Under the pieces are notes generated by a model that saw only the letters and a list, made by a program, of their open reading frames with translations, was not told the DNA's origin and searched no databases. This document shows positions 1 to 64,000 of a stretch of DNA of 64,000 nt, one piece after another. Both the position numbers and the translations under genes were made by a program. The stretch comes from Halolamina pelagica (lineage in GTDB: Archaea; Halobacteriota; Halobacteria; Halobacteriales; Haloferacaceae): NCBI RefSeq assembly GCF_001307315.1, contig NZ_LGUC01000001.1, forward strand, positions 2,294,001 to 2,358,000. The letters are read 5' to 3'. Each line of letters opens with the position of its first letter. The stretch's first letter is position 1.

Positions 1-394
1 ACGTGCCGGCGGACGCCGACGAGCGGGAAGCGATCCGCTACAAGATGACGCCCGCCATCTCGGACGGCTTCGCCGAGGAGCACCCCGACCTGATCGAGGA
101 TATCGTCGACTGGCGGCTGGCGTCCGACGCCAGCGAGGCCGGGCGGAATGCACAGGCCGCCGCGGTGCAGGCGTTCGACGCCAGCGACGAACTCGACCAG
201 CTCAGCCTGCCGACGCTGCTCATGCACGGCACCGACGACGAGGTGCTGCCAGTGGCGAACGCCCACGCGCTCGCCGAGGCGCTGCCCCACGCCGACCTCG
301 AACTGTTCGAGGGGGGCCACACCTCTTCTTCGTCGAGCAGGCCGACGCGGTAACCGACCGACTCCGAACGTTCCTCGATACCCATGCCGAGTGA
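1..394 (+). CDS. alpha/beta hydrolase, C-terminal part (cut by window edge, frame broken)
   Basis: This is the C-terminal third of an alpha/beta-hydrolase-fold enzyme; the nucleophile elbow lies upstream of the window. Visible are the acid-residue segment LLMHGTDDEVLP and the catalytic-histidine segment FEGGH, in the usual order. The frame breaks at about 325: as written it stops early after a Ser-rich run. Adding one C in the run after CACAC gives GGHTLFFVEQADAVTDRL and a stop at 392-394, overlapping the ATG of the next gene. That overlap suggests co-transcription with the acyl-CoA synthetase, perhaps as a thioesterase or ester hydrolase for the same substrate. The family is clear; the substrate is unknown. 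Confidence 0.75.
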   Translation, partial: RAGGRRRAGSDPLQDDARHLGRLRRGAPRPDRGYRRLAAGVRRQRGRAECTGRRGAGVRRQRRTRPAQPADAAHARHRRRGAASGERPRARRGAAPRRPRTVRGGPHLFFVEQADAVTDRLRTFLDTHAE

Positions 395-1978
395 GGCGTT
401 CTCGCCGGTCCACGGCCACAGCGCCCGACCGTACGACTGGGTCGGCGCCTGGAGCGGGAAGCGCGCCGAACTCTCCCCGGACCGCGTCGGCCTCGTCGAC
501 GACACGACGGGGCGGGAGTTCACCTACGCCGACCTCGACGCCCGCGCGAACCGGACCGCCCGCCTGCTCAGGACCCACGGCGTCGAAGACGGCGAGCGCG
601 TGGCGGTCGTCTCCCGGAACCGGCCCGCGCTGGTCGACCTCTTTTTCGCCTGCGGGAAGACCGGCGGCGTGTTGGCGCCCCTGTCGCACCGACTCGCTCC
701 GGGGGAGTTGGGCGAACTGCTCGCGAACGTGGACCCGGCGCTGCTGGTCGTCGAGGCGCCGTTCGTGGCGGCCGTCGACGACGCGCTCGCCAGCGTCGAT
801 CTGGACGCGACGGTCCGCGCGCTGCCAGCCGAGGGCGAGCAGGAGGCAGCGGTCGACTACCCCTCGCTCCTCGAGGAGCGACCTGCCGACGATTCGCCGG
901 TCGAGACGGCCGACCTCTCGATGGACGATCCGGCGCTGTTCCTCCACACCGGCGGCTCGACCGGGGTTCCGAAAGAGACCGTGCTGACCCACGGCGGCCT
1001 GCTCTGGAACTCCTTCAACACGATCACCGCGTGGGGGCTGCGCGAGGACGACACCACGCCGATGGTGTTCCCGATGTTCCACACCGGCGGCTGGAACGTG
1101 CTCACGCTGCCGCTGTTCCACATGGGCGGGACGGTCGTGATCGCTCGGGAGTTCGACCCCAGTGAAGTCCTTCGGCTGGTCGAGTCGACGCGGGCGTCGG
1201 TGCTCGTCGCCGTGCCAGCCGTCCTGCGGATGATGACCGAACACGACGACTGGGAGACCACCGATCTCTCGTCGCTGCGGTTCGCCAAGTCCGGCGGCGG
1301 CCCCTGTCGCGACGCGGTGCTTCGGGCGTGGTGGGACCGCGGCGTCGACCTCTCACAGGGGTACGGTCTCACCGAGTGCGGCCCGAACAACTTCACGATG
1401 CCCGACAGCTGGCCCCGGGAGAAAGCCGACAGCGTCGGCGTGCCCGCGATGCACGTCGACGCCCGGGTCGTCGACGATAGCGGCGAGGAAGTCGAAGAGG
1501 GCGAGGTGGGCGAGCTCGAACTCGCCTCGCCCCACGCTGCCGACCGGTACTGGGGGAACGAGGCGGAGACCCGGGAGACGTTCGGCCCGACGGGCGACGC
1601 CGACGGCGGCTGGGTCTCGACGGGCGATCTCGTGCGCGTCGACGAGGCGGGGTACTACTACATCGAGGGACGGAAGAAGAACATGTTCGTCTCCGGCGGC
1701 GAGAACGTCTACCCCGCCGCCGTCGAGAACGCCCTCACCGACCACAGGAAGGTCGAAGAGGCGGTCGTGATCCCCATCCCCGACGAGACGTGGGGGAGGT
1801 CGGGAAGGCGGTAGTCGTGGGCGACGAGTCGCTGACACTGTCGGAGCTGACCGAGTTCCTCGACGGCCGGCTGGCGTCGTTCAAACACCCGAAGGCGCTG
1901 GCGTTCGTCGACGAGATGCCGACCTCCGGGCCGTCGAAGATCGACCGCAGCGCGGTCGACGATCGGTTCGGGGAGTAG
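384..1978 (+). CDS. AMP-binding acyl-CoA synthetase (frame broken near 1795)
   Basis: Adenylate-forming ligase that would activate a carboxylic acid to its acyl-CoA via acyl-AMP. Motifs in order: phosphate loop TGGSTGVPK (about residue 190), YGLTECGP (about 328), STGDLVRVDEAGYYY with IEGRKKNMFVSGGENVYP (about 415-440), and the C-terminal lysine motif GPSKIDR. Corrected length is about 531 residues, normal for the family. As written the frame ends at 1814; adding one base in the G run at about 1795 gives PDETWGEVGKAVVV and continues to 1978. The start is the ATG that overlaps the hydrolase stop. The neighbouring dehydrogenase, importer and KAS III-like gene point to use of an imported acid; the actual acid is not visible. 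Confidence 0.88.
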
Positions 1979-2001
1979 GCAGGCAAGACGGGAGGGGGAG
2001 G

Positions 2002-2862
2002 TTACTCGTACGTCCCCGTCATCCCGCCGTCGAACAGCAGGTCCCCGCCGTTGAGGTGTTTCGCGTGCTCCGAGAAGCCGAACACGAACAGGTTCGCCAC
2101 CTCGACGGGGCTCATCATCCGCTTCGTTCTGGACTGGCCGAGCATCACGTCCTCGACGACCGCCTGCTCGGTCAGCCCGCGCTGTTCGGCGGTGTCGGGG
2201 ATCTGGCCGGTCACCAGCGGCGTCGAGACGTACCCCGTCGACACCGAGAACGCCCGCACGTCGCCGTCCCCCTCGGCGGCGAGTGACTGGGTGAGTCCCC
2301 GGATCCCGAACTTACAGACGTTGTACGCCACCTTGTCGCTCGTCGTGTAGTGGCCGTGCACCGACGCCATGTTGCCGACGGCGCCGCCGCCCGCCTCGCG
2401 CATGTGCGGGAACGCGTGCTTGGACAGGAGCGTGGGGGCGCGGAGCATCACCGCCTGCATCAGGTCGTACTGCTCGGCCGGGAACTCCTCGATGGGGGCG
2501 ACGTGCTGGAGGCCGGCGACGTTCGCCAGGAAGCGCAGCTCCCCGAGCTGGGCCGCTGCGTCGACGATCCGCTCGATGTCGGCGTCGTCGGTCAGGTCCC
2601 CTTCGACCGGCTGGACCGTCCCGTCGGCGCCGATCTCGGCAGCGCGGTCGACAGTTCCCGCGAGCCCGTCGGCGTCCACGTCGGTCGCGGCGACGGTGCA
2701 GCCGTTCGCCGCCAGCGCGACCGCGGTGGCGCGGCCGATCCCCGAGGCCGCACCGGTGACCAACGCGACCGAATCCGCAGCGTAGCGGTCGTCGTCCACG
2801 TCGAGGACGTTCGCGGCGGTGAGCTCCGGCCCGTCGGCGCCCGGGATGGGGTCGTCGGTCAT
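2002..2862 (-). CDS. short-chain dehydrogenase, 3-hydroxybutyrate dehydrogenase-like
   Basis: NAD(P)-dependent SDR oxidoreductase. The Rossmann motif is TGAASGIGRA near the N-terminus (after about 35 extra residues), followed by the catalytic serine in NMASVHG and the YNVCK form of YxxxK. The NMASVHG block and the C-terminal FDGGMTGTYE resemble 3-hydroxybutyrate dehydrogenases, so ketone-body or short 3-hydroxyacid oxidation is a fair guess. I chose the ATG at 2862; an in-frame start 24 bases further upstream would add eight residues. It points away from the regulator at 2989, so the 126-bp gap holds both promoters. It converges on the acyl-CoA synthetase. Confidence 0.85.
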   Translation of the reverse strand: MTDDPIPGADGPELTAANVLDVDDDRYAADSVALVTGAASGIGRATAVALAANGCTVAATDVDADGLAGTVDRAAEIGADGTVQPVEGDLTDDADIERIVDAAAQLGELRFLANVAGLQHVAPIEEFPAEQYDLMQAVMLRAPTLLSKHAFPHMREAGGGAVGNMASVHGHYTTSDKVAYNVCKFGIRGLTQSLAAEGDGDVRAFSVSTGYVSTPLVTGQIPDTAEQRGLTEQAVVEDVMLGQSRTKRMMSPVEVANLFVFGFSEHAKHLNGGDLLFDGGMTGTYE

Positions 2863-2988
2863 AGCGAACGGCAGTTCCCGAACCACCCAATAAGGGCGGG
2901 TTCAGGTGTGAACCCGTTCGGGGTGCCATCACGGAAACGCTTAAGACCGGTTAGGCGAATCGTTCATGATAGTCCAGTACCAACCCCC

Positions 2989-3690
2989 ATGATCGATATC
3001 GCACTCGATATGCGGCAGTACGACTGCCCCTTCATCGACACGACCGACGATGCCGAGTTGAGCTTCGCGGCGTCGTACTGGGAGTTCAACCCCGCGGCGG
3101 GGGAGCTGGAGACCCGGATGGTCGTGGAGGCGCCCGACCGCTACGAACTCGACGAGGGGTTGTCGATGCTCCGTGACCATCGGGGAATGCAGGGGTTCGA
3201 TCTCCTCGCCAAGCGCGACGGCGCGGCGCGCATCCGGACGACGATCGAGGAGACGAGCGCGATGCGCACCATCCGACAGAACGAGGGGTACGTCACCGGC
3301 CCGTTCTACATCGAGGACGGCCGCGAGACGTGGCACGTCGGGTTCGACAACGACGGCCTGGCCGACGGCGCGCTCTCGGGGCTGGAGCGCAACAACGACT
3401 TCTCCGTCCTCTCCCGGGAAGACACCAGCATCCCGGAGGTGTCCGAACTGATGAGCAACGCCGGCGCCGCGATGACGCTGATCGACGGCTGCCGAGAGCT
3501 CTCCGACACGGAACGCGAGACGCTCGAAACCGCGGTGAATGGCGGCTACTTCGAGAGCCCGCGAAACGCGACGTTGGGCGATCTGGCCGACGAGTTCGAC
3601 GTGTCCAAACCCGCCGCCTCGAAGAACCTCCGGCGGGCCGAGCGAAAGCTGATCGAGCGGGTCGTCGACGCGCTCGGTGAGCTGGAGTAA
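2989..3690 (+). CDS. HTH_10 (bacterio-opsin-activator type) transcriptional regulator
   Basis: A 233-residue haloarchaeal regulator. The N-terminal roughly 155 residues form the alpha/beta sensor region seen in bat-like proteins. The C-terminal roughly 60 residues are the HTH_10 domain: LSDTERETLETAVNGGYFES, then a helix-turn-helix around LADEFDVSKPAASKNLRRAE. No PAS or GAF domain is present, so this is the short form. The ATG at 2989 sits about 45 bp after a TATA-like CTTAAG at 2940-2945. Divergent from the SDR and just upstream of the importer operon, it is the natural candidate to control this acid-utilisation block (inference from position). Confidence 0.85.
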   Translation: MIDIALDMRQYDCPFIDTTDDAELSFAASYWEFNPAAGELETRMVVEAPDRYELDEGLSMLRDHRGMQGFDLLAKRDGAARIRTTIEETSAMRTIRQNEGYVTGPFYIEDGRETWHVGFDNDGLADGALSGLERNNDFSVLSREDTSIPEVSELMSNAGAAMTLIDGCRELSDTERETLETAVNGGYFESPRNATLGDLADEFDVSKPAASKNLRRAERKLIERVVDALGELE

Positions 3691-3771
3691 CCGCCGGATG
3701 GCCGCTTACGCCCGGATTATTCACATGTTAACCCACCCATCCATAGTGGGAGAGAGTCTCACGATAAGGAT

Positions 3772-5114
3772 ATGGCGCGAAAGCTATCCCGACGTGGAAT
3801 GCTTCGAGCGACCGGCGCGGCCGGCGTCGCCGGACTCGCAGGTTGTACAGATGCACTCGGTGACGGCGGTGGATCGATGAAGATCGGCGTACTCCAGCCC
3901 GTATCCGGCGACCTCGGCTACTACGGTAAACAGGCACTCTGGGGGTTCTTCGCCGGCATGGCCTACAAGGGCGACACCGATCCGATCGAGGACTCCACCA
4001 CGGGGACCTACACCGCGACCGCCGGCGACACCGAGTACGAGCTGCTGGTCCGGGACAGTAAGTTCGACGCGGACACCGCCCAGTCGGCGGCGACGGACCT
4101 CGTCGAGAACGAGGACGTGGACATGCTGTTCGGGACGGCGTCCTCGGGGCAGCGGGGCGAGTGATCGACACGGTCGTCGACACGGCCGACGTGCCGTTCA
4201 TGGCCGGGCCCGCGGCGTCCGCCGGTATCTCCTCGAACGAGGGGACCTGTTCGGACATCGTGTTCCGGGCCTCCGAGAACACCGCGATGGACGCCCGGTC
4301 GGGCGGGAAGTACGTCGCCCAGGAGACCGACATCTCCTCGGTGTACCTCTTCGGCGCCGACTACTCCTTCGGCCGTGCGGTGGTCAACAACTACGAGGAG
4401 GTGCTGTCGAACAACGGCGTCGAGATCCTCGACAAGCGCTTCGTCCCGCAGGGGTACAGCGAGTGGGAGGGCCTGCTCGACAACGCCGAGGAGGCCGGCG
4501 CCGACGGCGTCGTCGGCGGCTTCACCGTCGCGACGCTGCCCGCGATGTTCACCTCCTACCTGCAAGGCGACTACAGCTACTCGGTGTTCGGCGGCCTCGC
4601 GACCCGGATCACCAACGCCGTCGTGGGGCAGACGCTCCAGCAGGCGCTGGGCGAGCCCCTGACCCAGGAGAAGATCGACAACTCCGGGCTCGGCCCGTTC
4701 ACGACGCGGTACCACTGGAACCAGTACGACAACGAGATCAACAGCACGTTCGTCGAGGACTACACGAACGCCTACGGCACCGTCCCCGACCTGTTCTCCT
4801 CGGGCACGTTCACCGCCGCCTCCGCGATCGTGCAGGCCGTCAACTCGGCCGGCTCGACGAGCGGCTCGGACGTGGCCGAGGCGCTCCGCGGCATGACCGT
4901 CACGGACACGCCGAAAGGCGAGGACGGCTACACGTTCCAGGAGTACAACAACCAGGCCCGCTCGGCGATGACCGTCGCCAACCTCGCGCCCACCAGCGAC
5001 GAGTGGAGCGACAACTGGCAGGCCGCGATCCAGCCCGGCGAGCCGCTCGCGACGATCGGGAAGGACGAGACCACGATCCCCGCCGACGCGCCGGGGATGA
5101 ACTGCTCGCTCTAG
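3772..5114 (+). CDS. branched-chain amino acid/amide-type ABC transporter substrate-binding lipoprotein (frame broken near 4150)
   Basis: Periplasmic-binding-fold receptor of a Liv/amide-type ABC importer. The N-terminus has a twin-arginine signal, SRRGMLRATGAAGVAG, and a lipobox LAGC, so it should be exported folded and lipid-anchored. The mature protein begins KIGVLQPVSGDLGYYGKQAL, the typical start of peripla_BP_6 receptors. The frame as written stops at 4164; one extra G in the GGGG run near 4145 restores continuity into VIDTVVDTADVPFMAG and on to 5114, about 447 residues. The stop lies directly before the ATG of livG, so it is the first gene of a tight operon. The ligand cannot be read from sequence. 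Confidence 0.88.
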
Positions 5115-5938
5115 ATGCTCCGCACCGCCGGACTGACCAAACGCTTCGGCGGGCTCACCGCCGTCGACAGCGTCGACTTCCGGCTTCGCGAGGGGGAGCT
5201 CTGTTCGCTGATCGGTCCCAACGGCGCCGGCAAGACGACGTTTTTCGACCTGCTGACCGGCGCGCTCGAGCCGAGCGCCGGCAGCATCGAGCTCCGCCGG
5301 GGCGGCGAGTGGGCGCCGCTCACCGACGCCTCCCCGGCGGAAGTCGCGCAGGCGGGGGTCCACCGATCCTACCAGATCACGAACGTGTTCCCCGAGCGGA
5401 CCGTGCTGGAGAACGTCCGCGTGGCCGCACAGGCTGCGGGGCCGAACGACTGGAAGGGGTGGCGCAACGCCAACGCCTTCGAGGAGCACATCGGCGAGGC
5501 CCACCGGATCCTCGACCGTGTGGGCCTCGACACGCTGGCCGAGCAGCCTGCGAGCGCGCTCTCCCACGGCGAGAAGCGCCAACTGGAGGTCGGGATCGCC
5601 CTCGCCGGCGATCCCGACGTGCTGTTGCTCGACGAGCCCAACGCGGGCGTCTCGAGCGAGAGCGTCGACGACATCATCGACCTGATCGCCGACGTGTCCC
5701 GCGACCACGCGGTGTTGCTGGTCGAACACAACATGGACATCGTGATGAACGTCTCCGACCGCATCGTCGTGCTGAATCAGGGCGCCGTCATCGCCGACGG
5801 CGAGCCGGCGGCCGTCCAGAACGATCCCGCAGTCCAGCAGGCGTACCTCGGCGGCTACGGCGAGGACGGCGGGGACGACCCCACGACCAGTGGGGCGACG
5901 GCGGGCGCCGACGGCGACGCCGAGGGGCCGACCCGTGA
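5115..5938 (+). CDS. livG: Liv-type ABC transporter ATPase LivG (frame uncertain at 3' end)
   Basis: First ATPase of the importer. Walker A GPNGAGKTTF lies at about residue 35, a Q-loop in SYQITNVFPE, signature ALSHGEKRQLEVGIAL and Walker B VLLLDEPNAGV, with the H-loop in LLVEHNMDIV. The signature reads LSHGE instead of LSGGQ, a usual variant in LivG. The conserved protein ends around QQAYLGGYG (about 5862). After that the written frame runs on to 6317 through livF, which is unnatural. One missing base in the Gly/Asp-rich tail would give a TGA at 5936-5938 overlapping the livF GTG, as in the other junctions here, so I place the end there. Confidence 0.85.
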
Positions 5939-6633
5939 GCCTGCTCGAACTCGACGGCGTCGAGACGTACTACGGCGAGAGCCACATCCTCGAAGGCGTC
6001 GACCTGGAAGTCGAGGAGGGGGAAGTGGTCGCGCTGATGGGCCGCAACGGCGTCGGGAAGACGACGACGCTGCGGAGCATCCTCCAGCTCACCCCGCCCC
6101 GCGAGGGGTCGATCCGCTACCGGGGCGAGGAGCTGATCGGCAAGGAGACCCACGAGGTCGCCGAGGCCGGCGTCGGGTGGATCCCCGAGGACCGCCGGAT
6201 GTTCAGCCAGCTCACCGTCGAGGAGAACGTCCGCATCGCCGTCCCGAAAGGCTCGGACGTGGAAGCGGGGCTCGAACTCGCCTGGGACGCGTTCCCCGAC
6301 CTCGAGGAGATCCGTGACCGCGACGCCGGCGACCTCTCCGGCGGCCAGCAGCAGATGCTCGCGATCGCCCGCGGCCTCGTGGGGGAGAACGACCTGCTGA
6401 TGGTCGACGAACCCAGCGAGGGGCTCGCGCCGCTGATCGTCGAGGCCGTCCACGACGCGCTCGAATCGGTGGCCGGCGAGACGACGATCCTCCTGGTCGA
6501 GCAGAACCTCCCGATGGCGCTCGATCTGGCCGACCGCTTCTACGTACTGGACCACGGCGTCGTCGTCGACAGCGGCGACGCCGACGCGGTATCGACCGAC
6601 TCCGAACGGCTCAGGAGGCATCTCTCGGCATGA
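5935..6633 (+). CDS. livF: Liv-type ABC transporter ATPase LivF
   Basis: Second ATPase of the importer, 232 residues and intact. It shows Walker A GRNGVGKTTT, the LivF-typical WIPEDRRMFSQLTVEENV, signature LSGGQQQM, Walker B LLMVDEPSEGLAP and H-loop ILLVEQNLPM. The GTG at 5935 is chosen because it gives the normal N-terminus MSLLELDGVETYYG and a four-base overlap with the expected livG stop. Its own stop overlaps the livH ATG (ATGA at 6630-6633). It acts at the cytoplasmic face with LivG to power import through LivH/LivM. Confidence 0.93.
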   Translation: MSLLELDGVETYYGESHILEGVDLEVEEGEVVALMGRNGVGKTTTLRSILQLTPPREGSIRYRGEELIGKETHEVAEAGVGWIPEDRRMFSQLTVEENVRIAVPKGSDVEAGLELAWDAFPDLEEIRDRDAGDLSGGQQQMLAIARGLVGENDLLMVDEPSEGLAPLIVEAVHDALESVAGETTILLVEQNLPMALDLADRFYVLDHGVVVDSGDADAVSTDSERLRRHLSA

Positions 6634-7642
6634 CGGGGGGCGTACTCGCACCGCTGTTCGTCGACGCCCTCGGGGAGTTCTTCCGGCCCGGAACGCTGTC
6701 GGAGGTGTTCCTGAACGGGCTGTCGAAGGCCGCGCTGTACGCGATGATCGCCAGCGGGCTGACGCTGGTGTTCGGGCTGTTGGGCGTGCTGAACTTCGCT
6801 CACGGCTCGTTCACGATGCTCGGCGCCTACCTCGGCGGGCTGGTGATGGTCGTGCTGGTCGGGAGCGCGACGGGCGATCTCGCCCGCGTGCTGTTCTTCC
6901 TGATCGGCACGCTGCTGGTGTTCGCTGCGATCGGCGCGCTGGGCGGCGCCGTCGAAGTCGGGCTCATCCGCCAGCTGTACGACCGACCGCCGATCTACCA
7001 GATCCTGCTGACGTTCGGCCTGGCGCTCGTGCTCGACGAGCTGGCGCGCATCGTCGTCGCGTTCTACGGGCTCCAGCCGGTCACCGACTGGCGCGACGCG
7101 CTCGGTACCAAGCCCGCGTTCATGGCCGAAAACATCGAGTTCGCCGGCCTCACGGTCGGGCCGCTCGACCTGTTCCAGATCGCCTTCGGGACGATCACCA
7201 TCGGCGCCGTCTGGCTGTTCCTCACGCGGACTCGCTACGGGATGGTGGTCCGGGCCGGCAGCGAGGACGACGAGATGACCGCCGCGCTGGGTATCGACGT
7301 GAACCGCGTGTTCACGACCGTGTTCGCGCTCGGCTCCGCGATCGCCGGCGTCGCCGGCATGCTGCTGATGTGGGATCCCGTCTGGGGGGCGAGCCTCCCG
7401 CTGGCCCACGAGACGCTGCTGCCCGCGTTCGTCGTCGTGATCGTCGGCGGCCTCGGGACGTTCCGGGGCACCGTCGTCGCCGCCGGCCTCGTCGGCATGG
7501 TCGACGCGACGATGACGTGGTGGTTCCAGAACGCGATCACCTTCACCGGTCTCCCCGAGATGATGATCTTCCTCGTACTCGTGCTGACGCTGATCGTACG
7601 GCCGCAGGGACTGTTCGGCGTCGAGGAGGTGGGGGCCATTAG
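6630..7642 (+). CDS. livH: Liv-type ABC transporter permease LivH
   Basis: Membrane permease with about eight hydrophobic segments and the LivH signature GLTLVFGLLGVLNFAHGS near the N-terminus. The family normally ends just after VRPQGLFG, seen here at about 7615. As written, the frame does not stop there but continues into the next permease. Adding one G in the GGGGG run at 7631-7635 yields VEEVGGH followed by TAG at 7640-7642, a normal LivH end. The apparent LivH-LivM fusion is therefore probably a sequence error, though a genuine fusion cannot be excluded. Confidence 0.85.
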
Positions 7643-8964
7643 CGACTCCGCCTCCGACGCCGTCGACGGGGTCGACCCGGCGGTTCCCGAGGAGGACACC
7701 ATCGCCGCCGCGAGCGGCACCGAGTGGTGGCGGCGCTACCTCCGCGACCACACCGCCCACGCGCTCGTCGTCGCGGCGCTGGCGCTGTACCCGTTCGTGT
7801 ACGCGCTGCTCGTGGCGTCGCCGCTCGGCACCGAGGCCGAGACGCTGCTGCCGCGGGTCGACACGATGGTCGGGGTGTTCTACTTCGGCCTGTTCGCGAT
7901 GTCGTTCGACTTCGTCTCCGGCTACACGGGCTACCTCTCCTTCGGCCACGCCATCTTCTACGGCACGGGCGCGTACTTCGTCGTGCTCGCGGCCAACGGC
8001 CAGGTGCCGCTGCTCGCGCCGGGGACCCCGTTCATGCTCATGCTGCTGCTGGCTGGGCTGCTCGCGGTCGTGATCGCGCTGGCGATCGGCGCGCTCTCGT
8101 TCCGGCTCTCGGGGTGTACTTCGCGATGATCACCCTCGGGTTCGCCCAGGTCGCGTACGTGTTCGTCCGCGGCTGGGACTACGTGAGCGAGAACCCGAAA
8201 GACGGCGCCGCGGTGTCGACCGATATCCACCCCAGCGGCTTCGACGTCGGGGTGCCGGGGATCGACGCGTTGAACCTCGAGATCGGCCGACTGGCGGGCG
8301 ACAGCGTGGAGTTCCTGTTCGTTTCGCTGTCGGGGACGGAGGTGTCGTACTACATGGTCGGGCTGGTGGTGTTGGTCTGCTACCTCGCGATGCAGCGACT
8401 GATTCACTCGCCGTTCGGCACGGTGCTGCTGGCGATCCGCGAGAACGAGGAGCGCGCCGAGGCCGTCGGCTACGAGCCGTTCCAGTTCAAACTCGCGGCG
8501 TTCGCGATCAGCGGCTTCTTCGCCGCGATCGCCGGCGGGCTGAGCGGGGGGTACGGCCGCTCGGTCGCCCCCGACGACTCGATGTACTTCCTCGTCACCG
8601 GCGACGCGCTGCTGGCGTCGATCATCGGCGGCTTCGGCACGCTGGCCGGGCCGCTGTACGGCCGGCTGTTCGACGAGACCGTCCGGGAGTTCCTCTCGAA
8701 ACGGGGCTCGGGCGGGGGCTGCTGCCGTACCTCCGGGATCACCTCCCGGCGGGCGTGATGGAGGCCGACCTCGTCGGCGGGCTCACCGTCGGCGGCGCCA
8801 TCGAGACGTTCCTCAACGGCCACGCGAGCCTCTACGTCGGCGTGATCTTCGTGCTGTTCGTGCTGTACGTGCCGAACGGCCTGCTCGGCACCGTCCGTGA
8901 CCGCCTCGGCGGCACGGTCGCGAAACGGCTCCCCGACTACCTCGACCGCTACCGGCGCGACTGA
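7629..8964 (+). CDS. livM: Liv-type ABC transporter permease LivM (frame broken near 8113 and 8715)
   Basis: Second permease. The N-terminal half has SFDFVSGYTGYLSFGHAIFY, the LivM counterpart of the LivH box. It then breaks inside the conserved GVYFAMITLGFAQ: one extra G at about 8113 (CTCGGGGTG) restores SGVYFAMITL. A second break at about 8715, in a G-rich stretch, separates AGPLYGRLFDETVREFLS from LLPYLRDHLPAG and the C-terminal segment ending VPNGLLGTVRDRLGG. The start is uncertain: GTG at 7629 is in frame, while an ATT at 7638 aligns with the usual MSDS-like beginning. About 445 residues after correction. Last transporter gene of the operon. Confidence 0.83.
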
Positions 8965-8994
8965 TCGGTCGAGGCCCCTTTCGACGACAACGCT

Positions 8995-10008
8995 ATGACT
9001 GTCTCACTCACCGGCTACGGCCGCTACGTACCGCAGGAAACGATCACCGGCGAGGCGATCGCCGACCGCTCGGGCATCCCCGAGGACGTGGTCGTCGAGA
9101 AGATGGGCGTCACCGAGAAACACGTCTGCCCGCCCGACGACGACCACGTCACCGACATGGGGGTCACCGCGGCCCGCGACGCGCTCGACGACGCGGGGGT
9201 CGACGCCGAAACTGTCGATCTGGTACTGTACCACGGCTCGGAGTACAAGGACCACGTCGTCTGGTCGGCCGCCGCCGACATCGCCGACCGCATCGGCGCC
9301 GTGGACGCCTACGCGACCGAGAGCTACTCGCTGTGTGCGGGCCAGCCGATCGCGTTCCGCCAGGTCGCCGCACAGCTCGAGGCCGGCGACGTGGGGACGG
9401 CGCTGCTCGTCGGCGCCAGCCGCGAGGAGGACCTCGTGGACTACACGGACACCGACGCCTCGTTCATGTTCAACTTCGGGTCGGGTGCGTGTGCGACCGT
9501 GCTCGAACGCGACGCCGGCCAGCGCACGCGGGCGACCGTCCACGGCCACGCCGCGAGAACCGACGGCTCGTTCTCGCGGGACGTGATCATGCCCGCCGGC
9601 GGGTCGGAACGGCCGCCCAGCCGGGCCACCGTCGACGCGGGGCTCCACGCGCTGACGGTACCCGACCCCGACGGCATGAAGGAACGGCTCGGCGAGGTGA
9701 GCCTGGCGAACTTCCTCGCAGTCGCCGACGACGCGCTCGCGGAGGCAGGACTGAGCCGCGGGGCGATCGACTTCGTCGCGCTCACCCACATGAAGCGGTC
9801 GTTCCACGACTACCTCACCGACGAACTCGGCGTCGGCGACGGCCACCACTACCTCGACGAGTACGGCCACGTCCAGAGCGTCGATCAGGTGCTCGCCCTG
9901 GACGAAGGGCTGGAACGCGGGCTCGTTGAGGACGGCGACGTGGTCCTGTTCCTCGCCGCCGGAACGGGCTACACCTGGGCGGCGAGCGTGCTGCGCTGGG
10001 TGGACTGA
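8995..10008 (+). CDS. 3-oxoacyl-ACP synthase III-like thiolase-fold enzyme
   Basis: A 337-residue KAS III/FabH-fold condensing enzyme. The nucleophile is Cys114 in SLCAGQP, and the catalytic histidine is His265 in VALTHMKRSFHDYL. At the position of the usual active-site asparagine (GNTSAAS) it has GHVQS, so the Asn appears to be His292. Archaea make no fatty acids by a FAS system, so classic FabH function is unlikely. With the upstream acyl-CoA synthetase and importer, a Claisen condensation or cleavage on an acyl-CoA is more plausible (inference). It follows livM by 30 bp on the same strand and probably belongs to the same operon. Confidence 0.82.
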   Translation: MTVSLTGYGRYVPQETITGEAIADRSGIPEDVVVEKMGVTEKHVCPPDDDHVTDMGVTAARDALDDAGVDAETVDLVLYHGSEYKDHVVWSAAADIADRIGAVDAYATESYSLCAGQPIAFRQVAAQLEAGDVGTALLVGASREEDLVDYTDTDASFMFNFGSGACATVLERDAGQRTRATVHGHAARTDGSFSRDVIMPAGGSERPPSRATVDAGLHALTVPDPDGMKERLGEVSLANFLAVADDALAEAGLSRGAIDFVALTHMKRSFHDYLTDELGVGDGHHYLDEYGHVQSVDQVLALDEGLERGLVEDGDVVLFLAAGTGYTWAASVLRWVD

Positions 10009-10119
10009 GGGGCGCCGGAGCCCGGTTTCAGTGTTCGGATCTGTCTCTGAAACGCCCGGCGAGTAGTTCGTGCGTACACAGCCAGTCAGAGAAAGGATAC
10101 AAACCGGAAATACAGTCTT

Positions 10120-10317
10120 GTGAACGTGGTTCGTTCCGCAGTCCGTGCCGTCCGCTGCCTACTAATCGGAGCCTTTGCAGGGGGTGTCCTCGGCCCGCTG
10201 TTTGTTCCTGCCCCTACGGGACTGCTCGCCGTTGTCTCGACAATCGCTGTTACAGCGGTTGTTAGTATCGTTCTCAACCGCTCTGATTGGCTGCGTGAAC
10301 AGCAATCGATTGGGTAG
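10120..10317 (+). CDS. small two-helix membrane protein, unrecognised
   Basis: A 65-residue protein with a GTG start (MNVVRSAVRAVR) and two hydrophobic stretches, CLLIGAFAGGVLGPLFV and LLAVVSTIAVTAVVSIVL, ending with a short polar tail. The coding stretch has visibly less GC at third positions than neighbouring genes, so it may be a recent arrival. I do not recognise a family. It lies alone between the KAS III-like gene and the convergent TrmB regulator. No motif beyond the membrane segments is visible, and it could be non-coding. Confidence 0.45.
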   Translation: MNVVRSAVRAVRCLLIGAFAGGVLGPLFVPAPTGLLAVVSTIAVTAVVSIVLNRSDWLREQQSIG

Positions 10318-10371
10318 TACACCGGCACGTAGCATCCGCGGGCGAAGCGAGGGAAGACCCCTAACAGAGGT

Positions 10372-11118
10372 TCAGACGAAGGCTTCCCGGATCACCGCGG
10401 CGAGCACGCGGGCAAACCCCGTCCCGTCGCTCCAGAACGCCGACTCGCCGGCGACCGACTGCATCTCGGCGGTCGGCTGTACGCTCAGCAACACCGTGTC
10501 GTCGTCGACGAGCAGCACGCGCCCCACGCTGAGTTCGGGCGTCGCGTCCCCGACCTCGACCGCCGTGAGCCCGGCCTCCCGTGCGGCCTCACGCACGGGT
10601 GCGTCGGCGCTCGCGACGGTCACGTCCACGCCAGCCGCGTCGGCGTCGGCGAGGGCGTCGGCCACGTCGCCGGACAGCATCGTGGGGTCACTAGTCGCGA
10701 ACAGCACTCGCTCGTCCGCCCCCGCGACAAGCGAGGTGACCCGGGCGGCGACGTTCTCCCCGCCTTCTGTCGTCCAGATCGCCTCCCGGTGGTCGGTCGG
10801 AGCCTGCTGGCCGCGGACCGTCTCTAGGTGGTCGAACGCTGCCTCGGTCGTCGACCGTAGCCGGTCGTACAGCAGCTCCCGCGCCTCGTCGATGTCGACG
10901 GGGCGGTAGCGCGTCGGCGAGCCCTCCTGAACGTCGATCAGGCCCAGCTCCTCGAGTTCGTCGGCCGCGCCGTACACCTGCGATCGGGGGACGTCCGCGA
11001 CCTGTGCGATCTCGCTCGCGCTCGCGACGCCCAGCTTCTGGAGACCGACGAACGTGCGGGCCGCGTACGTCGAGAGCCCGAGTTCGGTCAACCCCGCCGC
11101 GGCGTCGGCGTCGTCCAT
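10372..11118 (-). CDS. TrmB family transcriptional regulator
   Basis: Regulator of 248 residues. The N-terminal winged helix has the TrmB pattern: LTELGLSTYAARTFVGLQKL, then ASEIAQVADVPRSQVYGAAD and a wing with GSPTRYRPV. After a helical linker comes a phospholipase-D-like effector region (about 110-248) of the kind found in haloarchaeal TrmB proteins; no sugar-binding signature is obvious. The start is the ATG at 11118, which overlaps the RND stop as TGATG, so regulator and exporter are probably translated together. It may sense a compound handled by the RND protein (inference). Confidence 0.88.
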   Translation of the reverse strand: MDDADAAAGLTELGLSTYAARTFVGLQKLGVASASEIAQVADVPRSQVYGAADELEELGLIDVQEGSPTRYRPVDIDEARELLYDRLRSTTEAAFDHLETVRGQQAPTDHREAIWTTEGGENVAARVTSLVAGADERVLFATSDPTMLSGDVADALADADAAGVDVTVASADAPVREAAREAGLTAVEVGDATPELSVGRVLLVDDDTVLLSVQPTAEMQSVAGESAFWSDGTGFARVLAAVIREAFV

Positions 11119-14100
11119 CACTCCTCCTCCCGGGTCCACGCCTGGTTCACGCGGTTGAGCTGGCCTTCGCTCAGCGTCCCCTGGTCGAAGCTCCCGTAGG
11201 CGTCGTCGAGGTCGGAGTTCGAGACCGCCCCCGAGGCGGTCACGCGCTCGAACAGGTCGGTCACGACTTCGACCTCCTCGTCGCCGTCGATCGGGTAGTA
11301 CTCGCCGTCGACCACCAGCGCGCCGTCGAAGGCGAACCGGTCGCCGTCGGCTGCGTCCGCGGGGATGGCCGTCGTGTAGCGAAGCGTCGGGTTCTCGCCG
11401 TCGAACGCGACCGAGACGACCTCGTCGGACTCGGCCATGCGGACCGGCTCCGGGCTGGCGGACTCGACGGTCGGGTCCTCGCCGGCGCGCTCGTACAGCA
11501 CCGCACGTCCCTCGACGCCGGCGGTTTCGAGCGTCACCGCGACGCGGCCGCCCGGCGCGACGACGCGGCGGTCGAGGCGTCGCGCCGCTCGCGGGCCGTC
11601 ACCCGCTGGGGCGACGGTGCCTGCCGCGTCGGCGTCCGTCGGCGCGTCGCCGTCGTCCGGCGCGGGGAACACGTCGTCGGGACCGACGTACTTGGTCCAG
11701 ACGGCGAGCAGCGAGGGCAACACCAACACGCTCGCGAGGAACGCGTAGATGATGGTGAGCCCGGTGATCTGGCCGAACTGCTGGAGCGGCGGCAGGATCG
11801 CGAACACCAGCACGCCGAAGCCGCCGACCGTGGTGGCCGCCGAGCCGAGCAGCGCGCCGCCGGTGCCGGTGACCGCCCGCTCCATCGCCGTCCAGATCTC
11901 GCCCGTTCGCTCAAGCTCCTGGTTGTAGCGCTCGGAGAGGTGGATGCTGTAGGCGACCCCCAGCCCGACAGTCAGGCTCGTGATCATCCCCGTGATGACG
12001 TTGAACGGGATCTCCAGCAGATGCATCGTGCCCAGGATCCACGTCACGCTGAACGCGACGGGGAGCAGCGTCACCGCCCCCAGCGTCGCGCTGCCCTCGG
12101 TGATCCGGTAGGCGATCATCAGGAACACGAACGTCGCCACGAGCGTGATGATCAGGCTCTCGACGACTGTCTCGAGCAGCTGGTCCTGAACGATCTTGTT
12201 CAGCACCGCGCTGCCCGTGGCAGTCGCGTCCAGCCCGTCGCCACGAACCACGTCCGCGACGCTGCGCATGGAGTCAGTAACCTCGTCGCCGCCGGCACCG
12301 CCCTGGACGGAGATGACGATCCGCATGGCGGTGTACTCGCCGTCGTCGCGCTGGATCACGCTCTCGGCGCGATCCGGAGCGACCTCGTACAGCTCGTCGT
12401 ACAGCGCGCCGAGGTTGCGGTCGGGCACGCCGTCGCCGTCAGTGTCCGCGGCGACGAAGCTCTCGTTGAACGACTCGTTCTCGGCGGCCACCGACTCCAT
12501 CACCGACAGCGGGCTATCGATCCGTGCCTCACCGTTCGAGAGCGTCTGGGTGACGTTCTCCTGGGCGGCGGCCTCGTCCTCCGCTGTGGCCACTCGTTCC
12601 AACACGTCGTCCTGTGTGAGTGCGCCGGAACTGTTCTGGCGTATCAGGATCTGTGCCTGGGAGTCCTGTCGGACGAAGTTGTCGTTGACGTACTCCAGGT
12701 TCGCCTTCGCGGTGTACGTACTCGGCGCGAACGGCTCGGGGAGCTCCTTCATCCAGTCGTCGGGATCCTCCGCGATGAAGTCGGTCTGGTCGAACGAGGT
12801 GTCGACCTGCGTGGCGCCGTATCCGCCGCCGGCGCTGAGCAGCAGCGCGGCGACGATGACGAGGTACGGACTTTTCCGTGCCGCGGTCGCGCCGACGGCG
12901 AGCAGCGACGAGAACGCGCCGCCGCCGGTACCGAACGCTTGCTTCTGTCGGTCGATCCCACGAACTTCGAGGAACTCGTCGATCTCGACTTTGAGCGCCG
13001 GGATCAGCAGGCCGAACACGAGCAGCGCGGCCGTGATCCCTGCGGCGCTCACGATGCCGAACTCGCGGATCGGCGGCACCGGGCTGGTGAGGTTCGAGAG
13101 GAACCCGATCACGGTCGTCGCCGTGACGTAGATCAGCGCGATGCCGACGCCGACCAGCGCGGTCCGCATCGACCCGCGGGGCGCAGCCCCGCCGCCGTTC
13201 TCGCGCTCCTCGCGGTGGCGCATGAAGATGTGGATCGCGTAGTCGATGCTCAGCCCGATCAACAGCACCGGGACCGCGATGAAGATCTGGTTGAACGCGA
13301 TCCCCGTCCAGCCCATGAAGCCGAACGTCCAGGCGAGCACCGCGCCGATGCCGAACAGCCCCAGCAGGATGTCGAGCACGTCGCGATAGGCGACGACGAG
13401 CGCGATCAGCACGAAGATGATCGCCAGCGGGCCGACGATCAGCAGGCTGTCGCTCATCGAGTTGTTGATCTCGTCGAAGATGATCCCGGCGCCGAAGACG
13501 AGGTACTCGCCGCCGTCGGCGTCGTCACCGAGCTCCTGCATCGCGAGCTGGGCGTCGGTCACGTCCTCGCCGGCAGTCCCCTGGGCCGCCGAGCCCTCGC
13601 CCTCCATCGTCACGATCAGCATCGTCGCTTCGGCCTCGGTCGAGCCGGGGTCGTAGTCGGTCGGCATGAACGCGAACGTCCCCACGCCCTCGCCGCCGTT
13701 GTTCCCGGCGTCCGCACCGAGAACGAGCTGAATCGTGTCGTTGAGCTCGGACTCGTTCATCGAGCGGATCTGCTCCTGCTGCTGCTCGAGCGTCGCGTTG
13801 GAGGCGTTTCGGTACTCCCGGCGCTCGGTCTCGAGTTCGTCAGCCAGATCCTGGAGGCGATCGGCGTCCGCTCGGAGCGCCTGGGAACGCTCCTGGAGCG
13901 CGGCGTACTGATCCTCGAGCACGCCACGCGTCCCGAGTCGGTACGCCTGCTGGGCCTCCTCCTCGGAGGACGCGTTCCGAAGCTGCTGTGCCGCCTGCTC
14001 GAACGTCGCGGCGTCCTCGTCAGTGAACTCGACGCTCGTGTTCGCCTGCACGTCCGCGAAGACGGCGTCGGCCCTCGCGTCGGGGTTCTCCCGCAGCGTC

Positions 14101-14618
14101 GTCAGCCCCGCACGGAGCAGGCCGGCGGTCCGAGTCAGCGTCTCGTTTCGCTGCTCGATCACCGCGCGCTCCTCGCTGACGCTCTCGTTGAGCGCCTGCA
14201 GTTCGGCTGCCGTCCGCTGGACGTCCTCGCCCTCCTCGGCGGTGATCGACGCGATCGCGATCACGTTCGCGATGCTCGAGGTGGGCCGGTCGCCCGAGAG
14301 CGTCCCGTTGACGGTCTCGTTGTCGGTGAGTGTCTGTTGGTACTCGAGTAAGGCGACCAGCGACTCCTCGTCCAACACGTCGTCGTCGCGCTGGATCACC
14401 TGCGCGGTCGTGGTGTCGTCGTCGCCCGTCGAGAAGTTCTCCTGGGCGTAGTCCAGTGCGTCGCCCTCCGGTGAATCGCTTTGGAACTGGTCGAGCGACG
14501 AGGTCTGCTCGACCATCGTCGCCCCGCTGCCCAGCGCGACGGTCACCACGAGCATCACCGCGATCACCACTTTACTGTGGTCCATCACGGCGTCGACGAC
14601 GGTGTCAACCCCCCTCAT
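11118..14618 (-). CDS. RND superfamily (MMPL-type) membrane protein
   Basis: Very large membrane protein (1166 residues) with two RND halves. Each half has one membrane helix, an outside domain and a cluster of five helices; the first cluster includes the sterol-sensing-like stretch IAVPVLLIGLSIDYAIHIFM and the second MITSLTVGLGVAYSIHL. The first outer domain (about 45-330) is rich in heptads (ERRE, QQEQ, EEEAQQAYR) and probably forms coiled coils. A soluble C-terminal domain of about 150 residues carries an immunoglobulin-like beta pattern. It likely exports lipids or hydrophobic compounds. ATG 14618 is preferred over GTG 14624. Reading frame intact throughout; overlaps the TrmB gene. Confidence 0.88.
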   Translation of the reverse strand: MRGVDTVVDAVMDHSKVVIAVMLVVTVALGSGATMVEQTSSLDQFQSDSPEGDALDYAQENFSTGDDDTTTAQVIQRDDDVLDEESLVALLEYQQTLTDNETVNGTLSGDRPTSSIANVIAIASITAEEGEDVQRTAAELQALNESVSEERAVIEQRNETLTRTAGLLRAGLTTLRENPDARADAVFADVQANTSVEFTDEDAATFEQAAQQLRNASSEEEAQQAYRLGTRGVLEDQYAALQERSQALRADADRLQDLADELETERREYRNASNATLEQQQEQIRSMNESELNDTIQLVLGADAGNNGGEGVGTFAFMPTDYDPGSTEAEATMLIVTMEGEGSAAQGTAGEDVTDAQLAMQELGDDADGGEYLVFGAGIIFDEINNSMSDSLLIVGPLAIIFVLIALVVAYRDVLDILLGLFGIGAVLAWTFGFMGWTGIAFNQIFIAVPVLLIGLSIDYAIHIFMRHREERENGGGAAPRGSMRTALVGVGIALIYVTATTVIGFLSNLTSPVPPIREFGIVSAAGITAALLVFGLLIPALKVEIDEFLEVRGIDRQKQAFGTGGGAFSSLLAVGATAARKSPYLVIVAALLLSAGGGYGATQVDTSFDQTDFIAEDPDDWMKELPEPFAPSTYTAKANLEYVNDNFVRQDSQAQILIRQNSSGALTQDDVLERVATAEDEAAAQENVTQTLSNGEARIDSPLSVMESVAAENESFNESFVAADTDGDGVPDRNLGALYDELYEVAPDRAESVIQRDDGEYTAMRIVISVQGGAGGDEVTDSMRSVADVVRGDGLDATATGSAVLNKIVQDQLLETVVESLIITLVATFVFLMIAYRITEGSATLGAVTLLPVAFSVTWILGTMHLLEIPFNVITGMITSLTVGLGVAYSIHLSERYNQELERTGEIWTAMERAVTGTGGALLGSAATTVGGFGVLVFAILPPLQQFGQITGLTIIYAFLASVLVLPSLLAVWTKYVGPDDVFPAPDDGDAPTDADAAGTVAPAGDGPRAARRLDRRVVAPGGRVAVTLETAGVEGRAVLYERAGEDPTVESASPEPVRMAESDEVVSVAFDGENPTLRYTTAIPADAADGDRFAFDGALVVDGEYYPIDGDEEVEVVTDLFERVTASGAVSNSDLDDAYGSFDQGTLSEGQLNRVNQAWTREEE

Positions 14619-14706
14619 CCGCACCTCCGATCGCTCGCCGCAATCTGGCTAGACATCTGTCTGTACTCTCGTACTAACACCTCGCGGTTAACGGTTCCGA
14701 CTTCGG

Positions 14707-14720
14707 TGAACGATCGTTCA
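14707..14720. promoter_or_regulatory. perfect 14-bp palindrome, candidate operator
   Basis: TGAACGATCGTTCA reads the same on both strands. It lies in the divergent gap between the RND gene and the zinc-ribbon gene, about 90 bp from either start. The TGAAC half-site recurs in the TetR promoter at 15364, so the TetR protein is the best candidate to bind here (inference). Confidence 0.5.
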
Positions 14721-14799
14721 GGCGCCGACCGAGCGGGAGGGGGCGACGCCGGCGGCCACAGACGGAACCCATTTTGCCGACCGCCCGCTCAAGGGCGGT

Positions 14800-15233
14800 A
14801 TGTCGCTGGTTCCGGAGCGGCTCCGGCCGTATCTCGCCGGGCTGCTGGGCACGCTCGCGACCGGCTTCGGCCACCTGTACCTGCGCCGGTGGCTGCGGGG
14901 CTTCGGTTGGATCGCGCTGGCGTTCGCCGCGACGATCGCGTTCGTCCCGGACGGGACCCTGCAGGCGATCAGCGCCGGCGAAGCGGTGGCCAACCGGGCC
15001 GAGCTCTACCCGGCGATGGCCATCCAGCTGATCGGCGCAGTCGACGCGTTCGTGCTCGCGTACCGCGAAAATTCGGGGGTAGCGTCGACCCCGAAGTCGA
15101 CGTGCCGCTCGTCGCCGAGGGGGAACCGGACACCGTCACCTGCCCCAACTGCGGGAAGGAGGTCGACGCCGAGATCGGGTTCTGTCACTGGTGTACCACC
15201 GAGTTCGCGACGGCCGACTCCGACTCGGCGTGA
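14800..15233 (+). CDS. membrane protein with C-terminal zinc ribbon (frame broken near 15078)
   Basis: About 144 residues after correction. The N-terminal part has a short amphipathic start (MSLVPERLRPYLAGLL), a Gly/Leu-rich helix GTLATGFGHLYLRRWLRGFG and two to three further hydrophobic segments. The C-terminal part is a zinc ribbon: CPNCGKEVDAEIGFCHWC. As written the frame leaves the conserved path at YRENSG; one extra G in the GGGG run at 15075-15079 gives SGGSVDPEVDVPLV and links to the ribbon, ending at 15233. Proteins with this layout occur in haloarchaea beside RND genes; their role is not known to me. Divergent from the RND gene. Confidence 0.8.
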
Positions 15234-15348
15234 GTCGGCAGCGAGCCGGCTGCGCCTGGAGGTGATTCGCCGCCGCACCGAGTTCGCCTCGACTCGAGTG
15301 GTCGCTGTACCGACTGTGATCCGTCGCCAGTGGTTCGCGAACCGACAC

Positions 15349-15373
15349 CCATATCTAGGTAACTGAACATTCA
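15349..15373 (+). promoter_or_regulatory. TetR-gene promoter with overlapping palindrome
   Basis: A TATA-like ATATCT at 15351-15356 lies 27 bp before the TetR ATG, predicting a leaderless transcript. Between the box and the start sits TGAACATTCA (15364-15373), inverted TGAA/TTCA arms nested in a longer CTGA...TCAG pair. A repressor bound here would block transcription, fitting autoregulation. Confidence 0.5.
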
Positions 15374-15379
15374 ATCAGT

Positions 15380-16005
15380 ATGGGGGAGACACCGCCGTTT
15401 CTTGCGAACCCCGAGACTACTCGGGAGTCGATCATGCGGGCGACGTATCTCGCGCTGTGTGAGCACGGCTACGCCGGGCTGACGATCCAGCGGATCGGCG
15501 AGTGCTTCGAGAAGAGCAAGTCGCTGCTCTATCACCACTACGACGACAAGGACGAGCTGCTGCTCGCCTTCCTGCAGTTCATGCTCGAGGAACATGAGTC
15601 GTCGGTGCCGGAGACCGACGACGACGGCCCCCGCGAGCGACTCGGCGCCGTGGTCGACGCGATGCTTCCCCCGAACTCTCCGCGGAGCACCGTGGGTTCA
15701 CCGCCGCGATGGTCGAACTCCGGGCCCAGGCCGCCCACGACGAGCGCTACAGGGAGCAGTTCGCCGAGCACGACCGAGCGTTCCAGGACCACCTGGTCGA
15801 CGTGATCGAGGAGGGGATCGAGACGGGCACGTTCCGCGACGTGGACGCCGACCGTGTCGCGGAGTTCGTCGGAACCACCGTCGCCGGCGCGATGACGCGC
15901 CGAGTCACTGGCGGCGACGATCAGGCCGCGACGACCGCCCGCGCGGCGCTCGATACCTACGTCGACCACATCCTGCTCGTCGACGGGACGGAGGCGAAGG
16001 CATGA
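15380..16005 (+). CDS. TetR/AcrR family repressor (frame broken near 15670)
   Basis: The N-terminal helix-turn-helix is typical of TetR: IMRATYLALCEHGYAGLTIQ, then RIGECFEKSKSLLYHHYDDK. The frame breaks in the CCCCC run at 15667-15671. Adding one C gives AMLPPELSAEHRGFTAAMVE and joins a standard helical ligand domain ending at 16005, about 209 residues. The stop overlaps the ATG of the ABC ATPase gene (ATGA), so repressor and exporter form one operon. Likely a local repressor of the MacB-type exporter and possibly of the nearby RND gene through the shared TGAAC motif. Confidence 0.87.
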
Positions 16006-16721
16006 CCGACGCCGCCGTCGAACTGCAGGACGTCCGCAAAACGTACCGGATGGGTGACCAGACAGTCCACGCGCTCGACGGCGTCTCCCTCACGATCGAC
16101 CGGGGCTCCTACACCGCCGTGATGGGGCCGAGCGGCTCCGGGAAGTCGACGCTGATGAACGTCGTGGGGTGTCTGGACACGCCGACCGAGGGCGTCGTCG
16201 AGGTCGACGGCGTCGACGTGACCCAACTCTCCGACGCCGAGCGCACGGCGCTTCGGGGTGACGAGATCGGGTTCGTGTTCCAGACGTTCAACCTCATGCC
16301 CCAACTGACCGCTCGCGAGAACGTCGAACTCCCGATGACGTTCCAGGGCGTCAGCCGGCGCGATCGGCGCGAGCGGGCGACCGACCTGCTCGAAAGCGTC
16401 GGGCTTGGCGACCGGCTCGACCACCGGCCAAACGAGCTCTCCGGTGGCCAGCGCCAGCGGGTCGCGGTCGCTCGCGCGCTCGCGAACGATCCCGCGATCG
16501 TTCTCGCCGACGAGCCGACGGGGAACCTCGACAGCGACACCGAGGCCGACATCCTCGCGCTGTTCGAGGAGCTCAACGCCGCGGGCAACACGATCCTGAC
16601 GGTGACCCACGAGCGCCTCGTCGCCGAACACGCCGAGCGCATCATCCACCTGTTCGACGGGGAGGTCGAGAGAATCGAGGAGATCGAGCAGCGCCGGATC
16701 GCCGGGGAGGCGAGCCGATGA
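16002..16721 (+). CDS. MacB/LolD-type ABC exporter ATPase
   Basis: ATPase of 239 residues with Walker A GPSGSGKST, the family marker VFQTFNLMPQLTARENVELP, signature ELSGGQRQRVAVARAL, Walker B VLADEPTGNLD and H-loop TVTHE. These features place it in the MacB/LolD/FtsE group that works with a FtsX-fold permease. Its stop overlaps the permease ATG (16718-16721). It powers export or membrane-lipid or protein handling at the cell membrane; the cargo is unknown. Confidence 0.93.
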   Translation: MTDAAVELQDVRKTYRMGDQTVHALDGVSLTIDRGSYTAVMGPSGSGKSTLMNVVGCLDTPTEGVVEVDGVDVTQLSDAERTALRGDEIGFVFQTFNLMPQLTARENVELPMTFQGVSRRDRRERATDLLESVGLGDRLDHRPNELSGGQRQRVAVARALANDPAIVLADEPTGNLDSDTEADILALFEELNAAGNTILTVTHERLVAEHAERIIHLFDGEVERIEEIEQRRIAGEASR

Positions 16722-17962
16722 ACGTCGTCGAGAGCGTCCGGATGAGCTGGCGTGCGATCACCGGCCACCGGCTCCGCTCCGTGTTGACGGTGCTCGGCGT
16801 CGTGATCGGCGTCGGCTCCGTGATCACGTTCGTTACCCTGGGCGCGAGCCTGCAGGCCGCGATCGTCGGCGACGTGGCCACCTCCAGCCCGGACATCGCG
16901 GCCACGGTCGGACCGGCTGACGGCCCCGAGGGCGGCCCCGGCTCCACCGAGTCGATCCCGGTGTTCACGGAACACGACATCGAGCAGCTACAGGGGATCG
17001 ACGGCGTCGACGCCGTCATCCCCACCGGACAGGTCGGGATCGCGGGACTGGAGTTCCGGGACGACCGGATCAGGTGGCCAGCGGTGACCGCGACCACCGC
17101 AGCCTCCTTCGACGAGGACGAGTTCGCCGCCGGGGGCCCGTTCACGGCGGGGACAAACGAGACCGTACTCAACCCCGCCGCCGCACGGATGTTCGAGGAG
17201 AACGTCTCCGCGGGCGACGAGATCACCGTCGAGTTCGCCGAGAACGACTCCCGGACGCTCACCGTCGCCGGCGTACTGAACGAGTCGACCGGCTTCGCCG
17301 CCGTCGGCGGCGGCGGCGGGACGCCCGCGATCTACGTCCCGACCGATCCGTTCTACACGACCACGGCCGAGAGCCCGACGACCGGCGAGCGCGAGCGAGC
17401 GTACCCACAGCTCACGGTCCGGGCGGCCAGCTACGAACAGGTGGGTGCGGTCGAGACGCCGGCCCGAGCGTACCTGCAGAACGAGTCCGACGCCAGCCAG
17501 CTCAAACCGGCGTCGTACGAGATCTCGCTCACGACCAACGACGCGCTGGTCGAGCAGATCCAGAGCATCCTCAGCACGTTCACCAACTTCATCACCGGGA
17601 TCGCGGTGATCTCGCTGCTGGTCGGTGCCATCGGCATCGCCAACATGATGCTGGTGAGTGTGACCGAGCGCACCCGCGAGATCGGGATCATGAAGGCCGT
17701 CGGCGCCACCCGGCGCGACGTGGTCCAACTGTTCCTCGTCGAGTCGATCATCCTCGGGGTGATCGGCTCGGTGCTGGGAACCCTGGTCGGGCTGGCCGGC
17801 GGCTACGCGGCCGCCCAGCTGATCGATCTCCCGGTGTCGTTCGCCCCCGAGTGGTTCGCGATCGCGATCGCGGTCGGCGTCGGCGTGGGCATCGTCTCCG
17901 GGATCTACCCGGCGTGGGACGCTGCCCGAACCGACCCGATCGACGCGCTCCGCCACGAGTAA
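16718..17962 (+). CDS. MacB-type ABC exporter permease
   Basis: Permease of 414 residues: N-terminal helix around HRLRSVLTVLGVVIGVGSVI, a MacB_PCD-type outer domain (about 45-280) with Gly/Thr-rich loops, then three C-terminal helices containing LVSVTERTREIGIMKAVGAT, the FtsX coupling segment, and the ending YPAWDAARTDPIDALRHE. No separate membrane-fusion protein gene is present, which is expected in an archaeon with one membrane. Third gene of the TetR operon; followed by a hairpin with a T run. Confidence 0.92.
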   Translation: MNVVESVRMSWRAITGHRLRSVLTVLGVVIGVGSVITFVTLGASLQAAIVGDVATSSPDIAATVGPADGPEGGPGSTESIPVFTEHDIEQLQGIDGVDAVIPTGQVGIAGLEFRDDRIRWPAVTATTAASFDEDEFAAGGPFTAGTNETVLNPAAARMFEENVSAGDEITVEFAENDSRTLTVAGVLNESTGFAAVGGGGGTPAIYVPTDPFYTTTAESPTTGERERAYPQLTVRAASYEQVGAVETPARAYLQNESDASQLKPASYEISLTTNDALVEQIQSILSTFTNFITGIAVISLLVGAIGIANMMLVSVTERTREIGIMKAVGATRRDVVQLFLVESIILGVIGSVLGTLVGLAGGYAAAQLIDLPVSFAPEWFAIAIAVGVGVGIVSGIYPAWDAARTDPIDALRHE

Positions 17963-17994
17963 CCCCCCACTTCGGCCCTCACCGTCGCCCCGTG

Positions 17995-18010
17995 GACCGT
18001 TTTTTCGGTC
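17995..18010 (+). terminator. short hairpin with T6 loop after the exporter operon
   Basis: GACCG and CGGTC arms flank six T residues, 33 bp after the permease stop. Archaeal termination needs a T run more than a stem, so this is a reasonable terminator. Confidence 0.4.
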
Positions 18011-18090
18011 GTACTGCGGCACAGTTCGTCAGCGGAAGCTCGCCGCCGGTTCGAGCGGGCGTTTAACCGACTGCCGGCTAAACTGCCCGT

Positions 18091-18510
18091 ATGGTCTCGG
18101 ACACGCGGCTGTACGGCGCGGCCATCGGCGTCGTCTCGGGCGGCTACTCGCTGTGGAGCGCGTCGACGGCGACAGCGATGGGGACGGGCGGCTGGCTGAT
18201 GGCGCTACTGGGCGTCGTCGTCCTCGTCCACGGCGTGGTGTTGTTGACCGACTACGCCGACCGCCTGGGCGACGCCAGCGGCCCCCTGATGATCGGCTAC
18301 TCGGTGCTGATGCTGTTGAACCAGGCGCTGGTCGGGACGGGGATGGCCGGCGGGATGGGGAGCGGCATGAACGGCGGCATGGGCGGCGGGTCGATGAGCG
18401 GTACGGCCGGCAGCATGGGCTGGGACGCCGGGATGGTGGCGCTCGCCGTCCTGATGCTGCTCAGCGGCGTCATCATGACCCAGCGCACCGCCGACGACGG
18501 CCGGATGTAG
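18091..18510 (+). CDS. membrane protein with Met/Gly-rich loop, unrecognised
   Basis: A 139-residue protein with four hydrophobic segments: AAIGVVSGGYSLWS, LMALLGVVVLVHGVVLL, LMIGYSVLMLLNQALVG and MVALAVLMLLSGVIM. Between the third and fourth lies a run of about 28 residues made almost only of Met, Gly and Ser, with about eight methionines. Such loops are known from metal (copper or silver) handling proteins, but no histidines or cysteines help here, so metal binding is only a possibility. I do not recognise a named family. It stands alone between the MacB operon and the convergent NhaC gene. Confidence 0.7.
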   Translation: MVSDTRLYGAAIGVVSGGYSLWSASTATAMGTGGWLMALLGVVVLVHGVVLLTDYADRLGDASGPLMIGYSVLMLLNQALVGTGMAGGMGSGMNGGMGGGSMSGTAGSMGWDAGMVALAVLMLLSGVIMTQRTADDGRM

Positions 18511-18812
18511 CTCGCCGGGGAAGTAGCCACCTGCAGCATCATGCTCGGGGGCGAGAGCTGTCGCTGTCGAGTGTCGTGTCGCCCGGAACACTAACTGCCA
18601 GCCTCATTCCGGGGCTGCGTGCCGCGTCGGCTGGCTAACCCTCGTGCCGGGCGGCCGGGTACGCCCCGGCGGGCGGTCGCTCTCGCGACGGGTGTGCCGC
18701 GCCCGGGTTCGCCACGCGGTCATCGCTCCCAGTCGGGAGTACTCGGGTGGGGACTAAAGGCGCGGAGTAACCCTACTCGGCGCAGGCGGTTAAAAGGAGC
18801 GTCGAGGCCGCC
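18511..18812. other. 302-bp gap between convergent genes
   Basis: GC-rich spacer between the 3' ends of the Met/Gly-rich membrane protein and NhaC genes. No open frame with haloarchaeal codon bias, no RNA gene and no clear repeat was seen; several short GC-rich inverted arms are present but none stands out. Confidence 0.5.
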
Positions 18813-20405
18813 TCAGTCGTCGGCCGGCTCCGACCCCTCCGGTGGGGCGTCGGCGACGACCGGCTCCAGCCCCTTCCGGCTGGCGTCGAACTCGGAGAGG
18901 GCGTACACGAGCCCGACGATAAGTACGACACCGACCGGCAGCAACAACAGCGGCGAGATCCGGGTGACGCCCCACACGAGGAGCAACGCGACGGCGACAG
19001 TCGCGACCGTGACTGCGTAGTACAGCTGGGTGCGGACGTGGTCGATGAGGTCGGCGCCGGTGAACGTCGCGGAGAGCACCGTCGTGTCGGAGATGGGGGA
19101 GCTGTGGTCGCCGAAGATGGCGCCGGAGAAGATGACGCCGACCGCGGCCGCGATGATCGTGTGGTCGCCGGTGAGGTTCCACGCGACCGGGATGACGATC
19201 GGCGTCAGGATCCCCATCGTCCCCCAGGACGTGCCCGTCGAGAACGCGATGAACGCCGCAAGCACCAGGACGAGCGCCGGCAGCACCGCGACCGGGAACG
19301 AGTCGCCGACGACCCCGGCGACGTACTCGCCGGTCCCGAGCGCGCTCACGACCTCGCCGATACCCCACGCGAGCACGAGGATCGAGACCGCAGTCAGCAT
19401 GAGGCCGAAGCCGTCGATCGTCGTGTCGGTCGCCTCGCCGAGCGTGAGAATCCCGTACAGTTTTCCGAGCACGAACCCGGTGGCGACCATCGCGAACGAC
19501 CCGTAGATGAGCGCCGACGCGAAGTCGGCGTTGGTCACCATGTCCATGAGGCTCGCGCCGGGCGAGTAGCCGGTCCACAGGGCGCTCGCGACGGTGACGG
19601 CGATGAGGACGGCGATGGGGACGAAGAAGTTCACGAGCCGCGCGTTCTCCGCGTTCGGTTCGCCGAGGTCGGACTCGACGTCCTGCATCGGGCGGGCGTC
19701 CTCGCGACTCACCTGTCCCGTGTGCCACGAGCGGTGTTCGGCGTCGAGCATCTCGCCGTAGTCACGGCCGGTGGCCACGATGATGGCGACCATCACGATC
19801 GCGAGGATCGAGTACATGTTGAACGGGATGGAGTTGAGAAACACCTCGAAGGCGGGCGGGTGGTCGGCGACGCCGGCCGCCTCGTACCCGTCGGAGATGA
19901 GCGAGAGCTGGAACGCCACCCAGGAGGAGATCCCCAGCGTCGCCACCGGCGCCGCCGTCGAGTCGACGATGTAGGAGAGCTTCTCCCGGGAGATCCGCAG
20001 GTGGTCGGAGACGTCCTTCATCGCGGAGCCGACGATCGCCGTGTTGGCGTAGTCGTCGAAAAAGAGGACGACCCCGAGCCCCCAGGCCACCGCCCCGGCT
20101 TTCCGTTGGGAGTCCAGTCGTTCGATCGCCCAGTCCCGGACGGCGTTCGAGCCGCCGAGGTTCCAGACCATCGCGACGCCGGAGCCCAAGAGGAGCGTGA
20201 ACACGAGGATGCGAACGTGGAACTCCCCGGCGACAGCCACAACGATCCACTCGAACGTCTGGACGACGCCGAGGCCGCCAGTGAAGATCACCGCCCCCGC
20301 CCAGATGCCGATAAACAGCGACAACACCGCCTTCCGGGTCGTGATCGCGAGTACGATCGCGAGCAACGGCGGAACGATAGACAAGACACCGAACTCTGTA
20401 GACAT
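18813..20405 (-). CDS. nhaC: NhaC family Na+/H+ antiporter
   Basis: Membrane carrier of 530 residues with about 12 hydrophobic helices. Recognisable family stretches include VLFFDDYANTAIVGSAMKDV with paired acidic residues, IVDSTAAPVATLGISSWVAF and AFSTGTSWGTMGILTPIVIP followed by SGAIFGDHSSPISDTTVLS. Intact, with a hydrophilic acidic tail. It most likely exchanges Na+ for H+ (or a malate/lactate-type substrate, as in some NhaC relatives) and contributes to salt and pH balance. Start ATG 20405 lies about 28 bp after a TATA box, so the transcript is probably leaderless. Confidence 0.92.
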   Translation of the reverse strand: MSTEFGVLSIVPPLLAIVLAITTRKAVLSLFIGIWAGAVIFTGGLGVVQTFEWIVVAVAGEFHVRILVFTLLLGSGVAMVWNLGGSNAVRDWAIERLDSQRKAGAVAWGLGVVLFFDDYANTAIVGSAMKDVSDHLRISREKLSYIVDSTAAPVATLGISSWVAFQLSLISDGYEAAGVADHPPAFEVFLNSIPFNMYSILAIVMVAIIVATGRDYGEMLDAEHRSWHTGQVSREDARPMQDVESDLGEPNAENARLVNFFVPIAVLIAVTVASALWTGYSPGASLMDMVTNADFASALIYGSFAMVATGFVLGKLYGILTLGEATDTTIDGFGLMLTAVSILVLAWGIGEVVSALGTGEYVAGVVGDSFPVAVLPALVLVLAAFIAFSTGTSWGTMGILTPIVIPVAWNLTGDHTIIAAAVGVIFSGAIFGDHSSPISDTTVLSATFTGADLIDHVRTQLYYAVTVATVAVALLLVWGVTRISPLLLLPVGVVLIVGLVYALSEFDASRKGLEPVVADAPPEGSEPADD

Positions 20406-20429
20406 ATACGGATAGATTCGCCTGGAAAC

Positions 20430-20440
20430 TACATAAAACC
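20430..20440 (-). promoter_or_regulatory. TATA box of the nhaC gene
   Basis: The minus strand reads GTTTTATG, centred about 28-30 bp before the nhaC ATG. This is the standard haloarchaeal TATA spacing for a leaderless transcript. Confidence 0.55.
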
Positions 20441-20622
20441 AGTCAGATGTTTACGCCAGTAACCGGATGCTACCCTCGGGGAGCCCGCCGATCCCCGCTA
20501 ATCCGGGGTAACCCGACATGAATCTCCCTCGGCCCGTACGGAGAGGTTCGAGACCCGCCTCGCGACGGCGATCCCCGTGAGAAACAGAACCCACTTATGA
20601 GGGTGTCACGGAGTGACGTGCG

Positions 20623-21657
20623 ATGACTGTCCGTGTCGGCCTGCTCGGCGCCACCGGCGCCGTGGGGCAACGATTCGTCCAACTGCTCGACGACCACCCG
20701 ACGTTCGAAATCGCGGCGGTGACCGCCAGCCCCGAAAGCGCCGGGGAGTCCTACCGCGACGCCGCCAAGTGGCGCGTCGACACCCCGATCCCGGAGCGGA
20801 TCGCGGAGCTGACCGTCCGCGAGACCAGCCCCGACGCACTCCCCGACGACCTCGACCTGCTCTTCTCGTCGCTACCTTCGAGCGTCGGCGCCGAGATCGA
20901 GCCCGAACTCTGTCGGGCGGGCTACGTCGTCTCCTCGAACTCCTCGAACGAACGCATGGCCGAGGACGTGCCGCTCACGATCCCGGAGGTCAACCCCGAC
21001 CACCTCGACCTGATCGACACCCAGCGCGAGCAGCGCGGCTGGGACGGCGCGCTCGTCAAGAACCCCAACTGCTCGACGATCACGATGACGCCCACCCTCG
21101 CCGCGCTCGACGAGTTCGGTCTCGAACGCGCCCACGTCTCGACGCTGCAGGCGGTTTCGGGTGCGGGCTACTCCGGCGTCACGTCGATGGAGATCATCGA
21201 CAACGTCCTGCCCCACATCGGCGGCGAAGAGGAGAAGATGGAGACCGAGTCCCGGAAGCTGCTCGGCGACGTGGAAGACGGCGAGCTCTCGCTGCACGAC
21301 GTGGACGTGTCGGCGTCCTGTAACCGCGTGCCCTCGCTGGACGGCCACCTGGAGAACGTGTTCGCCGAACTCGACGACGACCCGAGCGCCGATGCGGTGC
21401 ACGAGGCCCTCGCCAACTTCGAGGCGGTGGACCTTCCGTCGGCGCCGGCACAGCCGATCCACGTGTTCGACGACCCCGAGCGCCCGCAGCCACGGCTGGA
21501 CCGGATGCGGGGCAAGGGGATGCAGATCTCCGCGGGTGGGCTGCAGGCGACCGACGAGGGCGTCCAGTACAACTGCCTCGCGCACAACACCATCCGCGGC
21601 GCCGCCGGCGCGTCGGTGCTCAACGGCGAACTGCTGGTCGAAGAAGGCTGGGTGTAG
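20623..21657 (+). CDS. asd: aspartate-semialdehyde dehydrogenase
   Basis: NADP-dependent enzyme reducing aspartyl phosphate to aspartate semialdehyde, the branch point to lysine, threonine and methionine. It has the Rossmann motif LLGATGAVGQRF, nucleophile Cys150 in KNPNCSTI, and the fungal/archaeal-type QAVSGAGYSG. The 344-residue length is typical of the archaeal form. The frame is intact. It is monocistronic, converging on the D-2-hydroxyacid dehydrogenase with a 6-bp gap. Confidence 0.95.
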   Translation: MTVRVGLLGATGAVGQRFVQLLDDHPTFEIAAVTASPESAGESYRDAAKWRVDTPIPERIAELTVRETSPDALPDDLDLLFSSLPSSVGAEIEPELCRAGYVVSSNSSNERMAEDVPLTIPEVNPDHLDLIDTQREQRGWDGALVKNPNCSTITMTPTLAALDEFGLERAHVSTLQAVSGAGYSGVTSMEIIDNVLPHIGGEEEKMETESRKLLGDVEDGELSLHDVDVSASCNRVPSLDGHLENVFAELDDDPSADAVHEALANFEAVDLPSAPAQPIHVFDDPERPQPRLDRMRGKGMQISAGGLQATDEGVQYNCLAHNTIRGAAGASVLNGELLVEEGWV

Positions 21658-21663
21658 ACCGGT

Positions 21664-22611
21664 TCAGACGACGCGGTTCTCGATCTCCTCGCCCGTCCCT
21701 AGCGCTTCGTAGTTCGCCGCCACGATGTCGCTCAGTCGCTCGAAGTACACCGGCGAGTGGCCGGCGTTGTGCGGCGTGATCCGGACGTTGTCGAACCCCC
21801 AGAGCGGGTGGTCCGCCGGCAGCGGCTCGGGGTCGGTCACGTCGAGGAACGCGGCGCCGATGTCGTTGCTCCGCAGCGCGTTGACCAGCGCGTCGGTGTC
21901 GACGACGCCGCCGCGGGCGATGTTGACGAGGTGGGCGTGCGGTGGCAGGGTCTTGAACGCCTCGTCGTCGAGCAGGCTCCGGGTCGCGTCCGTGAGCGGG
22001 CAGGCGAGCACGACCGCGTCCGTGCGCCGGAGCGCGTCGTGGATCTCGTCGAAGCCGAGCACCTCGTCCGTCGGGCCGCCCTTCTCGGGGCTGTAGCGGA
22101 CGCCGATGGTGTCGACGCCGAACGGTTCGAGTCGGTCGACGACGGCCTGGCCGATCGCGCCGAGGCCGACGATCGTCACCGTCGACCCGTACAGTTCTCG
22201 GGTGCCGTAGGACTGCCAGACGCGCTCCTCCTGCTGGCGGGCGGCGCGGGGGAAGTCCCGCGCCAGCGAGATCAGCGCGCCGATGACGTACTCGGAGATG
22301 TTCGGCCCGTGGACGCCGGAGGCGTTGGTGACGGCGACGCCCGCCTCCTCGAGCGCGTTCATCGGGAGGTGGCCCGTGCCGGCGAACGAACAGGCGAACA
22401 GCTCGAGGTTCTCGGCGCGGTCGAGGAGATCGGAGTCGATGTTGAAGCCGGCGACGATGCGGGCGTGCGGGATCAGCTCCCGCTCTTCGGCGGGCGTCTC
22501 CGCGACGGCGATCTCGGCGTCGGGGAGCCGCTCGCGCATCGCGTCGGCGTAGTTGTCGACCGAGAGCCCGTGGATCTTCTGGCGCAGCAAGAGGATATCC
22601 GGTTCGCTCAT
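21664..22611 (-). CDS. D-2-hydroxyacid dehydrogenase
   Basis: NAD(P)-dependent dehydrogenase of 315 residues. Cofactor motif VGLGAIGQAV (about residue 147), catalytic arginine in NIARGGVVDT, glutamate in DVTDPEPLPADHPLW and histidine in ITPHNAGHS, all in the normal order for the family. The missing residues are few and the frame is intact. I placed the start at the ATG at 22611 (MSEPDILLLRQ), the only one giving a normal N-terminus. Haloferax has a D-2-hydroxyacid dehydrogenase of this kind acting on 2-ketoacids; the substrate here is not determined. Confidence 0.9.
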   Translation of the reverse strand: MSEPDILLLRQKIHGLSVDNYADAMRERLPDAEIAVAETPAEERELIPHARIVAGFNIDSDLLDRAENLELFACSFAGTGHLPMNALEEAGVAVTNASGVHGPNISEYVIGALISLARDFPRAARQQEERVWQSYGTRELYGSTVTIVGLGAIGQAVVDRLEPFGVDTIGVRYSPEKGGPTDEVLGFDEIHDALRRTDAVVLACPLTDATRSLLDDEAFKTLPPHAHLVNIARGGVVDTDALVNALRSNDIGAAFLDVTDPEPLPADHPLWGFDNVRITPHNAGHSPVYFERLSDIVAANYEALGTGEEIENRVV

Positions 22612-22713
22612 GCAGGCGAGTCCGGGCCGGGTCGAAAAGAGTGTACCTCTCTCGCCTCGCGCGAAGCCCGCCGGGATCAGTCGGACTTTACGCCCGCTCG
22701 CCCAACCACGGCT

Positions 22714-24015
22714 GTGCTCGCTGCGGACACGCGCCAGCGCCTGCTCGTCGCCGTCGCCGCCGCCACGCGGTTCGGCGCCGGCATCCTCCTGGGGACGGGG
22801 CTGGCGTTCTACCTCGGCCGGAACGACGCCTCCGCGCTGGTGGTGGGGCTGGTCACCACCGCGTACTTCCTCGGGATGACCGTGTTCTCGCCGTTCTGGG
22901 GCGCCGTCGCCGACGTGACGGGGCGCCGACGCACCGTGCTCGTCGCGACCGGGCTGGGCGCGACGCTGGCGCTCGCCCCGCTGTTCGTGTTCTCGGGCGT
23001 CTGGGTGCCGATCCTCAGCCGCGGGCTGTACGCGGTGTTCGCGGTCGGCTTCGCGCCGGTGATGCTCGCGGTCGTCTCGGCCCGGGGTGGCGACGAGGGC
23101 CGCGGGCGCTCGCTGGGCTTTTTCAACGCCGCGCGGGCCACCGGCTTCAGCGGCGGCCAGCTCGCGGTCGGGATGCTGCTCGGCGTGCTCGCGCCCGACG
23201 GGCTGTACTCGATCATCGTCGCCGGCAGCCTCGTGTCGACGCTCGTGGTCGTCTTCCTCGACGACAGCGTCGCGCCACAGCCCGACAGCCAGCCCACCGT
23301 CCGCGAGCTGCTCACGGAGGTCCGCCGGCGCCTGCTCCCGGCGGTCGACGACCGCGACCACCTCCGTCGGAACGGGCTCTGGATGCTGTACGTCGCGCTG
23401 GCGTTCCGCAACGCGACGGTGATGGGCCTGTTCGGGCTGATGCCGGTGTACCTCCCCGAGACCCTGGGCATCTCGGAGTTCACGATGGGCGCGTTGCTGG
23501 CTCTCAACCCCGCGGGCCAGGCCGTGTTCATGCTGCTGTTCGGCCGGGTCGCCGACGCGTGGGGCCGCAAGCCGCTGGTCGTCGTCGGCATCGCCGGCTC
23601 GGGGCTGTTCGCGCTGGTCGCCGCGGCGGCGACGCTGTTCACGGGGCCGCTGCGGCTGGCCGTCGCGGCGCTCTCGTTCGTGATCATCGCCGCGGCGTAC
23701 TCGGCGATGACGACGGGCGCGCTGGCGTTCATCGGCGACGTGGCGCCCGACGAGCGGGAGTCCGAGCTGATGGGGCTGCGGTCGACGGCGAAGGGGATCG
23801 GCGGCGTCGTCGGCCCCGTCGTCGTCGGCGGCCTCGTGGCGGTCGTCGGCTACCCGACGGCGTTCGCCGTGGGCTCGTCGATGGCGTTCGTCGCGGCCGG
23901 CCTCGCGGGCTGGAAACTGGTCGAGAGTCGCGAGGGCGTCGTGTTCCCGGGGCGTGGGGCCGTTCCGGGGACGATTGATCACTGGGGCACGCTGTCCGCC
24001 GCAGTGGACGACTGA
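22714..24015 (+). CDS. major facilitator superfamily transporter
   Basis: A 433-residue carrier with 12 predicted helices. The loop 2-3 motif is WGAVADVTGRRRTVL and its repeat in the second half is LFGRVADAWGRKPLVVVG, both standard for drug/proton antiporter-like MFS proteins. GTG 22714 is the likely start, giving MLAADTRQRLLVAVAAATRF before the first helix. Divergent from the D-2-hydroxyacid dehydrogenase across about 100 bp. The cargo is unknown. Confidence 0.87.
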   Translation: MLAADTRQRLLVAVAAATRFGAGILLGTGLAFYLGRNDASALVVGLVTTAYFLGMTVFSPFWGAVADVTGRRRTVLVATGLGATLALAPLFVFSGVWVPILSRGLYAVFAVGFAPVMLAVVSARGGDEGRGRSLGFFNAARATGFSGGQLAVGMLLGVLAPDGLYSIIVAGSLVSTLVVVFLDDSVAPQPDSQPTVRELLTEVRRRLLPAVDDRDHLRRNGLWMLYVALAFRNATVMGLFGLMPVYLPETLGISEFTMGALLALNPAGQAVFMLLFGRVADAWGRKPLVVVGIAGSGLFALVAAAATLFTGPLRLAVAALSFVIIAAAYSAMTTGALAFIGDVAPDERESELMGLRSTAKGIGGVVGPVVVGGLVAVVGYPTAFAVGSSMAFVAAGLAGWKLVESREGVVFPGRGAVPGTIDHWGTLSAAVDD

Positions 24016-24115
24016 TCACTGCGCCACGCTGTCGGCCGCAGTCCGCCCCGATTGCCGCTACCCGCCGCCGGTTGGCCAGGACAACACTCAACCGTTCTCA
24101 CGACGACGGACGGAT

Positions 24116-24463
24116 ATGAGTCTCGAAGCGACCGCACGACGCTACTACGACCTGGTCGACGCGGGCGACTACGGCGACCTCGTCGCGCTGTTCACCGAGG
24201 ACGTGGTGTACGAGCGCCCCGGGCAGGCGTCCATCGAGGGGCGGGACGCGCTCCGGACGTTCTACGAGGAGCAGCGCCCGCTCTCGGAGGGAACTCACGA
24301 ACTCCACGCGGTCGTGCCGGACGGCACCACCGTCGCGGTCCGCGGCACGTTCCGCGGCGAGCAGGACGGCGACGCCGTCGAAATCGGCTTCGCGGACTTC
24401 CACGAGTTCGCGGACGACCGGATCGCGCGGCGCTACACCTACACCGACCGAGACACCGTCTGA
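24116..24463 (+). CDS. SnoaL/NTF2-like small protein
   Basis: A 115-residue cone-fold protein of the SnoaL/ketosteroid-isomerase-like group: helical start ARRYYDLVDAGDYGDLVALF, then TEDVVYERPGQ and beta strands ending FADFHEFADDRIARRYTYTD. Such proteins are enzymes or binding proteins, often of unknown substrate. It sits 50 bp before the aldo/keto reductase on the same strand, so the two may be co-transcribed. Confidence 0.82.
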   Translation: MSLEATARRYYDLVDAGDYGDLVALFTEDVVYERPGQASIEGRDALRTFYEEQRPLSEGTHELHAVVPDGTTVAVRGTFRGEQDGDAVEIGFADFHEFADDRIARRYTYTDRDTV

Positions 24464-24512
24464 TCGGGTCGCCGACGCCCACCATTATCCCCTGCCGACC
24501 GAAGGCGAGGGT

Positions 24513-25541
24513 ATGACCGAGATGCAGTACACGCGACTCGGCTCGACCGGCCTGGAAGTCTCCCGGCTCTGTCTGGGCTGTATGAACTTCGGCTCCGGCT
24601 CGGAGTGGATGATGAACGACCGCGACGCCAGTCTCGACCTGCTCCACGAGGCGATGGACGCCGGCATCAACTTCCTCGACATCACCAGAACCCGGAGGGT
24701 TCTGGTTGGCAGCCAGACGTAGTCTGGCGACACCGCGAACGTCTACTCGACGGGCGAGAGCGAGGAGATCGTCGGTGACGCCATCGGGTCGCGGAACCGC
24801 GACGAACTGGTCGTCGCGACGAAAGTCCGCGGCGAGATGCACGACGGCCCGAACGGCGCCGGCCTCTCGCGCAAGCATATCCTCGATCAGGTCGAGGCCA
24901 GTCTCGACCGACTCGGCACCGACTACATCGACCTCTACCAGATCCACCGCTGGGACGACGACACGCCGATCGAGGAGACCCTGGCCGCGCTGGACCACCT
25001 CGTCGAGACCGGCCGCGTCCGGTACATCGGCGCCTCGACCATGTCGGCCTACCAGTTCACGAAGGCGCTGTACACCAGCGACATCGAGGACTACAGCCGC
25101 TTCACCTGCATGCAGCCGGAGTACTCCGCGGTCGCGCGCCACGAGGAGGCGAACCTCCTGCCCGTCTGCGAGGGCGAGGACGTGGGCGTCATCCCCTGGT
25201 CGCCGCTCTCGGGCGGGTTCCTCACCGGGAAGTACGAGCGCGACGCCGACGCGCCGGCTGGCTCCCGCGGCGAGGTCAGTGAACACGTCGAGCAGAAGTT
25301 CACCGACGCGAACTGGGCGGTGCTGGACGAGATCCGCGCGATCGCCGACGACCACGACGCCACCGCCGCGCAGGTGAGCCTCGCGTGGCTGCTGGCGCAG
25401 GACGTGGTGACCGCGCCGATCATCGGTCCGAAGAGCAGCGAGCAGTTACAGGAGAATCTCGGCGCGCTCGACGTGGACCTGACCAGCGAAGAGGTCGAGC
25501 GCATCGCCGCGCCGAAGACGCCGCAGTACCCCGCGGAGTAG
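24513..25541 (+). pseudogene. aldo/keto reductase interrupted by a 51-bp insertion
   Basis: NADP-dependent aldo/keto reductase. N-terminal LGSTGLEVSRLCLGCMNFG and the C-terminal part (ESEEIVGDAIGSRNRDELVV, IDLYQIHRWDDDTPIEETL, PIIGPKSSEQL) are normal and in the same frame. Between GINFLD and TANVYSTGESEE, where the family is continuous and holds the catalytic Asp/Tyr, 51 extra bases are present (24681-24731). They keep the frame but include TAG at 24721, so the written protein ends after 69 residues. Unlike the other broken genes here, this is a real insertion. Without it the protein would be about 325 residues. The remainder from ATG 24837 could give a truncated, inactive product. Confidence 0.85.
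24681..24731 (+). mobile_element. 51-bp double-hairpin insert, possible MITE or IS200/IS605-end remnant
   Basis: The insert holds two perfect hairpins: ACCAGAACCC (24684-24693), loop GGA, GGGTTCTGGT (24697-24706); and GCCAGAC (24712-24718), loop GTA, GTCTGGC (24722-24728). GACA occurs at both edges (24678-24681 and 24729-24732), which may be a 4-bp target duplication or chance. Subterminal hairpins recall the ends of IS200/IS605 elements and their non-autonomous derivatives (PATEs described in Haloquadratum), but no transposase is present. An RNA intron is an alternative; I see no clear bulge-helix-bulge at the junctions. Confidence 0.6.
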
Positions 25542-25550
25542 CAGGCGGCG

Positions 25551-26111
25551 TCAGACCACCGGCGGCGCGGTTCGGTCCTCGATCACCGGAATCGCGTCCG
25601 CCGGCACCTCCTCGAACCACTCCGCCGCCAACACGTTCTCGCCGTCGTCCAGTCGGTCCTGATCGACCCCGACCGCCCCGCCCGCCGCGTCGGCGGTGAA
25701 GAACACTTCCAGCAGATACCCCCGGCGCTGTGGGTCGTCCCGGCGGACGAACCGTTTGCGGACCGCGCGCCAGACGCCCGTGATCTCGCAGTCGATTCCC
25801 GTCTCCTCCCACACCTCGCGCTCGGCGGTTTCGGGGAACGTCTCGCCCGGTTCGTGGCCGCCGGCGGGGAGCGCCCACGTCTCGGGGTTGCGGCCGTCGC
25901 GGATCAGGAGCAGTCGGCCGTCGTCGTCGGTGACGCGTGCCCCCGCAGCACCGCGGATTCCCGCCTCGAACAGGTCGACGCCGTGCTCGAAGAACTCGGG
26001 GTCGTTACGGCGGGTGGCGTCGACGACCGGGAACTCGCCGAACCGTTCGCGGAGGCCGTGGATTCGGGCGTCCACGGCGCGGCGGGTGCGAAGCGACAGG
26101 GGATCGGCCAT
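25551..26111 (-). CDS. Nudix hydrolase
   Basis: A 186-residue Nudix-fold pyrophosphohydrolase. The Nudix box is complete: GGHEPGETFPETAEREVWEE followed by TG, with the metal-binding REVWEE core. It is preceded by WALPAGG and an N-terminal extension of about 60 residues with FFEHGVDLFEAGIRGAAGARV. It probably cleaves a nucleotide-linked diphosphate such as an oxidised nucleotide or NADH; the exact substrate cannot be read. It converges on the aldo/keto reductase and follows the eIF2B-like gene on the same strand with a 14-bp gap. Confidence 0.88.
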   Translation of the reverse strand: MADPLSLRTRRAVDARIHGLRERFGEFPVVDATRRNDPEFFEHGVDLFEAGIRGAAGARVTDDDGRLLLIRDGRNPETWALPAGGHEPGETFPETAEREVWEETGIDCEITGVWRAVRKRFVRRDDPQRRGYLLEVFFTADAAGGAVGVDQDRLDDGENVLAAEWFEEVPADAIPVIEDRTAPPVV

Positions 26112-26125
26112 CGTCTCGCAGTCGG

Positions 26126-26971
26126 TCAGAGCTCCTGGACGCCCTCGTCGGTGATGAGCGTGTCCACCAGCGCCGTCGGCGTCGCGTCGTAAGCGGGGTT
26201 CTCGATCTCGACGCCCTCCACGGGTTCGCGCATCACTTCGCTGCTCGCGCGGAACTCGTTCTCGAAGCGGAAGTCGTCGATCACCTTCGTCGAGGAGCCG
26301 ACGACCGTGACGGGGACGTCCTCGCGGTCGGCGACGGCGGCGATCGGGTAGGTGCCGATGCGGTTGTAGAGCGTGTCCTCGACGATACAGTCCATGCCGA
26401 CGATGACGCGGTCGACCTCGTCCATCACGTAGCCGGCGGCGCTGTCGACGAGCAGGTGGGGCTCGACGCGGTCCATCCCCGCCAGCGTGCGGGCAGTTTT
26501 ACGGCCGAGGTAGCGCGGCCGGGCCTCGGTGACGTAGGCAGTCAGGTGACAGCCCTCGACGCAGGCGGTCTCGATCGCTTCGAGGACGGTCGAGGAGTAG
26601 TCGTGAGTCAGGATGGTCTCGCTGTCGTCGATCGTGTCGGCGGCGTGGGCGGCCGCGCGGCGTTTCCCCGCCTCGACGCGCTCGACGGCGTCCTCGATCG
26701 CGTCTTCGAGCAGTTCCTTCGCCTCCTCTGGCGTGTCGGCTTCGCCCAGCACCGCGTCGGTGATGCTCCGCATCGCGGTGTGGAGCGAGGCGTGGGAGGG
26801 GTTCGCCCGCCGGAGCGCGCCGGCGTTGTGCTCCAGATCGCGGTCGAACGCGTCGGCGGCGACGTACTCACGATCGAGCAGCTCCCGCAGCGCCGTCGCC
26901 GCCTTCACCGCGACCGCTGAGGAGGAGTGGCTCCGCATCTCCCGGATCTCGGCGACCGTCTCGTCGATCAT
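26126..26971 (-). CDS. eIF2B alpha/beta/delta-like protein (ribose-1,5-bisphosphate isomerase family)
   Basis: A 281-residue member of the IF-2B family, which includes the eIF2B regulatory subunits, methylthioribose-1-phosphate isomerase and archaeal ribose-1,5-bisphosphate isomerase. An N-terminal helical half (IDETVAEIREMRSHSSSAVA) is followed by a Rossmann-like half with TEARPRYLGRKTARTL, VIVGMDCIVEDTLYNRIGTY and ENPAYDATPTALVDTLITD. Haloarchaea use the ribose-bisphosphate isomerase in AMP/nucleoside breakdown, but the catalytic loop is not clear enough here to choose between the roles. Same strand as the Nudix gene. Confidence 0.85.
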   Translation of the reverse strand: MIDETVAEIREMRSHSSSAVAVKAATALRELLDREYVAADAFDRDLEHNAGALRRANPSHASLHTAMRSITDAVLGEADTPEEAKELLEDAIEDAVERVEAGKRRAAAHAADTIDDSETILTHDYSSTVLEAIETACVEGCHLTAYVTEARPRYLGRKTARTLAGMDRVEPHLLVDSAAGYVMDEVDRVIVGMDCIVEDTLYNRIGTYPIAAVADREDVPVTVVGSSTKVIDDFRFENEFRASSEVMREPVEGVEIENPAYDATPTALVDTLITDEGVQEL

Positions 26972-27086
26972 GGTCGCGGCGTGGGGCGCTCGCCCGATAG
27001 GTGTTGCTACTGCGAGCGCCGGGCGACGGCGCCCGCCAGGGGCCGGCGCCGAAAGGCACGTGCGTCTCGCCCGCCTACGTCGGCGT

Positions 27087-27484
27087 ATGGCCTACCCCGT
27101 CACCTACTACTGCCCGCGCTGTGGCGCGGTCCACGAACTCCAGCGCGAGGGCTACCTCGCGGACAAAACCGTCACGCCCTACCCCTCGAGGGGTGGCGCT
27201 ACGTCGACCCGGACGAACCGTTCGAGGACGCGGCGGGCGTCGACGGCGTCCGGATCGTCTGCGGTGACGAGGAGCTGCTGCTCTCGGGCGACGACCTGCC
27301 CGAAGGCGCCGACGCGCCGGACGCGGGCTGTGGCGAGCCGTTCTACCTCTCGTTCGTCCGGTTCGAGGACGGCGTCGAGGTCGAGCCGGAGCCCGAGGGC
27401 GACCGCGTCACCATCGGCGTCGGCATGGGCGGCACTCGCGGACCCGACGGCCCAGGCGGTCCCGCCGGCCCCCACGGGGACTGA
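27087..27484 (+). CDS. zinc-finger-like small protein (frame broken near 27185)
   Basis: About 132 residues after correction. The N-terminus has a CPRC knuckle: TYYCPRCGAVHELQREGYLA. The written frame then turns Arg/Thr rich; adding one C in the CCCC run at 27181-27184 gives TVTPYPLEGWRYVDPDEPFE and an acidic remainder ending in a Gly/Pro-rich tail (DGPGGPAGPHGD). Only one CxxC is present in the N-terminal part; a later C in VRIVCGDEE and one in AGCGEPF could complete a site. I do not recognise the family. Divergent from the eIF2B-like gene and convergent with the next small gene. Confidence 0.75.
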
Positions 27485-27499
27485 GCGCCGACGCGGTGG

Positions 27500-27697
27500 T
27501 CACTCCTCACGGAACTGGTTGTACACCGTCGGGTGGCTGAGCACGTTCGCCGCCGTGAGCGCGAACGCCACCACGCCGCCGGCGACGACGATTTGCGTGT
27601 ACGGGTCCGGCGGCGTGAACAGCACCGCCAACGGGAACGCCACCGCGACGATCCCGAGGGCGATGCCGACGAACCGACCGCGCCGGGTGTCGAACAT
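27500..27697 (-). CDS. small two-helix membrane protein
   Basis: A 65-residue protein: basic N-terminus MFDTRRGRF, helix VGIALGIVAVAFPLAVLF, a short loop PPDPYTQ, a second helix IVVAGGVVAFALTAANVL and a polar tail. Composition and codon use match the neighbouring genes and it has an ATG start, so it is probably a real gene. Similar small double-helix proteins are common in haloarchaea; no function is known to me. Confidence 0.68.
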   Translation of the reverse strand: MFDTRRGRFVGIALGIVAVAFPLAVLFTPPDPYTQIVVAGGVVAFALTAANVLSHPTVYNQFREE

Positions 27698-27891
27698 ACG
27701 CGGCGTAGCGCCCGGACAGGGCTAAACATCCCTGGTACTTCGTGTGCTGCGTGGACAGCTACCACATTGACATCGAAAGAAGGGTCTTGGGCCGGGGTTG
27801 ATAGTTAAACAACGGCGTTTTCACCGTCGGTGGCCTAAATCGCGTACACCGAGCCGCCGTGAGTCGGTCGCCGGCGGCATCCAACTTCCAC

Positions 27892-30762
27892 ATGCCCTCG
27901 CTATCTAACACTGTTCTCGACGACGCACGGGTCGCCGTGGTCGGCGACACCGACTGGACGGTCGCCGTCGCCGACGGACTCAGGCGTCGGACCGACGGGA
28001 GCGTCGACAGCGTCGACACGGCCGCGGCCGCGCTGGATCTCGTTCGAACCGACGCCGTCGACGCCGTGCTCACTGCCAACGAACTCGGCGACGCGACCGG
28101 GATCGACCTGGTGCACGAAATTCGCGAGACGACGACGCTCCCGGTCGTCCTCGGGAGCGCCGCGGGCAGTGAGGCGCTCGCCAGCGAGGCGATCGAGGCG
28201 GGCGTCACCGACTACATCGTCGTCGACGGCGCCCGCGAGGACGGCGTCGACGACACGCTCCGGCGGACGGCGGAGGCGCTTCGGGCGGCTCAGCGGAAGC
28301 AGACCCGGCGCGACCGTGCCCGGCAGTTCGACGCCACGTTCGACGACGCCCGGACCGCGACCTGGGTGCTCGACCCCGACGGAACTCTCACGCGAGTCAA
28401 TGAGGTCGCCCGGGATATGGTCGACGTGGACACCGACGCGCTCGTCGGCCGGCCGTTCTGGACGCTGCCGTGGTGGCCCGACGACGACACCGCCGCAGCC
28501 GACGTTCGACGCCTCGTCGAGACCGCCGGCAGCGGCGAGTTCGGCGGGGCCGTCGTCACCCGCGACGGCGTCACGGGCGACCGCGTGTTCGAGCTCTCGG
28601 TCCGGCCCGTGAAGGACGAACGGGGCCGGCTGGTCTCGATCGTCGTCGACGGGATGGACATCGGCGACCGGGTCGATCTGGAACGCGAGCTCCGGCAGTC
28701 CGAAGAGCTCCACCGCGTCACGCTCAACAACATGACCGACACCGTCCTGATGACCGACGAGGACGGCGAGTACACGTACGTCTGTCCGAACGTCCACTTC
28801 ATCTTCGGCTACACCGCCGACGAGATCCGCGAACTGGGCACGATCGACGAACTGCTCGGCGACGACCTGTTCGACCGCGAGGCGCTGGCGGAGTCGGGCG
28901 TGCTGAAGAACATCGAGGTCACCGCGACCGACAAGGCCGGCCGCGAGCACACGCTGCTCGTCAACGTCCGCGAAGTGTCGATTCAGGACGGGACGCTGCT
29001 GTACAGCTGTCGCGACATCACCAAGCGCAAGCAGCGCGAACAGGCGCTGGCCACGCTGCAGGAGACCGCCCGCGACTTCCTCTACGCCGAGACCCACCAG
29101 GAGATCGCCCAGCACGTCGTCGACGACACTGGCTCCGTGCTCGATCTCGACGCCGGAGCGGTCTACCTGTTCGACGCCGACGACAACCACCTCCAGCCCG
29201 CCGCCCAGTCGCCGGGGATGCGGGCGGCCAACGGCCCCCTCCCGACCGTCCACGCCGACGGCCGCGACCTGACGAGCCACAGCTTCGTCGAGGACGAAGC
29301 GCTGTTTTTCGACGACGTGCACGCCGACGATCGGCTGCAGAACCCCGCGACGGATATCCGGAGCGCGGCGTACATCCCGCTGGGCAACCACGGCGTGTTC
29401 ATCGCGGGCTCGACCGCCGTCGGCGTCTTCGACGACGTGACCCGCGAGCTGGCAGATCTGCTCGCCGCGACCGCCGAGGCGGCCCTCGACCGCGTCAGTC
29501 GGGAGTCCCAGCTCCGCGAGCAGGATCGCGAGCTCCAACGCCGGAACGAGCAGCTCAGCACGCTCAACCGCATCAACGAGACGATCCGCGAGATCGACGG
29601 GGCGCTCGTTCGCTCCGAGACCAGGGAGGAGATCGACCACACCGTCTGTGAGCGGCTCACCGCCGACAACCGCTTCCGGTTCGCGTGGATCGGCACCGTC
29701 GACGCCGCGACCGACACCGTCAACCCACAGACGTGGGCTGGCGCCGAGGAGGGGTACATCGACAGCCAGTCGTTCCCGGTCGCCGCCGACGGCGTCGAGC
29801 CGGCGGGACGGGCGGCCGCCACCGGCGAGGTGACGCTGGTGTCGAACGTCGCCGCCGACCTCCGAGCGGCACCGTGGCGGAAAGACGCCATCTCCCGGGA
29901 CTTCCTCTCGGTGTTGAGCATCCCGCTGGTGTACAACGATCTCACCTACGGCGTCCTCACGGTGTACGCCGAGACGCCGGACGCGTTCGACGACCCGGTA
30001 CGGACCGTGCTGGGCGAGCTCGGCGAGACGATCGCGTCGGCGATCAGCGCCAGCGAGCGCAAGCGTGCGTTGCTCACCACGTCGATGACCCGCGTCGACT
30101 ACGCGGTGTCAGACCGCTCGTTCGTTCTCACGCAGTTGGCCGACGCGGCGGACTGCACGCTCAGCTACGAGGGCGGGGTCCAGCAGACCGCAACCGGGAA
30201 CTACGTGTTCGTCACCGTCGAGGACGCCCCCGTCGACAGCGTCGTCGACGCCGCGAGGGCGCTGGTGCTAGTCGACGACGTCCAGGAGATCCGCGGCGGG
30301 GAGACCGGCGGCGTCGTCCGGCTCCAGCTCTCGAAGCCGTTTCTCGCGACCGAGCTGGCCGACCACGGCGCCATCCTCCAGACCGCGTCGGCGACGGAGT
30401 CGGGGACGGCGCTCACCATCGACGTGCCGGGGAGCGTCGACACCAGACACGTCACGCAGTTCCTGCGCGAGCGCTTCGGCGCGGTGGAGCTCACTGCGAA
30501 ACAGACCAGAGAGCAGGCCTCCGAACACGGCTTCTACGCCTCGGTGCTCGAGCGCCTGACTGACCGCCAGCTGGAGGTGTTAGAGACGGCGTACTACAGC
30601 GGCTTCTTCGAGACGCCGCGGGGCGTCACCGGGGAGGAGGTGGCCGACTCGCTGGATATCTCGCCGCAGGCGTTCTATCAGCACGTCCGGACGGTCCAGC
30701 GGAAGCTGTTCGCCGCCCTGGTCGACGACCACGCCCCGGTCGCGACCGCACACGCCGATTGA
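27892..30762 (+). CDS. multi-domain sensor-regulator: receiver-like, PAS, PAS, GAF, GAF, HTH_10
   Basis: A 956-residue haloarchaeal regulator of the bat family. Order: receiver-like domain (about 12-130); two PAS domains (about 145-380), the second ending in the PAC-like SCRDITKRKQREQAL; two GAF domains (about 385-545 and 580-720) joined by a coiled linker EQDRELQRRNEQLSTLNRIN; a bat-type effector region (about 725-880); and C-terminal HTH_10 with RLTDRQLEVLETAYYSGFFE. In the receiver the usual phospho-accepting Asp is replaced (VLTANELGDATG, Ala62), so it is probably not phosphorylated. It likely senses redox, light or small ligands and controls transcription directly. ATG 27892 is preferred over the GTG 33 bases upstream. 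Confidence 0.9.
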   Translation: MPSLSNTVLDDARVAVVGDTDWTVAVADGLRRRTDGSVDSVDTAAAALDLVRTDAVDAVLTANELGDATGIDLVHEIRETTTLPVVLGSAAGSEALASEAIEAGVTDYIVVDGAREDGVDDTLRRTAEALRAAQRKQTRRDRARQFDATFDDARTATWVLDPDGTLTRVNEVARDMVDVDTDALVGRPFWTLPWWPDDDTAAADVRRLVETAGSGEFGGAVVTRDGVTGDRVFELSVRPVKDERGRLVSIVVDGMDIGDRVDLERELRQSEELHRVTLNNMTDTVLMTDEDGEYTYVCPNVHFIFGYTADEIRELGTIDELLGDDLFDREALAESGVLKNIEVTATDKAGREHTLLVNVREVSIQDGTLLYSCRDITKRKQREQALATLQETARDFLYAETHQEIAQHVVDDTGSVLDLDAGAVYLFDADDNHLQPAAQSPGMRAANGPLPTVHADGRDLTSHSFVEDEALFFDDVHADDRLQNPATDIRSAAYIPLGNHGVFIAGSTAVGVFDDVTRELADLLAATAEAALDRVSRESQLREQDRELQRRNEQLSTLNRINETIREIDGALVRSETREEIDHTVCERLTADNRFRFAWIGTVDAATDTVNPQTWAGAEEGYIDSQSFPVAADGVEPAGRAAATGEVTLVSNVAADLRAAPWRKDAISRDFLSVLSIPLVYNDLTYGVLTVYAETPDAFDDPVRTVLGELGETIASAISASERKRALLTTSMTRVDYAVSDRSFVLTQLADAADCTLSYEGGVQQTATGNYVFVTVEDAPVDSVVDAARALVLVDDVQEIRGGETGGVVRLQLSKPFLATELADHGAILQTASATESGTALTIDVPGSVDTRHVTQFLRERFGAVELTAKQTREQASEHGFYASVLERLTDRQLEVLETAYYSGFFETPRGVTGEEVADSLDISPQAFYQHVRTVQRKLFAALVDDHAPVATAHAD

Positions 30763-30931
30763 CGCCGGTAGCGGCGGTTTCGCGTTCGTTCTGTCCGATC
30801 GTGTGATCGCGGGGCACTGTTGAATGCTCAACCCGCTCGTCTCGACGCGGTTCGGTAGTCAACGACGAAATACTCCCCCGTCACTCCAGTAGTCGATGCC
30901 GAGTACCCGCCAGGGCGTGGGGCTCGTCACC

Positions 30932-31075
30932 ATGAGAGACGTTGACCAGAATCCGGAGGAAGAGACCCCCTATGAGTGCTTCCAGTGCGGCAGCGTTATC
31001 GTTGCGGAAAACAATCCGGGCAAATGTCCGGACTGTGCCGGTGCGATGCGTAACCGACGGACACCGATCGAGTAA
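30932..31075 (+). CDS. rubrerythrin-like zinc-ribbon mini-protein
   Basis: A 47-residue protein with two CxxC knuckles 16 residues apart, YECFQCGSV and KCPDCAGAM, a rubredoxin/rubrerythrin-like metal site, with an acidic N-terminus ([11 protein letters not shown]) and basic end (RNRRTPIE). An in-frame ATG at 30896 would add 12 residues. It ends 2 bp before the glutamate dehydrogenase start, so the two are almost certainly co-transcribed. Tiny proteins of this type are widespread in haloarchaea; whether this one binds zinc or iron and what it does are unknown. An inverted pair GTTGA...TCAAC (30819-30832) precedes it. Confidence 0.8.
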
Positions 31076-31077
31076 TC

Positions 31078-32373
31078 ATGGCATCTACATCCACTACAGA
31101 GACCGAGGAGCCCACTGAGGAGCCGACAGAGCACGAATCCGCGCTTCAGACCGCGCGGCGCCAGCTTCAGCACGCGGCCGACCACCTCGACATCGACCCG
31201 AACATCGTCGAACGGCTCAAACACCCCAAAAGCGTTCACGAAGTCACGGTCCCCATCGAGCGCGACGACGGGAGCGTCGACGTGTTCACGGGGTACCGCG
31301 CCCAGCACGACAGCGTCCGTGGCCCCCACAAGGGCGGCCTGCGCTACCACCCCGAGGTCACGCGCGACGAGTGTGTCGGCCTCGGCATGTGGATGACCTG
31401 GAAGTGCGCGGTGATGGACCTCCCCTTCGGCGGCGCGAAGGGTGGGATCTCCGTCAACCCCAAGGAGCTGAGCGACCGCGAGAAGGAGCAGCTGACCCGT
31501 CGGTTCACCGAGGAGCTCCGTGACGTGATCGGGCCGACGATCGACATCCCCGCGCCCGACATGGGCACGGACCCGCAGACGATGGCGTGGCTGATGGACG
31601 CCTACTCGATGCAGGAGGGCGAGACGATCCCCGGCGTCGTCACCGGCAAGCCCCCGGTCATCGGCGGCAGCAAGGGCCGGGACAGCGCGCCCGGCCGCAG
31701 CGTCGCCATCATCGCCCGCGAGGCGATCGACTACTACGAGAAGGATATCCAGGAGACCTCCGTCGCGATCCAGGGGTACGGCAGCGTCGGCGCCAACGCG
31801 GCCCGCCTGCTCGACGAGTGGGGCGCCAACGTCGTCGCGCTCAGCGACGTGAACGGCGGCATCTACGACACGAACGGGCTCGACACCCACTCGATCCCGA
31901 CCCATCACGAGGAGCCGGAAGCCGTGATGACCCACGAAGCCCCCGAGACGGTCTCGAACGAGGAGTTGCTCGAACTCGACGTGGACGTGCTCATCCCGGC
32001 CGCCATCGGCAACGTGCTGACCGCCGACAACGCCGACGCCGTCGACGCCGACATCATCGTCGAAGGGGCCAACGGCCCCACGACGACGGCGGCCAGCGAG
32101 ATGTTCGCCGAGCGCGACATCCCGGTGATCCCGGACATCCTCGCCAACGCCGGCGGCGTCACCGTGAGCTACTTCGAGTGGCTCCAGGACATCAACCGCC
32201 GCGCGTGGTCGCTCGAACGCGTCAACGACGAGCTCGAGACCGAGATGCTCGCGGCGTGGACCGACGTGCGCGAGGAGTTCGAGAGCCGCGACGTGACCTG
32301 GCGCGACGCCGCCTACATCGTCGCGCTCTCCCGCGTCGCCGAGGCCCACGACGCCCGCGGGCTGTGGCCCTGA
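31078..32373 (+). CDS. gdhB: glutamate dehydrogenase (Glu/Leu/Phe/Val family)
   Basis: NAD(P)-dependent glutamate dehydrogenase, 431 residues, converting glutamate and 2-oxoglutarate plus ammonia. Substrate-binding and catalytic segments are [29 protein letters not shown] with the catalytic lysine, and PAPDMGTD. The nucleotide domain has [19 protein letters not shown], and the C-terminal half has [14 protein letters not shown]. The N-terminal roughly 25 residues are acidic and Thr-rich, a common haloarchaeal addition. Haloarchaea carry several paralogues; the gdhB assignment is by similarity. Co-transcribed with the zinc mini-protein. Confidence 0.93.
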
Positions 32374-32427
32374 TCGCGGCACCGGAACCGATCCGCATCC
32401 CCTGCTGACGCGTCGGCCGGACTCCCC

Positions 32428-33885
32428 TCAGCCCTTGATGTTGCAGACGGGGAACGTCCGCGCCACTTTGTCGCCGATACCGAGATCGCCGCTGACCCGG
32501 ACGACCTCGTCGATATCCTTGTACACGCCGGGCGCTTCCTCGGCGATCGTCGCCCCGGAGTTCGCCTTCACGTAGATGTGCTCCTGCTCGGCGAGGTCGT
32601 CCTGCACGTCGCCGCCCCAGAACTCCTGTTTGGCCTGCGTGCGGGACATCAGCCGGCCCGCGCCGTGGGCGGTGGAGCCGAACGTCTCCGACAGCGAGCG
32701 GTCGCCGCCTTTCAGTACGTAGCTCCCGGCGCCCATCGATCCCGGGATGATCACCGGCTGTCCAACGTCGCGGTAGGCCGCGGGCACCTCCGCGCGGCCG
32801 GCGGGGAACGCGCGGGTGGCGCCTTTCCGGTGGACGAACAGCTCCCGCTGCTCGCCGTCGACCTCGTGGGTCTCCCGTTTGGCGATGTTGTGGGCCACGT
32901 CGTAGAGTAGCTCCACGTCGTCGGTGTCGACGGCGTCGAACACGTCGGCGAGCGTCTCCCGGGTCCGGTGGGTGATCAGCTGGCGGTTCACCCACGCGAA
33001 GTTGACCGCGGCGCACATCGCGCCGTAGTACTCTTCGGCCAGCGCCGAGCCGGCGGGGGCGGCCGCGAGATCCTTGTCGGGGAGTCGATCGAGCAGCTCG
33101 CCGTGTTCCTGCTCGATCTTCCGGACGTAGTTCGAGCAGATCTGGTGGCCCAGCCCGCGGCTCCCGCAGTGGATGAGGACGACGATCTCGCCCTCGCGGA
33201 GCCCGTAGGCGTCGGCGACGCCGTCGTCGAACGTGTCGGTCACGCGTTGGACTTCGAGGAAGTGGTTCCCGGAGCCGAGACTCCCCATCTGGTTCATCCC
33301 GCGGTCTTTGGCCTTCTTCGGGACGTACTCCGGCTTCGCGTCCGGTCGCCGGCCCTCGTCCTCGCAGTGTTTCAGGTCGTACTCGGTCGCGTACCCCTCC
33401 TCGAGGGCCCACTCGACGCCCCGTTCCAGCGCGCCGTCGACGGCATCGCGGCTCCCCTCGACGACGCCGCCGCCGCCGAGGCCGGAGGGGACGGCGTCGA
33501 ACAGCGCGTCGACCAGTTCCTCCTCGCGGCCGCGTACGTCGTCGTAGGTGAGCGGCGTCCGGAGCATTCGGACGCCGCAGTTGATGTCGAACCCCACGGC
33601 GCCCGGCGAGATGCAGCCGTCCTCGGCGTCGATAGCGCCGACGCCGCCGACGGGGAAGCCGTACCCCTGGTGGGCGTCCGGCATCGCGAGCGCGTACTTC
33701 TGCATCCCGGGGAGGTGGGCGGCGTTTTTCAGCTGTTGGAGGCTGTCGTCGTCGCCGATCTCCTCGAGCAGCGCCTCGCTCGCGAGCACGCGGGCCGGCA
33801 CCTCCATCTCACCCTCCGGGGCGATCTCCCAGACGTGCTCCCGGACGCGTTCGAGCGTGATGTCGTCGAACTCCCTCGTAGTCAT
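32428..33885 (-). CDS. rtcB: RNA-splicing ligase RtcB
   Basis: GTP- and Mn-dependent RNA ligase joining 2',3'-cyclic phosphate and 5'-OH ends after tRNA intron removal. The 485-residue protein has the metal ligands in GFDINCGVRM, GSGNHFLE and HCGSRGLGHQ, and the guanylylated histidine in STAHGAGRLMSR; it ends VARTFPVCNIKG. All key residues are present. No intein interrupts it, unlike some archaeal RtcB genes. Its activator archease is encoded 1.7 kb away on the same strand. Confidence 0.96.
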   Translation of the reverse strand: MTTREFDDITLERVREHVWEIAPEGEMEVPARVLASEALLEEIGDDDSLQQLKNAAHLPGMQKYALAMPDAHQGYGFPVGGVGAIDAEDGCISPGAVGFDINCGVRMLRTPLTYDDVRGREEELVDALFDAVPSGLGGGGVVEGSRDAVDGALERGVEWALEEGYATEYDLKHCEDEGRRPDAKPEYVPKKAKDRGMNQMGSLGSGNHFLEVQRVTDTFDDGVADAYGLREGEIVVLIHCGSRGLGHQICSNYVRKIEQEHGELLDRLPDKDLAAAPAGSALAEEYYGAMCAAVNFAWVNRQLITHRTRETLADVFDAVDTDDVELLYDVAHNIAKRETHEVDGEQRELFVHRKGATRAFPAGRAEVPAAYRDVGQPVIIPGSMGAGSYVLKGGDRSLSETFGSTAHGAGRLMSRTQAKQEFWGGDVQDDLAEQEHIYVKANSGATIAEEAPGVYKDIDEVVRVSGDLGIGDKVARTFPVCNIKG

Positions 33886-33924
33886 ACCCGAGCGTGGGGG
33901 CCGGAGCGGAAAGACCGTTCCGTG

Positions 33925-35042
33925 TCAGTCGGCCATCGGCGTCGACTCGGCGCCGGTTCGCTCAGTCGCTCCCGTACTGCCGAACTGCCCGGCCAGCCAG
34001 CGGTCGACGGAGTACGCGCCGCCGCCGGTGATCACCAGCACCGACACCAGGCCGAACAGCGAGACGTGCGCCATCACCGGGTCGTCCGGCAGCCCGAACA
34101 GCGTCGTGGTGAACATCGCGATCGCGACGCCGCAGCCGGCACGGGTGAACAGCCCCAGCGCGAGTGCGATCCCGAGCGCCATCTCCGTGAGCCCGGCGCC
34201 GACGACCCAGAGTTCGGGCGAGACGGGGACGACCGCGGTCAGGTCGTACTTCGCGACGACGCCGAGCGCCTGTCCGGGCATGAACAGCTTCTGGACGAGA
34301 CCGAGGTAGACGAACGACGCCCCCAGCCCGACCCGGACGATCACCGGGACGAGATCGGCCCGGGTCGCCAGGCGCTCGCCGAGCGGTGCCAGCGACTCCC
34401 GCACGGGGTCGAACCGCTGGTAGGCGGTTCCCTCGGCGGCCGAGAGCCGTGCGAACACGTCGTCCGCGCTGGGACGGCCGCCCCGAGGACGAGGATCGCG
34501 AGAAACCCGGGGACGTACTCGAGTGCCAGCAACAGCGCGGGGCTGAACGCCAGTCCCACGACGTAGCCGACGAGGCCCGCAAGCGCCGCGAGCCGGGTGG
34601 CGAAGCCGAACACGAGCAGGAAGCCGACACCGATGCCGTACAGCCGGATCAGCGGCCCCGGCAGGCCGAGCAGGTCGGCGGTCGCGGCCGGTGAGAACAG
34701 ATAGCCGGTGAAGCCCGCACCGACCATGGGGAGCCCGATCGCGAGTCGGGCGAGCCACGGCACCAGGTCGTCGTAGCTCTCGAGCATCGTTCGGAGCACC
34801 GCGAGGTCTGCGCGGAGCGGCCGGTAGCTGAGCCAGCCGGCGCCCGCGGCGGCGGCGCCGATGCCGCCGCCGCCGAGCAGCGCGAGCGCGAGAGGGTCCG
34901 ACGCGACCGCGCCGAGCAGTTCGGCGGCCCGTCCAGCCCCTTCACTGGGGGTCACGTATCGAACGTGTGCCAGCACCCGGCCCGGAACCACGGCGAGCAG
35001 CGTGCCCACTACGAGCGCCGCGGATGTGGTGTGTCGCGTCAT
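33925..35042 (-). CDS. DoxX-like membrane protein with N-terminal signal segment (frame broken near 34480)
   Basis: About 372 residues after correction. It begins MTRHTTSAALVVGTLLAVVP and VLAHVRYVTPSEGAG, then has two blocks of four helices resembling DoxX/quinol-oxidase-like proteins: ARLAIGLPMVGAGFTGYLFS and VIVRVGLGASFVYLGLVQKL. The frame breaks near 34480: one extra C in the minus-strand CCC run restores VLGAAVPSADDVFARLS. A duplicated DoxX layout with a signal-like start suggests an exported-facing redox or metal-related membrane protein; no haem or quinone site can be assigned. The start codon lies inside a 9-bp inverted repeat. Confidence 0.8.
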
Positions 35043-35051
35043 ACCACATCC
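35022..35051 (-). promoter_or_regulatory. 9-bp inverted repeat enclosing the DoxX start codon
   Basis: GGATGTGGT and ACCACATCC (35022-35030 and 35043-35051) flank a 12-base loop that contains the ATG directly after the upstream arm. In the mRNA this gives a hairpin with the start codon in the loop. It could limit translation or be a protein-binding operator. Confidence 0.45.
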
Positions 35052-35117
35052 CTGTTTCCGGAACGGGAAAGCTCGTTCCCCCGTACCACTTTGTCGCCGG
35101 CAGACACAGCCCCAACC

Positions 35118-35318
35118 ATGCCGACCCGACGGTGTCCGGACTGTGGCGTGACGATGGAGGAGGCGACGACGCGAACCTCCGACGGGTTCGAACTCCACCT
35201 GGTGACGGACGAACCCAAAGATGGGCTCTTGGGGACGCTCGGTGCCAAAGAGAAGCTGAAACCGACGACGTACGTCTGCCCGGAGTGCGGGCTCGTCCGG
35301 CAGTACGTGGACACGTAG
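35118..35318 (+). CDS. zinc-ribbon protein
   Basis: A 66-residue protein with two zinc knuckles, RRCPDCGVTME near the start and YVCPECGLVRQYVD at the end, separated by about 40 residues containing a Leu/Gly-rich loop (DGLLGTLGAKEKLK). This matches the small nucleic-acid-binding or partner zinc ribbons common in archaea (COG3478-like). Divergent from the DoxX-like gene. It ends about 25 bp before the 74-bp tandem repeats. Confidence 0.8.
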   Translation: MPTRRCPDCGVTMEEATTRTSDGFELHLVTDEPKDGLLGTLGAKEKLKPTTYVCPECGLVRQYVDT

Positions 35319-35342
35319 CGTCGACGCCGGCGAAGGGTTGCC

Positions 35343-35564
35343 ACGATCACGGCAACAGGCTCCGTCGCCGCGGCACAGCGGCCGCGGCGGGTCGCGAGCC
35401 CTCACTGGTTATACACACGATCACGGCAACAGGCTCCGTCGCCGCGGCACAGCGGCCGCGGCGGGTCGCGAGCCCTCACTGGTTATACACACGATCACGG
35501 CAACAGGCTCCGACGCCGCGGCACAGTGGCCGCGGCGGGTCGCGAGCCGTGATCGGCTAGACGT
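35343..35564. repeat. three tandem 74-bp hairpin repeats
   Basis: Units begin at 35343, 35417 and 35491. The first two are identical over 74 bp; the third has two substitutions (T to A and C to T) and then diverges in its last 15 bp, where it overlaps the archease stop. Each unit has a conserved start (ACGATCACGGCAACAGGCTC), a hairpin CGCCGCGGC-ACAGCG-GCCGCGGCG and the conserved GGGTCGCGAGCC. Related copies are at 37659-37766 and 39112-39310. The array lies between two convergent genes. Confidence 0.9.
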
Positions 35565-35985
35565 CGAACACGACGTACGCCTCCCACCCCCCGTCGACGC
35601 GCTCGAGGCTCATCTCCGAGTAGGTCACTGCCTTCACGTCGCGGGCGACGACCGCCGAGAGCGGCACCGCGCGGTAGCTTCCGTCGACGGTCCACTCGCC
35701 GTTCTCCTCGACACTGGCCGCGTTGTCGACTGGAAGCACCGCTCGCACGTCGCGTTCGTAGATCAGCTCGTCCAGGTAGTCGTACAGCACCGCTTCGGGG
35801 CTCTCCGCGACGACCCGAATTTCGGTGCGCTCGCCGCCGTCGGGCGCGTCGGCCGCCGGCCAGTCGTCACACATCGCCGCCGTGAGCCCGTCGGCGACGG
35901 CTGCGAACGTCGCGCCGAGGTCGGCGCCGGTCGCCTCGACGGCGACGTCGGCGGTGTGCTCTTTGAGCGTGAACTCGGCCATCAT
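35557..35985 (-). CDS. archease
   Basis: A 142-residue archease, the partner that speeds RtcB guanylylation and turnover. It has the family start FTLKEHTADVAVEATGADLG with the metal-binding acidic and histidine residues, the middle LYDYLDELIYERDV, and the end ALSGAVxAxDV-like stretch VVARDVKAVTYSEMSLE. The ATG lies in ATGATG overlapping the DUF502 stop, so it is translated with that gene. RtcB is encoded nearby on the same strand. Confidence 0.93.
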   Translation of the reverse strand: MMAEFTLKEHTADVAVEATGADLGATFAAVADGLTAAMCDDWPAADAPDGGERTEIRVVAESPEAVLYDYLDELIYERDVRAVLPVDNAASVEENGEWTVDGSYRAVPLSAVVARDVKAVTYSEMSLERVDGGWEAYVVFDV

Positions 35986-37180
35986 GGCTCCTCGTTGGCG
36001 TCTGCCGCCGGCTGGTCGTCGCTCGATTCCGGATCGCCGTCCTCGGGGTCGGCCGTCCCGTCGCCGTCCGCCGGCTCCCGGCCGGCGGCGGCCGCCGGCG
36101 GCTGGTCGGTCGAGTCGCGCGCCTCGGCCGCTCGGTCGGCCGCCGCCGCAGGGCGCTGTTCGGTCTCCTCGGCCTCGGTGGGGTAGCGGCCTGCCTCCTC
36201 AGCGGGGGGGACGTTCGCCCGCTGGGCGTCCGTGGCGTGGGCGTGAGCCCGCGGCGTCGTCGCGTCGGCATCGCCGGCCGCCGGGCGCTCACGCCGAGCG
36301 ATGTCCTCGGGCGTCGTCGCCCGGCGAGGGTGGACCGACTCGTCGTAGGTTTCGGCGCGATCAGTGGCGACCGGCTCCGATCGGCGAACGCCCGGCGAGT
36401 CCCGCTCCGGGTTGAACTGCTGATCGGCGTACTCGGCGCCGGCGAGATCGCGCATCGCCGCCGCCGACAGCCCACCAGTGCCGGTTTGGGAGCCGCCTTC
36501 GACGGCGACGCCGCTGGTGACGATGGCGCGGATCCCCTCCTCGACGGTCATGTCTACGTCCATCACGCGGTCGGCGGGCATGTGCACCAGGTGCCCGCCC
36601 ATCACGGGGTTCGGTGCGAGCGGGAGAAACAGCGTGAGCATCTCGGGGTGGCCCGCCGGCTCGGCGAGGGTGTCCGGCGTCTCGGTGGTGACAAACCCCA
36701 GCGTGTACGCGCCCTCGTGAGGGAACTCGACGAGTTTTACCTCCCGGAAGCTCTGGGTGTCCGACTCCAGCATCACGTCACTCATCTGTCGGAACGACTC
36801 GTAGACGCCGCCGACGGCGGGGATCTGAGAGATGAAGTAGTCGAAGTAGTTCACCGCGCGTTCGCCCCACTTGGTGGTGTTAGTGAACACGCCGACCACC
36901 ATGATGACCACCAGCAGGACCGCCGGCGTGGCGAGCTGGATGACGACGAGTCCGACGGGAATGTCGCCGTACACCGGGATGTTCACCAGATCGCCGGCGT
37001 CGATGATCCCCGCGCGAGGATCGTGAGGTAGTTGTAGACGTACTGGAACGCGATCGCCAGCACGATGACCGTGACCAGCACCGGCACGACGACCGCCAGC
37101 CCCGTGACGAACGACTCACGGAGCGTCTCCCGAGTCGACTTCCGGACGCGCTGGTCCATCCGCAGCTCCGACTCGTCCAT
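35982..37180 (-). CDS. DUF502 membrane protein with long acidic tail (frame broken near 37018)
   Basis: About 399 residues after correction. Two membrane segments, SFVTGLAVVVPVLVTVIVLA and VVIQLATPAVLLVVIMVV, are followed by the DUF502 core with VYESFRQMSDVMLE and FVTTETPDTL. The frame breaks at about 37018; one extra G in the GGGG run gives RGIIDAGDLVNIPVYG. The last 150 residues are low-complexity, rich in Ala, Asp, Glu, Pro and Arg, probably disordered. DUF502 proteins have no settled function. The stop overlaps the archease start. Confidence 0.85.
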
Positions 37181-37286
37181 TCGTGCGCACCAACGCAGTG
37201 ACCCAGGCTAAACCCTTCGGCCACGACGGTCCGCCGCCGTCGGGACGCCCACCACGCTTTCCCTCGCGCGCGCCGATTGGGGAGGT

Positions 37287-37646
37287 ATGGCCATCCTAGA
37301 CGGACTGATCGTCGGCGTCGTCAGCCTGCTCGTCGGCGCGCTCGCGATCCACATCGGCGCCAAGCTCGTGCTACAGAAAGAGCCGGCGTTCGGGAACGCG
37401 GTGACCGCTGCGGCCGTCGGAGCGCTGGTGTACGCCCTGTTCGGCTTCATCAGCGCTATTCCGGCTATCGGGCCGGTGCTGCTACTGCTGCTGTGGATCG
37501 GCGTCGTGAACTGGCGCTACCCCGGTGGTTGGCTCCGCGCCGCGGGGATCGGCTTCGCCGCGTGGCTGGCGGCGATCGTGCTGCTGTGGATCCTCTCCGT
37601 CGCGAACCTCGTCGAGGTGTCCGCACTCGGTATCCCCGGCGTCTGA
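37287..37646 (+). CDS. four-helix membrane protein, unrecognised
   Basis: A 119-residue protein almost entirely hydrophobic: LIVGVVSLLVGALAIHIGAK, AVTAAAVGALVYALFGFI, PAIGPVLLLLLWIGVV and AAGIGFAAWLAAIVLLWIL, with short polar loops such as LQKEPAFGN and NWRYPGG. Start ATG 37287 gives the compact N-terminus MAILDGL. It is divergent from the DUF502 gene and convergent with the nitroreductase, separated from it by hairpin repeats. No family is recognised. Confidence 0.72.
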   Translation: MAILDGLIVGVVSLLVGALAIHIGAKLVLQKEPAFGNAVTAAAVGALVYALFGFISAIPAIGPVLLLLLWIGVVNWRYPGGWLRAAGIGFAAWLAAIVLLWILSVANLVEVSALGIPGV

Positions 37647-37658
37647 GATCGAAAAGGG

Positions 37659-37766
37659 GGCCGCGGCGGGTCGCTGGCCGCAGTTGGCTACTGCACGACC
37701 ACAGCGGGGGCTCCGCGGTCGCGGCACGACGGCCGCGACGGGTCGCGAGCCGTGGCCGGCTATTGC
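37659..37766. repeat. hairpin repeat, half copy plus full copy
   Basis: The right half of a unit (GCCGCGGCGGGTCGC, from 37660) is followed by a full 72-bp unit from 37695. The full unit keeps the ends of the 35343 family but changes the stem to GTCGCGGC-ACGACG-GCCGCGAC (37718-37739); both arms change together. It lies between convergent genes. Confidence 0.8.
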
Positions 37767-37771
37767 CCCGC

Positions 37772-38446
37772 CTAGTGCTCGGCCACCGCCTCGTCGTCGA
37801 GTTCGGCCGCGGTCGGCTCGAACGTCTCGCGATGGACGATATCCTCGACGGAGCGGCGGAACTTCCGAGGGGTGGTCGTGTCCTGAGCGTTCGCCGCCGC
37901 GTGACCCATCGTCACCAGCATCACCGGTTCGTACTGGTCGTCGATGTCGAACGCCGCCTGCAGCGCCTCGCCGTCGAAGCCGCCGACGGGACAGGTCGAC
38001 AGCCCCTCGGCGCGGGCGGCGTGCATCAGCGTCATCCCCGCCAGCGCCGTGCTGCGGGTGGTCCAGAGCCGGTTCTCGCGCTCCCCGCGCTCGGCCATCC
38101 CGTCGATCGTCTCGATCAGTCCCGCCTTGGCCTCCTCGTTGGGGAGGTACCCTTTCCGGAGCTGGTCCTCGGCGACCGCCTCGGCGTGCGCGCTGGGGTC
38201 GGTGTTACCCAGCACCGCGACGGCCACCGGCGCGTCGGTGACGTGCTCCTGGCCGTACGCGACCTCCTTGAGCCGCTCGCGGTTCTCGTCCTCGGTCAGC
38301 ACGAGGAACTCCCACGGCTGGAGGTTGTAGCTGGAGGGGCTGTACCGAACCTGCTCGAAAACGGCCTCGATGGTGGCGTCGTCGACCGGCTCGTCGCTGT
38401 ACTCGTGGACGCTGCGGCGGGTCTGGACGGCCTCGTCGAACTCCAT
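37772..38446 (-). CDS. nitroreductase family flavoprotein
   Basis: FMN-dependent oxidoreductase of 224 residues. The N-terminal RRSVHEYSDEPVDD and YSPSSYNLQPWEFLVL are the FMN-binding start of the nitroreductase family. The middle has HAARAEGLSTCPVGGFD and LVTMGHAAANAQ, typical of NfsA/NfnB-like enzymes. It reduces nitro compounds, quinones or other flavin acceptors; the physiological substrate is unknown. A TATA box 27 bp before the ATG implies a leaderless transcript. Confidence 0.92.
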   Translation of the reverse strand: MEFDEAVQTRRSVHEYSDEPVDDATIEAVFEQVRYSPSSYNLQPWEFLVLTEDENRERLKEVAYGQEHVTDAPVAVAVLGNTDPSAHAEAVAEDQLRKGYLPNEEAKAGLIETIDGMAERGERENRLWTTRSTALAGMTLMHAARAEGLSTCPVGGFDGEALQAAFDIDDQYEPVMLVTMGHAAANAQDTTTPRKFRRSVEDIVHRETFEPTAAELDDEAVAEH

Positions 38447-38468
38447 ACCCGTTAGAGGCCGTTCGAGG

Positions 38469-38491
38469 TTTAATACTTGTCGAGTAACTCG
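38469..38491 (-). promoter_or_regulatory. nitroreductase promoter with adjacent palindrome
   Basis: The minus strand reads GTATTAAA (38469-38476), centred 27 bp before the ATG. Just upstream is the perfect odd palindrome CGAGTAACTCG (38481-38491), positioned where a regulator or TFB contact could modulate the promoter. Confidence 0.5.
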
Positions 38492-38549
38492 TAATTAGGT
38501 CACTGCGGCGTCAGCGGGTGACGCCGCCGTTACCGTCGTGTCGTCGGCC

Positions 38550-38990
38550 TCACCGGACGACGGTGACCGGAATCGGCGACTCGCGAACGACCTTCTCGGC
38601 GACGCTGCCGAGCAGCATGCGCGAGACGCCGGTGCGGCCGTGGCTCCCGATCACGACGTGGTCGTACGTGGGCGCGTCGACATCCTCGCTTTCGCCGCCG
38701 GCGACGTTGACGATCGTCTGCGGCGGTCGTCCGACGGCCTTCTCGGTCCGGAACTCGATCCCGTACGTCTCGCGTGCCTCCGCGAACAGTTCGTCGGCGT
38801 CGGCCTGGGCCTGCTCGAACCACTCCTCGCCGCCGCTGGGGATGCCGACGCCGGCGCTGTAGCCGGCCTCGACGGGGTTGATGACGTACAGCAGCGTGAT
38901 CTCGTGGGCACCCCACTCCTCGACGGCGAACTCGAGAGCGTCTTCGGCCTGGGGCGTCCCGTCGTACGCGACGAGTATGCGGTCGGTCAT
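38550..38990 (-). CDS. universal stress protein UspA family
   Basis: A 146-residue single-domain UspA protein: start RILVAYDGTPQAEDALEFAV and the ATP-binding signature GSHGRTGVSRMLLGSVAEKV with the G-2x-G-9x-GS/T pattern. ATP binding is therefore likely. Preceded by a TATA-like box at the leaderless distance. It follows the hairpin repeats downstream of herA. Confidence 0.92.
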   Translation of the reverse strand: MTDRILVAYDGTPQAEDALEFAVEEWGAHEITLLYVINPVEAGYSAGVGIPSGGEEWFEQAQADADELFAEARETYGIEFRTEKAVGRPPQTIVNVAGGESEDVDAPTYDHVVIGSHGRTGVSRMLLGSVAEKVVRESPIPVTVVR

Positions 38991-39013
38991 GGGTGTGCGT
39001 TCGGGGGCTTCCG

Positions 39014-39020
39014 TAAAAAA
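39014..39020 (-). promoter_or_regulatory. TATA-like box of the UspA gene
   Basis: The minus strand reads TTTTTTA, centred about 27 bp before the ATG at 38990. It is the only AT-rich block in this GC-rich gap. Confidence 0.45.
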
Positions 39021-39111
39021 CGAGGTGGCGCGGTTGGCGGGTCGGCGGGGTGGTCACACCCTACCTCCTCGGCGGCGGCCGTCGTCGTCCACTCACCGTA
39101 GTTGGAGACAC

Positions 39112-39310
39112 ACAGCCACGGCAATCGGTCCGTCGCCGGCCACGGAGGCCTCGGCCGACCGCGAGCCCGGGGGTTCTACACGGTCACGGCAAACGCTCCG
39201 AGCGCCGATCCGAAGATCGGCGCCGGTTGCGAGCCGTCTGGTGTTACTCCCGTGTCTGGTGACACACAGACACGGCATTCGTTCCGTCGTCGCGCGACGG
39301 AGCGCGTGAC
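39112..39310. repeat. three diverged hairpin repeats
   Basis: Units start near 39112, 39180 and 39265; each has the core CACGGCAA/T followed by a TCCG block. Stems differ but stay paired: unit 2 GCGCCGATC-CGAA-GATCGGCGC (39202-39223), unit 3 CCGTCG-TCGCG-CGACGG (39284-39300); unit 1 has a longer, bulged stem (about 39132-39160). Same family as 35343 and 37659. It lies between herA and the UspA gene. Confidence 0.7.
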
Positions 39311-39313
39311 AGG

Positions 39314-41142
39314 TCAGTCGCCGTGTCTTGTGACACACTCGCTCAGGCCGATCAGCTCCACCGGCTCGGAGTTGTCCGGCGAGTACACCACCATCTGCCC
39401 CTTCTCCATGTACGGCACCTTCTGGGCCAGTTGGCTCGGGATGTTCACCGACGAGATCGCGTCCTCGTCGCCGAGGTTGAGCACGATCTTCGTGTTCACC
39501 TGCTTGAACACCGGTTCCGCAATGTCCTGTGGGTCCTGCGTGATGAGGAACAGCCCCAGTCGCTCCTTCCGGCCCTGTTTGGCGGCCTCGGTGAACTTCT
39601 GGACCACCTTCCGCGCCTGCACGGTGTCGGCCTCCGAGAGGAAGTTGTGCGCCTCGTCCATCCCCAGCACCAGCGGCGTCTCCTTGATGCGCTGGCTCTG
39701 CGGTGAGTTCGAGAGCTTGTCGTCGACGAGCAGCGACGACACCGCGAGCACGAACATCTCCTTCGCCCGCGAGGTCGAGAGGTGGTACGTCGGCACGACC
39801 GTCAGCCCGCCCGGCCGGACGAGTTCGTGGTCCAACTCGGTGATCGGACGCGCGTCCTGGTCGAAGATGCCGTTGGGAATCCCCCGAACCCGGCGCTTGA
39901 CGGCGTCGAACGTGGCCTCGTGGACGCGGCCGGACTCGTGGAGCTCCTCCTGCAGCCCCGGGTCGTCGAGATAGGTCAGGAACTGCTGGTAGGTGCCGCT
40001 CTGTCCGTAGTCGCTGAAGAACCGGTTGAGCAGGGTGAGCAGCGCCGGATACTGGTTGTCGTTCAGGCCGCCGCCGGCGACGAGCCACGGCATGTCGTAC
40101 TCGTCGACGACCGAGAACGGGATCGTGAACCGCACCTGCTCGGCGCGGTGGTTCTCGCCGCCGTAGCTCACGCCGTCCTCGACGGGGACGAGCGCGATCG
40201 TGTCGTCGTGGCCGCCGTGGGCGATCCCCTCCCGATCGAGCTGGCGGGCGAACTGGTCGCTCATCCCCGGGTTGTCGTCGTGCATCTGGGCGTACTCGTC
40301 CTGCGGGTCGAACTGCACGACGGCGGGGAGACCTCCCGGCCGTCGTCCATCGGGTACGTCCGGTCCTCCGCGAGGTACTGCCGCAGCACGTTCTTCGAGG
40401 CGTGGGTCTTCCCCGAGCCCGTGCCGCCGGCCACGAGCGTGTGCCGGAACACGAGCGGGTCGCCGTCGGCGTACTCGTCCTTCACGCGGTAGTCGACCGT
40501 CGGCGGCTCAGCGGCGGTGCGGACCTTCTCGCCCCCGACGGAGAGGTGGCCGAGGAACACCCCGTCGCCGGGGATCTTCAGGCCGGTTTTGATCTGTGCC
40601 TCGTCGGACGCTTCGCGGGCGAGCGCGCCCGGCTTGGGCACGCGGTCGGTCATCCGTCGTTTGAGCTCGCCGCCCTCCTCGTAGATGACCGCCACGGGCT
40701 CCAACTCGGCCATGAACTTGTAGTCCCGCTCCTCGAACCCCTCGCGGCGCATCTGCCGGCGCGCGTGGATCTCGGTGGCGTCGTCGGACTGGAACTCCTG
40801 GGCGTACTCCAGCGCGGCGATGGAGCAGAACAGGGTCTCGTCGTCGGGGTACGGGACGAGCAGGTAGCTCCCCAGCCGGACCGAGTCACGGTTCCCGGTG
40901 GTGATGAACGCCCGCAGCCGCGTCTCGTCGCCGTCCTGGGAAACGCGCAGCCCCTGGGAGACGGAGACGGTTCCGAGCCCCTGGTCGGCGCCGGCGGCCT
41001 CCGTGCCGTAGCGCTCGAACTCGGCCGCCGTGTCGGCCGCCTCGGCCGGGGCGTCGTCGCTCGCGTCGGCGGCCGAGGCGTCGTCGTCGCCCCCGCTGCC
41101 CGCGTAGTCGGTGAAGTCGCCAAGATCGCCCGAATCGCTCAT
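39314..41142 (-). CDS. herA: HerA-type DNA-translocating ATPase (frame broken near 40325)
   Basis: About 609 residues after correction. The N-terminus (MSDSGDLGDFTDYAGSG, then an acidic Ala/Asp stretch) leads to a HAS-barrel-like domain (SYLLVPYPDDETLFCSI), Walker A VAGGTGSGKTHASKN, and in the second half Walker B PLVLGMDEAHNFL with sensor LGLFLITQDPQDIAEPVF and arginine-bearing VNTKIVLNLGDEDA. The frame breaks at about 40325: one extra C on the minus strand joins REVSPAVVQFDPQDEY. HerA forms hexamers with NurA for DNA end resection; nurA is encoded 1.75 kb away on the same strand, with two plus-strand genes between. Confidence 0.9.
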
Positions 41143-41230
41143 GCGCCGGACGTGGGCGGCTCTCGGCATACACCTTTCCCTGCGGCGCCGCGGGCACCAC
41201 CCCTAAAGGCGCCGACCGACTAGCCAGTGT

Positions 41231-41560
41231 ATGATCTACGTCAGCGGGCACGGCGGGGGGACGACCCTCACCGGCACCGTGTTCGAGCGCGGCGAGGACT
41301 CCCCCTCCTACAAGGGCGCCCCCGACGAGGACGCCGCCTACGTCTGGGTCTGCGACGCGTTCTACCAGGTCGAAAGCGGCGGCTCGGCGATCGAGATCGA
41401 CGGCGAGGAGATCCGGGTCGCCTTCGAGTCGCCGATGCCCCGCGGGTTCGACACGCGCGAGCAGGCGCTCAAGGCCGCACGCGAGCACATCCGCACGCAG
41501 TTCGCCCGCATCGGCGTCGACGACGTGACGATCGACGTGGAGAAGGAGACGCCCGCCTGA
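41231..41560 (+). CDS. conserved-looking acidic small protein, unrecognised
   Basis: A 109-residue intact protein. N-terminus MIYVSGHGGGTTLTGTVFER suggests a beta-rich start; the middle YVWVCDAFYQVESGGSAIEI and the helical end EQALKAAREHIRTQFARIGV follow. No signal, membrane or metal motif is obvious. Codon use and acidity match real haloarchaeal genes. Located divergently beside herA, between herA and nurA, so a role near the DNA-repair pair is possible but unproven. Confidence 0.75.
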   Translation: MIYVSGHGGGTTLTGTVFERGEDSPSYKGAPDEDAAYVWVCDAFYQVESGGSAIEIDGEEIRVAFESPMPRGFDTREQALKAAREHIRTQFARIGVDDVTIDVEKETPA

Positions 41561-41628
41561 TCGGTCGGCTTTTCTACAAAAATCACCTTCCGGGAACGCT
41601 CATTGTCTGGGCGGCCGCAGTGTCGACC

Positions 41629-42900
41629 ATGGGCGACGTTGGGGACGGTCGCGGTGACGGAGCTGCCGGTGACCCCGGCGCCGCCGACCGCGGCCTCATC
41701 TACCGCTACTACCTCTACCGGATCACCACCTCCGCGGGGTTCTACCTCCCGGTGTCGGTGCTGATCCTGCGGGACAAGGGGTACGGCCTCGGCTTCGTCG
41801 GCTTCGCGTACGCGGTGTACGCCCTCGGAACGCTGCTCTCGGAGATCCCGACCGGCTACCTCGGCGACCGGCTGGGCCGACGGGCGAGCCTCGCGATCGG
41901 CTGTGTACTCCGGGTACTGGTCGTCGGCGTCTACCCGTTCCTGCCGGGCAAGGGCGCCTACCTCGCGATCCACCTCGTCTGGGCGGCCGGGCGCTCCTTC
42001 CGGTCGGGCACGCAGGACGCGTGGCTGTACGAGATCCTGGAGGCGCGCTTCGACGCCGGCGAGTTCGCCCGGATCGAGAGCCGCGGCCGGATGGCCCGGC
42101 TCACCGTCTCCGCGGGCGGCGCCGTCGTCGGCAGCCTGCTGTACGGGATGGACCCGTCGTGGCCGTTCCTGGTCAACGCCGGCCTCGCGACGCTGGGCCT
42201 GCCGCTGCTCTGGACGTTCCCGGCTGTCCAGGGCGCGGGCGAGTCGTCGGACGGCGATCACTTCGGCGTCGGCGACGCCGTCACGATGCTGCGCGCACAG
42301 GTCGAGCGACCCGCGATCAGGTGGTTCGTGGCGTACGCGGCGCTGTTCCACGCGCTGTTCCTAGTGACCCGGATCTACGAACAGCCAGCGTTCGAGGAGA
42401 TCGGCGTCCCCGTCGCCGGCTTCGGCCTGCTGTACGCGGGGTTCAAGCTCGCCTCCGCGGCCGCGGCGTCGACGGTCGGCCGCCTCCAGGCGCAGTTCGG
42501 CGTGCGAGGCACGTTCGCGCTGCTGATACCGCTGTACGGTGTGGCCTACGCCGGGGTACTGGTCATGCCGGCGCTGGTGGTCCCCGTCCTGTTCGTCAAC
42601 CGCGGGCTGAGCACGATCACCGCGCCGCTGCGGAACCAGTACCTCAACGACCGGCTGGCCGACGTGGGCCGGTCGACGGTGCTCTCCGGGGCGGCGATGG
42701 CGATGGCGCTCGTCGGCGGCGTCGCCCGCGTCGTCGCCGGCGCGGCCGCCGACGGCCTCGGGGCGGTCGCGCTGCTGGGCTGGTCAGGCGTGGTGATCGC
42801 CCCGCTGGGCGCGCTGCTGTGGGTGACGAAATCGCCAGTCAGGACCTCCGCGCCCGACGGGGCGACGGCCCGGGGAAGCGGGTCAACGGCGACCGACTAG
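41629..42900 (+). CDS. major facilitator superfamily transporter
   Basis: A 423-residue MFS carrier with about 12 helices. Start ATG 41629 follows a Gly/Asp-rich leader, then YYLYRITTSAGFYLPVSVLI. The loop motif is EIPTGYLGDRLGRRASLAIG, and the segment AGRSFRSGTQDAWLYEILEA is typical of a sub-branch of bacterial/archaeal MFS proteins. Substrate unknown. Convergent with nurA, overlapping by four bases at the stops. Confidence 0.88.
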   Translation: MGDVGDGRGDGAAGDPGAADRGLIYRYYLYRITTSAGFYLPVSVLILRDKGYGLGFVGFAYAVYALGTLLSEIPTGYLGDRLGRRASLAIGCVLRVLVVGVYPFLPGKGAYLAIHLVWAAGRSFRSGTQDAWLYEILEARFDAGEFARIESRGRMARLTVSAGGAVVGSLLYGMDPSWPFLVNAGLATLGLPLLWTFPAVQGAGESSDGDHFGVGDAVTMLRAQVERPAIRWFVAYAALFHALFLVTRIYEQPAFEEIGVPVAGFGLLYAGFKLASAAAASTVGRLQAQFGVRGTFALLIPLYGVAYAGVLVMPALVVPVLFVNRGLSTITAPLRNQYLNDRLADVGRSTVLSGAAMAMALVGGVARVVAGAAADGLGAVALLGWSGVVIAPLGALLWVTKSPVRTSAPDGATARGSGSTATD

Positions 42901-44171
42901 TCCTCGTCGCCCCAGCGTAACCGGTCGTACGTCGACCGCGACTCGCTGCCGAACGTCTCCTCGAACTTCCGGCGGATCGCCGCCTTCTCGCCGGCGCCGA
43001 TCTTCGCCAGTTCGTCGGCCTTCCCGATCGCCTCGGGCGGCCCGCGCTCGGTCGCCACCTCACTCAGTAGCTGAGTCGTCAGCGCCGTCCGCGTCTCGGG
43101 ATCACGGGTGACGGCATAGGGCGCCTCGATCTTGTACGTCACGTCGGTCCGCGGGTCGTAGAGGTAGCAGAACGTCACCTCGTACGCCTCGGGGTCGAGC
43201 CGGCGCTCGATCCCCATCGCGTCGCCGTCCGCGGACATCGGCTCGTCCGAGGAGCCACGTGAGCGGAACCACGAGGTGAACGTCAGGTCGGACTCGTCGC
43301 GGGCGGCCGCCGGGTCGGCTGTCGGGCCGTTCTCGACGCCCGCCTCCTGCTGCTCGCGGCACTCGAGCAGCCGGGTGAACAGCGCGGCGTCGTCGGTCCA
43401 CGGCGTCGGCGTGCGGTCGGCCAGCGTGCGGACGATGAAGCGGGAGGTCGGGTTCTTGACGAACCCCGCGATGGGGACCCCGCGCTCGACGAACTGCTCG
43501 ACGAGTCGCACGTAGTTCTCGACGATGGCCTGCGGGGCGGCCTCCTGTGTCGCCTCCGCCAGCGCAGGGTCGCGGGACTCCCAGTTGAACAGTCGCTTGG
43601 GGTAGAGCGGCCCGTCGAGCAGGAGGAGCTCCTCGACGGCGTCGGCGTGTTCGAGCGCGTGGGAGGACTCCGCCAGGTAGAGCGCGAGTTCGTGGGTCAC
43701 CTCGTCGGCGAACTCAGCGACCTCGGGCACCTGCAGCACCTGCTGGCGACTGTACCCCTCGTCGTAGCGCTGCCAGTCGGTGCCGTACTCCCGGGTGGCG
43801 TCGTTCGCGTGGACGGTCGCGACGAGCGAGCGCGAGCGGTGGAGTTCGAGATCCGTCGGGGCCGCGGCCATCGCCGCCTGCGCCACGTCCAGCAGCAGCC
43901 CATTTTTGAACCCGGTGGGGTTGAGCGTGCCGGCGTCGAGCCCGTGGGTCGTGTCGAACGGCCGGTCGGCGAGCGCCACGTCGTCGATCGCCGCGGCCCG
44001 AAGCGACGGCTCGTCGAGCGGTTCGACCACGATCCGGCCGTCCGCGCGCAGGGGGTCGAGCAGCTCCCAGGCGCGGGCGGCGTGGTCGTCGTGGTCGGAG
44101 TCGTCGACGGTGCCCGCGATGGAGGCGGCGATGCGGGCGATGGTGTCGACGTGGATGGGGTCGAGCGTCAC
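42897..44171 (-). CDS. nurA: NurA 5'-3' nuclease
   Basis: NurA-domain nuclease of about 424 residues, working with HerA in double-strand-break end processing. Recognisable parts are VEELLLLDGPLYPKRLFNWE with the catalytic acid in LLLDGPLY, VERGVPIAGFVKNPTSRFIV, and EAPYAVTRDPETRTALTTQL with the C-terminal acidic/His region. GTG 44171 is preferred as start (MTLDPIHVDTIARIAASIAG); an upstream TTG at 44198 is less likely. It overlaps the MFS gene stop. Divergent from a 68-residue membrane protein gene. Confidence 0.92.
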   Translation of the reverse strand: MTLDPIHVDTIARIAASIAGTVDDSDHDDHAARAWELLDPLRADGRIVVEPLDEPSLRAAAIDDVALADRPFDTTHGLDAGTLNPTGFKNGLLLDVAQAAMAAAPTDLELHRSRSLVATVHANDATREYGTDWQRYDEGYSRQQVLQVPEVAEFADEVTHELALYLAESSHALEHADAVEELLLLDGPLYPKRLFNWESRDPALAEATQEAAPQAIVENYVRLVEQFVERGVPIAGFVKNPTSRFIVRTLADRTPTPWTDDAALFTRLLECREQQEAGVENGPTADPAAARDESDLTFTSWFRSRGSSDEPMSADGDAMGIERRLDPEAYEVTFCYLYDPRTDVTYKIEAPYAVTRDPETRTALTTQLLSEVATERGPPEAIGKADELAKIGAGEKAAIRRKFEETFGSESRSTYDRLRWGDED

Positions 44172-44252
44172 GGCGAGATCGACGGCGGGCGCCCCCAAAA
44201 CTCCCCCGCCTCACTCGGAAGAGCGAAGTTCCCCCCGGTCCAACTGCCGACC

Positions 44253-44459
44253 ATGGCTACGCTGCAGGAGTTCGCGATGCGAATCGTCGAGGACCTCCCG
44301 AAGATGGGCGAACTGTTCCAGGGCGTCGTCACGCAGGACCCACTCGCGGCCGTCTCGGCCGCGATGGGCGCGCTGTTCGTGCTCGGTGCCAGCGGCGCGC
44401 TGGCGTATCTCGCCGCCGGCGGCGTACTCGATCTGCTCGGCGCAACGTCGCCGCGGTAG
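44253..44459 (+). CDS. small single-helix membrane protein
   Basis: A 68-residue protein: amphipathic N-terminus MATLQEFAMRIVEDLPKMGE, then AAVSAAMGALFVLGASGALA and YLAAGGVLDLLGA as membrane helix. ATG start, codon use normal, divergent from nurA and convergent with mer (5-bp gap). No family recognised. Confidence 0.62.
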   Translation: MATLQEFAMRIVEDLPKMGELFQGVVTQDPLAAVSAAMGALFVLGASGALAYLAAGGVLDLLGATSPR

Positions 44460-44464
44460 TCGAA

Positions 44465-45469
44465 TCAGACTCGTTCTTCGGCCAGTTCCAACGCCTCGCT
44501 CGCGAGTGCGACGGCCTCGTCGAGTTCCGGCCCCAGCGGTGAGCCACAGACGACCCCATCGGCGTGTTCGAGGACGGCGGCGAGTCGGTCGGCCACGTCG
44601 TCGACGGTGCCCGCGGCCGCGAAGGCGTCGATCATCCCGGGGGAGACCTGCTCGAACGCCGCCTCGAAGCGCCCCTCGCTGATCTTCTCGCCGACTGCGG
44701 CGGCGCGCTCGGGGTCGATGTCGTGCCGGGAAAGCACCGGCTCGGGCGTTCCGGCGGCGATGAACGCGACCGGCGGCCGCGCGGCCTCGCGGGCGGCCTC
44801 GCGCTCGGTGGCGACGCTCACGCTCGCGTACGCCAGGAAGTCGAACTCACCGCGGTGGTCGGGACGCTCGCCGAGCCCTTCCTCGACGCGGTCCCCAGCC
44901 CACGCGAGATCGCGAGGGTGCGAGCCGTTGAACAGCAAGCCGTCGGCGTGTTTCGCCGCCATCCGGCACATGTGCGGCCCCTCGCCACCGACGTACACGG
45001 GCAAGTCGCCCGGCGGCTCGTAGTTCAGGCCGGCGTCGTCGGCCTGGAACGTGCCGTCGTGGTCGACGCGCTCGCCGGCCCAGAGCCGTTTGGCGACTTT
45101 GAACGCCTCCAGCACCGAGCGCAGGCTGCGGTCGTCGCTGTCGACGCCCAGGTTCCGGAGGGTCGAGGGGTCGCCGGGGCCGATCCCGAACACGCCGCGC
45201 CCCCCGGCGTGCTCGTCGAGGGTCGCCATCCGGGAGGCTAGCGCGACGGGGTGGCTCTCGTGGGGGTTGGCGACGCCCGGGCCGAGCCGGATCGAGTCGG
45301 TTCGCTCGGCGATCGCTCCGAGCGTCTGGAACGGGTCGCGGTTGTTGTAGTGCGAGGAGACGAACGCGGCGTCGAAGCCGGCGTCCTCGGCGGTCGCTGC
45401 GAGTTCGACGAGGCGGGAGACGGGCTGTTCGGGCGTCAGTTCGACCCCGCGGCGGATCGGTGGGCTCAT
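44465..45469 (-). CDS. mer: F420-dependent LLM-class reductase, methylenetetrahydromethanopterin reductase-like
   Basis: A 334-residue luciferase-like monooxygenase-fold enzyme using coenzyme F420. It starts RRGVELTPEQPVSRLVELAA and has AAFVSSHYNNRDPFQTLGAI, DSIRLGPGVANPHESHPVAL, HAGGRGVFGIGPGDPSTLRN and DLPVYVGGEGPHM, matching the Mer group. In haloarchaea, which are not methanogens, Mer-like proteins probably act in F420-linked C1/folate-type chemistry. The ATG overlaps the cofE stop (ATGA), a direct link to F420 biosynthesis. Confidence 0.87.
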   Translation of the reverse strand: MSPPIRRGVELTPEQPVSRLVELAATAEDAGFDAAFVSSHYNNRDPFQTLGAIAERTDSIRLGPGVANPHESHPVALASRMATLDEHAGGRGVFGIGPGDPSTLRNLGVDSDDRSLRSVLEAFKVAKRLWAGERVDHDGTFQADDAGLNYEPPGDLPVYVGGEGPHMCRMAAKHADGLLFNGSHPRDLAWAGDRVEEGLGERPDHRGEFDFLAYASVSVATEREAAREAARPPVAFIAAGTPEPVLSRHDIDPERAAAVGEKISEGRFEAAFEQVSPGMIDAFAAAGTVDDVADRLAAVLEHADGVVCGSPLGPELDEAVALASEALELAEERV

Positions 45470-46224
45470 GGTTCGTACTCCCAGTCACGCAGTGCTTGGC
45501 GCACAAAATCCCCACGCATCTCGCGGAACATGTTGTCGCTGCCGCCGTGATCGCCGAACGCCCAGTCCCGAACGACCACGACGGGCGTGCCGTCGTCGCC
45601 CTCGCCGGAGACGAGGTTGGCGGCGCCCGCGAGTTCGTCGACGACGCTCTCGACGGTGACCTGCAGTTCGTGGCCGTCGCGGTCGGTCTCCCCCCGCCAG
45701 TCACGCGAGGCCGGCATGCCGGCCCAGCCGATCGCGACGGCGCGCTGGCCGTGGCGGAACGAGCGCCCGGAGGTGTCGGTGACGATCACCGGCGGCGACT
45801 CTGGGAGCCGCTCGTGGATGCGTTCGGCGGACTGGCTGGGCCGTTTCGGGAGCAGCAGCAGGTCGTGGTCCGGCACGTTCGAGCGGTCGATGCCGGCGTT
45901 GACGCCGACGTGGCCGAAACGGGTCTCCGTCAGGACGAACGGCGCCTCCATCACCACGTCGGTGCTCTCCTCGAGGACCGCCTGAGCGAACCGAGGATCC
46001 TTCTCCTCGCCCGAGACCTCTTCGAGGTTCCGGGCGATCTCCTTCGCCCGCGGCCCGGCGGGGAACTCGTCGAGGTCGGCCGCGCGGCCCTCGGCCTTCG
46101 AGACGACCGTGGAGGCCACACAGACCACGTCGTCGGGCCGGAGGTCGACCCGGTCGGCGATCATCGCCGCCAGATCGTCGCCCTCGTGGATCTCCGGTAA
46201 CTCCGGTACGGCGAACAGCTCCAT
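45466..46224 (-). CDS. cofE: coenzyme F420-0:L-glutamate ligase CofE
   Basis: A 252-residue GTP-dependent ligase that adds glutamates to F420-0. It begins MELFAVPELPEIHEGDDLAA, then VVCVASTVVSKAEGRAADLD, followed by VVMEAPFVLTETRFGHVGVN, AGIDRSNVP, VIVTDTSGRSFRHGQRAVAI and the end RDWAFGDHGGSDNMFREMRG. All are CofE landmarks. The start ATG is at 46224, preceded by a 114-bp gap. First gene of the cofE-mer pair. Confidence 0.95.
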   Translation of the reverse strand: MELFAVPELPEIHEGDDLAAMIADRVDLRPDDVVCVASTVVSKAEGRAADLDEFPAGPRAKEIARNLEEVSGEEKDPRFAQAVLEESTDVVMEAPFVLTETRFGHVGVNAGIDRSNVPDHDLLLLPKRPSQSAERIHERLPESPPVIVTDTSGRSFRHGQRAVAIGWAGMPASRDWRGETDRDGHELQVTVESVVDELAGAANLVSGEGDDGTPVVVVRDWAFGDHGGSDNMFREMRGDFVRQALRDWEYEP

Positions 46225-46338
46225 ACCGCTAACAGTGCGGCGTGGCACAAAGTCGTGTTGAAGCGACGGACCCGTTCGCCCGCCGTCCGCTGAAAGCAAC
46301 AGGAATACGTAGAACGGCTGTGAAGCTCTGGTCAATTG

Positions 46339-47202
46339 ATGCGGGATCAGGATTTCCTCGAGTCCGAGTGGGACTACTGCCTGGTGCTCGATGCGTGTCG
46401 GTTCGACGTGTTCGCCGAGATCTACGACGAGTATCTCGACGGAAAACTGGAGAAGCGACGCAGTGCCGGCTCGTCGACGCCGGAGTGGGCCTACCGCAAC
46501 TTCACGGGGCAGCACGACATCGCGTACTTCTCCGGGAACCCGTTCATCAACGATCTGGGGATCCCGCTGAACGAGCTCAAGTGGGGCGCCAGCTGTGAGT
46601 ACGAGTGGACCGCCTCGGAGCACATCAGCGAGGTGTTCGACGTCTGGAAGTCGGGTTGGGACGACGACCTCGGGACGGTCCCGCCGGAGGGGATCACCGA
46701 AGCGTTCCGGAACAACCGTGACGCCGTCGAACGCGCCGAGCGGACCGTCCTCCACTACATGCAGCCCCACGCTCCCTACCTCTCGCGGGGGAAAGGCCAG
46801 AAACTCAAGCAGATCCAGAAGGGGATCCGGAAGCAGGAGGAAGCCGAGAACGGCGACGCCGAAGCCGACGGCGGCACCCTTGCCTCCGTGAGCGACCGGC
46901 TCCGGACCAACGTCGAGAGCGTGCTGGACGGCAGCGAACTCGCCCAGAAAGCCGGGCTCTGGCTCGAACTCGACCCAGCGGACGTGATGAAGAACGGCAC
47001 GCAGGAGGCCGCACTCGGCCTGTACGAGGAGAACCTCCGGATCGTGCTCGAGGACATCGCGGGGTTCGTCGACGAACTCGACGGGAAAGTCGTCGTCACC
47101 GCCGACCACGGCGAGGCGTTCGGCGAGGAGGGCGTCTGGGAACACCACATCGAGACCCACATCCCGCCGCTGATCGAGGTGCCGTGGCTGGAACTCGAGT
47201 GA
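46339..47202 (+). CDS. alkaline-phosphatase-superfamily (sulfatase-like) protein
   Basis: A 287-residue protein. The N-terminal motif CLVLDACRFDVFAEIYDEYL has the Asp/Cys pattern of the sulfatase/phosphopentomutase superfamily, and the C-terminal VVVTADHGEAFGEEGVWEHH carries the metal-binding Asp-His pair. The middle holds HYMQPHAPYLSRG and a charged coiled-coil-like insert (GKGQKLKQIQKGIRKQEEAE). Similar haloarchaeal proteins occur near surface-glycan genes, but no glycosyltransferase is seen here. ATG 46339 chosen. It ends in a hairpin and converges on the HD gene. Confidence 0.83.
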   Translation: MRDQDFLESEWDYCLVLDACRFDVFAEIYDEYLDGKLEKRRSAGSSTPEWAYRNFTGQHDIAYFSGNPFINDLGIPLNELKWGASCEYEWTASEHISEVFDVWKSGWDDDLGTVPPEGITEAFRNNRDAVERAERTVLHYMQPHAPYLSRGKGQKLKQIQKGIRKQEEAENGDAEADGGTLASVSDRLRTNVESVLDGSELAQKAGLWLELDPADVMKNGTQEAALGLYEENLRIVLEDIAGFVDELDGKVVVTADHGEAFGEEGVWEHHIETHIPPLIEVPWLELE

Positions 47203-47226
47203 CCGCGGCAACGGCGAGCCGCGGTC
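47201..47226 (+). terminator. perfect 9-bp hairpin at the stop of the sulfatase-like gene
   Basis: GACCGCGGC (47201-47209), loop AACGGCGA, GCCGCGGTC (47218-47226); the first arm overlaps the TGA. No T run follows, so it may protect the 3' end or separate two convergent genes. The CGGCAAC in it recalls the hairpin repeat family. Confidence 0.4.
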
Positions 47227-47376
47227 GATCCCGAATGAGAGCGAACGACTGATACTGATTCGCGTCGAAGGTCCTGCCGGGCGGCAGTGACGAGGGTTAC
47301 CCCCACAGAGCCCCTTGTGACGATGGATTCTCCCGAGCCGCCCGTTCGATGCCCCGAGCGGCGCCGATAGCGCGAC

Positions 47377-48547
47377 TCAGCGCTGCACGTGTCCGGGGAG
47401 TCCCAGCACGTCGACCGCCGCCGCGGCCACCGCCTCGCGCTCGGGTTCGGGCGCGTAGACGCCGAGTCGCCAGCCGTCGCGCTGGGCCTGCCGGATGGCG
47501 CCGACCAGGCCCGAGGCCTCCTCCAGGCGCTGGACGACGCCGTCGACGACGACGCGGGCGTTGGACTCCTTCATCGACGGGCGCCGGGGCACGTCGACGA
47601 TCACCGACGACTGGTCGACGCCCGCGCGCTCGGCGATGTCGCGCTCGGCTGCGCGCTCGTCCTCGTGGTCCAGTTCCAGCAGGTGCGCCGGCGTGTCCGA
47701 GAGCCCCGCCCAGACCGTGCGCTTGTACAGGTCACGGCACTCGATCCGGCCGCCGAGATCGGGGACGTGCTCGCGGAGTGCGACCAGCAGGTCGTGGTCG
47801 GCCATCCGGGCGAACTGCTCGATCCCCACGTCGTTCGGGCCGGCGAGCAGGCGCTCGCTCGCGCGTTCGAGCATCGAGCCCGCGATCCGGGAGACGTGGT
47901 GGCGGTAGACGATCCCGTTCATCAGCCCCCGCGCGAGCAGCAGCGACTCCGCAGTGCGGACGTTCCCCTCCGCCAGCACGAGTTGGCCGTCGCGGTACCG
48001 CAGCGAGCGGACGAGCCGGCCGTGATCGATCGACCCGTAGGGGACGCCGGTGTGGTGGGCGTCACGAACGAGGTAGTCCATCCGGTCCACGTCGAGCTCC
48101 CCGAGACGAGTTGGCCGAGTTCGCCCTCGCCGCGCACGAGGGCGGCGACGCGGTCCGGCGAGAGATCGTGCTCCCGAAGCACGTCGGCGATGGCGGTCTC
48201 CTCGACGACGCCCCCGATCTCGTCGTGGTGGCGGCCGGCGTGGCGCATGATCACCTCCTCGGTCTGGTGGCCGTAGGGCCCGTGGCCAACGTCGTGCAGC
48301 AGCGCCGCCGCGCGGACGTGCGCGGCGCGCTCGCCGTCGACGCGCAGGTGCGACAGCGCTTCGCTGGCCAGGTGGTACACCCCAGGGAGTGCTCGAAGCG
48401 CGTGTGGGAGGCCGAGGGGTACACCAGCCGGATCGTCGAGAGCTGCTTGATGTGTCGGAGCCGCTGGACGGCGGGCGTATCCAGCAGATCCGCCGCGACC
48501 GGGGAGAGGGTGATCCAGTCGTGGACGGAGTCCTTGATCGCGTTCAT
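47377..48547 (-). CDS. HD-domain phosphohydrolase (frame broken near 48385 and 48100)
   Basis: About 390 residues after correction. It starts [20 protein letters not shown] with [20 protein letters not shown] and RFEHSLG, the standard beginning of dNTPase-like HD proteins. The HD motif is [19 protein letters not shown]. Two frame breaks separate the conserved parts: near 48385 one extra G gives [12 protein letters not shown], and near 48100 one extra G gives [20 protein letters not shown]. The C-terminal half continues to the intact end at 47377. It likely hydrolyses phosphate from a nucleotide; the exact substrate is open. Divergent from cofD. Confidence 0.87.
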
Positions 48548-48634
48548 ACGGGCACCCCGGGGGCGAGCCCCAAAGTCGCCCCGGTGCGTCGTCGGGAGAG
48601 GAACTTTCAACCCCACACGCCCGAAATCCCGAGC

Positions 48635-49723
48635 ATGGTCACGTTTCTCGCTGGGGGACCGGCACCCCCAAACTGCTATCGGGGAGGATCCCGTTTTCGC
48701 CCGCGATGCCGTCACTGTTGTCGGCAACACCGGGGACGACGTGGAGCTCGGCGGGCTGCTGGTCTCGCCGGACATCGACACCGTGCTGTTCGACGGCGGG
48801 GGCGTGCTCGACCGTGAGACGTGGTGGGGGATCGAAGGCGACACCCACGAAACCGACGACGAACTGTTCCGCATCGCCGACGCCGCGGGGCTCGAGACGG
48901 GCCCGCGGTACCTCGACGACGACGCGCAGACCGCCGGCCGCGAAATCGCCCGCTGGCGGCGCTTCTCCGGCGTCGCGGAGTTCATGACGATCGGCGACAG
49001 GGACCGCGCGGTCCACGTGACTCGAACCTCGCTGCTGGACGAGGGGCACACGCTGACGGCGGCCACCCGCACGCTCGCCGAGGCGTTCGACCTCGAGATC
49101 GAACTCCTGCCGATGAGCGACGACCCCGTGGCGACGATGATCCACACGCCCGGCGGCGAGATGCATTTTCAGGAGTACTGGGTCGCCGAGCGCGCCGACC
49201 CGCCCGTCGAAGACGTTGAGTTCCGCGGCGCCGACCGAGCCGAACCGACGCCGGAAGTCGAGTCGGCGCTGGCCGACCCGTGGTCGTCGGCCCCTCGAAC
49301 CCCGTCACCTCGGTGGGGCCGATCCGGGCGCTGCCGGGCGTCAACCGCGCGCTCGACCGCACCCCGGTCGTCGCCGTCTCGCCGTTCTGTGCGGACGAGC
49401 CGTTCTCGGGCCCCGTCGCGGACCTGATGGCCGGCGTCGGTCGCGAACCGTCGACCGCGGGCGTCGCCGAGAGCTACGAGTTCGCGGACGCGTTCGTCCT
49501 CGACAGCGAGGACGGCACCGAGCTGAACCGCCCGGTCGTCCGTACGGACACGAAGATCGACGAGCCCGCGGACGCCGAGCGCGTCGCTCGGGCCTGTGCG
49601 CTCGCGCTCGCCGCCGTCGGCGCGCCCGCGGCCGACCTCGGCCTCGCCGTCGACGACCCCGCCGACCTCGACGGCGAGGACATCGACACCAGCGACCTGT
49701 CGGCGTTCGGGGGTGAGCGGTAA
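48635..49723 (+). CDS. cofD: 2-phospho-L-lactate transferase CofD (frame broken at 3 places)
   Basis: About 363 residues after correction. It transfers phospholactate (or a related group) to FO to make F420-0. N-terminal [17 protein letters not shown] is recovered only by adding one C at about 48658 and one G at about 48697; then [38 protein letters not shown] and the core read through. A third break near 49280 (one G) joins [19 protein letters not shown] with the C-terminal [20 protein letters not shown]. Three breaks in one gene is the densest cluster in the window. It leads a four-gene operon. Confidence 0.92.
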
Positions 49724-50491
49724 GTGTTCCACCCGCGACTCGCGCTGGCGTCGCTCTCGGGGGAGTCCGACGCCGAGTGGGCCACGGCCGGCGCGGAGTG
49801 GGCCGGCGCGGCGTTCCTCGGCGGCGTCTGCCTCGACGAACCGACCCGCGCGGCGGCCCGCGAGATGGTCGCGGATCGCGATCGGTCGGAGTTCCTCCCC
49901 GACGACCCGATCGCGTTCGTCGACGAGCAGCTCTCGGCGCTCTCCGGCGTCGACCTCCGTGCGGGGATCAACGTTCGGTCGACGACGACCGAGCCCGTCC
50001 GCGAGGTGGCGGCGGTGGCCGAGAGGCACGACGCCGTCGTCGAACTCAACGCCCACTGCCGCCAGGACGAACTCTGTGCGGTCGGCACGGGCGAGTCGCT
50101 GCTCCGGGAGCCCGACCGACTCGCCGCCCTGGTCGAGGCGGCCGCGTCGACGGGCGCCGAGGTGAGCGTGAAGCTGCGAACCGAACTCGACGGCGTCGAC
50201 CTCGTCGCCGTCGCCGAACAGGTCGAGGCCGCGGGCGCCGACGCGATCCACGTCGACGCGATGGACAGCGAGGCGGTCGTCGCGGATCTCGTCGCCGCCA
50301 CGGAGCTGTTCGTGATCGCCAACAACGGCGTCAGGGGTCGAGAGAGCGTCCGCGAGTATCTCGACTACGGCGCCGACGCGGTGAGCGTCGGCCGGCCGAG
50401 CGACGACCCCGCGGTGCTCGCACGCGTCGCCGACGCCGTCGCGGAGTGGTTCGCCGAGCAGGAAGCCGGCACGGTGGGGGTCGAGCCGTGA
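49724..50491 (+). CDS. TIM-barrel dihydrouridine-synthase-like protein
   Basis: A 255-residue FMN-binding-type TIM barrel of the Dus/MJ0144 group. Recognisable are RSTTTEPVREVAAVAERHDA, the ELNAHCRQDELCAVGTGESL stretch with the catalytic-cysteine position, VSVKLRTELDG, VFIANNG-like FVIANNGVRGR and GADAVSVGRPS. GTG start directly after the cofD stop. Archaeal relatives sit beside cofD, so the function may lie in cofactor synthesis rather than tRNA modification; annotators usually call it tRNA-dihydrouridine synthase. Its stop overlaps the next start (GTGA). Confidence 0.82.
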   Translation: MFHPRLALASLSGESDAEWATAGAEWAGAAFLGGVCLDEPTRAAAREMVADRDRSEFLPDDPIAFVDEQLSALSGVDLRAGINVRSTTTEPVREVAAVAERHDAVVELNAHCRQDELCAVGTGESLLREPDRLAALVEAAASTGAEVSVKLRTELDGVDLVAVAEQVEAAGADAIHVDAMDSEAVVADLVAATELFVIANNGVRGRESVREYLDYGADAVSVGRPSDDPAVLARVADAVAEWFAEQEAGTVGVEP

Positions 50492-51366
50492 CCGACCGCT
50501 CCCGGACGCCGGCGGAGAACGCCGAACTCGCGCTGCTGCTGGAGGTGGCCGGGACGCCCAAACCGGGTAACGTGGATCGCCACCGGGACCTCGATGACCT
50601 CCGGTTCGAGCAGTTCCTCGCCGGGAGCGTCGGTAGCGCACGGGGCCTCCGGGCCGCCGCCGACGGCGCGCCGCTGGGCGGGGCGTTCGAGCGCGCGGTT
50701 CGCGGGATGAGCCGCCAGTCCGGCGGCAACACCCAGTTCGGCTGTCTGCTGCTGCTGACGCCGCTGGTGAGTGCGGCCGCGGCGGGCGACCTCACCCGCG
50801 AGGCGGTCCGCGAGCGCTGCCGGGTGACGACCGTCGACGACGCCGTCGCCTTCTACCGCGCGTTCGAGCACGTCGACGTGGCAGTCGGCGACCCGCCGGA
50901 GGGCGTCGACGCCCTCGACGCGCGCCGCGGGAGTGACGCCGAACCGGCGCTCCGGGAGCGCGGGACGACGCTCTGGGACGTGATGGAACTCTCCGCCGAC
51001 CCCGACGACGGCGTCCCCGACACGAACGCCGCGGAGTGGATCGAGGGGTTCCCGCGGACGTTCGACGCGGCCGAGGCGGTCCTCGCCGACGACGGGGCGG
51101 TGCTCGACCGCGCGGCGCGGTCGTTCCTCCGACAGCTGGCCGCGGAGCCGGACACGCTGGTCGCCACCACCCACGGCGAGTCGGTGGCCGAGTCGGTCCG
51201 CGAGCGCGCGGCGTCGACGCTCGCCGCGGTCGAGCGGACCGGGTCGCTCGACCCGGCCGAGGCGTTGGCCGAGGCGTTCGTCGACGAGGGGATCAACCCC
51301 GGGACGACCGCCGACCGTGTGGCCGCGGCGCTGTTCGTCGCGCTGGAACGGGGGCTGGCGGTATGA
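50488..51366 (+). CDS. CitG-like triphosphoribosyl-dephospho-CoA synthase family protein
   Basis: A 292-residue alpha-helical protein of the CitG/MdcB family: ELALLLEVAGTPKPGNVDRH with the KPGNV nucleotide loop, RQSGGNTQFGCLLLLTPLVS with the GGNT motif and DTLVATTHGESVAESV. Citrate lyase, its bacterial client, is absent here. Archaeal members lie beside DUF447 and C1-cofactor genes, so a role in methanopterin- or F420-related cofactor synthesis is more likely than a prosthetic group transfer. GTG start overlaps the previous stop; the stop overlaps the DUF447 start. Confidence 0.85.
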   Translation: MTDRSRTPAENAELALLLEVAGTPKPGNVDRHRDLDDLRFEQFLAGSVGSARGLRAAADGAPLGGAFERAVRGMSRQSGGNTQFGCLLLLTPLVSAAAAGDLTREAVRERCRVTTVDDAVAFYRAFEHVDVAVGDPPEGVDALDARRGSDAEPALRERGTTLWDVMELSADPDDGVPDTNAAEWIEGFPRTFDAAEAVLADDGAVLDRAARSFLRQLAAEPDTLVATTHGESVAESVRERAASTLAAVERTGSLDPAEALAEAFVDEGINPGTTADRVAAALFVALERGLAV

Positions 51367-51989
51367 GCGACAGCTCGGCGGGCGGAGAGTGGGAGCCAGC
51401 GGACGACGCGCCCGACGGCTGGCCGGTGGCGCTTCGGGGCGTCACCGAGTCGGTGATCGCGACGAAGGGGCCTAACGATCTGTGGAACTTCGCCGCCCTC
51501 GGGCTCCACGCCGGCGATCCCGTCACCGCACAGACCTACGGGAACACCCGGACGCGCCGGAACTTCGAGCGCCGCGAGGGTGGGGTTGTCCAGTTCGTCG
51601 CCGACCCCCGGGCGTTCGTCGACGCCGCACTCACGATCCGGGAGGCGCCCGAGCCGGTGCTCCCGAGCGCCGACGCCTGGGTCGAGGTCGAGGCCGCGTG
51701 CGTCGGTTCGCGGACGGAGGGCGAAACCACGATCCGGGAGTGGGAGCTGACGCCGGACGAGTCCGCGGTCGTTCGGGAGGGACCGACGACGATCAACCGC
51801 GGCTTCGGCGCGGTGATCGAGGCGACGGTCGCGGCCTCGCGGCTGGGCGTGGCTGGATTCGACGACGCCGAACTCCGCGATCGCCTCGACTTCCTCGCGA
51901 CCGTCGTCGACCACTGTGGCGGCGCCCGCGAGCGCGAGGCGATGGCGGCGGTCGCGGCGGCCAGCGACTGGGAACGCCCGGAGAATTAA
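51363..51989 (+). CDS. DUF447 family flavin-binding-like protein
   Basis: A 208-residue DUF447 protein. The N-terminal half has VALRGVTESVIATKGPNDLW, NFAALGLHAG and TAQTYGNTRTRRNFERREGG, resembling a split-barrel flavoprotein; the C-terminal half has INRGFGAVIEATVAASRLGV. DUF447 is found in archaea and in methylotrophic bacteria that use tetrahydromethanopterin, which links this operon to C1-carrier chemistry (known association; the reaction is not established). Last gene of the cofD operon. Confidence 0.88.
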   Translation: MSDSSAGGEWEPADDAPDGWPVALRGVTESVIATKGPNDLWNFAALGLHAGDPVTAQTYGNTRTRRNFERREGGVVQFVADPRAFVDAALTIREAPEPVLPSADAWVEVEAACVGSRTEGETTIREWELTPDESAVVREGPTTINRGFGAVIEATVAASRLGVAGFDDAELRDRLDFLATVVDHCGGAREREAMAAVAAASDWERPEN

Positions 51990-52013
51990 GGATACTCGCG
52001 GTGACAGTACGGT

Positions 52014-52763
52014 ATGGATCCGACCCCCGAGCGATCCCGGCAGTTCGCCGTCGAGGACACCGAAGCGCCGAAGGAGACGCTGCTCTGTGGGTTCGCGAGC
52101 TACGGGCTCTCCGGACTGACCGCCGTCGACTTCCTCATCGACCAGTTGGAGCTGACCGAGACCGGTCACGTCACCGCCGAGGGGATGCCGAGCATCACGC
52201 CGTTCGAGAACGGGACGCCGACCCATCACACGCGCCTGTTCTCCCGCCCGGACCTGGAGCTGACGCTGCTGAAGAACGAGCTGTTCGTCCCGCCGGCGCT
52301 GAGCGGCCCGTTCGGCGAGGCGATCCTCGACTGGACCGAACACCACGGCGTGGCGGAGATCGTCGTCGTCGACGCGGTGCCGATGCGGCACAGCCCCGAC
52401 GACCACCGGACGTACTACGTCGCGACCGACGACTACCGCCGGCGGCGACTCGACGGCGACGAGGGGCTGCCGCCGATGGCCCGGGGGTATCTCGACGGCG
52501 TGACGGGGGCGCTCGTCGAACAGGGGATCGACTCGCCGCTCGCGGTCGGGGTGTTCCGCACGCCGGTCCACGAGCAGATCCCGGACATCGACGCCGCGAT
52601 CCGGCTGATCGACACCGTCTCCGAGCTGTACGGCCTCACGGTCGACACCGAACCGCTCCAGGAGTTCGCCGACGAGATCGAGCGCTACTACAACGAGCTC
52701 GCCGATCGCTACGAGGCCGCAGCGGAGCGCGAGCGGGCGTTCGACGACCGGATGTTCATGTAG
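52014..52763 (+). CDS. PAC2 family proteasome-assembly-chaperone-like protein
   Basis: A 249-residue PAC2-fold protein. It has ETLLCGFASYGLSGLTAVDF, the PSITPFENGTPTHHTRLFSR block, DLELTLLKNELFVPP and a C-terminal coiled segment EFADEIERYYNELADRYEAA. Family members assist proteasome assembly in eukaryotes; in archaea the role is inferred. The proteasome alpha subunit is encoded 6 kb downstream. Separated from the DUF447 gene by 24 bp. Confidence 0.85.
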   Translation: MDPTPERSRQFAVEDTEAPKETLLCGFASYGLSGLTAVDFLIDQLELTETGHVTAEGMPSITPFENGTPTHHTRLFSRPDLELTLLKNELFVPPALSGPFGEAILDWTEHHGVAEIVVVDAVPMRHSPDDHRTYYVATDDYRRRRLDGDEGLPPMARGYLDGVTGALVEQGIDSPLAVGVFRTPVHEQIPDIDAAIRLIDTVSELYGLTVDTEPLQEFADEIERYYNELADRYEAAAERERAFDDRMFM

Positions 52764-52818
52764 GCGCCGACGAGCCGAGTCAGTAACTTTAACGCGGCGA
52801 GTCTGCACCTATGCAGTC

Positions 52819-54190
52819 ATGGAACGCGTAGACGTCGCCATCGTTGGCGGGGGCCAGCGGGCACGTCGGCCGCCCACGCCGCGGCCGAGCACGGCGCCGA
52901 CGCGCTCGTGCTGGAGAAGGGAGTCCCGCGTGCGGACCGCGAGGGGCTCGGGCCCGACTCCACCGACGCCGCCGGCATCCTCGACTACTGGGTCGACATC
53001 ATGGGGATCCACCCCGACGAGATGCCCGACGGGGTGGTTCAGAACGTGCTCGACCGCGCGGAGTTCCGCGGCCCGAACACCGCGTGCAACCTCCGCTCGA
53101 CCGGGATCGAATCCTCCTACGACGAGTTCGGCTACACCTTCCACCGCGCGCGCTTCGACGACTTCCTGCGCTCCCGCGCGGAGGAGGCCGGCGCCCACTA
53201 CCGCGTCGAGGCGTCGGTGGCCGACGTCGACGCCGACCGGGACGGCCACCCGCGACACGTGCTCACGCTCGCGAGCGGCGAGGAGATCGGCGCCGACTAC
53301 CTGCTGCTCTGTGACGGCCCCCAGCGCACCGTCACGATGGGCGTGCTCGACGAGTTCCTCCCGGACCATCGCGCCGCGAGCCAGGTGCTCTCGCCGCCGA
53401 CGGCAAACCACATCGCCTACCAGGAGTACCGGAAGTTCCCCGAGGAGATCTACGAGCAGGTCCAGGACGCCATCGTGTTCTGGTGGGGGCTCATGCCCGG
53501 CCACACCGCCTACCCGTGGATCTTCCCGAACCGGGACCAGGTCTGCCGCGTCGGGCTGACGATGCCCATCGGGATGGACATCGACGCCGTCGAGGACCGC
53601 GAGTCGTACGACCTCCTGCGCCCGGAGGACGAGCGCATCCCGCAGGGGGCGACGTACATCGAGCGCCTGCTCGAACGGGAGTACGGCGACGCGTACGACC
53701 TGAGCGACTTCCCGATCGTCGAGGACGCCGGGAAGAGCCGCGGGACCGAGACGTACCCGATCTCCTCGACGCGGCCGATCGCCTCGCCCGTCGACGCCGG
53801 CGTCGCCGTCTGTGGCGGCGCGATGGGGACCACGTCGGCGTTCCACGAGGGTGGCGACCACCTCGCGGTCCGGACCGGCGAGATCGCCGGCCGCCTGGCC
53901 GCGGAAGGGAAGCTCGGCCACTACAACCACGAGTGGCAGGCGGCCGTCGGCGACGAACTGCTGCGGAACGTCTCGCTCTCCGAACTCGTGCGGGGCTGGA
54001 CCCCGACACGTGGGACGAGGTGTTCCGAGTCGGCGAGGAGATGCTGGCCGATGGGGGGTCGAACGAGATGCTCTCCTGGAGCCCGCGGGCCGGCCTGCGG
54101 GGCGCGAAGCTACTCGGCGAGTACAAGCTGACGAAGTTCCGGAACCGGAACCGCTACGTCCAGCTGACGGCCGACGAGTACAGCTACTAA
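52819..54190 (+). CDS. geranylgeranyl-reductase-type flavoprotein (frame broken near 52858 and 54005)
   Basis: FAD-dependent flavoprotein of about 457 residues after correction, of the digeranylgeranylglycerophospholipid reductase/geranylgeranyl reductase group. The FAD-binding start VDVAIVGGGPAGTSAAHAAA appears only when one C is added at about 52858; then FHRARFDDFLRSRAEEAGAH, GADYLLLCDGPQRTVTMG and VAVCGGAMGTTSAFHEGGDH are in frame. A second break at about 54005, in the GGGG run, joins LSELVRGLDPDTWDEVFRVG to the C-terminal end. Archaeal GGRs saturate isoprenoid lipid chains; the exact substrate is not fixed. Convergent with rps17e. Confidence 0.88.
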
Positions 54191-54197
54191 CGGAGAA

Positions 54198-54401
54198 CTA
54201 CGCTTCGGCTGCCTGGGCGGCGGCGCTCGCCTGTTTGCGCGTGATGTAGCCCGCGATGCGGTTGCGGACTTCCTTCGACTCGACGTTGGTGAGCGCGGAG
54301 ACGCTCTCCTTGTTCGTCTCGAAGTTCTGGTTGAACGACTCGGGGTACTTCTCGAGCAGGATGGTCCCCAGCTGTTTGACGTACTTCGGCTTGATGGCCA
54401 T
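54198..54401 (-). CDS. rps17e: 30S ribosomal protein S17e
   Basis: A 67-residue protein with the standard archaeal S17e sequence: AIKPKYVKQLGTILLEKYPE, QNFETNKESVSALTNVESKE and RNRIAGYITRKQ, with the usual halophilic Ala/Glu-rich tail. Intact, ATG start, no frame problem. A structural part of the small ribosomal subunit. Confidence 0.97.
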   Translation of the reverse strand: MAIKPKYVKQLGTILLEKYPESFNQNFETNKESVSALTNVESKEVRNRIAGYITRKQASAAAQAAEA

Positions 54402-54516
54402 ACGGGCAGATTCCGCGGAGAGCCACTAAAGCGATTCGTTCCGGGCCAAGGGTGTGCCGCGCGCCGAGAGCCGACAAGGTAGAGTTATGGCCCGCCGGGT
54501 CCCGTGCCGTAGTAAG

Positions 54517-55260
54517 ATGGAGGTCGAACTGCTCGAGGCGACGGAGAACCCGGAGGAACTGATCTGTTCGGCCGCGCGAAACGACTACGCGTCGGCGTTC
54601 GTCGGCGACCAGACGTTCGAAGAGACGATGGACACCGTCGAGGGCGACAGTATCACGGACAAAAAGGAGACGCTGATCGGCCACCTGCTGAGTCACGGCC
54701 ACTTCGGCCCGTTCGAACACCCCCAGGCCACCTTCGCGATCGAGGGGATGTCCCGCTCGTGTATGGCCCAGCTCACCCGGCACCGACACGTCTCCTTCGA
54801 CGTGCAGAGCATGCGCTACGTCGCGTTCGACGACGTGGACCCCGAGGACGTGGGCGAGGGAGAGATGGTCGTCACGCCGCCCTCGGCGACCGATCCGGAC
54901 TGGATCGGCCGCAATCAACAGAGCGGCGCCGTCGACGAGGAGACCGTCGCGGAGCGCGAAGAGGTGTTCCGGAGCTCGGTGCAGCGCTCCGTCGAGGAGT
55001 ACCAGCGCCTGCTCGAGCTGGGGATGCCGCCGGAGGACGCCCGGTTCGTGCTCCCGATCGGCACCGAGGTCAACGTCGTGTTGAGCATGAACGCCCGGAC
55101 GCTGATGCACGTCGCCGACATGCGCGCCGCCGCCGACGCGCAGTGGGAGATCCGCGGGCTGACCGAGGAGATCCTCGACTTCGCCGCGGAGTGGTGTCCG
55201 GTCACCTTCGACTACTACGAGGAGCACATGAAGAACCGGAAGAACCGGCTCGCCCCGTAG
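54517..55260 (+). CDS. thyX: flavin-dependent thymidylate synthase ThyX
   Basis: Methylates dUMP to dTMP with FAD and methylenetetrahydrofolate. The 247-residue protein has the ThyX motif RHRHVSFDVQSMRY, preceded by GHFGPFEHPQATFAIEGMSR and followed by the C-terminal NARTLMHVADMRAAADAQWE. ATG 54517 (MEVELLEATENPE) is taken as start; an in-frame ATG at 54487 would add ten basic residues. It is divergent from rps17e. Confidence 0.96.
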   Translation: MEVELLEATENPEELICSAARNDYASAFVGDQTFEETMDTVEGDSITDKKETLIGHLLSHGHFGPFEHPQATFAIEGMSRSCMAQLTRHRHVSFDVQSMRYVAFDDVDPEDVGEGEMVVTPPSATDPDWIGRNQQSGAVDEETVAEREEVFRSSVQRSVEEYQRLLELGMPPEDARFVLPIGTEVNVVLSMNARTLMHVADMRAAADAQWEIRGLTEEILDFAAEWCPVTFDYYEEHMKNRKNRLAP

Positions 55261-55296
55261 CCAACACCTTTCCCACTGGTCGCCGTAGCGCCGACG

Positions 55297-56316
55297 ATGC
55301 AGTTCCCCGTCCGCGCGGTCGCGCTCAGTCTGCTGCTCGTTCTCGCCGGCTGTGCCGGCGGCGCGGTCCCGACCGACGACGGCCGGATGCCCACGGGCAC
55401 CGAGACGCTGACGCCCACGGCTACCGGGGCGTCGACGCCCGTCGACGCGCCGCCCGCCGCGACGCCCAAGCCCGACGCGGTCGAGGCGGAGGTGATCGAC
55501 GTGGTCGACGGCGACACGATCGACGTGCGCCTGCCCAACGGGAGCGAGGACACGGTTCGCCTGCTCGGCGTCGACACGCCGGAGGTCCACGCCGAGAACG
55601 ACCCCGCGGAGTTCCCGGGCGTGCCGGACACGGAAGCCGGGCGCGACTGCCTCCGGAGTTGGGGCGAGCGCGCCAGCGAGCACGCGAAGGACGAACTCAC
55701 GGGGAAGACGGTGACGCTCTCCTTCGACGCGAACGAGCCCCGCCGTGGCTACTTCGGTCGCCTGCTGGCGTACGTCCACGTCGACGGGGAGTCGTTCAAC
55801 TACGGCCTGCTCACGCGGGGGCTGGCCCGGCGCTACGACGACTCGGGGTTCGAGTACCGTGATCGCTACGGCGCCGCCGAGGACGCCGCCCGAGCCAACG
55901 GTGTCGGCCTCTGGGGCGCCTGCGCGACCGAGGAGCCCGAGACCGCGACCGAGACGCCCGTGGCCGTCGCCGACGGCGGCGCGCCGCTCCGGATCGAGAC
56001 GATCCACGCCGACGCCGCGGGCGACGACCGCGAGAACCTCAACGACGAGTACCTCACGTTCGGCAACGCCGGCACCGAGCCGATCGACCTCTCGGGCTGG
56101 ACAGTGAGCGACGAAGCCGACCACACGTACACGTTCCCCGAGGGAACCGAGATCGGCCCGAACGAGACGCTCACGCTCCACACCGGCAGCGGCGAGGACG
56201 GCGACGGCGATCGCTACTGGGGCCAAAGGTCGCCCGTCTGGAACAACGGCGGCGACACCGTGATCGTCCGGAACGCGAGCGGGAGCGTCGTCGTCGAACG
56301 GTCTTACGACGGCTGA
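55297..56316 (+). CDS. secreted lipoprotein: thermonuclease domain plus lamin-tail domain
   Basis: A 339-residue protein with signal RAVALSLLLVLAGC and lipobox LAGC. A Thr/Pro/Ala-rich linker leads to a staphylococcal-nuclease domain (about 65-205) with EAEVIDVVDGDTIDV, VRLLGVDTPEVH and RRGYFGRLLAYVHVDG, keeping the catalytic Arg, Glu and Arg positions. The C-terminal roughly 110 residues (RIETIHADAAGDD, NEYLTFGNAG-like LTFGNAGTEPIDLSGWTVSD) form a lamin-tail beta sandwich. A surface-anchored nuclease that may digest DNA for nutrients or defend the cell. ATG start with a 36-bp gap after thyX. Confidence 0.9.
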   Translation: MQFPVRAVALSLLLVLAGCAGGAVPTDDGRMPTGTETLTPTATGASTPVDAPPAATPKPDAVEAEVIDVVDGDTIDVRLPNGSEDTVRLLGVDTPEVHAENDPAEFPGVPDTEAGRDCLRSWGERASEHAKDELTGKTVTLSFDANEPRRGYFGRLLAYVHVDGESFNYGLLTRGLARRYDDSGFEYRDRYGAAEDAARANGVGLWGACATEEPETATETPVAVADGGAPLRIETIHADAAGDDRENLNDEYLTFGNAGTEPIDLSGWTVSDEADHTYTFPEGTEIGPNETLTLHTGSGEDGDGDRYWGQRSPVWNNGGDTVIVRNASGSVVVERSYDG

Positions 56317-56360
56317 ACCGGACCGCAAGCGACTTTCCCCGACGCCGCCCAGCCACGCCC

Positions 56361-57017
56361 ATGCACTCGGCCGTAATCGTCGCCGGCGGGCGCTCGACCC
56401 GGTTCGGCGACGACGACAAGGCGGTCGCGCCGCTGGCGGGGACGCCGATGATCCGGCGCGTCGCCGACCGACTCGAACCGGTCGTCGACGAACTCGTGGT
56501 GAACTGCCGCGAGGACCAGCGCGACGCGATCGAGAGCTCACTGGAGGGCTATCCCCTCCCCACCGCCTTCGCGCTCGACCCGGAGGTCGATCAGGGGCCG
56601 ATGGCGGGGATCCGAAACGGCTGCCGGGCCGCGTCGGGCGAGTACGCCGCCGTCGTCGCCTGCGACATGCCGTTCGTCGACCCCGACGCGATCGACTACC
56701 TGTTCGACCGCGCGAGCGGCGATGTCGCGCCTCCAGCGGGCGCGGACGACGAGGGGTCACCGCCGTTCGACGGCGCGGTGCCGCGACTGGGCGACGGCTG
56801 GTACCAGACGACCCAGGCGGTGTACCGCCCCGACGCGATGGCCGCGGCCTGCGACGCCGCGCTGGAGCGGGGCGACCGGAAGATCCTCGCGCCGCTCGAG
56901 CATCTCTCCTACGCGGTCGTGAGCGAGGCGGAACTGGCGGCGGTGACCGACCTCGAAACCTTCGAGAACCTCAACACGCAGGAAGAGTTCGAGGCGGCCG
57001 CGGCGCGGCTCTCGTAG
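56361..57017 (+). CDS. mobA: molybdenum cofactor guanylyltransferase MobA-like
   Basis: A 218-residue nucleotidyltransferase that would add GMP to molybdopterin. N-terminal AVIVAGGRSTRFGDDDKAVA with the nucleotide loop and conserved lysine, DQGPMAGIRNGCRAASGEYA, and VACDMPFVDPDAIDYL with the metal-binding Asp. It lies back to back with the yqeC-like gene (convergent, adjacent stops), consistent with maturation of a molybdenum enzyme. Confidence 0.88.
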   Translation: MHSAVIVAGGRSTRFGDDDKAVAPLAGTPMIRRVADRLEPVVDELVVNCREDQRDAIESSLEGYPLPTAFALDPEVDQGPMAGIRNGCRAASGEYAAVVACDMPFVDPDAIDYLFDRASGDVAPPAGADDEGSPPFDGAVPRLGDGWYQTTQAVYRPDAMAAACDAALERGDRKILAPLEHLSYAVVSEAELAAVTDLETFENLNTQEEFEAAAARLS

Positions 57018-57749
57018 CTACTCGCGGAGCTCCCGGATCTCGGCGTCGGCCATCCGCGCGAGCACCACGCGCGGGACGACCGAGCGATCGGCGTGCTCGA
57101 GCACCGCGTCGGCGATCTCGCGGGCGACCGCGAGGTCGTCCTCGTCGTCGACTTTGTTTACCAGCGGGATCGCCGTCGCGCTCGGCGGGGCGCCGCGCAG
57201 GCCGCCGTCGGGACTGGCGAGCACCCGACCGACGACCTCGGGCGTGATCTCGTCGCCGATGTCGACCCCCGCCACCGCGGCGACGCGCTCGGGGCGGTGG
57301 ACGAGCTCCTCGTCGAGCGGTTCCCCGACGGCGTGGGCGCTGGCGATCGGGACGACCGTATCCGCGGTCTCGGGGATGCGGGGCTCGTTCGCGCCGGGCG
57401 CTTTGAAGTCGCGCATCCGGGCGCCGTCGGCCTTGACGAGCGTCGGGCCGTCGTGGGCTCGCGCGAGGTCGGTGACGGTGTCGGGCTCGTAGCCGCGGTA
57501 GCGGTCCTCGAACTCCTGTTCGGGGACGAGGCCGAGCGGGTACGTGTCGGTCGTGACGAGCGTCGAGATGGGGTCCTCCGTGACGACCACGCGGTCGACG
57601 TGCGGGTCGAAGATGGGGATGCGGACGGTCGCGGTGACGACCGCGCGGTCGGTCTCGGCCGCCAGCGCGTACATGGTGGTCTTCTTGCCGCCGGCGCCGA
57701 CGAAGCAGGTCAGGCCGTCGGCGTCGAGTGCGGCAGCGAGATCGGTCAT
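57018..57749 (-). CDS. YqeC-like molybdenum-hydroxylase accessory protein
   Basis: A 243-residue P-loop protein matching the YqeC family (named for selenium-dependent molybdenum hydroxylases). The loop is CFVGAGGKKTTMYALAAETD; later come VVTATVRIPIFDPHVDRVVV, LVKADGARMRDFKAPGANEP and PLVNKVDDEDD. ATG 57749 is preferred to an upstream start at 57776. No selenium genes are seen and haloarchaea are not known to use selenocysteine, so a molybdenum-cofactor maturation role is the likely one. Its stop directly adjoins that of mobA; the two are convergent. Confidence 0.85.
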   Translation of the reverse strand: MTDLAAALDADGLTCFVGAGGKKTTMYALAAETDRAVVTATVRIPIFDPHVDRVVVTEDPISTLVTTDTYPLGLVPEQEFEDRYRGYEPDTVTDLARAHDGPTLVKADGARMRDFKAPGANEPRIPETADTVVPIASAHAVGEPLDEELVHRPERVAAVAGVDIGDEITPEVVGRVLASPDGGLRGAPPSATAIPLVNKVDDEDDLAVAREIADAVLEHADRSVVPRVVLARMADAEIRELRE

Positions 57750-57802
57750 AGCGGGAGTGGGGGCGCGGGGGTCCAAACGGTTTCGGGACGGGACGACCGC
57801 GG

Positions 57803-58603
57803 TCAGACCACCTGTCCGACCGTCGCGAACTCGACATCCGGTTTGGCGGCCATATGTTCGATCAGCTCTCGGAGCATCCCCGGCCGCGGGCTCCGGCCGC
57901 TGACCTGCGGGTGGAGCGTGAGTACGTAGACGCCGTCGTCCACGAACTCGTACATCCAGTCGAACTGGCGGCGCCAGTGGTCAAACACCGCGGCCTCGTC
58001 GGAGAAGGCTCGGTTGCCCGAGAACGCCAGCGCGGGGTAGTCGTCGCGCTGCCAGGAGACGGGTACCTCGGTGATCCCGACGGGGTCGCCGGTCTCGTAG
58101 GGTTCGTCGCGGGGCGCGTGCTCCTCGACGAGTTCGTACGGCTCGAACTCCCGGGCCATCCCGCTGGAGGAGTACTCGAAGCCGAACTCCTGCAGGAGCG
58201 AGACGGTGTGGGGCGAGAAGTCCCACGAGGGGGACCGATAGCCCGCGGGCGCCGAACCGGTGAGCGCCTCGATGCTCTCGATCCCGCGGGCGATGTCGGC
58301 CCGTTCGGCCTCACGGCTCTCGTACTCGCCGGGGGGCGTGTGACTCCAGCCGTGGTGACCGATCTCGTGGCCGGCGTCGACGACGCGCTCGCAGGGCTCT
58401 GGGAAGGAGTCGATCGTGTGGCCGGGGACGAACCACGTCGTCGGCACGTCGAGGCGGTCGAACAGGTCGAGCAAGCGGGGTGCGCCGACCTCGGCGCCGA
58501 ACACGCCTCGGGAGCGTTGGACGGGCGAATCGCCGAACTCGCCGGCGTGGAGCCACGGCGAGACGGCGTCGAAGTCGACGGTGAGACAGACAGTGTGTGC
58601 CAT
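57803..58603 (-). CDS. polysaccharide deacetylase family protein
   Basis: A 266-residue NodB-type fold with VCLTVDFDAVSPWLH (first catalytic Asp), VPTTWFVPGHTIDSFPE, EIGHHGWSHTPPGEYE with the metal-binding histidine pair, and AGYRSPSWDFSPHTVSLL. The catalytic base Asp and the His-X3-His are in place. Family members remove acetyl groups from polysaccharides or act on uric-acid-derived amides; the substrate here is unknown. Start ATG 58603 fits a TATA box at 58628-58634 for a leaderless transcript. Confidence 0.88.
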   Translation of the reverse strand: MAHTVCLTVDFDAVSPWLHAGEFGDSPVQRSRGVFGAEVGAPRLLDLFDRLDVPTTWFVPGHTIDSFPEPCERVVDAGHEIGHHGWSHTPPGEYESREAERADIARGIESIEALTGSAPAGYRSPSWDFSPHTVSLLQEFGFEYSSSGMAREFEPYELVEEHAPRDEPYETGDPVGITEVPVSWQRDDYPALAFSGNRAFSDEAAVFDHWRRQFDWMYEFVDDGVYVLTLHPQVSGRSPRPGMLRELIEHMAAKPDVEFATVGQVV

Positions 58604-58627
58604 GATACTCACAGTGGTCGCCGGGGA

Positions 58628-58634
58628 GATAAAC
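58628..58634 (-). promoter_or_regulatory. TATA box of the polysaccharide deacetylase gene
   Basis: The minus strand reads GTTTATC, centred 27-28 bp before the ATG at 58603, the standard spacing for a leaderless haloarchaeal transcript. Confidence 0.5.
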
Positions 58635-58765
58635 GCACTTGGCGAGCGGGGCGTCGACCCCCGGCCGGAGTCGTCGGTCGGCCCCAACAATATCGACAGC
58701 AACGGTCGGGGTTGTAAAATCCCGCTTAAGCAGGGTTTTTCAGTCGGGGGGCGTATCCGTTATCG

Positions 58766-58810
58766 ATGACTGACAGCGAAGCCGTCTCCGCGGCGGAGGG
58801 TTCCCGATGA
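58766..58810 (+). CDS. 14-codon leader ORF overlapping psmA
   Basis: ATG 58766 opens the short peptide MTDSEAVSAAEGSR, ending in TGA that overlaps the psmA ATG (ATGA at 58807-58810). A TATA-like TTTTT block centred near 58737 lies about 28 bp before this ATG, so the mRNA may begin here and ribosomes reach psmA by re-initiation. Alternatively it is the remnant of an upstream gene's 3' end, as psmA follows an RNase P subunit gene in other haloarchaea (recalled association). Confidence 0.4.
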   Translation: MTDSEAVSAAEGSR

Positions 58811-59544
58811 GAGGAAACGACCAGCAGGCCTACGACCGCGGTACGTCGCTGTTCTCTCCCGACGGTCGCATCTACCAGGTGGAGTACGCCCGCGAGGCCG
58901 TCTCCCGTGGCGCGCCCAGCGTCGGCGTCCGAACGCAGGACGGCGTCGTGCTCGCCGCCCAGGCACAGGCGAGTTCGGAGCTGATGGAGTCCGAGAGCAT
59001 CGAGAAGCTCCACAAGCTCGACGACCACATCGGCGCCGCCTCCGCGGGCCACGTCGCCGACGCGCGACAGCTGATCGACTTCGCCCGCCGGATGGCCCAG
59101 ACCAACCACCTGCGCTACGGTGAGGCCATCGGCGTCGAGACGCTCACCAAGTACATCACCGACCACATCCAGGAGAACACCCAGCGGGGCGGCACCCGTC
59201 CCTACGGCGCGGCGCTCCTGATCGGTGGGATCGAGGGTGGCGTCGAGGGCGAGGACGGGACGCCGCGGCTGTTCAGCGCCGACCCCTCAGGGACGCCCCA
59301 CGAGTGGAAAGCCACGATCATCGGCGGCGGTCGCGAGGAGATCCAGGGCGTGCTCGAGGACGGCTGGTCCGAGGAGCTCACCCTCGAAGAGGGGCTGAAG
59401 CTCGTGCTCCGGAGCCTCCGCGAGCACGACGAGGAGATCGAAGCCGACGCGCTATCGGTCGCCTCGATCACGGTCGACGACGGCTACGAGGCGTACGAGC
59501 CCGAGGAGATCGACGAACTCCTCGCCGCGCTGGGCGACGAGTAG
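58807..59544 (+). CDS. psmA: proteasome alpha subunit PsmA
   Basis: A 245-residue 20S proteasome alpha subunit, which forms the outer rings and gates the degradation chamber. It shows the alpha signature YDRGTSLFSPDGRIYQVEYA, REAVSRGAPSVGVRTQDGVV, and the C-terminal acidic tail ELLAALGDE after EEIDELLAAL. No autocatalytic Thr-type beta processing site, as expected for alpha. The ATG overlaps a 14-codon leader ORF. Confidence 0.96.
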   Translation: MRGNDQQAYDRGTSLFSPDGRIYQVEYAREAVSRGAPSVGVRTQDGVVLAAQAQASSELMESESIEKLHKLDDHIGAASAGHVADARQLIDFARRMAQTNHLRYGEAIGVETLTKYITDHIQENTQRGGTRPYGAALLIGGIEGGVEGEDGTPRLFSADPSGTPHEWKATIIGGGREEIQGVLEDGWSEELTLEEGLKLVLRSLREHDEEIEADALSVASITVDDGYEAYEPEEIDELLAALGDE

Positions 59545-59613
59545 CCAGCCACCCTTCTCGCCGCGATAGCCGCCACCCGACGCTTTAGGTAGTCGGCGCC
59601 ACCACCGGTAGCT

Positions 59614-60768
59614 ATGCAACTACTGGAAGGCGGCACGGTCGTCGACGCCGACGGCGTGCTGACGGCGGACGTACTGATCGACGACGACACGATCGAGATC
59701 GTCGGTGACGCGAGCGACGCGAACGTCGACGAGCGCATCGACGTGTCGGGCCAGTTCGTCGTCCCCGGGATGATCGACACGCACGTCCACCTGATGATGG
59801 ACGCCCGGCCCGACGCAGAGAGCGTCCAGGGCGACAGCGAGGCGACGCTTGCCTACCGTGCGGCAGAGAACCTCCGCAACCAGGCCGAAGCTGGCGTCGT
59901 CGCGACCCGTGACCTGGGGGCGCCGGCGACCGTCGCCATCGACGCCCGCGACGCCGTCGCCGACGGAACACTGCTCGGCCCGCGCGTGCAGGCGGCGGGA
60001 CAGAACGTCGTGATGACCGGCGGCCACGGCCACTGGTTCGGCCGCGAGGCCGACGGCCCCGCCGAGGTTCGAAAGGCGGTACGGGAACAGCTCAAAGCCG
60101 ACGCCGACGCGATCAAGTGTATGGCTACCGGCGGCGTGTTGACCACCGGCGCCCAGACCGGTGCGCCGGAGCTGACGCCGACGGAGCTTGAGGCGCTCGT
60201 CGAAACCGCTCACACCGCCGGTCGGTCGACGGCGGCACACTGCCACGGCACGGAGGGGATCAAGAACGCGGTGCAGGCCGGCATCGACAGCGTGGAGCAC
60301 GGCACGTTCATGGACGAGGCGGGCGCCGAGATGATGGCCGAGCGGGACACGTACTGGGTGCCGACGCTGTCGGCGCTGAAGGGGATCGTCGAGAACAGCG
60401 ACGCCGGCATCCCCGAGCAGGCCGTCGCGAAAGGCGAGGAGGCCGGCCAGCGGATGGCCGCCGCCTGGGAGTACGCGCTCGATGCGGGCGTCCCAATCGC
60501 GATGGGGACGGACGCGGGCACGCCGTTCAACGACCACGCCGACGCCGCCCACGAACTGGCGTACATGGTCGAGTACGGACTCGACGAGGCGGGCGCGCTG
60601 GAGGCGGCGACGGTCAACGCCGCCGACCTGCTCGGGCTCGACGACACGGGCATGATCGAGAGAGGGTACCGCGCGGATCTGCTGGTCCTCCCGGAGAACC
60701 CCCTCGAGGACGTGCGGGCGTGGCAGTCGCCGGAGCAGGTGTTCCTCGGCGGCGAACAGGTCCGATAG
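59614..60768 (+). CDS. metal-dependent amidohydrolase
   Basis: A 384-residue amidohydrolase of the imidazolonepropionase/prolidase-like group. Metal-binding FVVPGMIDTHVHLMMDARPD (HxH), lysine region AIKCMATGGVLTTGAQ, TAAHCHGTEGIKNAVQAGID and GVPIAMGTDAGTPFNDHADA with the catalytic Asp; C-terminal LGLDDTGMIERGYRADLLVL is the sheet-closing segment. It hydrolyses an amide or cyclic amide; substrate unknown. It follows psmA after a 69-bp gap. Confidence 0.9.
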   Translation: MQLLEGGTVVDADGVLTADVLIDDDTIEIVGDASDANVDERIDVSGQFVVPGMIDTHVHLMMDARPDAESVQGDSEATLAYRAAENLRNQAEAGVVATRDLGAPATVAIDARDAVADGTLLGPRVQAAGQNVVMTGGHGHWFGREADGPAEVRKAVREQLKADADAIKCMATGGVLTTGAQTGAPELTPTELEALVETAHTAGRSTAAHCHGTEGIKNAVQAGIDSVEHGTFMDEAGAEMMAERDTYWVPTLSALKGIVENSDAGIPEQAVAKGEEAGQRMAAAWEYALDAGVPIAMGTDAGTPFNDHADAAHELAYMVEYGLDEAGALEAATVNAADLLGLDDTGMIERGYRADLLVLPENPLEDVRAWQSPEQVFLGGEQVR

Positions 60769-60868
60769 CGGGCTGGCGACGCCGACCGCGTGACCTGCGA
60801 ATCCGCCACACGGCGGTGAGGAAACGCAACGGTTTTACGTTCAACCCGAATACTGAGGAGTGCGAAGC

Positions 60869-60943
60869 GCTCTGGTGGTGTAGTCCGGCCAATCATATCA
60901 CCCTCTCACGGTGATGACCTGGGTTCGAATCCCAGCCGGAGCA
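60869..60943 (+). tRNA. trnE: tRNA-Glu (anticodon CUC)
   Basis: Cloverleaf of 75 nt: acceptor arm GCTCTGG pairs with CCGGAGC (one T-G wobble), anticodon arm ATCACC-CTCTCAC-GGTGAT with anticodon CTC, T arm CTGGG-TTCGAAT-CCCAG. The discriminator is A; CCA is not encoded. A TTTTAC block near 60833 could be its promoter. No intron. Confidence 0.93.
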
Positions 60944-61174
60944 TTTCTCTCGATCCAACTGTTCGAGCGGCGACGCTCTCTGCCGTACTCGTATCACTAA
61001 TCGGTCAGAATAGGGTCGCATTCGTCGGCGCCCCATCGTCGATCAGAAGCCACTTCTGGCGCCCAGCAGGGGATTCCGGACCAAATTCCCCCTCGGTTGG
61101 GCCCCACTCCCCGCAGAGTTATGTCAGAGTTCGGAAAATTGCTATACGGGTATCGACCCTCGACCGAAGTGGAG

Positions 61175-62494
61175 ATGTTCCCCACGAACTCAGGCGGCGA
61201 CGACGACTCGCAACGCACCCGACGTGGCTTCATCGGCGCGGTGGCGGCAGCCTCGGCAGTGGGGCTGGCGGGCTGTTCGGGCGGCGACGGCACCGAGACC
61301 GCGACCGACGAGCCGATGTCGACGATGACTGAGACGATGACGCCGACCGAGGAGCCGACAGAAGAGCCGACGGCGACGCCCCAGCCCGCGGCGCCGGACG
61401 TGCCGACGCTGAACTACGCGCTCACGCTGGAGCACCTGGAGAACGTGTTCTACCGCGACGGGCTGGAGACGTTCAGCGACGACGAACTGATGAACGCCGA
61501 CGCGCTCTCGTCGTTCAACGAGACGATCCGGATGCAGGTGCCGGAGTATCTCCGGACCGTCGGCGCCCACGAACAGGCCCACGTCGACTCGCTGACCGCG
61601 ACGATCGAGGACCTCAACGGCGAGCCCATCCCGGAAGGCGAGTACGAGTTCGGCTACGAGACGCCCTCGGAGTTCTTCGAGGTCGGGATGGCCCTGGAGA
61701 ACACGGGCGTCGCCGCCTACGCCGGCGCCGCGCCGACAGTGGTGAACAACGACCTGCTCACGGTCGCGGCGGGGATCCACTCCGTCGAGGCGCGCCACGC
61801 GGCGTTCCTGAACCTCGTCAACGATCGGGCCCCGTTCCCGAGCGCCGTCGACGAGGCCAAATCCGTCGACGAGGTGCTGGAGATCGCCGGCCAGTTCGTC
61901 ACCAGCGAGGTCGACCCCGGCGCCTACGAACTCGACGAGGAGCGCCCGACCCACGATCGGAAGGCCGAGAACGACACCAGCGACGTGGACGTGCTGAACT
62001 ACGCGCTCACGCTCGAGCATCTCGAGAACGCGTTCTACCGCGACGGCCTCGCGGGGTTCACCGACGAGGAGCTGATGAACGCCGACGTGCTGAGCGACTA
62101 CGGCACGACCGTCCAGGAGAAAGTACCCGGCCACCTCGCGATGGTCGGCGAGCACGAGGCAGCCCACGTCAGCGCGCTGACCGACACCGTCGAACAGCTC
62201 GGCGGCACGCCCGTCGAGGAGGCGAACTACGACTTCGGCTACGAGACCCCCTCGGAGTTCCTCGGCGTCGCGAAGGCGCTCGAGAACACCGGCGTCGCGG
62301 CATACAAGGGCGCCGCGGGCACCGTCTCGGCCGACGCCGTGTTCGAGGCCGCGATCAGCATCCACTCCGTCGAGGCCCGACACGCGAGCTTCCTCAACGA
62401 ACTCAACGTCGAGTCGCCGTTCCCGGCCGGCGTCGACGAGCCGAAGACGATGGCGGAGGTCCAGGAGATCGCCGGGCAGTTCATCGTCGAGTAA
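61175..62494 (+). CDS. twin-arginine lipoprotein with two ferritin-like domains
   Basis: A 439-residue protein. The signal is TRRGFIGAVAAASAVGLAGC with Tat and lipobox features, followed by a Thr/Pro/Glu-rich linker. Two homologous domains follow, each opening with LNYALTLEHLEN and containing an E-x-x-H style cluster (GAHEQAHV or GEHEAAHV) and SVEARHA, the ferritin-like di-metal carboxylate pattern. The duplicates are about 60% alike by eye. ATG 61175 is preferred to earlier in-frame ATGs because it gives the compact signal. Surface ferritin-like proteins may bind iron or counter oxidative stress. A 231-bp gap with no other gene separates it from the tRNA. Confidence 0.88.
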   Translation: MFPTNSGGDDDSQRTRRGFIGAVAAASAVGLAGCSGGDGTETATDEPMSTMTETMTPTEEPTEEPTATPQPAAPDVPTLNYALTLEHLENVFYRDGLETFSDDELMNADALSSFNETIRMQVPEYLRTVGAHEQAHVDSLTATIEDLNGEPIPEGEYEFGYETPSEFFEVGMALENTGVAAYAGAAPTVVNNDLLTVAAGIHSVEARHAAFLNLVNDRAPFPSAVDEAKSVDEVLEIAGQFVTSEVDPGAYELDEERPTHDRKAENDTSDVDVLNYALTLEHLENAFYRDGLAGFTDEELMNADVLSDYGTTVQEKVPGHLAMVGEHEAAHVSALTDTVEQLGGTPVEEANYDFGYETPSEFLGVAKALENTGVAAYKGAAGTVSADAVFEAAISIHSVEARHASFLNELNVESPFPAGVDEPKTMAEVQEIAGQFIVE

Positions 62495-62562
62495 GCCAGC
62501 TCACCGACCGTTGGAAGGGCGGTCGGTGGGCTTAGGTAGTCTCGGTGGCTCGACCCAGTGTG

Positions 62563-62844
62563 ATGGAGGCGGCCCTCTGGTACGTACTGTCGGGAACCCG
62601 TGGCGGGCCCAACCGGGCTCGCGTGCTCCGTGCCGTCGAGGAGCAGCCACGGAACCCGAACCAGCTTGCCGAGGCGCTCAGCCTGAACTACGACACGGTT
62701 CGCCACCACCTGGAGGTGTTGGCGGAGAACGACGTCGTCCGCGCCAGCGGCGACGACTACGGCGCGGTGTACCTGCCGACGGAGCGCGCCCGGAACCACT
62801 GGGACGTGGTCGAGGAGATCACCAGCCAACTAGAGCAACCATGA
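62563..62844 (+). CDS. winged-helix (ArsR-like) regulator
   Basis: A 93-residue winged-helix protein: ALWYVLSGTRGGPNRARVLR, then QPRNPNQLAEALSLNYDTVR with the recognition helix and HHLEVLAENDVVRASGDDYG as the wing. ATG 62563 is preferred; a GTG 18 bases upstream would add six residues. It is followed by two membrane-protein genes on the same strand, probably as an operon; its stop is 34 bp before the first of them. Confidence 0.85.
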   Translation: MEAALWYVLSGTRGGPNRARVLRAVEEQPRNPNQLAEALSLNYDTVRHHLEVLAENDVVRASGDDYGAVYLPTERARNHWDVVEEITSQLEQP

Positions 62845-62877
62845 GCCCGAACACACGCAGCACGGGGAGCCCCACCG

Positions 62878-63183
62878 ATGAGCACGCTTGTCACCGCCGC
62901 ACAGGTCGCTGTCGGCATCAACGTACTGCTGCTGCTGGGGCTCTGCTGGGTCTGGGGGCAGAACTACGCCCAGCTCCGCTCGAAGCACACGCTGGGAATG
63001 CTCGTGTTCGCGGTGCTGTTGCTGGCGGAGAACGGGTTCTCGCTCTACTACTACCTCGTCGATCCGACGCTCTCGGCGTGGTTCAGCACGAGCGTGCCCG
63101 ACCCCGCGTGGCACGCGATGCTGCTGTTCCACGTGCTGGAGACGCTCGCCCTCGCGTTCCTGGCCTGGGTCACGTTCGACTGA
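62878..63183 (+). CDS. three-helix membrane protein
   Basis: A 101-residue protein with hydrophobic segments VAVGINVLLLLGLCWVWGQN, LGMLVFAVLLLAENGFSLYY and AMLLFHVLETLALAFLAWVT, joined by short charged loops. It follows the winged-helix gene closely and precedes another small membrane protein. No family recognised beyond a common haloarchaeal pairing with small winged-helix regulators (recalled, not verified). Confidence 0.7.
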   Translation: MSTLVTAAQVAVGINVLLLLGLCWVWGQNYAQLRSKHTLGMLVFAVLLLAENGFSLYYYLVDPTLSAWFSTSVPDPAWHAMLLFHVLETLALAFLAWVTFD

Positions 63184-63249
63184 GGCGCACGACGAAGAAA
63201 CGAATCTTTATACGCTCGCCGCGGCCATTCTTCGCTAACGGAGCGCACT

Positions 63250-63678
63250 ATGGCATCGACGATCTACCTCGTGAGTGCGGCGTTGATGGTCCTCCTCCTG
63301 CTCGCCGTCGTCGGGGCAGTGATGGGCCGGAACTGGAAAGCTTACACACCGACCTTGCGGAACGACCAGTCGGTCTGGAGCGCACTCGCCGGCAACGAGG
63401 CGGTCTGGACCCTGGCGTTCATCGTCGCCGCACTCGCAGTCGGCGGCGGCGCGGCGTTGTTCGTGAGCGGGGACGTCTACTCCGGCTCGCTAGTCAACGC
63501 CGGGGGTATCGCAGTCGCCATCGCGCTGGCGGTGGCGTTCCTCTTCTACCTCTTCTACGGTACCTACGCGGCCGCGAAGGCGCGGGGCTACCGGCGCGCG
63601 GCGGCCGTGATGGCCGCCTCGTGGATGCTGGGGCTGCTGGTCGTCGTCGGGATCACGCTGAACCTGCTGCTGGCCTGA
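63250..63678 (+). CDS. four-helix membrane protein
   Basis: A 142-residue protein with a signal-like start STIYLVSAALMVLLLLAVVG, then WTLAFIVAALAVGGGAALFV, GGIAVAIALAVAFLFYLFYG and AAVMAASWMLGLLVVVGITL. It is clearly separate from the preceding gene and also haloarchaeal in composition. Unrecognised; possibly part of the same small cluster as the winged-helix regulator. Confidence 0.7.
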   Translation: MASTIYLVSAALMVLLLLAVVGAVMGRNWKAYTPTLRNDQSVWSALAGNEAVWTLAFIVAALAVGGGAALFVSGDVYSGSLVNAGGIAVAIALAVAFLFYLFYGTYAAAKARGYRRAAAVMAASWMLGLLVVVGITLNLLLA

Positions 63679-63727
63679 CCCGGTTGCGAAACGTTCCTGT
63701 AGCTCCCCTTCAGAACACCGGAGAGAC

Positions 63728-64000
63728 GTGTGTGATCACCGCCGGCGCGCGGCATCGCCAACGGCTCGACTCCGGAGAGTCGCGCGGTCCTGCGCTGGCG
63801 GGTGGTTTGCGGTGCTGTCGGCGCTGAGCCTGTTCGCTGCGCCCGCTCGTGGGCACGGCGGCCCGGGGATCACGGCCAGCGAGGTTGGCGCGCCGACGTG
63901 GCTGTTCCTGCTCAGCGGCGCCGCGGGCGTCGGCATCGCCCTCCTGCTCACGAGCGTCGTCATCGACCGCGACGTCCTGGCGGCGTACTACGGCCGGCGG
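63728..64000 (+). CDS. secreted or membrane protein, N-terminal part (runs off the window)
   Basis: GTG at 63728 opens a frame still open at the window end (91 codons). After a basic start comes a hydrophobic stretch, FAVLSALSLFAAPARGHGGP, typical of a signal or membrane segment, then WLFLLSGAAGVGIALLLTSV and a further helix. The frame matches haloarchaeal codon bias. The family cannot be judged because the rest lies outside the window. Confidence 0.5.
   Translation, partial: MCDHRRRAASPTARLRRVARSCAGGWFAVLSALSLFAAPARGHGGPGITASEVGAPTWLFLLSGAAGVGIALLLTSVVIDRDVLAAYYGRR

Follow-up and report, generated by a model that had tools for sequence, protein, structure and literature searches.

A dispersed hairpin repeat at stop codons in the archaeal genus Halolamina, with pairing probably kept at the DNA level

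Introduction

Repeats of the REP kind are known chiefly in bacteria and are tied to a Y1 transposase. The attC sites of integrons are likewise folded single-strand sites, which stand behind stop codons and have conserved arms around a free middle. According to the part of PMC3733652 drawn on here, the ends of bacterial GTAG-REPs often supply a TAG stop codon. A second source, also used in part, describes REPs as folded hairpins that are recognised strand-specifically and have conserved unpaired features (PMC8266576). In Archaea the IS200 type is the only Y1 subclass seen, at least in the portion of a complete-genome survey consulted (PMC6006769).

Here we describe a repeat of Halolamina that is archaeal and is placed with base precision at stop codons. 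The reading preferred here, to which we give a probability of about 0.6, is that of a dispersed archaeal DNA hairpin repeat that is anchored at stop codons and has its pairing kept at the DNA level.

Materials and Methods

The window is the whole stretch of 64,000 nucleotides that was analysed, positions 2,294,001-2,358,000 on the forward strand of contig NZ_LGUC01000001.1 in the Halolamina pelagica assembly GCF_001307315.1. Coordinates are window positions. This assembly, rated 79.9% complete, is referred to as the own genome (G000). Two models, R1 and R2, were derived from Halolamina units only, so distant families would escape them. E-value limits were 0.1 for the own genome (R1) and 0.01 for two congeners, G003 and G005 (R2). 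A search of 292 genomes (7 of the genus and 285 others) was run with stricter filters.

Units within 300 nt of each other were joined into a cluster, and cluster counts depend on this rule and on the E limits. The set of 106 clusters holds 41 of 41 from the own genome, 33 of 34 from G003 and 32 of 36 from G005, the remainder being clusters whose flanks were not retrieved; the cluster list leaves out a single unit on contig 2 of G005. Genes were called with a simple custom script instead of a published gene finder.

Results

The preliminary description reported seven related units at three nearby loci, and these are present at 35341-35559, at 37659-37690 with 37693-37762, and at 39110-39333 (Table 1). 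Its unit starts hold to within 2 nt. Its end at 39310 does not, as the last unit ends at 39333. The gene contexts were also read correctly: two loci lie in convergent gaps, and the genes on either side of the remaining one, a Usp gene (Pfam Usp, E 3.5e-31) and a HerA-like gene, are co-directional. What had been taken for one element, GGGTCGCGAGCC, has to be divided into GGTCGCGA, a side of the internal loop, and GCC, the foot of the outer stem. The biologically sensible strand is the reverse complement of the unit as first noted.

Table 1. Repeat units and anchoring genes in the window. Strands are given in the sense of the anchoring gene.
Feature	Position	Strand	Evidence
Hairpin unit, distal of three behind archease gene	35341..35411	-	R1 77.1 bits, R2 70.5 bits
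Hairpin unit, middle of three behind archease gene	35415..35485	-	R1 80.1 bits
Hairpin unit, first behind archease stop codon	35489..35559	-	R1 90.8 bits
Anchoring gene 1: archease family protein, 141 aa	35557..35982	-	Pfam PF01951 E 2.2e-29
Half unit, one arm only	37659..37690	-	repeat search, 81% to reference copy
Hairpin unit behind nitroreductase gene	37693..37762	-	R1 67.1 bits
Anchoring gene 2: nitroreductase family protein, 224 aa	37772..38446	-	Pfam PF00881 E 1.8e-30
Hairpin unit, distal of three behind herA-like gene	39110..39176	-	R1 48.1 bits
Hairpin unit, middle of three behind herA-like gene	39178..39246	-	R1 60.9 bits
Hairpin unit over herA-like gene 3' end, 20 nt overlap	39264..39333	-	R1 72.4 bits
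Anchoring gene 3: C-terminal part of HerA-like ATPase gene, frame broken in assembly	39314..40318	-	

The last three bases of the first unit behind the archease gene (35557-35559) are the TAG stop of that gene on the minus strand; the gene has orthologs in 7 of 7 genus genomes. The nitroreductase unit begins 9 nt from the stop codon and its own foot is again TAG-CC. The half unit beyond it has no match to R1 or R2. At the third locus the last herA-like codons are encoded by the outer arm of the overlapping unit, and the gene stops at a TGA within that unit's internal loop (39314-39316).

The unit is 71 nt long, has two stems and usually recurs in tandem with a period of about 72. On the strand of the preceding gene it begins with a foot, TAR-CC, followed by an outer stem of 9 bp (RRYCACGGC/GCCGTGRYY) that is absent from the preliminary description. 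Next comes an internal loop that is asymmetric and conserved, with roughly NNGYGACC and ACGGAGC as its 5' and 3' sides, and then an inner stem that is free in sequence and near-perfect in complementarity. The commonest apical loop is CTCCGT, which 90 of 213 distinct units have.

That the stems covary is true of both of them, in own-genome alignments of 20 and of 76 units compared with shuffles. In the 20-unit alignment 88.1% of cells are paired against 74.6% after shuffling, and 67 cells show a double change against 20.8, levels that 0 of 500 shuffles reach. Sliding the structure by 1-3 columns leaves 25.5-46.2% paired. The 76 distinct units, whose alignment was fitted to the model, give 88.0% against 70.0% paired and 320 against 96.2 double-change cells (0/500 for both). 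Further pair types alone are not above shuffles in the 20-unit alignment (30 vs 27.1; 72/500), and pairs with any double change are only marginally so among the 76 units (17 vs 15.0; 45/500). From the 76-unit alignment RNAalifold predicts the inner stem unaided, with 8 pairs that all carry double changes; it does not predict the outer stem. Six window units were folded singly. Three of them exceed shuffles in stability by a wide margin (z -4.5, -4.2, -4.0), one does so moderately (-2.0) and two do not (-0.65, -0.54).

The covariation had been presented as the signature of a selected structure. The structure stands. Selection is not proven by covariation itself, because templated copying of one arm from the other would yield the same pattern. 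A pairing of CTCCGT (internal loop, strand as first noted) with ACGGAG (apical loop) was also considered. These motifs are conserved and do not covary, so no pseudoknot is claimed; both exact motifs occur together in 19 of 186 units against 21.1 expected. Kink-turn and bulge-helix-bulge readings were weighed by eye and dropped. The family is indeed an unnamed one as far as Rfam 15 is concerned, which has no match over the units (window 34000-41000, E up to 1). Its sole match in that region, snoZ206 at 34021-34093 (E 0.98), is below the gathering score and outside the units.

Further copies are found throughout the genus. The own genome has 75 R1 matches in 41 clusters, scattered over the chromosome, and all six congeners are positive, with 16-98 matches per genome. 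Of the 41 own-genome clusters, 1 lies within a called gene. Outside Halolamina the repeat is nearly absent: 3 of 285 genomes have one match each, two of them inside called genes. Of 17 short-pattern matches in genome contigs R2 confirmed only five, in Halolamina rubra and H. pelagica, and nine viral contigs with such a match were discarded because R2 confirmed none at E 0.01. Plasmid and phage records gave no match at E 0.01 to one 148-nt query.

Arrays hold one to five units. Start-to-start distances are 64-90 nt, except for eight of 124-250 nt in G003 and G005. A CRISPR array was rejected, as there are no unique spacers and the units of about 71 nt follow each other directly. Arrays occur at the same gene across species, yet at some genes they are cleanly present in one species and absent from another. 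Both reciprocal-best partners carry arrays in 11, 12 and 9 pairs and one partner only in 7, 8 and 13. In this tally gene fragments, and units beyond the -80 to +70 window, are counted together with true absences. At a clean empty site, judged by eye, only 5 nt separate the stop codon from the next, convergent, stop.

Where do the arrays begin? In 72 of the 106 clusters from three genomes, they begin at the stop codon of the upstream gene (TAR-CC-RRYCACGGC...): 27/41 in the own genome, 20/33 in G003 and 25/32 in G005. Random placement in the same gaps would give 8.1 such clusters, with a maximum of 17 in 20000 runs. A fourth genome has 8 stop-abutting clusters among 13 examined. The opposite array end shows no comparable peak. 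By the criterion used 34 of the 106 clusters do not abut a stop, part of them because the gene caller took another frame or missed a short gene. Orientation is single, head to tail, with 0 of 64 multi-unit clusters mixed in the three genomes.

The TAA or TAG of the unit's own foot often serves as the stop of the anchoring gene. The foot is also seen in units that stand behind another unit (n=90), with T in 47%, A in 64%, R in 90%, C in 90% and C in 79%; a G precedes it in 48% of these 90. TAA is the stop of 39 of 78 unit-bearing genes vs 241 of 1466 called genes, although this excess could stem from the type of gene instead of from the unit.

The preliminary description hinted that the hairpins are bidirectional terminators. 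Intrinsic or bidirectional termination for convergent genes would fit the 41 of 106 clusters that lie in convergent gaps, and a hairpin tested in Haloferax volcanii did end 59% of transcripts, according to the portion of PMC7237163 used here. However, in 51 of 106 clusters the flanking genes are co-directional and the array follows the upstream one, to which it is anchored. The array is fixed to one gene, with a median of 44.5 nt to the other gene (34 convergent gaps). None of 47 co-directional arrays contains a T-run of 4 or more. In the 80 nt downstream, T4 is present for 13 of these 47, as often as behind ordinary gene ends (55 of 222), which serve as background. The hint is not supported, and terminators are considered very improbable.

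Another possibility is that the units are attC-like recombination sites, that is, folded single-strand sites behind stops that a tyrosine recombinase would use. Their position behind stops in gene orientation, the conserved outer arms, the free inner sequence and the DNA-level pairing are all as expected of such sites. On the other hand, up to five units stand behind one gene with no genes between them, the loci are scattered over the chromosome, and many of the anchors with a Pfam match have housekeeping functions instead of being cassettes (MCM, PCNA, L15e, A-ATPase A, aIF6, pyrophosphatase and SOD are among the anchors). It would be a considerable surprise if the units were of this kind.

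The units had been left as either RNA or a DNA cruciform, and the wobble evidence leans towards DNA. In outer and inner stems together, 126 wobbles suit one strand and 131 the other (3515 cells, p 0.80); G-U is not in excess over A-C on either strand. This is unlike tRNA controls from the same DNA, which have 10 G-U vs 1 A-C in 300 pairs and 5 vs 0 in 156. The absence of a G-U excess on either strand suggests that pairing is kept in DNA rather than RNA. One pair in the internal loop is an exception, with an RNA-like wobble on the sense strand (U-G 40, C-A 6; C-G/U-G/U-A).

What if the fold is nevertheless selected as RNA? In this scenario, the sense hairpin in the 3' UTR would slow the terminating ribosome or shield the mRNA end against 3'-to-5' decay. 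Exact stop anchoring and constant sense orientation would also follow from such a function, as would the pattern of the internal-loop pair, and several of the anchoring genes are housekeeping. REPs of E. coli reportedly stall ribosomes when they lie no more than 15 nt from a stop, a result for which the part of PMC12306157 used here cites an earlier study. Against this, the stems lack the roughly 10:1 G-U excess of tRNAs, some orthologs are cleanly without arrays, and two window units folded alone are no stabler than shuffles. Unit genes show no clear rise in codon preference (p 0.049, 0.22, 0.29), and a high-expression bias of the anchoring genes was found unconvincing. An RNA element is the less probable reading.

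A different explanation for the covariation is quasi-palindrome correction, in which one arm is templated by the other and the tandem DNA is otherwise under no selection. Watson-Crick pairs make up 93.7% of the inner stem despite the turnover of its sequence between orthologous first units. Its mean identity in 29 comparable of 32 ortholog pairs is 0.47, the same as in 3000 random pairs, whereas the outer arms reach 0.82 in orthologous first units vs 0.71 in random pairs. Some adjacent or orthologous units are 92-96% identical elsewhere and differ at 5-6 of the 8 inner pairs, with both sides changed in every or almost every case; the examples between distant units are picked from all pairs. 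This is what arm copying would produce. However, among 19 neighbouring pairs with an identity of 90% or more elsewhere, 10 have no inner-stem difference and only 2 have six differing pairs, and synonymous and intergenic sites may be near saturation between these species. The loop and internal-loop motifs, the outer arms, stop anchoring and arrays at the same gene would all still need selection or targeting. As a full account, arm copying is unlikely. Watson-Crick pairing without a wobble excess would instead point to a single-stranded DNA hairpin or cruciform, and not to templated arm copying alone.

The third locus bears on the origin of the family. Orthologs of its herA-like gene are 93-96% identical in six congeners. 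The name HerA rests on Pfam matches in a congener: the full G003 gene (611 aa) passes the cut-offs for DUF87 (the HerA central domain) and HerA_C, and the window fragment alone is just below its cut-off (19.3 bits vs 22). No NCBIfam HerA model reaches its cut-off with the full G003 gene or the fragment. Outside the genus, one convincing array and a few repeated tails were found, all behind a herA-like gene with last codons that match the 5' arm of the unit. This suggests a birthplace: the family may have been founded where the herA-like gene ends. An observation that counts against this origin is that a reverse-strand control finds the strict tail pattern in 2 of 53 ends. The strict tail criterion undercounts, as it finds a copy in only 3 of 7 genus genomes, and herA-like matches at contig edges (G022; G308 as L287) were not counted.

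Discussion

Arrays probably arise when a folded single strand with a stop-codon-like foot is copied or inserted, and they would persist where the foot can replace a stop codon and leave the protein unchanged. T-runs, where present, stand further downstream. The likely effect would be that of a 3' hairpin at the gene end, which might slow translation termination or protect the mRNA end. A DNA reading does not by itself explain why other gap positions are so seldom occupied.

A more specific history can be proposed, tentatively and with the odds against it: a selfish DNA hairpin derived from a herA-like coding tail, which spread to stop codons and had its inner stem rewritten by arm copying. Several genera would have acquired tandem duplicates of the conserved last codons (Arg-His-Gly-Glu/Asp-stop) behind the gene. 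The hairpin that resulted would then, in Halolamina, have gained a second stem and reached dozens of stops, with its foot replacing the stop codon. One arm would be continually recopied from the other, so that the fold is inherited and the sequence is not.

Among Y1 transposases and PF00078 reverse transcriptases no enzyme for the spread was found, which counts against a dispersed DNA hairpin. Y1 transposases (PF01797) are present in 5 of 7 genus genomes, and none is found in the own genome (79.9% complete) or in G001. As a partner the Y1 transposase was rejected: 1 of 15 Y1 loci examined, among 19 matches listed, has a clear low-E unit, and the IS200/605-like element there adjoins the unit without using it as an end. 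A target hairpin of a diversity-generating retroelement was rejected as well, as 0 of 7 genus genomes have a PF00078 reverse transcriptase. The copying agent, once identified, would indicate that haloarchaea have a hairpin-processing activity so far unrecognised. The inner stem separates inherited structure from inherited sequence, which makes it a test case for RNA selection against DNA-level maintenance of a hairpin. A herA origin, if true, would be one of the rare cases in which the birth of a repeat family can be traced to coding sequence.

How does the family compare with known systems? The attC sites differ in that no cassette arrays are seen in Halolamina and several sites stand behind one gene. 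In Haloferax volcanii hairpins also occur near RNA 3' ends and one partly ends transcription; the part of that account drawn on here (PMC7237163) does not describe them as a repeat family or as stop-anchored, and the Halolamina arrays are without a T-run. IS200/IS605 elements (Y1 HUH) are likewise recognised via single-stranded hairpins, a likeness that is offset by the lack of a Y1 gene in the own genome and G001. The same lack sets the family apart from REPs and BIMEs, which have a Y1 HUH transposase (PF01797). Other differences from REPs are a foot of T-A-R-C-C in place of a GTAG/CGTC tag, a unit of 71 nt with two stems against 20-40 bp (PMC3733652, as far as used here), an inner stem free in sequence and an archaeal host. 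Units run head to tail only, with mixed orientation in 0/64 multi-unit clusters of three genomes, whereas neighbours are reported to be oppositely oriented in many REP families. Other features are shared. Both are dispersed, palindromic and intergenic; they mostly follow the 3' ends of genes, near the stop, where the gap is convergent or co-directional. Short intergenic palindromes in high copy are present (75 matches, 41 clusters), and 72 of 106 clusters lie directly 3' of a gene where they may supply the stop. The family is probably a genus-level, non-coding, dispersed archaeal DNA hairpin repeat, REP-like in kind and not a member of the REPs.

Structure and distribution of the unit

The seven hairpin units of the preliminary description are real and were located again in the window. 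Alignment of 20 units from the own genome, that of Halolamina pelagica, defines a 71-nt element. Its consensus on the reader's strand is ACAC-RRYCACGGC-(AtcaC)GCTCCgt-[inner stem 8 bp]-ACGGAG-[inner stem]-nGGTCRCGA-GCCGTGRYY-GGYTA. A nine-pair outer stem leads into an internal loop that is asymmetric and conserved; beyond it come the free inner stem and a loop, which is ACGGAG on this strand in 90 of 213 distinct units. The covariation claimed earlier holds, as the two-stem structure is backed against shuffles and slides, first with the 20 units and then with 76 distinct own-genome units. Two of five covariation measures were weak in one test each (further pair types with 20 units; pairs with any double change with 76). 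RNAalifold, unaided, recovered the inner stem and missed the outer stem. Rfam has no family for the unit (window 34000-41000 searched), in agreement with the earlier statement that no named family fits.

Covariance model R1 at E 0.1 finds 75 copies in the own genome, in 41 clusters (19 single, 22 with two to four units). On its main contig (C1), about 1.59-2.06 Mb and 0-0.28 Mb are free of model matches and the rest has scattered ones. At E 0.001 R1 hits each of the seven genus genomes (70, 16, 60, 62, 98, 70 and 63 matches, from G000, the own genome, to G006), and the 33 other genomes of the same search gave zero matches. A second model, R2, built from 138 matches and run over 292 genomes of the class, recovered the seven genus genomes and only three of 285 others, with one match each; two of these three matches sit inside called genes. 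A pattern search gave Halolamina rubra and H. pelagica contigs, both confirmed by R2. The further copies in related genomes that the proposed covariance-model search was to look for do exist within this genus of the Haloferacaceae.

Anchoring at stop codons

Read on the opposite strand, the right end of the reader's unit (GGYTA) is a stop codon. Among 106 clusters in three genomes, with genes called by a small in-house script, 72 start at the stop of the upstream, anchoring gene. Random placement and orientation of each cluster in its own gap predicts 8.1, with a maximum of 17 in 20000 simulations. Of 13 clusters examined in a fourth genome, 8 lie directly against a stop. The distal end of the array has no favoured distance. 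Because arrays start at the stop of the gene they follow, the sense strand is the reverse complement of the reader's and reads TAR-CC-RRYCACGGC-... All 64 multi-unit clusters of the three genomes have a single orientation. The T-A-R-C-C foot is present also on units that follow another unit (n = 90 units), and it is therefore part of the element. TAA is the stop of 39 of 78 anchoring genes versus 241 of 1466 called genes.

Convergent placement, which had been emphasized earlier, is only part of the picture. It applies to 41 of the 106 clusters, whereas 51 are co-directional behind the anchoring gene; a further 5 are co-directional the other way and 9 divergent, one of these inside a called gene.

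DNA or RNA pairing

The hairpins had been proposed to act either as an RNA or as a DNA cruciform. Watson-Crick pairs account for 93.7% of the inner stem and 85.5% of the outer stem in 213 distinct units. Both stems together hold 126 G-U pairs if read on the reader's strand versus 131 on the sense strand (3515 cells, p = 0.80). The acceptor and T stems of tRNAs in the same DNA give 10 G-U versus 1 A-C (25 of 27 tRNAs usable, 300 pairs). With G-U pairs balanced between strands where tRNAs are 10:1, the helices lack the mark of RNA selection on either strand, which favours pairing at the DNA level. The exception is one pair in the internal loop, which on the sense strand is C-G in 110 cases, U-G in 40, U-A in 39 and C-A in 6. 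Judged by these counts, this pair, unlike the helices, does bear the mark of RNA selection. In our reading, pairing is probably maintained at the DNA level and the form recognised is likely the single strand in sense orientation, but RNA may also play a part.

Inheritance and turnover

Among reciprocal best orthologs, arrays occur in both members of 11, 12 and 9 pairs and in one member of 7, 8 and 13, the one-sided pairs including some gene fragments and threshold effects. The window's archease array is present in four of seven genomes (G000, G003, G006 and G004, the last with two units directly before the low end of the gene); inspection by eye shows a decayed array in G001 and none in G002 or G005. 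The L15e gene has model matches in six of seven genus genomes, the G001 unit lying 54 nt from the gene. At 22 L15e loci outside the genus there are zero units at E 0.01; one of them, L262, has a single match at E 0.09, not behind the gene. A clean empty site is seen in G005, where five bases separate a stop from the next, convergent, stop and the G003 counterpart is a two-unit array (by eye).

Orthologous first units have an outer-arm identity of 0.82 versus 0.71 for random pairs, and an inner-stem identity of 0.47 versus 0.47 (29 comparable of 32 pairs). Adjacent units within arrays reach 0.65 (96 pairs). In some close pairs both arms have changed in five or six of the eight inner pairs and the remainder is more than 90% identical. 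Among 19 adjacent pairs of that similarity, however, the inner stem is identical in 10, and 2 show differences at six pairs. Two processes could each produce such changes: point changes that compensate one another near saturation, or the copying of one arm from the other.

A possible origin at the herA-like gene

The first unit behind the herA-like gene overlaps it by 20 nt in three genomes, compared with a conserved overlap of only 6 nt at a peptidase gene. The gene's final codons (...RHGD/E-stop) are encoded by the outer arm of this unit, with a TGA of the internal loop as the stop. The gene matches Pfam DUF87 and HerA_C in G003 and is below the cut-offs of the NCBIfam HerA models. Its coding tail is common outside the genus without arrays, as CAC-GGN-GAN-stop in 35 of 53 ends and exactly CACGGCGA(C/G)-TGA in 16 of the 53. 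Of the matches in the 285 non-genus genomes, only one lies outside called genes, a two-unit array that follows the herA-like gene in another genus (G102). Extra tail copies within 350 nt downstream were found in four genomes of three genera (G102, G310, G307 and G011) among the 53 non-genus ends. Two of these, at L290 (G307) and L315 (G011), are 36-nt mini-units behind the herA-like gene that repeat the tail and have the outer stem only. Shuffled sequences gave a mean of 0.15 ends with tail copies and a maximum of 2 in 500 runs. The tail repeats exceed this control, yet the reverse strand of the same stretches has copies at 2 of 53 ends (L280, L281), and the proposal that the herA-like gene is the founder site of the family is therefore made with low to moderate confidence.

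Anchoring genes and a possible role

Pfam scans of 30 of the 31 anchoring genes in the own genome gave matches for 25, including MCM, PCNA, L15e, A-type ATPase A, aIF6, MutL, pyrophosphatase, SOD, aconitase and archease. An excess of codon preference was looked for in the anchoring genes, with unconvincing results. The herA-like gene of the window is split over two frames in the own assembly and is one long open frame in congeners; matches to MCM and ATPase A beside other arrays cover only the C-terminal part of their families. These are indel errors or pseudogenes, the assembly being rated 79.9% complete.

The hint that the loci are bidirectional terminators fared poorly. T-runs of at least four follow 13 of 47 co-directional arrays, a frequency like that behind ordinary gene ends (55 of 222); there are zero inside the 47 arrays. 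The array thus seems to be no substitute for the usual terminator. In Haloferax, a hairpin is reported to be able to end transcription partly (PMC7237163). Bacterial repetitive extragenic palindromes (REPs) are reported 3' of genes, supplying TAG stop codons (PMC3733652), and those within 15 nt of a stop are reported to stall ribosomes (PMC12306157). We infer that the unit may have a functional role at the gene end.

Neighbouring elements and comparison with REPs

G003 also has a second repeat of about 56 nt, in which a short linker connects the hairpins CCAGAACGC...GCGTTCTGG and AACGAGA...TCTCGTT. Several units carry it as an insertion within their inner stem, in one orientation or the other, and it occurs elsewhere in G003. 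Separately, an IS200/IS605-like element with a Y1 transposase adjoins the outer stem of a unit on contig 2 of G005; among 15 Y1 loci examined, no other has a clear unit nearby.

Coordinates of the stretches with the inserted repeat, of the adjoining element and of the herA-like gene
Feature	Locus	Positions
56-nt repeat in unit	L148	9977-10101
56-nt repeat in unit	L185	9991-10118
56-nt repeat in unit	L187	9869-9995
56-nt repeat in unit	L197	9866-9991
56-nt repeat in unit	L198	9925-10050
IS200/IS605-like element adjoining unit	L102	1480-2080
herA-like gene	window	39314-41169

Among the open-access papers that literature searches listed, none was seen to describe a repeat of this kind in Halolamina, and a survey of bacterial and archaeal REPs from 2025 has no word beginning 'halo' in its main text (PMC12306157). 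Unlike bacterial REPs, the element has no REP tag and no alternating orientation, and no Y1 transposase was found in the own genome. Since it fails these three tests, it is not filed as a REP. What it has in common with bacterial REPs is its place and its strand specificity.
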